Below are positions 1 through 32,372 of a DNA stretch of 32,372 nt, piece by piece. The stretch spans positions 1-32,372 of the forward strand of contig CAJXPE010000004.1 of assembly GCA_913057965.1 (NCBI GenBank), written 5' to 3'. The DNA is from an uncultured Marixanthomonas sp. (GTDB lineage Bacteria > Bacteroidota > Bacteroidia > Flavobacteriales > Flavobacteriaceae). The stretch's first letter is position 1; each line of letters begins with the position of its first letter. The notes under the pieces were generated by a model. The model searched no databases. It had not been told where the DNA came from and saw only the letters and a program-made list of their open reading frames with translations. Made by a program: the position numbers and the translations under genes.

Positions 1-102
1 AGACAGATTGTAAAGTTGTTTTTACGTAAAATAAATATTTTTTTTAACAAAGTTTAACCCTAAGAGATACCATTTCATAAATATCAAACAGTTTTTTAGC
101 AT

Positions 103-110
103 TATATTTG
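103..110 (+). promoter_or_regulatory. Candidate Bacteroidota -7 box TATATTTG
   Basis: Exact TAnnTTTG about 50 bp upstream of the ATG at 160. Confidence 0.45.
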
Positions 111-159
111 CAGCTTCAAAAAAAGAAAGTGTCTATATTTAGTAAAGGAAGTACGACGC

Positions 160-777
160 ATGGAAAAGACAGAAAGAAAAAAAGAAAACGGCTTAAAGCG
201 AATGCACAAATATTATAGCCTTACAGGGTTTTATTCATTTGTGGGTAGAAGCTTAAAGAAGAGTATTATCCCAATTCTCTTATTCGTTGGGGTTTTATTT
301 TTAGTAGATTGGTTGTTAGTTGATTTTAGTGCATTTTTTACGCATGTTACCGAAACGTATCCACCGCTGAGTGTTTTATTGGTCTTTTTTGCCAGTGAGA
401 CTTTATTAGGGTTAATTCCTCCTGAAATTTTTATTGCCTGGTCCAGTAAAATGTCCGATCCTGTTATGTACCTATCTTTTTTAGCAGGCTTATCGTACCT
501 TGGTGGTATTTGCAGCTATTTTATTGGAAAATGGATTTTACAAATCCCTTCAGTTTATGAGTATGTTGAAGTACGTATGAAAAAACACTTAAAGAACGTC
601 CGTAAATGGGGTGGCTTTTTGATCATTGTAGGTGCTTTATTGCCCATACCATTCTCTATTACCAGTATGGCAGCGGGAACTATAAATTATAAATTCACAA
701 ATTACTTATTGTTTGGATTATTACGGTTTGCCCGATTTGCCATCTACGGAATTGCTATTTTCAGCCTTATGAAGTGA
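160..777 (+). CDS. VTT/DedA-like (SNARE-associated Golgi family) integral membrane protein
   Basis: 205-aa ORF with several hydrophobic helices; 'LGLIPPEIFIAW' and 'LLPIPFSITSMAAG' resemble re-entrant VTT-domain motifs. Confidence 0.65.
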   Translation: MEKTERKKENGLKRMHKYYSLTGFYSFVGRSLKKSIIPILLFVGVLFLVDWLLVDFSAFFTHVTETYPPLSVLLVFFASETLLGLIPPEIFIAWSSKMSDPVMYLSFLAGLSYLGGICSYFIGKWILQIPSVYEYVEVRMKKHLKNVRKWGGFLIIVGALLPIPFSITSMAAGTINYKFTNYLLFGLLRFARFAIYGIAIFSLMK

Positions 778-833
778 TAGGCTTCTAAAAGAATAGTATT
801 TTTGTGAATACAGAAATACTCTTATTTTCTTTT

Positions 834-2105
834 ATGCCAAAAAATGATCCTTACGCGGCGTTACGCTACCGTGAATTCAATATTTTTTTACTACTCCGTT
901 TTGCCATGGTCTTTGCTTGGACTATGCAATTTGTTGTTATAGAATGGGAAGTCTACAGTATTACCAAAGATCCACTTTCGTTAGGTATTATTGGGTTGAT
1001 GGAAGTAATCCCAGCCGTTTCCATGGCATTATTTGCAGGTCACGTAGTAGATCAAAAAGAAAAAAAGAGTTTGCTTATAAAATGCATTATAGGCTTTTCT
1101 ATAATTAGTCTTGGGTTATTTTTGATTACTTGGCCACGCATAATTAGCGGTATGGCAACCAATACCGTTTTATATTGTGTGTATTTTCTGGTTTTTCTCG
1201 GCGGGATTGTGCGCGCTTTTTTAGGTCCCACTATTTTTTCTCTCTTTTCATTAATAATCCCGAAGAAAGTATATCCCAATGCAGCTACTTGGAGTAGTTC
1301 CGTTTGGCAAGTAGGAGCCGTTTTAGGTCCCGCCCTTGGTGGTTTTGCCATTCACTGGATTGGCGTTCATTGGTCTATGTGTTTTATTTTCGGGCTTTCC
1401 TTATTGGCGTTAATTAGCTTATCTCAAATTCCGAAGAAACCTATTTTAAACCCCAATATTGGCGAACCCGTGATGAAAAGTTTAAAAGGAGGGTTGAAGT
1501 TTGTGTTTAGTAACAAAGTGATTCTTGGTGCTTTAAGCTTAGATATGATTGCCGTTTTGTTTGGTGGAGCCGTTGCATTACTGCCCATTTTTGCACAAGA
1601 TATTCTACATGTAGGATCCGAAGGCTTCGGAATTTTACGCGCCGCACCGGCAATAGGCGCTGCCATTATTATGTTTACGTCGGCCTATTTTCCGCTTAAT
1701 AAAAATGCGGGGATGAAACTTTTGGCCGCTATTTTTGGTTTCGGTTTGTGTATTATCGTATTTGGTCTTTCTACTTGGTTCTGGCTTTCTGTCTTTGCCT
1801 TGTTTATGAGCGGTGTGACCGATGGAATTTCGATGATTATTCGTCAAACGATACTGCAATTAAAAACCCCCGATGCCATGCGAGGTCGCGTGGCATCGGT
1901 GAATTCTATGTTTGTGGGGTCTTCTAATGAACTCGGTGCTTTTGAAAGCGGCTTAACGGCTAAAATAATGGGAACCGTCACCGCAGTTGTTTTTGGTGGG
2001 TGTATGACGTTAATCACGGTTGTAGGTACCGGAGCCTTACTTCCAAAGTTCAGAAAACTTGATCTGGAGGAAGACTTAAAAGAATATGAAGACGAAGAGG
2101 ATTAA
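834..2105 (+). CDS. MFS transporter (EntS/MFS_3-like exporter)
   Basis: About 12 TM helices; 'LGPALGGFAIHWIGVHW' and 'MRGRVASVNSMFVGSSNELGAFESG' are typical of MFS_3. ATG at 834 (MPKNDPYAALRYREF) preferred over the GTG at 804. Confidence 0.85.
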   Translation: MPKNDPYAALRYREFNIFLLLRFAMVFAWTMQFVVIEWEVYSITKDPLSLGIIGLMEVIPAVSMALFAGHVVDQKEKKSLLIKCIIGFSIISLGLFLITWPRIISGMATNTVLYCVYFLVFLGGIVRAFLGPTIFSLFSLIIPKKVYPNAATWSSSVWQVGAVLGPALGGFAIHWIGVHWSMCFIFGLSLLALISLSQIPKKPILNPNIGEPVMKSLKGGLKFVFSNKVILGALSLDMIAVLFGGAVALLPIFAQDILHVGSEGFGILRAAPAIGAAIIMFTSAYFPLNKNAGMKLLAAIFGFGLCIIVFGLSTWFWLSVFALFMSGVTDGISMIIRQTILQLKTPDAMRGRVASVNSMFVGSSNELGAFESGLTAKIMGTVTAVVFGGCMTLITVVGTGALLPKFRKLDLEEDLKEYEDEED

Positions 2106-4163
2106 TTAATCTTCAGAAATCAAACCTTCTTTAACTTCTTCTTTATTCCAAGTAAGAATGCTTTTAGCAAGAAATATGTTAGCCAAGACCATCATTGCTA
2201 AAATGAGTATTTCTGAAATGTTTGAGGCTTCATAAAACAGTGCTCCCAGAAAATGATATACGTTAAACAGCCCGATGACCAAAGTCCAACAAAAGGCTGT
2301 CCAACGGAACCATGATTTATTCACTTCCAATGTCAATAAAAAGAAAAGAAAGGCCAATCCTTCCAAGCCGATGCGCCACAGATGGTGGTTTAAGGGCACT
2401 TCGCCGGTAGCATCATCAAGCATTAGGCTTTCGTTGTAGTACACGCTCATAACCCCGTAAAGGTGGTGCAAAATAAACCCGATGGCCAAGAAAAGCCATA
2501 ACAATGCAGTTTTTGTTCTCATAAATTTTAAGTTATTTGTTGTTTTTGTTGAAGTGGTTTGCGTTTGTTTAATTTTTTGATTGCGTTCTTCGATTAATTC
2601 AGAATGATCAATATTTGTAACGGGTCGTTTTAATTTTAAAACAACCCATAATGAAACGATGCTCATGATAATCCAGAAAAGATCGACACAGAAAATTTCA
2701 TATTGACCTTCCGCAAAGGTGTTCCATATCCAGTTTCCGGAGGTGATTCCATTTACGATTGGGATTAAAAACCCTAAAATGCTTCCTGATAATAAGGTAT
2801 ACTTATTGGTTTTGTAGTTATCCCTCATAAAACGGAAGACAGCTGCAACGGCGATCCACCCTAAAAAGTAAACACAGTATAAAATCGTTTGGCGCGAGCT
2901 ATCCATCGATCTTGGTAATACCTTCGCAATTATAAATGAGAAAGCGGTGATAGGGTACATACTCAGGCAAATAGCCAAATAAATATGACCCACCTTTCGG
3001 TTGAATAGTTTTTGTTCAATGGGGACATTCTTTTTATTTCGGGCTTCCAGCCAAATTAATACCCCCGAAATAATGACAAAACAGGTTATCAAGGCCAATA
3101 CGAAATAAATAAACTTCAATGGCAATCCGCCAAAATCACCAAAGTGAAGCCTACGAACGGTTAATTCCACATCTTCTAAATAATCAGTATCATACGGGTT
3201 TTTTTCAGAAATAAGTTTGCCGGAAGCTACATCGTAAATAGTACGACCATTTCCTAAAAACTTGTTATCGGGATCTAACAAGCCATCAACCTGAAATTTC
3301 ATATTAGTAGCACCGTAATTACGGATATATACTTGAGCAGGGGTGAAGTTTTCCCACTTGTTAAGCGTCTTATCCATAAAAACGTTTAAGTCTGGAATAT
3401 CAGATACTTTTTCATCTGTTAGCTCATAGGTTTTTGCCATTGGGCGGAGCTCTGAAATCGTTTTATCTTGATCATTACCATAAACAAAATTAGCGGGAAG
3501 CAGTACCAAAGCCGAAAGACATAAAAAACAACTGGTAACTGCAAATACAAATTGAAACGGCAGTCCAATCATCCCTAAAACGGTATGCGCATCGGTCCAA
3601 ATGGTCTTTAATTTCTTTTTTGGTCTAAAGGTGTAAAAGTTCTGAACAATCTTTTTCCAATGGACAATCACACCGGTGACAATAGCAAATAAAAAGAAGA
3701 GCGCTATAAAGCCAGCAATGTAAATACCAATGACGGGTACCTGACTAAAAAAGTGAAGTCTGTAAATTAATTCACCAATACTATAAAAAGCATAATATTC
3801 TGAATGACTGTAATCTAAAGTATCTAAATAGAAGTAATACTTCTTGTCTTTATCATTGACAATTGTAGTGTCTTGCGACTTGCTTAATAGTACATATAAT
3901 TGCTGTTTCGCATCTGGAGCGATCATTCTTACATCTCTTCCGTAGAGATTAAAACCCTGCGCTTTAATGCTATCGATAACGCGATTGTAATCAATTTTTT
4001 CAGCTTGTTCTATATGAACTGAATCCCCTTTTTCCCAAGCGGTAATTTCATCTTTTATCAATGCAAAAGCACCTGCAAAGAAAATCACATACAAAGCAAC
4101 GCTGATAACGATGCCGCTAATAGTATGGGTGTGAAAAAATACGTTGTAATTCCGTTTGCTCAT
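2106..4163 (-). CDS. PepSY-associated TM protein (putative ferric-siderophore reductase type) with an extra C-terminal membrane domain
   Basis: N-terminal 'HTHTISGIVISVALYVIFFAGAFAL' and 'HTVLGMIGLPFQFVFAVTSCFL' are PepSY_TM features; last gene of the TonB-receptor operon. Confidence 0.8.
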   Translation of the reverse strand: MSKRNYNVFFHTHTISGIVISVALYVIFFAGAFALIKDEITAWEKGDSVHIEQAEKIDYNRVIDSIKAQGFNLYGRDVRMIAPDAKQQLYVLLSKSQDTTIVNDKDKKYYFYLDTLDYSHSEYYAFYSIGELIYRLHFFSQVPVIGIYIAGFIALFFLFAIVTGVIVHWKKIVQNFYTFRPKKKLKTIWTDAHTVLGMIGLPFQFVFAVTSCFLCLSALVLLPANFVYGNDQDKTISELRPMAKTYELTDEKVSDIPDLNVFMDKTLNKWENFTPAQVYIRNYGATNMKFQVDGLLDPDNKFLGNGRTIYDVASGKLISEKNPYDTDYLEDVELTVRRLHFGDFGGLPLKFIYFVLALITCFVIISGVLIWLEARNKKNVPIEQKLFNRKVGHIYLAICLSMYPITAFSFIIAKVLPRSMDSSRQTILYCVYFLGWIAVAAVFRFMRDNYKTNKYTLLSGSILGFLIPIVNGITSGNWIWNTFAEGQYEIFCVDLFWIIMSIVSLWVVLKLKRPVTNIDHSELIEERNQKIKQTQTTSTKTTNNLKFMRTKTALLWLFLAIGFILHHLYGVMSVYYNESLMLDDATGEVPLNHHLWRIGLEGLAFLFFLLTLEVNKSWFRWTAFCWTLVIGLFNVYHFLGALFYEASNISEILILAMMVLANIFLAKSILTWNKEEVKEGLISED

Positions 4164-4168
4164 GGTAC

Positions 4169-4471
4169 TTAATTAATGGGATTATATATTTTTCCGAAGT
4201 AAACCAAAACGCTTAAAACAATGATAATAGCTATATAGAGCGCCCATAATTTCCATCCGTTTTTCGCTAAAAAGGATAAAATCATAATAGTAACCCACAA
4301 TATATAAAGGGTATAAACCGAAGTGATTAAAACCGTCTTTGGGTCAGGTAACCAAAACGCCAATGCGATGTGTAGCAATGCTGAAATAATATAGCCGCCA
4401 ACAATCCCTGCTGAAATTTTAGCAAAGCGCTGCCACGAAGACGTTGTTAAGTATTTTTTATTAGCTGGCAT
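4169..4471 (-). CDS. Small membrane protein resembling the DUF3649 iron-uptake-associated family
   Basis: 100 aa, about 3 TM; lies between the DUF3325-like and PepSY genes as in siderophore operons of other phyla. Confidence 0.55.
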   Translation of the reverse strand: MPANKKYLTTSSWQRFAKISAGIVGGYIISALLHIALAFWLPDPKTVLITSVYTLYILWVTIMILSFLAKNGWKLWALYIAIIIVLSVLVYFGKIYNPIN

Positions 4472-4802
4472 AGGTTAGGTATAATTCAAAAATGAATGAA
4501 AGGATAAAAATGATGGTCATTTGTTTGTAATTGATAATCTGTAACGGAACTACAATTACAGCAAGGCTTGCCACGATAGAGAGTATAATAAATTCTGAAA
4601 TAATACCTGAGCCAACACCCCAAAATATAGAAAGCACAACAAAAGCGGCCAATAGTAAAACAAGTCCAGAAGCTTTAAAAACGTGCGGGTTTTTTGAAGC
4701 CACTTTTTTTTCAGGGATAGCTTTAGGTATTGCGGCTCTTTTTGACGTTAAAAGCAACATATAGAAGCCTAAAATAGTAAGTAATATTGTTACAGTTATC
4801 AT
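4461..4802 (-). CDS. Small membrane protein resembling DUF3325
   Basis: 113 aa, about 4 TM; overlaps the downstream gene by 11 nt, suggesting translational coupling. Confidence 0.5.
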   Translation of the reverse strand: MITVTILLTILGFYMLLLTSKRAAIPKAIPEKKVASKNPHVFKASGLVLLLAAFVVLSIFWGVGSGIISEFIILSIVASLAVIVVPLQIINYKQMTIIFILSFIFELYLTYAS

Positions 4803-4890
4803 TTAATTTATTTAAAAGCAATAACCCTGAACCATTTCAGGGCTATTGTACACTTAACAAAAAATCAATCAATTATTCAATGGTTTTATC

Positions 4891-7314
4891 TTAAAATTTA
4901 TAGGTGAAATTCGCATACAATGCCCGCGGTGTTTGCGGTGTAATGGTGGTCCAACCTTTATAATATTCTTTATTGAATACATTGTTTAGTTTTAACCCGA
5001 TGCGGTATTTATTAGCTTGGTAAAAAACAGAAGCATTCGCAATGGTATATTCTGGTAATACAAACTGACCGGCAGGACCATAGTCGATAGTTACACGTTC
5101 GCTGGCACCGTTAAATCCGGCTCCAAGCCCGAAGCCCTCTAAAGTACCTTCTTGAAATTCATAATTTGCCCAGAGGTTATATAAAGTTTCAGGACCCGCT
5201 TCGTTAGGACGGGTTCCCAATAAAATAGGGTTGTCGTTTTTTATGATTTCACTATCGTTATTACTGAAACCAGCTTTAACATTCAACCCACGGACAGGGT
5301 TGGCATTTACTTCAACTTCAAAACCTTTACTTTCTACTTCACCCCCTTGAATTTTATTGAAAGGTGAAGATGTGTCGGTAATTACTTTATCGGTTACACT
5401 GATATCATAATAACTTACGGTCACATTTAAACGGTTTTTGAAAAAGTTTGTTTTTACCCCAAACTCCAATTGATTTGCCTGTTCCGGATCGAAAGATTTT
5501 AGGGTTTGATCGCCATTCTGTGGATCACCAACCAAAGCTGGTGCAACGTTTGTAAATCCATTTTGATAGTTGGCAAATACCGAAATAACATCTCGAATAG
5601 GTTGGTATAACAAACCAAATTTTGGTGAGAACGTACTTTGGTCGTAATCATCATCAGGGTTGGTTAAATCGCCTTCATTGTCAAACACATCAAAACGAAC
5701 GCCTGCCATTGCAGAAAGCGTAGGTGTGATGTTTAAAACATCGGAAACATACGCACTGTACACGTGTGTCTTCGATTTAATATTGTTTATTGTTTGTGAT
5801 GCCAAAGCTGCATCAACTCCAGCTGTTGTTAACGGGAATGAACCTTCTTCTACTTCTTCAGTAAAAGGATTATCGCTTATGGTCTGTCCGTTAGGTCTCA
5901 CATTTCCGTAGAACGCGTAGCCAGTACTGTTATCAGTTACGGTTGAATTGTAATAATCAACACCTGCTACTAATCGGTTTCTAAGATTTCCTATTTTGAA
6001 ATCCCCAATAAAGTTTTGCTGAATATCGGTGGTGTTGGTTCGTGAATTCTGTTTATTGATCAAGCGGGTAAAAGTGGTTCCTTCCAAAATTCCGTAGTCA
6101 AACAAGTAGGAATAGTACCCATCTGTTGACGTGCTGCTTTTTGAAAGAATGGTTTGCGATTGCCAGGTATCTGATAATTTATAATCCATTTCCACACGGT
6201 AGTTAGCCGAAGGATTTTTCAACGATAAGGCGTTGCTAGTAAAGGATAATTTGTTGTTATAATTTAATTCATCCAAATTCCGAGCTCTCGAAGGTGCGGA
6301 ACGGTTTAAGAACAGAAACGTCGGGTTGGTTTGTTCAGCTTGAGTGATTTCGGCATAAAAAGAGAACGACAATCGGTTGTTTACTTTATAGGATAGGGAG
6401 GGAGCTACAAAAAACGATTTCCTAAACCCTGCATCTTGAAAGCTATCTTCGGTAGAATAGGATGTGTTTAGACGAAAATAAACATTGTTTTCTTTATCCA
6501 ATGGCGTATTTAAATCGGCTGAAAGCATATTTAAACCGTAGGTCCCCGAAGTAAATGAAACTTCACCTCCAAAGCCAACGTATGGTTTTTTGGTAACCAC
6601 GTTAATCAAACCTCCGTAGGAAGTCACGGTACTACCGAATAGCGTAGCTGAAGGACCTTTAATCACTTCAATACGTTCAATATTTGCAGCATTAATGGTA
6701 CCGTTGGTAATCCCCGGGACAGCGTTTACCAATTGTGGCTGTACCGAAAACCCTCTTAACGCGTAATATCCCGCTCCGTCACCACCACGTCCTGTGGAGG
6801 ACCAAAGTTTTTCTATACCCGTTGCGTTTTTAAGGGCATCTTCGAAGTTGGTGGTTACTTGCGATTTCAGTAAATCGGTTGTGATGGTACTGTACACCTG
6901 TGAGTTTTCAAGATCTTGTAAGGGTAATTTTGAAACGTAGGCTGTTTTTTTACGAGAGAATTTATTTCTACGTTCGCCATTAACCACTACTTCTTGTAAA
7001 ATTTCATTTCCTTCGTACATCGTGATGGGAGGAAGTTGTTTGGTTTCATTTTCTGAAAGCGTAACGGTCACTTCTTGGTTTTTAAACCCTACATATGTAA
7101 AGTTAATCGTGTACGTTCCTTTTGAAAGACCGTTGATTATAAAATGACCATCCGTGTCGGTTTGTGCTCCTTTTTGAGCATTTTTTATAAAGACGTTTAC
7201 TCCTAACAACGGCGTGTTATTTGCGTCTGTTAGCGTTCCTTCAATTTTTGCAGTTTGTGCCGTAGCTCCTGTTATGGCTACAAAAAATAGAATGAGTTGG
7301 GTTAGTTTATGCAT
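4891..7314 (-). CDS. TonB-dependent siderophore receptor with N-terminal carboxypeptidase-regulatory-like domain
   Basis: Signal peptide, 'IEGTLTDANNTPLLGVNVFIKN' domain, plug 'IERIEVIKGPSATLFGS', C-terminal beta-strand 'ALYANFTYKF'. Confidence 0.92.
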   Translation of the reverse strand: MHKLTQLILFFVAITGATAQTAKIEGTLTDANNTPLLGVNVFIKNAQKGAQTDTDGHFIINGLSKGTYTINFTYVGFKNQEVTVTLSENETKQLPPITMYEGNEILQEVVVNGERRNKFSRKKTAYVSKLPLQDLENSQVYSTITTDLLKSQVTTNFEDALKNATGIEKLWSSTGRGGDGAGYYALRGFSVQPQLVNAVPGITNGTINAANIERIEVIKGPSATLFGSTVTSYGGLINVVTKKPYVGFGGEVSFTSGTYGLNMLSADLNTPLDKENNVYFRLNTSYSTEDSFQDAGFRKSFFVAPSLSYKVNNRLSFSFYAEITQAEQTNPTFLFLNRSAPSRARNLDELNYNNKLSFTSNALSLKNPSANYRVEMDYKLSDTWQSQTILSKSSTSTDGYYSYLFDYGILEGTTFTRLINKQNSRTNTTDIQQNFIGDFKIGNLRNRLVAGVDYYNSTVTDNSTGYAFYGNVRPNGQTISDNPFTEEVEEGSFPLTTAGVDAALASQTINNIKSKTHVYSAYVSDVLNITPTLSAMAGVRFDVFDNEGDLTNPDDDYDQSTFSPKFGLLYQPIRDVISVFANYQNGFTNVAPALVGDPQNGDQTLKSFDPEQANQLEFGVKTNFFKNRLNVTVSYYDISVTDKVITDTSSPFNKIQGGEVESKGFEVEVNANPVRGLNVKAGFSNNDSEIIKNDNPILLGTRPNEAGPETLYNLWANYEFQEGTLEGFGLGAGFNGASERVTIDYGPAGQFVLPEYTIANASVFYQANKYRIGLKLNNVFNKEYYKGWTTITPQTPRALYANFTYKF

Positions 7315-7322
7315 TTATTATT

Positions 7323-7341
7323 ATTTAGACTTAATATAGAT
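7323..7341. promoter_or_regulatory. Second, degenerate Fur-like site ATTTAGACTTAATATAGAT
   Basis: Shares ATTTAGACT with 7391-7409; lies between the predicted TSS and the start codon. Confidence 0.35.
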
Positions 7342-7355
7342 AGTTAATTTTGAAG

Positions 7356-7386
7356 CAAAACTAATAACCCTTTTTGATTCCACAAA
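7356..7386 (-). promoter_or_regulatory. Core promoter of the siderophore-receptor operon: -33 TTTG, 19-nt spacer, -7 TAGTTTTG (minus strand)
   Basis: On the minus strand TTTG (7386-7383), 19 nt, TAGTTTTG (7363-7356), matching the Bacteroidota TTTG-N19-TAnnTTTG pattern. Confidence 0.7.
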
Positions 7387-7390
7387 GGTT

Positions 7391-7409
7391 ATTTAGACTA
7401 ATTTTAAAT
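7391..7409. promoter_or_regulatory. Fur-box-like imperfect palindrome ATTTAGACTAATTTTAAAT
   Basis: One mismatch from a perfect ATTTAGA-N5-TCTAAAT palindrome; directly upstream of the -33 element. Confidence 0.55.
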
Positions 7410-7524
7410 AGAACAAATAAAAATGGTTGTAAATTACTTTATTATAAGGGTTTGCATTAAAAAAAAAATGATGCTGTTCCGTCTCTAAAATCTACTAAAC
7501 ACTATGATACCAGAATATAAAACG

Positions 7525-7532
7525 TACCTTTG
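7525..7532 (+). promoter_or_regulatory. Candidate -7 box TACCTTTG for the DEAD-box helicase gene
   Basis: Exact TAnnTTTG, about 20 bp upstream of the ATG at 7553. Confidence 0.5.
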
Positions 7533-7552
7533 TGCCATAAAAATTAGGCTAT

Positions 7553-8671
7553 ATGGCAACATTTCAACAACTAGGAGTTAAAAAAGAATACATTAAGGCA
7601 TTGAATGAGTTAGAAATAAAAACTCCTACTGAAATTCAGGAAGCTGTGATTCCGCTGTTATTAAAATCGAAAACCGATTTAGTAGGGCTAGCACAAACCG
7701 GTACCGGTAAAACTGCGGCATATGGCTTGCCTTTATTACATAATATAGATGCATCAAAAGCAGTGGTACAAGCATTGATTTTAGCACCTACGCGCGAATT
7801 GGTGCAACAAATCCAGAAACAACTCTTCAGATTTACCAAGTATGCTCCCGAAAAGATATTTGCTGAAGGCGTATACGGCGGAGAAAAAATTGATATACAA
7901 ATAAAAAGATTAAAACGCCCTACTCATATAATCGTGGCTACTCCAGGAAGATTGATGGATTTAATGAAACGCGGTGATATTAGTTTACAAACTATTAAAA
8001 CGCTTGTGTTAGATGAAGCTGATGAAATGTTGAGCATGGGCTTTAAACAAGACCTTAATAAAATACTGGAACAAGCAAATAAGCAACGTAATACGTGGTT
8101 GTTTTCAGCTACGATGCCTGAAGATATAAAGAAGATAGTCAAAACCTACATGGATGCCAATGCTACGAAAATTGAAGTGAATAAAAACAGCTTGGTGAAC
8201 GCTAATATTTCACATTATTACATCAAAACAGCTTTAAAAGACAAGGTTGAAACCTTGATTCAGTTAATGGATACCTTGAAAGATGATAGAGGAATCATTT
8301 TTTGCCGTACCAAAGCAGGTACTCAAAAACTTACTGATATATTAAAAGAAGATGGTTTTTCAGTAGCTGCATTAGAAGGCGATATGCAACAAAAAGAACG
8401 CGATAAAGTAATGCGCGCTTTTAAAAAGGAAAACGTACAAATACTTATTTCTACAGATGTCTCCGCAAGAGGAATAGATGTAAATAACCTCGGTTTTGTA
8501 ATTCATTACCAATTGCCCGATCAACAAGAATATTACACACACCGAAGTGGGCGTACGGCAAGAGCGGGAAAAACAGGCTCTTCCATTGCGTTGATTTTAC
8601 CAAGTGAATTGCAAGAAATCCACCAGTTACAGAAAACACTCGGCATAAAATTTAAAGAATCAATACTATAA
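7553..8671 (+). CDS. DEAD/DEAH-box ATP-dependent RNA helicase
   Basis: AQTGTGKT, PTRELVQQ, TPGR, DEAD, SAT, ARGID and HRSGRTARAG motifs. Confidence 0.95.
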   Translation: MATFQQLGVKKEYIKALNELEIKTPTEIQEAVIPLLLKSKTDLVGLAQTGTGKTAAYGLPLLHNIDASKAVVQALILAPTRELVQQIQKQLFRFTKYAPEKIFAEGVYGGEKIDIQIKRLKRPTHIIVATPGRLMDLMKRGDISLQTIKTLVLDEADEMLSMGFKQDLNKILEQANKQRNTWLFSATMPEDIKKIVKTYMDANATKIEVNKNSLVNANISHYYIKTALKDKVETLIQLMDTLKDDRGIIFCRTKAGTQKLTDILKEDGFSVAALEGDMQQKERDKVMRAFKKENVQILISTDVSARGIDVNNLGFVIHYQLPDQQEYYTHRSGRTARAGKTGSSIALILPSELQEIHQLQKTLGIKFKESIL

Positions 8672-8677
8672 AATATT

Positions 8678-8932
8678 ATGGCATTAACGAACAACGACAT
8701 CATGAAAAAACTTCGCGTAGCACATAAATTACGTGATGACGATATTGTAAAAATTTGCGCTTTGGTAGATTTTAAAGTCTCCAAAAGTGAAATGGGCGCT
8801 ATTTTCCGAAAAGAAGACCACCCAAAGTATATGGAATGTGGCGATCAATTTCTTCGGAATTTTTTAAACGGATTGGTCGTGCATTTACGTGGCCCGATGC
8901 CTCCAAAGAAAAAGAAAGAACCTTCAAAGTAA
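8678..8932 (+). CDS. DUF1456 (YehS-like) protein, single-module form
   Basis: 'MKKLRVAHKLRDDDIVKICALVDFKVSKSEMGAIFRKEDHPKYMECGDQFLRNFLNGLVVHLRG' is the DUF1456 signature; 6 nt after the helicase. Confidence 0.8.
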   Translation: MALTNNDIMKKLRVAHKLRDDDIVKICALVDFKVSKSEMGAIFRKEDHPKYMECGDQFLRNFLNGLVVHLRGPMPPKKKKEPSK

Positions 8933-8943
8933 CAACTTTTGTT

Positions 8944-9540
8944 ATGGAGTGCGAGACGTTTCAATCATATATAATGAATAGAGGAGGGATCACCGAATCG
9001 CAATTCGATGAGTTGGTTCCCTTTTTGCGCTCCGAAACGTTTTCAAAAGGGGAAATACTGCTACAACAAGGTGAAACGTGTAAAGCGTCTATGTTTGTTG
9101 AAAAAGGATTACTTCGTGCCTATACGTTAGATGAAAACGGTAAAGAACACATTGTACAATTTGCGCCCGAAAATTGGTTTATTGGTGATAGAGGCAGTAT
9201 TTATTTTAACGATCCTTCTTATTTTATTATTGATGTAATTGAAACTGCTGAAATCGTGTTTATAACAGAAGAGTTTATTGAAAAGGCTTCAGAATTGAGT
9301 GTTTCCTTTAGAAAATTCAATAAGAAATTACTTCATAACCACATTCAACAGCTACAAAAACGAATTGATCTGTTGTTGGGCGCTTCCGCAGAAAAAAGAT
9401 ATTTAAACTTCATCAACTTATACCCAGATTTACTATTACGCGTACCACAATGGATGATTGCTTCCTACTTGGGAATTACTCCCGAAAGCCTAAGCCGAGT
9501 ACGGAAGTCGTTGGCTGATAAAAACTTTAAACCGTATTAA
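8944..9540 (+). CDS. Crp/Fnr-family transcriptional regulator (cyclic-nucleotide-binding domain plus HTH)
   Basis: 'EILLQQGETCKASMFVEKGLLRAYTLDENGKEHIVQFAPENWFIGD' and 'YLGITPESLSRVRKSL'. ATG at 8944 preferred, since the 8836 start overlaps the DUF1456 gene. Confidence 0.85.
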   Translation: MECETFQSYIMNRGGITESQFDELVPFLRSETFSKGEILLQQGETCKASMFVEKGLLRAYTLDENGKEHIVQFAPENWFIGDRGSIYFNDPSYFIIDVIETAEIVFITEEFIEKASELSVSFRKFNKKLLHNHIQQLQKRIDLLLGASAEKRYLNFINLYPDLLLRVPQWMIASYLGITPESLSRVRKSLADKNFKPY

Positions 9541-10112
9541 TCGGTTAGAATCCGCTCTATCCGTTTATCAGGAATAACCCAAAGAATGGCAACGACAGAA
9601 AAGCAGGCAATTGCTATCCACACATTCACAAAAGCCAACGCAATTCCAGCTATATAAATAACAATTGAAATATTTTCTTTACTGCCCATTTTTGTCAGCT
9701 CTTTAAGGGCGGCGTTTTCATCGTGATGCTTAATCAATACCGCCTCTAATATTCGATAGGCAACAGCACTCATTAATAAAATTACACCATACAAGGCTAT
9801 GGGAAGCGGTTCGGTGTGGTTTTCATTTACCCAACTTGTTGCAAAAGGGATAAGGGATAACCAAAACAATAAATGTAGGTTTGCCCATAAAACGCCCCCA
9901 CTAACTTTCTGGGTCACCTGCATTAAATGGTGGTGATTGTTCCAGTAAATGCCTACGTAAATAAAACTTAGTACATAGCTTATAAAAATAGGAAGCACTT
10001 TTAATAACCCTTCCATACTGGTGTCTTCTGGAGCTTGCATTTCCAAGACCATGATCGTGATTATTATAGCTAATACACCATCACTAAAAGCTTCTAATCG
10101 TCCGGTTTTCAT
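9537..10112 (-). CDS. TMEM175-family (DUF1211) membrane protein, putative K+ channel
   Basis: 'GRLEAFSDGVLAIIITIMVLEM' contains the FSDG selectivity-helix motif of bacterial TMEM175. Confidence 0.85.
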   Translation of the reverse strand: MKTGRLEAFSDGVLAIIITIMVLEMQAPEDTSMEGLLKVLPIFISYVLSFIYVGIYWNNHHHLMQVTQKVSGGVLWANLHLLFWLSLIPFATSWVNENHTEPLPIALYGVILLMSAVAYRILEAVLIKHHDENAALKELTKMGSKENISIVIYIAGIALAFVNVWIAIACFSVVAILWVIPDKRIERILTD

Positions 10113-10127
10113 TATAGAAAATTTTGG

Positions 10128-10994
10128 TTAGTCTGGTAAAGGTACAAATTCTGTTTCTCCGGGTACCTTTGGAAATTTTTGTGCCTTCCAATCATCCCTG
10201 GCTTTTTGTATGGTTGCTTTTTCCGAAGCTACAAAATTCCAGTGTATGTGTCGTTCTTCAGGAAAAGGGTCACCTCCAAAAATATATACGGTAGAATTTT
10301 CAGCCATTTCAAATTCGCATGAGCTATCTTTTGCTACCATTATTTGTTTGGGTTCGTAGGTGTTTCCTTCGCTGTAAACGGCACCTTCCAAAATATACAA
10401 CCCGCTTTCACCAAATAAATCGTTCCCCAAGGTTATTTTTTGTTGGGAGGTGTTTTTCAACTCGATAAAATACAAATTACTGTGTACAGGTACGGGAGAT
10501 TTTTTTCCTAATACTTCTCCAGCAATAAGTTTAATAGTCACCCCATTTTCAACCCATTCAGGAATATCCTCTTTATTAATATGATGAAACGAAGGCTCCA
10601 TCGATTCTAAGTTTTTAGGAAGCGCTACCCAAATTTGTAATCCGTGTAACGTTTTGTGAGTATTCCGAAGATAATCGGGCGTACGTTCTGAGTGTACTAC
10701 GCCTTTTCCGGCCGTCATCCAATTAACGGCACCGGGTTTAATTTCTATTTCGGTTCCTAAACTATCCCGGTGCATAATTGAACCTTCAAATAAATAGGTT
10801 AAGGTAGAAAGCCCAATATGCGGATGCGGTGGTACATCAAGATTCTCTTTCTCATCCATTGCAGCGGGTCCCATATGGTCTATAAAAGCAAAAGGTCCCA
10901 CCATTCTCTTACTCCGAAAGGGAAGCAATCTGCCTACCATAAAATTACCAATGTTGGCAGCGCGTTCTGGAATAATGGTTTGTAAGTTCGACAT
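10128..10994 (-). CDS. Pirin-family protein
   Basis: 'PHPHIGLSTLTYLFEGSIMHRDSLG', 'INWMTAGKGVVHSER'-type pirin motifs. Confidence 0.92.
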   Translation of the reverse strand: MSNLQTIIPERAANIGNFMVGRLLPFRSKRMVGPFAFIDHMGPAAMDEKENLDVPPHPHIGLSTLTYLFEGSIMHRDSLGTEIEIKPGAVNWMTAGKGVVHSERTPDYLRNTHKTLHGLQIWVALPKNLESMEPSFHHINKEDIPEWVENGVTIKLIAGEVLGKKSPVPVHSNLYFIELKNTSQQKITLGNDLFGESGLYILEGAVYSEGNTYEPKQIMVAKDSSCEFEMAENSTVYIFGGDPFPEERHIHWNFVASEKATIQKARDDWKAQKFPKVPGETEFVPLPD

Positions 10995-10997
10995 GAT

Positions 10998-11927
10998 TTA
11001 TAATTCTTTTAAAGGTGGTACGTCTAATTTTTCTATATCCCAATTTGCTAAGGTAGCTCCAGCACGATAGCCAGACTCCATAAAAGCAAGTAACGCTTCT
11101 CTTGGGTTGTCTTTTGTAAGAAGGTCGTTGTATTTTAAAATGGCCATCGGACTTCCGTTGGCATCCATCCAGAAAGCACTATCAGGTTGTAAAGGTTTTT
11201 TATCAATCCCTTCAGGTGCAGGATAGGTGTAGGAATAAAAAGCAGGTTCTTTCATATTGTCATCCCCAGCCCAAAACCCGAAACTTATACATTCGTGGGT
11301 ATAAGCGTCTTTGTCCGATATTCGTGCATCTTTTGGCATGGGTGGAGCTTTCTTTCCTGAAAACCGGGTTACAGTTAAATCCATGGAATGCCAATACACG
11401 TGTACCGGACAGGTTTTTCCGTAAAACCGACCACTAAATTCTTTAAATACGCCATCTGTCCATTGAAAGGTCTTCCAAAGGTTTTTAGTGTATTCTTTAT
11501 TGTAATGATGGTAGTCTGTTATTTCAGAAAAATGCTTGTTTATATCTAAATCAAAAGGTTTATCCAAAATGCTTACTGAAATGTTAAAATCAGTAAGAAT
11601 TTTAATTAGGTTGTTGTAAAATTCGGCTACGGTCAAACCTTCGTGAAGCTTAAATTCTGCCGACTCTCCTTTGCTGGTGCTTATTTCTACTTGATGCGCA
11701 ACCACATTTATTGAAATAGTGAACGTGTCATTTCCTGAATTATAGAAAATAGGTCCCGTTGTAAAACCATTTGTGTCAACGTACTCGGTAATATACCACC
11801 AGTGGTTTTTTCTAGGGGTAAGCTCTAATCGTATTTTTCCTATAATTTGAAGAAATAAGTGAAGGGTTACTTTACTTTTTTCATTTCCCACATAGGGAAT
11901 TTTTGATAAATTGGCTGTATGTTTCAT
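10998..11927 (-). CDS. DUF5996 family protein
   Basis: 309 aa; 'RLELTPRKNHWWYITEYVDTNGFTTGPI', 'FGFWAGDDNMKEPAFYSYTYPAPEG', 'ALLAFMESGYRAGATLANWD'. Confidence 0.7.
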   Translation of the reverse strand: MKHTANLSKIPYVGNEKSKVTLHLFLQIIGKIRLELTPRKNHWWYITEYVDTNGFTTGPIFYNSGNDTFTISINVVAHQVEISTSKGESAEFKLHEGLTVAEFYNNLIKILTDFNISVSILDKPFDLDINKHFSEITDYHHYNKEYTKNLWKTFQWTDGVFKEFSGRFYGKTCPVHVYWHSMDLTVTRFSGKKAPPMPKDARISDKDAYTHECISFGFWAGDDNMKEPAFYSYTYPAPEGIDKKPLQPDSAFWMDANGSPMAILKYNDLLTKDNPREALLAFMESGYRAGATLANWDIEKLDVPPLKEL

Positions 11928-11964
11928 AATCGAAAGCTTTTTTAAAGTTAATCATTTCATTTTA

Positions 11965-12840
11965 CTATTCTAGATACCCGAATTTACCCATATTAAAATC
12001 ATTTATAGCTTGCATTAATTCTTGTCGGGTATTCATCACGAACGGTCCTTGTGCAGCAATGGGTTCATTAATTGGCTCACCGCTTAAAACCAATACCACA
12101 GCATCTTCCGAAGCAGATACAGTAAAGGTTTCCCCTTCAGTTTCAAACAAAACAAAATTGTCGGTTGGGACTTGCTCGGTGCCATTTACAGTTATAGAAC
12201 CCTCAATCACCAATAGACATGTGTTGAAGTTTTCAGGAAAACTAAAGTCAGCAGTTCCGCCTTTGTTCAGCTTTGCATTCATCATATGTACTGGGGTGAA
12301 CGTTGAAGCTGAGCCTTTGGTGTCTTTATACTTTCCGGCAATAACCTCCACAGTTCCCGAATTGTCTGGCAATTCATGAATGCTGATTTCTTCAGCAGAA
12401 AGTGCCTGATATTTCGGTTTCGACATTTTATCCTTTGCGGGAAGGTTTACCCACAATTGCACCATTTGAAAGTCTCCGCCGGCTTTACTGAACTCTTCTT
12501 CATGATATTCTTTATGTAATACACCCGAAGCTGCCGTCATCCATTGTACACCACCTTCACCAATTACGCCGCCGCCACCGCTACTATCGTGATGGGCTAC
12601 TTTTCCTTTGTAAGCAATGGTTACCGTTTCAAAACCACGATGCGGATGCACGCCCACGCCTCTTGGGGTATCAGTGGGAGGGAAGTAAAACTTTGAGTTA
12701 TAATCCAGCATAATAAACGGACTCATCCGTTCCATATCTAATCTAAATCCGCTGGGGATAAAGTTGTGAACTCGAAAACCGTCACCTACAAAATGTGGTG
12801 CTCTGGGTTCTGCTACTAATTCTATATTTTTTGTGCTCAT
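11965..12840 (-). CDS. Pirin-family protein, second paralogue
   Basis: 'GVHPHRGFETVTIAYKGKVAHHDSSGGGGVIGEGGVQWMTAASGVLHKEYHEEEF'. Confidence 0.92.
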   Translation of the reverse strand: MSTKNIELVAEPRAPHFVGDGFRVHNFIPSGFRLDMERMSPFIMLDYNSKFYFPPTDTPRGVGVHPHRGFETVTIAYKGKVAHHDSSGGGGVIGEGGVQWMTAASGVLHKEYHEEEFSKAGGDFQMVQLWVNLPAKDKMSKPKYQALSAEEISIHELPDNSGTVEVIAGKYKDTKGSASTFTPVHMMNAKLNKGGTADFSFPENFNTCLLVIEGSITVNGTEQVPTDNFVLFETEGETFTVSASEDAVVLVLSGEPINEPIAAQGPFVMNTRQELMQAINDFNMGKFGYLE

Positions 12841-12842
12841 AA

Positions 12843-13136
12843 CTATTCTTGTTTATTGTGAAATAATGAATTTTCTTGATATTCAGGGTGTCGATCTATA
12901 TATGCCTTAATAAAAGGGCAATATGGTTTCACCTTCAGCTTGTGCTCAGCAGCATAATCTAATACGCTTTTTGCGATAAAAGAACCAACGCCTTTTCCTG
13001 AAAGCTCTTTTGGAACTTCGGTATGGGTATAAGTAATTTTGTCTTTAAAAAGTTTGTAATCCACAAAAGCTACCAAGTCTTCTATGTGAACCTCAAAACG
13101 GTTCTCTTTCTCGTTGTTTATTAATTGATAGTCCAT
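12843..13136 (-). CDS. GNAT/Gcn5-related N-acetyltransferase (YidJ/YjdJ type)
   Basis: 'ITYTHTEVPKELSGKGVGSFIAKSVLDYAAEHKLKVKPYCPFIKAYIDRHPEY'. Start moved to the internal ATG at 13136 because the -7 box lies inside the longer ORF. Confidence 0.85.
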   Translation of the reverse strand: MDYQLINNEKENRFEVHIEDLVAFVDYKLFKDKITYTHTEVPKELSGKGVGSFIAKSVLDYAAEHKLKVKPYCPFIKAYIDRHPEYQENSLFHNKQE

Positions 13137-13153
13137 AACGTATTTGTTTGTAA

Positions 13154-13161
13154 CAAAGATA
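13154..13161 (-). promoter_or_regulatory. Candidate -7 box TATCTTTG for the GNAT gene
   Basis: Exact TAnnTTTG on the minus strand, about 18 bp upstream of the ATG at 13136. Confidence 0.5.
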
Positions 13162-13240
13162 AGTAGGGTTTTTAGTCTGTACATTGATGTATGATAAGAA
13201 GTGATTTTTTTCAGAAATAAGTTGTGAGATAATCTTATTC

Positions 13241-13258
13241 ATCGTAATATTGCAATAT
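13241..13258. promoter_or_regulatory. Candidate ArsR operator (ATCGTAATATTGCAATAT) upstream of arsR
   Basis: Contains perfect 12-bp palindrome ATATTGCAATAT; matches the 13628 site at 13 of 16 positions; overlaps a -7-like TAATATTG. Confidence 0.6.
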
Positions 13259-13271
13259 AACAATCAATACA

Positions 13272-13607
13272 ATGGGAATTACCAAATCTGAAATATTCAC
13301 AGTAGAACAAAATCAACTGGCACAGTTTGCGAAAGCCTTTTCGCATCCTGCTAGAGTTGCCATTTTACAGTACTTGTTTAAAACTAAAAGCTGTGTTTGC
13401 GGAAGCCTTGTGGACGAAATAGGGTTGGCACAGGCCACTATTTCACAACATTTAAAGGAATTAAAAAACTTGGGGCTTATACAAGGAACTGTAGAAGGTA
13501 CCAGCGTTTGTTACTGTATCAATACAACTGTTTGGGATGAAATGAAAGCGGTGTTATCTTCTTTTTTAAACCAAGATGCAGAAACTCCTGATGCTACTTG
13601 TTGCTAA
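13272..13607 (+). CDS. arsR: ArsR/SmtB-family metalloregulator
   Basis: Winged-helix 'FAKAFSHPARVAILQYLFKTKSCVCGSLVDEIGLAQATISQHLKELKNLGLIQG'; C-V-C metal-site-like motif; C-terminal CC; first gene of an ars cluster. Confidence 0.88.
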   Translation: MGITKSEIFTVEQNQLAQFAKAFSHPARVAILQYLFKTKSCVCGSLVDEIGLAQATISQHLKELKNLGLIQGTVEGTSVCYCINTTVWDEMKAVLSSFLNQDAETPDATCC

Positions 13608-13625
13608 AAAAAATTTAAATCAATC

Positions 13626-13643
13626 AATCGTATTATTACGATT
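13626..13643. promoter_or_regulatory. Candidate second ArsR operator AATCGTATTATTACGATT
   Basis: Inverted repeat with 7-bp arms and a TTAT spacer between arsR and the DUF6428-like gene. Confidence 0.6.
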
Positions 13644-13658
13644 ATAAAATTATACAAT

Positions 13659-14135
13659 ATGAAACTTTCTGAAATTAAAAGCATCTTAAACCAATCTGAA
13701 ACCATAGCATTTGAATTGCCTAATGGATCTTTAGTGCCAAACCACTTTCATGTGACCGAAGTAGGAAAAGTAACCAAGAACTTCATTGACTGTGGAGGAA
13801 CTGTTAGAAATGAAGAAGTAGTCAATTTTCAGTTATGGGAAGCAGATGATTATGATCACCGTTTGCATCCTGAAAAACTGGTAAATATTATTGAACTTTC
13901 TGAAAAGACACTTCAGATAGATGACTCTCTTGAAATTGAAGTAGAATATCAAGGTGCTACCATTGGAAAGTACGGATTAGATTTCAATGGAAGACATTTC
14001 ACATTAACAACCAAGCAAACCGATTGTTTGGCAAAAGAGAACTGTGGTATACCTGAAACTAAACAAAAGAAAAACCTTTCTGAATTAAAAGCAGAGCCAG
14101 CAGCTTCTTGTGATCCTAATTCGGGTTGTTGTTAA
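13659..14135 (+). CDS. DUF6428-like arsenic-operon protein with Cys-rich C-terminus
   Basis: 158 aa; ends 'TDCLAKENCGIPE...SCDPNSGCC'; sits between arsR and the arsenate reductase. Confidence 0.7.
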   Translation: MKLSEIKSILNQSETIAFELPNGSLVPNHFHVTEVGKVTKNFIDCGGTVRNEEVVNFQLWEADDYDHRLHPEKLVNIIELSEKTLQIDDSLEIEVEYQGATIGKYGLDFNGRHFTLTTKQTDCLAKENCGIPETKQKKNLSELKAEPAASCDPNSGCC

Positions 14136-14160
14136 TTCATTTTAAACAATTTTTATAGCG

Positions 14161-14778
14161 ATGCATCCTAATCTAAAACAAACCATCGAATCATTAGACA
14201 CCTCAGCGCTATCTAATGAACGAAAAGAAATTGTAAAGCCTTTAATTGAATACATTTCAGCTAAAGTAGAAAACAATGATCCTATTCGTATTGTGTTTAT
14301 TTGTACCCATAACTCAAGACGGAGTCATTTGGCACAAATATGGATGCAAACGTTAGCACATTATCACGACATCAGCTCTTTTTATAGTTACTCGGCTGGT
14401 ACAGAGAAAACAGCTGTTTATCCATCTGTAATTGATACATTGAAAAATTCAGGTTTTTTAATTGAACAATTATCTGAAGGAAAAAATCCTATTTATGCTG
14501 TAAAGTTTGATGATAACGAATCTGGAGTAAATGCTTTTTCAAAAGAACTAACTTCTGGTTTCAATCCAAAATCTGACTTTGCTGCGATTATGACCTGCTC
14601 GCAAGCCGATGAAGGCTGTCCGTTTATTGCCGGAGCAGAAAAGCGGATTCCTATTACCTATGAAGACCCAAAAGCATTTGATAATACCGATGAAGAAGAG
14701 GCAAAATACAACGAACGAAGTTTACAAATCGCAACCGAATTACAATACGTTTTTCAACAAGTAACTACTAATTTATAA
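14161..14778 (+). CDS. arsC: Arsenate reductase, low-MW PTPase fold, thioredoxin-type
   Basis: 'FICTHNSRRSHLAQIW' (CX5R P-loop) plus 'MTCSQADEGCP' resolving-cysteine pair; ars operon context. Confidence 0.85.
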   Translation: MHPNLKQTIESLDTSALSNERKEIVKPLIEYISAKVENNDPIRIVFICTHNSRRSHLAQIWMQTLAHYHDISSFYSYSAGTEKTAVYPSVIDTLKNSGFLIEQLSEGKNPIYAVKFDDNESGVNAFSKELTSGFNPKSDFAAIMTCSQADEGCPFIAGAEKRIPITYEDPKAFDNTDEEEAKYNERSLQIATELQYVFQQVTTNL

Positions 14779-14784
14779 AACCCG

Positions 14785-14808
14785 TACCCTGAGCGAAGTC
14801 GAAGGGTA
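14785..14808. repeat. REP-like small palindromic element TACCCTGAGCGAAGTCGAAGGGTA
   Basis: TACCCT/AGGGTA arms around GAGCGAAGTCGA; 'CTGAGCGAAGTCGAAG' is a known dispersed small-repeat core. Confidence 0.65.
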
Positions 14809-14822
14809 TTTTCCAGACTACT

Positions 14823-15866
14823 ATGCAAAACAAAAAACTTAGCTTTTTAGACAACTATCTAACCCTTTGGATTTTTATTGCGATGGCAATAGGAGTAGGG
14901 GTTGGGTATTTTTACCCCTCTTTTCCTGAAGTGGTAGATTCATTTAGTTCTGGTAGCACTAATATCCCTATCGCTATCGGACTTATTGTGATGATGTACC
15001 CACCTCTGGCAAAAGTAAATTTTAGACTGTTGCCTAAAGTATTTAAGAATGTAAAAATACTTTCTATATCCTTGATCCTTAATTGGATTATTGGTCCTGT
15101 ATTGATGTTTGTTCTGGCAATCACGTTTTTACAAGATTACCCTGAATATATGGTAGGGCTTATTCTTATTGGTTTGGCACGATGTATTGCCATGGTATTG
15201 GTATGGAACGATCTTGCCGAAGGAAGCAGCGAATACGGAGCTGGATTAGTTGCTTTAAACAGCATTTTTCAAGTATTTGCATATAGTTTTTATGCGTGGT
15301 TGTTTATAACGATACTACCACCATACTTCGGGTTTGAAGGGGCTATCGTCGATATTTCCATTGCTACTATTGCAGAAAGCGTCGCTATTTATTTAGGAAT
15401 TCCGTTTTTAATGGGAATTTTAAGTCGGCTAATTTTAGTGAAAGTAAAAGGAGAAAAGTGGTACACAGAAACATTTATACCTACAATATCTCCGCTTACT
15501 TTAATTGCCTTACTATTTACAATTGTAGTGATGTTTTCTCTAAAGGGAGAATTAATTGTAGAAATACCTATGGACGTTTTAATCATTGCGGTTCCATTAT
15601 TAATCTACTTTGCATTAATGTTTATAATTGGTTTCTTTTTCAGCAAAGCCATGGGAGCAGACTACGATAAAAACGCTGCTATTTCGTTTACAGCTGCTGG
15701 TAATAACTTTGAACTTGCCATTGCTGTCGCCATCGCCGTATTCGGTCTTAACTCTGGGCAAGCATTTGCAGGGGTAATTGGTCCCTTGGTTGAGGTGCCT
15801 GCATTAATTTTATTGGTTCGGGTCTCTTTTTGGCTTCGGAAGAAATATTATCTCAAAACAGCTTAA
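14823..15866 (+). CDS. acr3: ACR3-family arsenite efflux transporter
   Basis: About 10 TM helices; '[17 protein letters not shown]' and '[20 protein letters not shown]' are ACR3 signatures. Confidence 0.93.
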
Positions 15867-15874
15867 CGGTTGTT

Positions 15875-15906
15875 CTTTTTAAATTTCTGAAAAATCATTT
15901 AAAAAG
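15875..15906 (+). terminator. AT-rich inverted repeat after acr3, possible weak terminator
   Basis: CTTTTTAAAT / ATTTAAAAAG, 10-bp perfect arms, 12-nt loop, no GC stem. Confidence 0.3.
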
Positions 15907-15989
15907 TTATCATTTCTATAACTAATAAATATTTTAGAAAACCATATTTTGCAAGAGATACGTATACTTAAGAGTTATCCCCATAAAAT

Positions 15990-18900
15990 TTGGAAAAGAA
16001 CACCGAAAAAACAACAAAAAAACAGCCTAAAAATAAAGCTGGAAAGAAAAAGTACCGCATATTCCGGCGTATTGCCAGAGTGATGCTGGGGATATTGGTA
16101 TTCCTTCTGTTGCTTGTTTTGTTTATTAGAAGTCCTTGGGGGCAAGGTATTATTGTAGACAAAGTTGTTTCCTACGTTTCCGATAAAACAAAAACGAAGG
16201 TTGAAATAGAAAAGCTTTTTATCACCTTTGACGGTGACATTATGCTAAAAGGCCTGTTTCTGGAAGATAAAAAAGGGGATACACTTGTCTACTCAAAATC
16301 ACTAGAAGCAGATGTGCCGCTTTGGCCCATCATTCGCGGAAACGGGATTGGCGTGGAGTCAGTCGATTGGGAAGGACTGCGCGCCAATATCATTCGTAAA
16401 GACTCTGTTGCGGGTTATAATTTTCAATTTTTAATCGATGCCTTTACTTCGGAAGATACTACCACTGTTGCAACCGATACCACTTCGGCACCGATGAATA
16501 TTATTATTGGTGATTTAAATTTTAAAGATTTTGATATTGTTTACAATGATGCCGTTTTAGGGATTGATAGCCAGTTTATAGTCGGTGAACTAGAGCTCGA
16601 AATGGAAAAAACCGATCTGGAAAACATGGATTTCAGAGCTTCCGATGGGATTATTAAAAACAGTCGCATACAGTATATTCAAAATCCAGTACCTCCTGCA
16701 CCGCCTGCAGATGTTCCATTACCGTTTTTAGCGATAGACGAACTGACCATTGAAAACGTCTTTGCAACCTATCAAGATAATGTACAAGGATTAAGTGCAG
16801 AAGTAGACTTGGTTGATTTTTATGCCGAAGTCCCAAAAGTTGACTTGGCCAATCAAGATTTTGAAATAGGCACGTTGGAACTCAACAAATCCATCGTAGC
16901 GATTAATCTGAAGTCGAATACAGAGGAAGCAGTTGCAACAGAGGAAAACAATGTAACTTCTGAAAACGCATCTTTATGGCCTAATCTTCTTGTCGCTATA
17001 GATGAAATTGATTTTTCTGAAAATAACATCAGTTACTCGGTAGATGGCGCAAAACCCGTCCGCGGAACTTTTAATCCCGATGCTATTGCTATTTCCAATT
17101 TAGAGCTACAAGCTTCAGATATTTCGTTGAAAGATAAAACGGCCAATCTAAACTTAGAAAAGCTTTCTTTTCAAGAGGCTTCGGGGAATTCAGTACACAA
17201 AGCTGAGGTTCGTCTTGCCGTTACCGATACCAATATGAAAGTATCTGATCTTTCGGTCGCAGCAAATAACAGTAGCCTTTCGGGAAAAGCTACGCTTCAA
17301 TATGCCAGTTTAAACTCACTGATTGATTCTCCAGAAACTACAAAAGCGAATGTAACCATCCCTTCTTTCGAGGTGAACTTACAAGATGTATTTCAGTTTC
17401 AACCCGATTTAAAAAACAACGAATACTTAAAAACGGCCAGTAAACGCCCTATTTCAGGAAACATTAATGCCAACGGTGTGTTGAGCGCCTTGCAAGTTCC
17501 ATCAGCAAGAGTCAATTGGGGACAAACGACGTATGTTTCAGCCACGGCAACGGTATACAATGTAACAGACCCTGAAAAACTGTCGTTCGATGTTCCTTCA
17601 TTCAACGCAGAAACTGTTAAAAAAGATTTAGTACAGTTTGTTTCAGAAGAAGAACTAGGCGTACAATTACCAAAAGACATACTATTAAAAGGAACGGCTA
17701 GTGGAACCCCAGAAGATATTTCGGCCACTGCAAACTTAACTACCTCACAAGGAGTAGCAACTTTAGAAGGAAATTTCAAAAATACGGACGAAATTGCATT
17801 CAATGCCGATTTCAACATACAGGAATACAATATTGGCGAATTGCTACAAAACGAACAATTTGGTAAGCTATCGCTAACAGCTTCCGCGAAAGGAAAAGGA
17901 ACAACCATCAACACCTTAGATGCCACGGCTGAAGTGGTGGTGGACAGTTTTCAAATGAACGATTACAAGATTCGTGATCTTAAAATCTCAGGAAACGTAA
18001 AAAACGGAAAAGGAGATATTGTTTCAAAATACAAGGATAAAAATCTGAATTTAGATTTAAACGCTTCCGTAGTGTTGGATTCTGTTGCGCCTGAAGCAAG
18101 TTTAGACCTTCATCTAATTGGTGCAGATCTAGAAGCACTGGGGATAATGGACCGTTATGTACGTGCTGGAATGCAACTGAATGCCGATTTTGTGAGTGAC
18201 GGGGACAGCTTTGACGTCATTTCGACTATTGGAGATGGTGTAATAGTTTATGATGATAAAAGCTATTTGTTAGGTAGTCTTTTGGCTACGGCGCATGTTA
18301 GTAGCGATACTACATCTATATGGGTGGATAATAAAATGCTCAACCTAACCTTAGAGTCCAATACCGATCCACAACGATTTAGCACGGCTATTCAAAAACA
18401 TATTGGAAGTTATTTTTCTAGAAAACCGATCGATACTGATACTGTACAAAATCCTGTAGATTTAACGGTAGAAGGGACCATCCGGCAATCGCCTGTTTTA
18501 AATGAAGTGTTTTTAGTCAATGTGAAAGACATGGACACGATTGATTTATCGCTGAATTTTAAAGAAAAAGAACGAAGATTAACGGCAAATATCTTAGCCC
18601 CTCATATTAATTACGGCGGAAATGAATTGGACAGTCTTAAGGTTTCGATGGAGACTAGTCAAGATAACTTCCAGTTTAATGCAGGCTTTAACGCAATTAA
18701 TGCTGGGCCTTTGGCGATTCAGAAAACGGAAATAAAAGGTAACAAGGAGGGTGACAAACTATTGCTGGATTTCCTTTCGTATTATGAGGATGAAAAGTTA
18801 ATCCAAATTCAATCTGAAATCACAGGAACCAGTGATAAACTTCGGTTTCATGTAAATCCCGATTCGTTGATTATTCAGAAAAAACCGTGGACGACACCTG

Positions 18901-21074
18901 CTACTAACGAAATGCTTTTAAGCGAATCTAAAATTGAATTCAATGAATTCCGTTTCAGTAGAAATAATCAGTTTTTAGAAATTACAGATAAGCTTCCCAA
19001 TGAAAAAGATCACGTAGGTATTACGTTTGAAAATTTCAAATTAAGTGAATTTCTTAATTATTTAAACCCTGAAGAAACCTTAGCCACTGGAATTTTAAAT
19101 GGTCAGGTAGTATTTGAAGATATCTTTGGTAGCACAGGATTAGTGGCCGATGTTGCTATAGAACAACTCAGTTTGTTGGATGTGAATTTAGGGACATTAA
19201 GTGTTGACGCCGGTTCTACAGGCGGAAATTCCTACGATTTTAATGCAGCTTTAAAAGAAGGTGCAATCGATATGGACATAACAGGTGATTATGTTGCCAC
19301 CACTGAAACTCCTAACTTAAACCTAGACATAGCGATCAATGAATTTAAAATGAAAGCTTTGGAAGGTTTTTCACAAGGGGAAATCACACAAGCAGATGGT
19401 AGTTTTTCAGGAGCATTTACCTTAAATGGAACGTTGGACGAGCCTAAATACAAAGGAAACGTAGAGTTTTCTGATGCTGACTTTAAAATCGCGAAACTTA
19501 ATGCCGCTTTTACATTGGCAGACGAAGAATTGACGGTTGATAATAAAGGACTTGCTATGGACAACTTCACGATAGCAGATGAAAACGGTAACACATTTTC
19601 TGCATCCGGAAATGTGGGTACCGAAAATTTTATAAATCCAACATTTGACCTACAATTAAAGGCGAAGAATTTTCAAGTACTAAATGCCACGGAAGATGAT
19701 AATGACTTTCTTTACGGAATCGCAACTTTTGATGCAGACGCCAAATTGACCGGCGACCTTCAAATCCCTGTATTGAAAGGTTCACTCACGGTGGGTTCTA
19801 ACACCGATGTTACGTATATTATGCCTTCTGCTACTGTGAACATAGAAGAACGCGATGGTGTTGTAATTTTTGTAAACCGGGAGAATCCGGATGCTATTTT
19901 AACCCGAACGGAAGAACAAACCGCTACAGTTACCGGTTTTGATATTTCAGCAAACTTAAATATTGGGAAAGAGGCACAAGTAAAAATCATTATTGATCAA
20001 GAAACGGGCGATAACTTTCAGGTTTCGGGAGAAGGAGAGTTTAATTTTACTATGAACCCAAATGGAAGAATGAACCTTAGTGGCGTATATGAGGTGGCAG
20101 ACGGCCATTATGAAATGAATTTATACAACTTAGTTAACCGAAGGTTTGAGTTAGATCCGAGTAGCCGTATTACGTGGTCTGGAGACCCATTTGACGCTGA
20201 ATTGGATGTTCGGGCTATTTACGATGTAAAAGCTTCCGCTTCGCCATTAATGGCTTCACAAACCTCGGGAGCAGATCCTTCTATTAAAAACAAGTATCGG
20301 CAAGTATTACCTTTTTACGTCTACTTAAATGTTGATGGCGAATTGATGCAGCCTAAAATTTCGTTTAATTTAGATATGCCGGAAGATGAGCAAGGTTCAG
20401 TTGGCGGACAAGTGTATGGCCGTATCCAGCAGTTAAATCAGCAAGAAAACGAGCTGAATAAGCAAGTGTTTTCATTATTAGTATTGAATCGTTTTTACCC
20501 AGAGCCTGGTAGCGATGGTAGTAGAGGAGGAGCGGCGAGCATTGCACGCGATAACTTGAATGATGCACTGTCTGATCAGTTAAATGTATTTTCAGATAAA
20601 TTATTGGGCGATACTGGAGTGGAGTTAGATTTTGGGCTAGATAGTTATACCGATTATCAAGGAAACTCTCCACAAGAGCGCACCCAATTGGATATCGCTG
20701 CTAGAAAGAAGTTATTTAACGATCGTCTTATCGTAAGTGTGGGTAGTGAAGTGGATATACAAGGCAGTAGTTCTACCGGTGAACCAGCGCCTCTAATTGG
20801 AAATGTAAGTTTAGAATATATTTTAACTGAAAACGGGCGCTATCGTTTAAAAGGCTTCCGAAGAAATGAATTTGAAAATGTAATTGATGGGCAAACTATT
20901 GTAAGTGGTATTGCACTTATTTTTACACAAGAATTTAATGAGTTTAAAGATTTATGGGATGCGATGCTTCGGTCACAATCTCAAGATGAAGAGGATTCTG
21001 AAAAAGAAACTAAAGAAAAAGAGAAAGCAAACCGAACAAAAGAAACCGAAGAAGAACAAAAAGATAATAAGTAA
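15990..21074 (+). CDS. tamB: Translocation/assembly module TamB (DUF490)
   Basis: 1694 aa, single N-terminal TM, long repetitive beta region, C-terminal 'ILTENGRYRLKGFRRNEFENVIDGQTIVSGIALIFTQEFNEF'; TTG start. Confidence 0.92.
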   Translation: MEKNTEKTTKKQPKNKAGKKKYRIFRRIARVMLGILVFLLLLVLFIRSPWGQGIIVDKVVSYVSDKTKTKVEIEKLFITFDGDIMLKGLFLEDKKGDTLVYSKSLEADVPLWPIIRGNGIGVESVDWEGLRANIIRKDSVAGYNFQFLIDAFTSEDTTTVATDTTSAPMNIIIGDLNFKDFDIVYNDAVLGIDSQFIVGELELEMEKTDLENMDFRASDGIIKNSRIQYIQNPVPPAPPADVPLPFLAIDELTIENVFATYQDNVQGLSAEVDLVDFYAEVPKVDLANQDFEIGTLELNKSIVAINLKSNTEEAVATEENNVTSENASLWPNLLVAIDEIDFSENNISYSVDGAKPVRGTFNPDAIAISNLELQASDISLKDKTANLNLEKLSFQEASGNSVHKAEVRLAVTDTNMKVSDLSVAANNSSLSGKATLQYASLNSLIDSPETTKANVTIPSFEVNLQDVFQFQPDLKNNEYLKTASKRPISGNINANGVLSALQVPSARVNWGQTTYVSATATVYNVTDPEKLSFDVPSFNAETVKKDLVQFVSEEELGVQLPKDILLKGTASGTPEDISATANLTTSQGVATLEGNFKNTDEIAFNADFNIQEYNIGELLQNEQFGKLSLTASAKGKGTTINTLDATAEVVVDSFQMNDYKIRDLKISGNVKNGKGDIVSKYKDKNLNLDLNASVVLDSVAPEASLDLHLIGADLEALGIMDRYVRAGMQLNADFVSDGDSFDVISTIGDGVIVYDDKSYLLGSLLATAHVSSDTTSIWVDNKMLNLTLESNTDPQRFSTAIQKHIGSYFSRKPIDTDTVQNPVDLTVEGTIRQSPVLNEVFLVNVKDMDTIDLSLNFKEKERRLTANILAPHINYGGNELDSLKVSMETSQDNFQFNAGFNAINAGPLAIQKTEIKGNKEGDKLLLDFLSYYEDEKLIQIQSEITGTSDKLRFHVNPDSLIIQKKPWTTPATNEMLLSESKIEFNEFRFSRNNQFLEITDKLPNEKDHVGITFENFKLSEFLNYLNPEETLATGILNGQVVFEDIFGSTGLVADVAIEQLSLLDVNLGTLSVDAGSTGGNSYDFNAALKEGAIDMDITGDYVATTETPNLNLDIAINEFKMKALEGFSQGEITQADGSFSGAFTLNGTLDEPKYKGNVEFSDADFKIAKLNAAFTLADEELTVDNKGLAMDNFTIADENGNTFSASGNVGTENFINPTFDLQLKAKNFQVLNATEDDNDFLYGIATFDADAKLTGDLQIPVLKGSLTVGSNTDVTYIMPSATVNIEERDGVVIFVNRENPDAILTRTEEQTATVTGFDISANLNIGKEAQVKIIIDQETGDNFQVSGEGEFNFTMNPNGRMNLSGVYEVADGHYEMNLYNLVNRRFELDPSSRITWSGDPFDAELDVRAIYDVKASASPLMASQTSGADPSIKNKYRQVLPFYVYLNVDGELMQPKISFNLDMPEDEQGSVGGQVYGRIQQLNQQENELNKQVFSLLVLNRFYPEPGSDGSRGGAASIARDNLNDALSDQLNVFSDKLLGDTGVELDFGLDSYTDYQGNSPQERTQLDIAARKKLFNDRLIVSVGSEVDIQGSSSTGEPAPLIGNVSLEYILTENGRYRLKGFRRNEFENVIDGQTIVSGIALIFTQEFNEFKDLWDAMLRSQSQDEEDSEKETKEKEKANRTKETEEEQKDNK

Positions 21075-21079
21075 CGACA

Positions 21080-23368
21080 GTGAAAATATTTACAACATAT
21101 AAAGAAGTAGGTGTATTACTATGCTTTATACTGCTATTACAAGCGTGTAGTGTAGAAAAATTTATACCAGAAGGAGAACGGCTTTATACCGGTGGCGAAA
21201 TAGAAATTAAGGCAGACTCTACTATTAATAATCAAGCGCAATTAAAAACCGCTTTAGAAAATACCATGCGACCAGAACCTAATAAAAAGTTTCTAGGGAT
21301 GTACCCTGGTCTCTACTATTACTATAAAGTGCAAGATTCTACACCTGGATTTTTAAACAAGTGGTTTTATAAACAAATAGGTGAAGAACCTGTTTATCAA
21401 TCTGATGTAGAGCCATACCAAGTTGAAGAAATACTATTAAATCGATTGGAAAACAGAGGGTTTTTCTACTGTACGGCTAGTTCAGAATTTACTGAAAGCG
21501 AAAACAAACCAGAGGCCTCTATAAAATATACCGTAAACGTCCCCACACCCTACAGAATTGCAACGTATCAGTTAGACAGCTTGCCGCAACCTATTTACAG
21601 TGATATGCAACGTAGTGTGGCAACCACAAAATTGACACCTGGTATGCGGTTCGATTTGTCAAATATGAAACTAGAACGTGAACGTATTGATAACGATTTA
21701 AAGAAAAAGGGATACTATAATTTTAACCCGGGTTTCCTCATTTTTGAAAGCGACACGAATCAGTATGAGAATAAGAAATTTGACTTGTTTTTAAAGCTGA
21801 AAAAAGAAGTTCCTACAAAAGGTATTATTCCGTATAAAATTTCAAAAGTAAATATTTATCCTAATAATGATGTTCAGATCGATTCCGCAGCAATGGATAC
21901 GGTTCGGTTTCAGGATAAAAACTACATACAAAAAGGAACTTTCTTTAAACCGAAATATTTAGACCCATTTGTAACTTTAGAAGAAGGAACATATTATAAT
22001 CCTGAAACTTCCCGAAATACAGCAAGGCGGTTGTCCACTATTGGCGCCTATAAATTTATCAACATTCAGTATAAAGTGAAAGATTCTTCAGCAACCGATT
22101 CGTTAGGTATTTTAGAAGCCGACATTTACTTATCACCGCTTAACAAACGTGCCATTCGAGCCGAGTTGCAAGCTGTAACAAAATCGAACAACTTTGCAGG
22201 ACCACATTTAGCCTTAACCTTTAGCAATCGTAATTTATTTAAAGGAGGTGAGACCTTAAACATTACTGCAAATGTTGGATATGAGTTCCAAGCCGGCGGT
22301 GGCAGTAATAGTTCAGGAAGAACCAGTCTGGATTTAGGATTAAAGACCGAACTTATTTTCCCTCGGGTTATATTTCCGATACAAATCGATAATGACTTTT
22401 TTGAATATGCCATTCCGAAGACCAAAACTAGTATTGGGGTTAATTATTTAAACCGAAGTAAGTTATACACCTTGCTTTCGGGTACGGCTTTATTTGGTTA
22501 TTCTTGGCAGGCAAACCGCTACGTGACCCACGATATAAACCCCATTTCAATTAACTACACCAAGCTTGCAAATACAACAGATGAGTTTGATACCATTTTA
22601 CAGGAAAACCCTTTTTTACAACGTAGTTTTGATCAAGAATTTATATCGGGATTGACGTATTCTTTTACCTATAATGGAATGGTTGATACCCAAGATACCC
22701 ATCAATTTTACCTGAATGCTACACTCGATGTAGCCGGAAATTCCATAAGTTTATTTGGGCAGACTGAAGAAACAGGCGAACCGAAAACCTTTTTAGGGTT
22801 AGAGTATGCACAATACGCCAAAGCTGATATTGATGGTAGGTATCATTTTAACTTCGGAAAAGAGCAAACCATTGCTACGCGGTTATTTGCAGGATATGGA
22901 TATGCCTACGGAAACTCGGAAGTGTTACCCTATGTAAAGCAATATTTTTCTGGTGGACCGTATAGTGTTCGGGCCTTTCAAATTCGTTCATTAGGTCCTG
23001 GAACGTATGATGGAGGTGATGATGCAGACTCATTTTTTGACCAAACCGGGAACATTCGATTAGAAGCCAATGTGGAATATCGTTTTCCCTTATTTTCCTT
23101 CTTAAAAGGCGCTGTGTTTGCCGATGCCGGAAACATTTGGAATTCGAAAGCCAATGATGCTTTAGATGGAGAAGGAAAGTTCAGTTCTAATTTTATTTCT
23201 GAATTGGGTATGGGAGCAGGTGTTGGTTTGCGTGTCGATATTCAGGGGTTTGTACTTCGTTTCGACCTTGCTGCTCCATTTCACGACCCCTCATTACCCG
23301 AGGGCGAACGTTTTGATTTTCAATTAGATAAGCCTGTATTTAATTTTGCTATTGGGTATCCATTTTAA
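21080..23368 (+). CDS. tamL: TamL-type BamA/TamA-family outer-membrane lipoprotein
   Basis: Lipobox 'LLLQACSVEKFIPEGERLYTGG'; Omp85 barrel 'FSGGPYSVRAFQIRSLGPGTY'; 5 nt after tamB; GTG start. Confidence 0.88.
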   Translation: MKIFTTYKEVGVLLCFILLLQACSVEKFIPEGERLYTGGEIEIKADSTINNQAQLKTALENTMRPEPNKKFLGMYPGLYYYYKVQDSTPGFLNKWFYKQIGEEPVYQSDVEPYQVEEILLNRLENRGFFYCTASSEFTESENKPEASIKYTVNVPTPYRIATYQLDSLPQPIYSDMQRSVATTKLTPGMRFDLSNMKLERERIDNDLKKKGYYNFNPGFLIFESDTNQYENKKFDLFLKLKKEVPTKGIIPYKISKVNIYPNNDVQIDSAAMDTVRFQDKNYIQKGTFFKPKYLDPFVTLEEGTYYNPETSRNTARRLSTIGAYKFINIQYKVKDSSATDSLGILEADIYLSPLNKRAIRAELQAVTKSNNFAGPHLALTFSNRNLFKGGETLNITANVGYEFQAGGGSNSSGRTSLDLGLKTELIFPRVIFPIQIDNDFFEYAIPKTKTSIGVNYLNRSKLYTLLSGTALFGYSWQANRYVTHDINPISINYTKLANTTDEFDTILQENPFLQRSFDQEFISGLTYSFTYNGMVDTQDTHQFYLNATLDVAGNSISLFGQTEETGEPKTFLGLEYAQYAKADIDGRYHFNFGKEQTIATRLFAGYGYAYGNSEVLPYVKQYFSGGPYSVRAFQIRSLGPGTYDGGDDADSFFDQTGNIRLEANVEYRFPLFSFLKGAVFADAGNIWNSKANDALDGEGKFSSNFISELGMGAGVGLRVDIQGFVLRFDLAAPFHDPSLPEGERFDFQLDKPVFNFAIGYPF

Positions 23369-23403
23369 AACATTTCCGTATTTATAAACTGTATTTACTT
23401 ACT

Positions 23404-24414
23404 ATGAAACTATTTTCTGTTTTCTTTACTTTATTGCTAACCTTTAGTGTCGCTGCACAAAAAAATCAAGAACAAGATTTTTCTGCTTTTAAAGATTATT
23501 ATCCCATAGCGAAACGACCTTATTTATCAGGAGGTTTTGGAAATAATGAATACGAACAAATTCTATTCGATGCCAAACCAGTTGTTTATTACGGGCTGTA
23601 TAATGATATTCGGAAATCACTTAGTAGAGACAGCATTGTACGGGGAGATGCCTTTTACCTTACCTTGCAGCCCCAGTTACGAATGTATCAAGAAAACTCT
23701 AAACCTGTTAAAACACCTTCCTACAAAGCATTGATAGGCTGGCAATCCATATTAAGGACCAATAACAATAATTTTCTTACTATGGCTATTGAAACAGGAC
23801 ATTATAGTAATGGACAAACCGGTGCTGCTTTTAGTACCGAATTTGAAGACGAATCAGAAGAAGGGCAAGCCGTTTATGAAACCATTACCGATGACACCGA
23901 TCTTTCAGCTATTCTAAACCGTAAAAACGGAAATTTTTCTACCAACCTTTCTAGGGTATCATTTAATTATCGGGTAAATCGTTTTGATATTGAAAACAAC
24001 CCAAAACGAATTCATTCCTATACCTTTACGTATCAATTGTATCATAACAATTTTATGGGACTTTTTGATTTTGGAGGCTATAATCCAGAGGATATCGAGT
24101 TATATGGCCACCACCAGTTTGAGTTGGGCTATGAGTTTACGGACTATTATAAAAAAATGCGTTATACAATAGGGCAGGAGGTGTTTTTACATTTAGGTTC
24201 GCACCCTTCAACCGATCCGTATCGTTCTAAAACATACGGAATACTTTATCCTTGGGATACTGATTTAGGCTTTTTTGCTGATTTTACTTTTGGTTTTGAT
24301 GATTATAATTATCGTTTTGTCGATAGTTTTCCACGCTTTTCCATTGGTGTAACGTGGGATTGGTTTACGCCTTTTGTGGTAAAGCCGCCGAAAGTTACTG
24401 CCAACAAACCTTAA
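23404..24414 (+). CDS. Outer-membrane phospholipase A (OMPLA/PldA)-like beta-barrel
   Basis: Signal peptide ending VAAQ; 'ETGHYSNGQTGAAF' resembles the OMPLA HxSNG catalytic motif; alternating barrel strands. Confidence 0.55.
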   Translation: MKLFSVFFTLLLTFSVAAQKNQEQDFSAFKDYYPIAKRPYLSGGFGNNEYEQILFDAKPVVYYGLYNDIRKSLSRDSIVRGDAFYLTLQPQLRMYQENSKPVKTPSYKALIGWQSILRTNNNNFLTMAIETGHYSNGQTGAAFSTEFEDESEEGQAVYETITDDTDLSAILNRKNGNFSTNLSRVSFNYRVNRFDIENNPKRIHSYTFTYQLYHNNFMGLFDFGGYNPEDIELYGHHQFELGYEFTDYYKKMRYTIGQEVFLHLGSHPSTDPYRSKTYGILYPWDTDLGFFADFTFGFDDYNYRFVDSFPRFSIGVTWDWFTPFVVKPPKVTANKP

Positions 24415-24421
24415 TTACAGT

Positions 24422-24907
24422 CTAATCCACACACGGTTTTTTCACTAACGGAAACTTGTCATCAAATGTTAGCGAACTTGGGTTTTTAAAACCTTGAATG
24501 GAGTCTTTCATCTCCGTAGGACCATATCCCTGCAACAAAGTGTCATTTTTAATACGAAAAGCAACTTCTCGAACACTTTTTACACCTTCCGATTCATAGG
24601 TATAATCTGCTAATAAGATACTATCCTTGATATGACCAGAGAAGGTACCGGTGTTTTTATCTTTTTCAGCTAATGCAAATAACAAGGTTCCGGTAATGGA
24701 ATCTCCTTTTTTCATTACTTGTAATGAAATAGTGGACCTATTATCATTATAAACATAACAGCCTTTTTGTAATCCTTTTGGTTTCTTTTTTTCAAGTTGG
24801 GTAACTTCCTTTTTCTTTGTTGAAGATTCTTCTTTTTTCTTTGTATTACAGCTTGTTACTGAAAGAAATAATATAGATAAGAATATTGATATGTTAATTC
24901 GGCTCAT
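24422..24907 (-). CDS. Predicted lipoprotein of unknown function
   Basis: From ATG at 24907: MSRINISIFLSILFLSVTSCNTKKKEE with lipobox VTSC. Confidence 0.65.
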   Translation of the reverse strand: MSRINISIFLSILFLSVTSCNTKKKEESSTKKKEVTQLEKKKPKGLQKGCYVYNDNRSTISLQVMKKGDSITGTLLFALAEKDKNTGTFSGHIKDSILLADYTYESEGVKSVREVAFRIKNDTLLQGYGPTEMKDSIQGFKNPSSLTFDDKFPLVKKPCVD

Positions 24908-25000
24908 CGTTTTTAGTTTTGTTATTTTAAAAGTACAAGAATCATGATGTTTCAAACTGTAAAGAAATCATAAATTTTATTCAACATCTGTTTAAATAAA

Positions 25001-25032
25001 AAACCCGAAGGCATGATACCTTCGGGTTTTTG
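25001..25032 (-). terminator. Rho-independent terminator of the 1410-aa surface-protein gene
   Basis: AAACCCGAAGG / CCTTCGGGTTT, 11-bp perfect stem, 7-nt loop, flanking A/T tracts (could act bidirectionally). Confidence 0.85.
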
Positions 25033-25052
25033 ACTATTAATATAAAAAGAGC

Positions 25053-28000
25053 TTATTCTCTAATCAACTGTTTTGTAATAGCTCCATTTTCACTGCTTAT
25101 GCGTACTAAATACGTAGCACTTGCAAGATTGGTGATATCTATTGTTTTTTCAGCACCCATTCCATTCAAGTTGATAGTGCGTATCACACGACCCGTAAGA
25201 TCATAGATAACTGCTTCTTTCAAGTTGTTTTGTAATGGATTACCAATCGTTACTTGATTATTCGCTGGGTTAGGGTATAACTGAACAGTACCTAAAGTAT
25301 CCGTGCCACCAACACCTAATTCCGGGTCAACCGTTAACTCAAAGGTACATGTACCAATGTTTCCGTTGTCATCTTCAGCGGTAAGGGTTACCGTGTACAC
25401 GCCTTCGTTCAATAAGGTTCCTGCAGCTGGTTCTTGTGAAATGATCGTTACATCACTTGTACAGTTATCGATAGCTGAAGCTTCACTTGTTGCAAAATAA
25501 TCAGGAAGTGTATAGGTTCCGCTTGAAGCTGCGATTACATTTTGGTCTGCAGGACAAGTAACTACTGGTGCTAATGTGTCAATTACAGTTACCATTGCGT
25601 AACACGTACTTAAATTTCCATTAATATCATTGACAAATACTTGCACCGTTACTGGTGTTCCTATATCGCTACAATCAAACTCAGTAATATCAACGGCTGT
25701 GGTATCAATTCCGCAGGCATCATCATTGCTGGCAATTACATCTCCTGGCAATAGGGTAGCGGTACCATCTTCTCCTAATTCTAAGGTAAAGTCAGCACAT
25801 ACTAAATCTGGCGCAATGTTATCTTCTACTGTTACCATAGCGGTACAAGTTGCTGTATTTCCGTTTACATCTGTTACAGTAAGTTCAACAGCATTTGCAC
25901 CTACGTTAGAACAATCAAAGGTATCTATATCCAGGTCGTAACTAGCAATGCCACACGCATCGGTAGAACCACCATCTACATCCATACCCGTAATGCTAAC
26001 TGTTCCACTAGCATCCAATTGAACGGTAATATCTTGACAAACTACTTCAGGAGCGGTTATATCTTCCACGGTTACGATTGCTGTACAGGTAGAGACATTT
26101 CCGTTTATATCGGTTACAGTTAAAGTTACATTGTTATCACCTACGGTAGAACAATCAAAGGTGTCTTGATCGATAGCGACTGTATCTATTCCACATACAT
26201 CGGTAGAACCGCCATCTAGATCAGTAGCGGTAATGGAAGCTGAACCAAATTCATCTAACTGAATGGTGATATTCTCACACACAGCAATTGGGGCTTCATT
26301 GTCTTCTACTGTAATGTCAAACGAACATACGCTGGTATTTCCACTAGCATCAGTAGCAGTAAACTCAATAGTGGACACACCCACAGGGAACTGACTACCT
26401 GAAGGCAAGCCTTCGGTTTGTATTACGGTCACTCCAGAACAGTTGTCTGATGCTAACGCATTTGGGAAAGAAACTGTTGCGTAGCAATCACCTGGATCGG
26501 TGTTTGCCATAGTATCCATAGTACATGTAATGGTAGGGGCAATATTATCTTCTACGGTAACAATAGTGGTACACGTACTGCTATTTCCGTTTACATCAGT
26601 TACAGTGAGTGTAACCGTATTATCTCCAACATTTGAACAATCAAAGTCAGTCACATCAATAGTAGTGGTATCTACCCCACAAGCATCAGTAGATCCATTT
26701 TCAACATCCGCAGCTGTAATAGAAGCTTCACCGTTAGCATCAAGCTGTACCGTGAATGGTGCAGCACAATTAGCTACGGGTGCTACGTTATCTTCTACCG
26801 TTACCGTAGTGGTACGTGTGCTTGAATTACCCGAAGTATCGGTTACGGTAAGGGTAACCGTGTTGTCACCAATGTTCGAGCAATCAAAATCAGTAACATC
26901 AATACTGGTTGTATCAATACTACAATTGTCAGTTGAGCCATCATTGATATCGGCTGCTGTAATAGAAGCTTGTCCGTTGGCATCTAACTGTACCGTGAAT
27001 GGTGCTATACAATTTGCAACTGGCGCAATGTTGTCTTCAACCGTTACAGTTGTGGTACAGGTTGAAGTATTTCCAGAAGTGTCTGTTACAGTTAAAGTTA
27101 CTGTATTCTCGCCTAGATTTGAACAATCAAAATCAGTAACATCAATAGAAGTTGAAGCAATTCCGCAGTTATCTGTACTTCCACCATCAACATCTGCTAC
27201 TGTAATAGAAGCTTCTCCATTAGCATCTAAGAATACAGAAAATGAATTTGCTGCAAGCGAAACATTGTCAAGTGCAAATTTTGCAGGTCCAGAAGAAGGG
27301 TCAGGAACTTGTTGCCAAAATGCAATACGTATGGTTTGACCTATATACGCCGATAAGTCTGCAGATAAACTGTCCCATACATTGTCGTTATCTATTACTC
27401 CTGATATGGCAGTTACTTGATTAACTACTTCTAATACGTTGTTACTAAGGTCTCTTATTTGTACCTCGTAAATACGATTTGAACAACCACTACAGAAACT
27501 TTGAAGGTCATAATCAATATTTTCATCCCATGTAAGTAGATTATTATTGCTTGTAATGGTGATATCTTGGTAAATAACAGCTTCATCAGGTCCTGAATTT
27601 GCATCGAATCCATTTGCCGCCATTAATGTTCCATCTGTAGGGGTAGCTTCAGGAAAAATACCTAGTCCTGTATTGCTAGCACCCACATAAAATGGAATAA
27701 AAGGCATAGTAAAATCTTCTACTGTCCAACCAGTAAAATTACCACTTTCAAAACTTCCATTTACAATTATATCATTACCTACACTACAATTAGCAACTGG
27801 CGGGATAGTATCCGTATCAGTTATTGTTACATTAGCGGTATCTGTACATCCATTGCCATCTGTAACGGTAACCGTATATGTGTCTGCACTTAGTCCGGTG
27901 GCAGTTGCATTACTCCCACCAGAAGGTGACCAAGAATAGCTGTATGGTAATGCACCACCACTAACTGAAACGGTTGCAGACCCATCGCTGCTACCCGGGC

Positions 28001-29285
28001 AGGAGGCATTTGTAGATGCTGTAATAGTAGCATTTAAAACTGCAGGTTCAGTTATTATCACATTGGCTGTATCGGTACAACCATTGTCATCAGTAATCGT
28101 TACTGTATAACTTCCTGCCGAAAGTCCCGTCGCAGTAGCGTTGTTTCCTCCAGAGGGTGCCCAAGAATAGCTGTATGGTGATGCTCCGCCACTAACTGAA
28201 ACGGTTGCAGAACCATCAGATCCTCCATTACAAGACACATTAGAATTTACACTTGCAGAAGCAACTAAAGCTGCAGGTTCAGTTATTGTCACATTGGCTG
28301 TATCGGTACAACCATTGTCATCAGTAATTGTTACAGTATAGCTTCCTGCCGAAAGCCCTGTTGCAGTAGCATTGTTTCCACCAGAAGGAGCCCAAGAATA
28401 GGAGTAGGGACTTATTCCTCCGCCAGCTGTAGCAGTAGCAGAACCATTAGAGCCCCCGTTACAAGATACATTGGTCTGTGAACTTATACTTGCATTAATA
28501 GGGGAACTTATTCGAACGGTTTCAGTAGTACTATCATTACCACCGCTATTTGATGCGGTAAGTGTTACAGTATATACTCCAGCAGTTGTATAGCTGTGTA
28601 CAGGGTTTTGGGCAGTTGATGTATTTCCATCTCCAAAATCCCAAGACCAAGCAGTAGGGCTATCAGTTGATTGATCAGTAAAAAATACCGTATGAGGTAT
28701 TGAACAGCCACTTGTTGGAGCTGCACTAAAAGCTGCTGTTGGCGGAGTACTAGCCCCTGCACCACTAATGGTAACCAAGAAGTCTTCTGTTTCTCCATTG
28801 AATCCTGTTTCACAAGGTCCTGATACAGGAGTTGTTCCATTCTTTGCAATTAATCGAACGCGTGTTGTTCCATTGGTTGCCGAATTCGGTATGGTCACTG
28901 TGGTGTTAATACTAGCAAGACCACCAGAGGCAAAAGAAATATTTCCAGAACCCGTAGTAATTGTTTCGCCAGTATCTGTAAAATCACCATCTCCATTTAA
29001 GTCAATGTAAAAGGCATAGGTATAATCTCCAGCATTGCTTCGTTCTACCCCACCTAGTAATTGGTTGGTACCGGTAGGTGTATAAGTTGCTTTCGATCCC
29101 TCTCCGGTACGGTTACTATAAGAACCTGGTCCATTAGAGGTTTCACAATTAGGAAAGTCGAAACACGACTGACCTATAAAAGCACCGCTACCAGCAGAAC
29201 CGGAAGAGGTACAGTATTGAGCGGTTAAGGTTGATAAGGGGGCTAGTATACTAATAAGTAATACTAGAAAAGTAGTTTTCTTCAT
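25053..29285 (-). CDS. Large T9SS-secreted multidomain surface protein: GEVED, PKD, 3 SprB-type repeats, HYR/Ig-like repeats, type-A sorting domain
   Basis: Signal peptide; 'AFYIDLNGDGDFTDTGE' (GEVED); 'SWDFGDGNTSTAQNPVHSY' (PKD); 'VSCNGGSNGSATATAGGG...DDNGCTDTANVTITEP' repeats; 'LYPNPANNQVTI...KQLIRE' sorting domain. Confidence 0.93.
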   Translation of the reverse strand: MKKTTFLVLLISILAPLSTLTAQYCTSSGSAGSGAFIGQSCFDFPNCETSNGPGSYSNRTGEGSKATYTPTGTNQLLGGVERSNAGDYTYAFYIDLNGDGDFTDTGETITTGSGNISFASGGLASINTTVTIPNSATNGTTRVRLIAKNGTTPVSGPCETGFNGETEDFLVTISGAGASTPPTAAFSAAPTSGCSIPHTVFFTDQSTDSPTAWSWDFGDGNTSTAQNPVHSYTTAGVYTVTLTASNSGGNDSTTETVRISSPINASISSQTNVSCNGGSNGSATATAGGGISPYSYSWAPSGGNNATATGLSAGSYTVTITDDNGCTDTANVTITEPAALVASASVNSNVSCNGGSDGSATVSVSGGASPYSYSWAPSGGNNATATGLSAGSYTVTITDDNGCTDTANVIITEPAVLNATITASTNASCPGSSDGSATVSVSGGALPYSYSWSPSGGSNATATGLSADTYTVTVTDGNGCTDTANVTITDTDTIPPVANCSVGNDIIVNGSFESGNFTGWTVEDFTMPFIPFYVGASNTGLGIFPEATPTDGTLMAANGFDANSGPDEAVIYQDITITSNNNLLTWDENIDYDLQSFCSGCSNRIYEVQIRDLSNNVLEVVNQVTAISGVIDNDNVWDSLSADLSAYIGQTIRIAFWQQVPDPSSGPAKFALDNVSLAANSFSVFLDANGEASITVADVDGGSTDNCGIASTSIDVTDFDCSNLGENTVTLTVTDTSGNTSTCTTTVTVEDNIAPVANCIAPFTVQLDANGQASITAADINDGSTDNCSIDTTSIDVTDFDCSNIGDNTVTLTVTDTSGNSSTRTTTVTVEDNVAPVANCAAPFTVQLDANGEASITAADVENGSTDACGVDTTTIDVTDFDCSNVGDNTVTLTVTDVNGNSSTCTTIVTVEDNIAPTITCTMDTMANTDPGDCYATVSFPNALASDNCSGVTVIQTEGLPSGSQFPVGVSTIEFTATDASGNTSVCSFDITVEDNEAPIAVCENITIQLDEFGSASITATDLDGGSTDVCGIDTVAIDQDTFDCSTVGDNNVTLTVTDINGNVSTCTAIVTVEDITAPEVVCQDITVQLDASGTVSITGMDVDGGSTDACGIASYDLDIDTFDCSNVGANAVELTVTDVNGNTATCTAMVTVEDNIAPDLVCADFTLELGEDGTATLLPGDVIASNDDACGIDTTAVDITEFDCSDIGTPVTVQVFVNDINGNLSTCYAMVTVIDTLAPVVTCPADQNVIAASSGTYTLPDYFATSEASAIDNCTSDVTIISQEPAAGTLLNEGVYTVTLTAEDDNGNIGTCTFELTVDPELGVGGTDTLGTVQLYPNPANNQVTIGNPLQNNLKEAVIYDLTGRVIRTINLNGMGAEKTIDITNLASATYLVRISSENGAITKQLIRE
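25330..27250 (-). repeat. Array of about eight Ig/HYR-like modules (about 80 aa each)
   Basis: Recurring '(A)P.a.C....vqLDanG.asIt..D.dgGStD.CgI.....D...FDCS..G.n.VtLTVTD.nGN.stCta.VTVED' units. Confidence 0.85.
27810..28500 (-). repeat. Three tandem SprB-type repeats (about 77 aa / 231 nt period)
   Basis: Consecutive 'SCxGxSxGSATxxxxGGxxPYSYSWxPSGGxNATATGLSAxxYTVTxTDxNGCTDTANVxIT' units. Confidence 0.85.
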
Positions 29286-29350
29286 AATTTAATTTGAAAT
29301 TAAGATTTGGTTAATGCGGTAAAAGTAGGATATTTCCCATTTTACTTATA

Positions 29351-29366
29351 TACGTATAACTACGTA
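29351..29366. promoter_or_regulatory. Candidate regulator site TACGTA-N4-TACGTA upstream of the surface-protein gene
   Basis: TACGTATAACTACGTA; same architecture recurs at 32136-32151. Confidence 0.4.
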
Positions 29367-29504
29367 TTTTTATGATTGATAGACAACTACAGCATCATTA
29401 TCTTGAAGTTAACGGATAATTTTTTTTCTTAAACAGAATATGTTTCCGAGTAAATCCTGCAATTATTTTAATATTTGTTATTCCTGTTGCGGTATATATT
29501 TTAA

Positions 29505-29708
29505 CTAGTATACTTCAAGATATTTAAAATACAAGAGGTTCTAGAAGATGGAAATTTAGTGGCCATTCATTCGCGAATTAAAACTGAAAATAAGCCGAAA
29601 TTGGCTGTTATCCATATTTTTCGATTTGAAGGTGTTAAAATTATAGGGTTATTAGATTTTGGGCAAGCCATACCTGATATTATGGTTAATCTACATGGGA
29701 TGTTTTGA
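29505..29708 (+). pseudogene. C-terminal remnant of a SnoaL-like/NTF2-like protein
   Basis: Open frame without start reads LVYFKIFKIQEVLEDGNLVAIHSRIKTENKPKLAVIHIFRFEGVKIIGLLDFGQAIPDIMVNLHGMF*, resembling the C-terminal half of SnoaL-like proteins. Confidence 0.6.
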
Positions 29709-29812
29709 AACAATCCTTTCTTTTTATAAAACAATATCCTGAGCTTATAGAATGAAGAAAATATCCTCCAATTTCTTTATCCTTTTTCTTATTTTTTACT
29801 AGCGATAAACCG

Positions 29813-29820
29813 TATTTTTG
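29813..29820 (+). promoter_or_regulatory. Candidate -7 box TATTTTTG
   Basis: Exact TAnnTTTG 31 bp upstream of the ATG at 29852. Confidence 0.4.
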
Positions 29821-29851
29821 TAACTGTAAAAAGCATCTTTTTAACAAGGTT

Positions 29852-30226
29852 ATGAAGCAATTGGGCAGTTTACTTTTACTCTCTTTTTTTTGTTTTTCCA
29901 TACTGCGCCCACTTACACCTTATTTAGATTATTACCTTAACTACAACTATATTTCCAATGTACTTTGTATTAATAAAGATGAGCCTGAACTACAGTGTAA
30001 TGGAAAGTGTCATTTAACTCAAGAGCTTTCAAAAGCCAATGAAGCAACCAACCCGAATGATAAAAGCATTCCGCATATTGAATTTGATAAATTTCCTATA
30101 ATTTGTCAATCGTTTACTGGGATTACTTTTTCTACTGCTTTGGAAGAAAAATCTCTATTTCAAGCCTATCAATTTTCAGTAAAAAACTATTTCTTTCAAC
30201 CCGATACGCCCCCGCCACAAGTGTAG
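29852..30226 (+). CDS. Small secreted protein with a conserved-looking Cys motif (CINKDEPELQCNGKCHL)
   Basis: 124 aa, hydrophobic N-terminus, 'LCINKDEPELQCNGKCHLTQELSKA', C-terminal 'PPPQV'; family seen repeatedly in Bacteroidota, function unknown to me. Confidence 0.7.
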   Translation: MKQLGSLLLLSFFCFSILRPLTPYLDYYLNYNYISNVLCINKDEPELQCNGKCHLTQELSKANEATNPNDKSIPHIEFDKFPIICQSFTGITFSTALEEKSLFQAYQFSVKNYFFQPDTPPPQV

Positions 30227-30240
30227 TAATCTATCTCACC

Positions 30241-30264
30241 TGTTTCCGAAGTACTACGGAAACA
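30241..30264. repeat. Intergenic hairpin TGTTTCCG-AAGTACTA-CGGAAACA
   Basis: 8-bp perfect inverted repeat between the Cys-motif gene and the OM barrel gene. Confidence 0.6.
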
Positions 30265-30300
30265 CTACATTTTTTAATTTAATTCATTTAAAAACACACA

Positions 30301-31320
30301 ATGAAAAATATATTATTCCCAATATTGGGAACCCTATTGCTATGCGCTAAACCGGCGGTAGCACAAGACAGCTTATGGACTTCTGCCAGACCTGACGGAC
30401 ACGCTCCCATAAGCGTTATGAGCGATCATTATCACCATAAAGGAGAGTTTATGATTTCCTATCGCTATATGCCCATGTTTATGAATGGCAACCTATCAGG
30501 GAGTGATGCTATTAATAACGAAGCTATCCTCCAAAATTTTATGGCCGCACCCCAGAAGATGCACATGGATATGCATATGTTGGGCGCGATGTATGCCCCC
30601 TCTAATGGCGTAACCCTTATGGCGATGGCTAATTACATTCGTAATCGTATGGATATACGAACCAAAATGGGCGCCGACTTTACCACCGAGTCCAGCGGAT
30701 TTGGTGATGTATCGGTATCGGCTTTAATTAGACTAATGAACCAAAACCGACAGTCTATCCATGCCAATGTAGGTCTTTCTCTTCCTACAGGAAATATAGA
30801 CCAACGCGACGATACCCCAATGATGGCCAACGCTCAACTGGCATACCCTATGCAATTGGGAAGCGGTACGTTCGATCCCTTTGCTGGTGCCACCTATTTA
30901 GGACAAACCAATTTATTTTCTTGGGGGCTGCAAGCTACCTATACGTTTCGAGCAGGAGAAAATAAGGAAGACTATACACTAGGGGATCGTTTTGATGCCG
31001 TAGGTTGGGGCGCTATAAAAGCATCCGATTATCTAAGTTTCTCTACCAGCGTACAGTATTATACCATCGGCAAAATAGAGAGTATGGACGCAGATCTCAA
31101 CCCTATGATGATGCCGTTATTTAATACGGCCAACTCTGGAAGAAATCAAGTAAATTTGGGAATAGGTGGTAACCTGTATATTCCTACTGGGAACTTAAAG
31201 AACCTGCGCTTTGCTGCAGAAGTAAGATTTCCCGTGGCACAAGATGTTACTGGTATTCAAATGGAAAACCAATGGATGGGTACGTTTGGTATTCAGTATA
31301 GTTTTGGAGGACATCACTAA
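30301..31320 (+). CDS. Met/His-rich outer-membrane beta-barrel, transporter-like
   Basis: Signal peptide; 'RPDGHAPISVMSDHYHHKGEFMISYRYMPMFMNGN', 'APQKMHMDMHMLGAMYAPSNGVTLMAMANYIRNRMDIRTKMG'; C-terminal strand 'GTFGIQYSFGGHH'. Confidence 0.7.
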   Translation: MKNILFPILGTLLLCAKPAVAQDSLWTSARPDGHAPISVMSDHYHHKGEFMISYRYMPMFMNGNLSGSDAINNEAILQNFMAAPQKMHMDMHMLGAMYAPSNGVTLMAMANYIRNRMDIRTKMGADFTTESSGFGDVSVSALIRLMNQNRQSIHANVGLSLPTGNIDQRDDTPMMANAQLAYPMQLGSGTFDPFAGATYLGQTNLFSWGLQATYTFRAGENKEDYTLGDRFDAVGWGAIKASDYLSFSTSVQYYTIGKIESMDADLNPMMMPLFNTANSGRNQVNLGIGGNLYIPTGNLKNLRFAAEVRFPVAQDVTGIQMENQWMGTFGIQYSFGGHH

Positions 31321-31340
31321 AGCTGTATAGCTTATTTTAT

Positions 31341-31378
31341 AAACCGCCTTGAACATTTCTTAGGGCGGTTTTTTTTTG
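31341..31378 (+). terminator. Rho-independent terminator after the OM barrel gene
   Basis: AAACCGCC ... GGCGGTTT followed by a long T run. Confidence 0.85.
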
Positions 31379-31478
31379 TAATCATAGTAAAGTGAAAATA
31401 AAATAAAGTATCCTTTATTAATGTGCCAAACGCAACCTTTTGCAGCACACTTCATCTAATGAAAAATACTATAATTGT

Positions 31479-31916
31479 ATGATGAAGAAGCTATATGTTA
31501 TCTTACTACTATCCATACCGCTATTTTCCTGCTCATCTGATTCTGATGAAACTACGACACAGCAAGCAGATTATAGCGGAACGTGGAACTTAGTTCAAAT
31601 GACTGGAAATGTTCCTAATTCTGAAACAACCGGTGCCGATATGGAGTGGCAAGAACGCTATACTTTTAAAGCCGATGGTACATTTTTAAAAACAAGAGAA
31701 CGAGAAGAAATAACTACAATAGCTTCAGGAACGTACGAGTTTAAAGAGTCTGCCAATCAAAATATGATAGAACTTACCTATACAGAAGAAAGTACTATTA
31801 TAGGCTCTTGTTATTCTGACAAAAAAGAAGAGTTGTATACCCATACAAACAGCATCCTTTTTAGTACTTGGGAATATTGTGATGGTCCCGGTTTAAAATA
31901 TATGAAAGTAAACTAG
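31479..31916 (+). CDS. Lipocalin-like predicted lipoprotein
   Basis: MMKKLYVILLLSIPLFSCSSDSDE lipobox; 'YSGTWNLVQMTG...WQERYTFKADGTFLKTRE' lipocalin-like pattern. Confidence 0.7.
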   Translation: MMKKLYVILLLSIPLFSCSSDSDETTTQQADYSGTWNLVQMTGNVPNSETTGADMEWQERYTFKADGTFLKTREREEITTIASGTYEFKESANQNMIELTYTEESTIIGSCYSDKKEELYTHTNSILFSTWEYCDGPGLKYMKVN

Positions 31917-31994
31917 TTTATTTTGTTTTGGTGATTACTCTATATTTTATCTTTATAGATAGCCCTTTTCTTTGTGTTAGAAAAAGTGACAAAA

Positions 31995-32024
31995 AAAGCC
32001 CGAAGACATCACCCTTCGAGCTTT
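31995..32024. terminator. Degenerate terminator-like hairpin
   Basis: AAAGCCCGAAG / CTTCGAGCTTT, 11-bp arms with one mismatch, A-tract upstream. Confidence 0.4.
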
Positions 32025-32135
32025 ACCTTAAATACTAGTACTACCCAGTAACTTATAAACTGGCATTACAGCGTTTAATCAACAAAATTTATTTAACTCG
32101 TTTGCTAAATTAGACAAACAAGCCGCGTTATACAA

Positions 32136-32151
32136 TACGTACAATTACGTA
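32136..32151. promoter_or_regulatory. Second TACGTA-N4-TACGTA site
   Basis: TACGTACAATTACGTA, same architecture as 29351-29366. Confidence 0.35.
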
Positions 32152-32331
32152 TTTATTATAAAATGAATAGAAAAAATAGCATTACGAGGGTGTTTTTCGA
32201 TTCAAAGTTTTTGAACTCTGTTTTTAAAATGAGCCAATTTCTTTTAGGACTTAAAGAAATGTTATGTAAAAGGTCTATATACAGTTACTATATCGATTTA
32301 AATTAAACGACAGCATCAAATACATCTAAAT

Positions 32332-32372
32332 CTGTCTCTTATACACATCTGACGCTGCCGACGACTCCTTAC
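32332..32372 (+). other. Nextera adapter contamination: mosaic end, Read-1 adapter and i5 index
   Basis: CTGTCTCTTATACACATCTGACGCTGCCGACGA followed by CTCCTTAC, the reverse complement of GTAAGGAG. Confidence 0.98.

Follow-up and report, generated by a model that had tools for sequence, protein, structure and literature searches.

The window, that is, the whole stretch of 32,372 nucleotides that was analysed, corresponds to contig C4 in an assembly totalling 3,052,781 bases in 355 contigs. Read directly, its tail runs ...ACATCTAAAT, CTGTCTCTTATACACATCT, GACGCTGCCGACGA and CTCCTTAC, the first of these being genomic. In detail, CTGTCTCTTATACACATCT (32332..32350, plus strand) exactly matches the 19-nt Tn5/Nextera mosaic end in the Tn5MErev orientation, while GACGCTGCCGACGA (32351..32364, plus strand) and CTCCTTAC (32365..32372, plus strand) are the reverse complements of the Nextera Read-1 (Tn5ME-A) tail TCGTCGGCAGCGTC and of GTAAGGAG, respectively. 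PMC4248319 prints both Tn5MErev and the Read-1 adapter Tn5ME-A (TCGTCGGCAGCGTC plus the mosaic end; Illumina FC-121-1030), and 33 bases of the window agree with these oligonucleotides letter for letter; GTAAGGAG is listed as i5 index S505 in PMC7589761. The 41 bases are fully accounted for as 19 + 14 + 8 with no remainder, the final base of the contig (32372) being the final base of the i5 index, and the window is identical over 41/41 bases to the Nextera (Tn5 tagmentation) Read-1 adapter with i5 S505 in read-through orientation. The earlier note had proposed a Tn5 mosaic end at the contig end, completed by the complement of the Nextera Read-1 adapter and followed by an 8-nt reverse complement of S505, and all three proposals were borne out by comparison with the published oligonucleotides and index table.

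The 19-mer mosaic end occurred once in the window, with no mismatch, in a search allowing up to 3 mismatches, and had 0 occurrences in 100 dinucleotide-preserving shuffles of the window, indicating that it is not expected by chance. No ORF of at least 20 aa overlapped 32332-32372, the nearest one stopping at 32306, so no gene reading in the window depends on the adapter.

Upstream of the adapter, comparison with congeners revealed a conserved, small-RNA-like intergenic element on the minus strand (~31983-32150), which is present in three of them at 76-80% identity over 160-199 bp. It terminates in a terminator-like hairpin followed by a T-run, and the hairpin stem carries compensatory changes at two pairs. 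No Rfam family matched the element at gathering score, a MicC match (E 0.39) lying far below the cut-off; it is possibly a small RNA.

To quantify the spread of the adapter, the mosaic end was searched in the whole assembly, and 448 copies were found in the 355 contigs (234 forward and 214 reverse), while a reversed-pattern control gave no matches. Among the matches listed, the mosaic ends sat no more than about 85 bases from a contig end, with the strand pointing outwards. Further, the Read-1-type adapter followed by 8 bases was present in 138 copies, and at 98 of the 100 sites listed among them the i5 was CTCCTTAC; the two variants seen among these matches, CTCCTCAC in C171 and CTCCCTAC in C208, were each one base off. 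The Read-2-type adapter was present in 203 copies, and the i7 was CTCTCTAC, listed as N707 in PMC7589761, at all 100 of the sites listed. A single i5 and a single i7 sequence indicate that the library was indexed N707/S505, and the constancy of both at contig ends upholds the statement of the earlier note that the library index can be read from the assembly. The genome-wide spread of the adapter was not mentioned there. Other contigs of the assembly continue beyond the index into GTGTAGA, whereas the window contig ends exactly where the index does.

According to PMC4248319, the mosaic end was derived from the Tn5 ends. As an alternative source of the terminal 41 bases, a genuine transposon end of the Tn5/IS50 type, or a mini-Tn5 carried by the bacterium in life, was considered. 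However, the mosaic end is a hybrid of synthetic origin, and here it is followed by a primer tail and a sample index and then by the end of the contig, with no transposon body beyond it. Hundreds of contig ends share this structure, which comes in two adapter types, each with its own single index. In addition, the mosaic end was found in 0/39 related genomes at up to 1 mismatch, so it is no lineage trait. A natural insertion is thus vanishingly improbable. In contrast, we consider it practically certain (probability about 0.995) that 32332-32372 is an untrimmed Nextera adapter, arising from a Tn5 cut after 32331, a PCR-added S505 tail and short-insert read-through; no evidence to the contrary came to light. 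The exact adapter and index, and their recurrence at contig ends as opposed to their absence in relatives, are observed directly, as is the Tn5 target signature described below. As for the route, Tn5 transposase severed the bacterial DNA after base 32331 and attached the mosaic end at the cut, and PCR supplied the S505 i5 tail; where the fragment was shorter than a read, sequencing would then have passed through the genomic insert into adapter and index, and, if these reads were left untrimmed, the assembler would have extended the contig into the adapter. We infer the short-insert read-through and the lack of trimming.

The Tn5 target consensus is GNTYWRANC. On the genomic side, the 9 bases that precede the adapter were taken from 378 of the 444 junctions of the assembly, namely the matches listed. 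These 378 ends had a symmetric composition centred on position 5: G was over-represented at position 1 and C at position 9, T at 2 and 4, and A at 6 and 8, whereas G/C was under-represented at 5. Measured against GNTYWRANC, the 378 junctions had a mean fit of 3.68 of 7 versus 2.62 for all 9-mers of the window, and a fit of at least 5 was reached by 24% of the ends versus 6% of the window 9-mers. A G/C pair at the edge of a 9-bp core is described in PMC8557372. The final 9 genomic bases of the window, CATCTAAAT (32323..32331, plus strand), match GNTYWRANC at 5 of its 7 specified positions and represent the Tn5 target sequence at its right cut. With the adapter exact from 32332 and a Tn5-like target just before it, the end of the genomic sequence at about 32331, as previously placed, was confirmed.

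At the left end of the window, bases 1..6 (plus strand) read AGACAG, matching the mosaic end over its six 3′-terminal bases, a probable 6-nt remnant on which the earlier note was silent. Among 20 checked contig starts that were absent from the first listing of mosaic ends, a truncated mosaic end was found at two, the window contig and C17 (AAGAGACAG), and the start of C19 carried the adapter with one mismatch. The chance of a given hexamer at one position is about 1 in 4,000, which suggests that bases 1-6 are probably adapter too. Homology to the congeners starts only at about base 37-44 of the window, so this comparison speaks neither for nor against adapter at 1-6.

Because Tn5 duplicates 9 bp of its target (PMC4248319), the same 9 bases are expected on both contigs wherever a single insertion has separated them. 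Among the 378 junctions, 10 reverse-complement 9-bp pairs were found, compared with a column-shuffle mean of 2.3 (maximum 7 in 300 shuffles), and this excess suggests that several contigs may be re-joinable. Six joins were built, representing five of the ten pairs, one of which had two possible partners. The 9-mer ATATAACAT is common to the end of C60 and the start of C5, and joining these contigs yielded a whole 341-aa group-1 glycosyltransferase, of which residues 53-341 lie in C60 and residues 1-57 in C5; the protein is intact in six congeners at 63-73% identity. A gene restored across the join directly shows that this break, at least, was a tagmentation cut. Another candidate, the C53-C235 join, was rejected, as it would fuse a sigma-54 activator to diphosphomevalonate decarboxylase. 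With one pair confirmed and one false, a gene-level check is needed for each candidate. It is somewhat likely that the retained 9-bp Tn5 duplication would allow certain pairs of contigs in untrimmed public assemblies to be re-joined in this way without reads.

As for the right end of the window, AGACAG+CATCTAAAT was found nowhere else in the assembly and the pattern AGACAGCATCTAAAT had no copy there, that is, no partner contig was found. The last stretch homologous to relatives stops at about 32172, so the relatives do not reveal the sequence beyond 32331. The same 9 bases, TTATTATGT, precede the adapter in the same orientation at the end of C46 and at the starts of C113 and C266, and the starts of C1 and C5 also have ATATAACAT in common; these shared 9-mers may be repeat boundaries or chance.

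The adapter was then compared with public records. The 33-nt adapter was found in public genome contigs and in viral contigs, each scan giving well over 100 stretches among the matches listed, and many unrelated public assemblies have contigs that end in the adapter followed by other S5xx indexes. Like the window, adapter-contaminated public MAG, phage and plasmid records carry the same 33-nt adapter at contig ends and then known S5xx indexes, but these indexes mostly differ from that of the window. In detail, the 33-nt adapter occurred in 26 phage records, MK373775.1, NC_049386.1, MK170160.1 and MZ092003.1 being examples, and in 8 plasmid records, while none of the complete E. coli genomes contained it at the same sensitivity. 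Literature searches for a published survey of Nextera adapters in deposited contigs yielded nothing specific.

A few public records hold the adapter in their interior with sequence on both sides, as would be expected if an adapter-containing chimeric fragment, rather than short-insert read-through, had been joined by the assembler. In the window, however, the adapter lies at the very end, in read-through orientation and with a Tn5-like target before it, and a chimeric origin is very improbable here. The terminal adapter of the window, read as an untrimmed Nextera end, is an ordinary laboratory artefact with no new biology, and its significance is that of a data-quality warning only. Trimming is called for at positions 32332-32372, and probably 1-6, of contig C4 and at hundreds of other contig ends in the assembly. 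Adapters left in place make unrelated genomes falsely appear to share sequence, can lead searches with short sequences to link records that have a library kit alone in common, and can enter annotated proteins, for example in plasmid p16HN-35_Vir.

In that plasmid (NZ_CP040712.1; L264 3001-3045), a Nextera adapter with a different index, CTAGTCGA, lies inside the annotated hypothetical protein WP_286497426.1, the C-terminus of which is therefore probably artefactual. The K. pneumoniae plasmid pHA2-23-vir (NZ_MH643786.1; L263 3001-3042) carries the same adapter and index as the window, CTCCTTAC, followed by GTGTAGATCTCGGT, at an intergenic site beside IS5075 in the interior of a record labelled complete. 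Similarly, in several of the 26 phage records the adapter lies in the interior and is overlapped by annotated genes, among them one for a long tail fibre and one for a terminase subunit.
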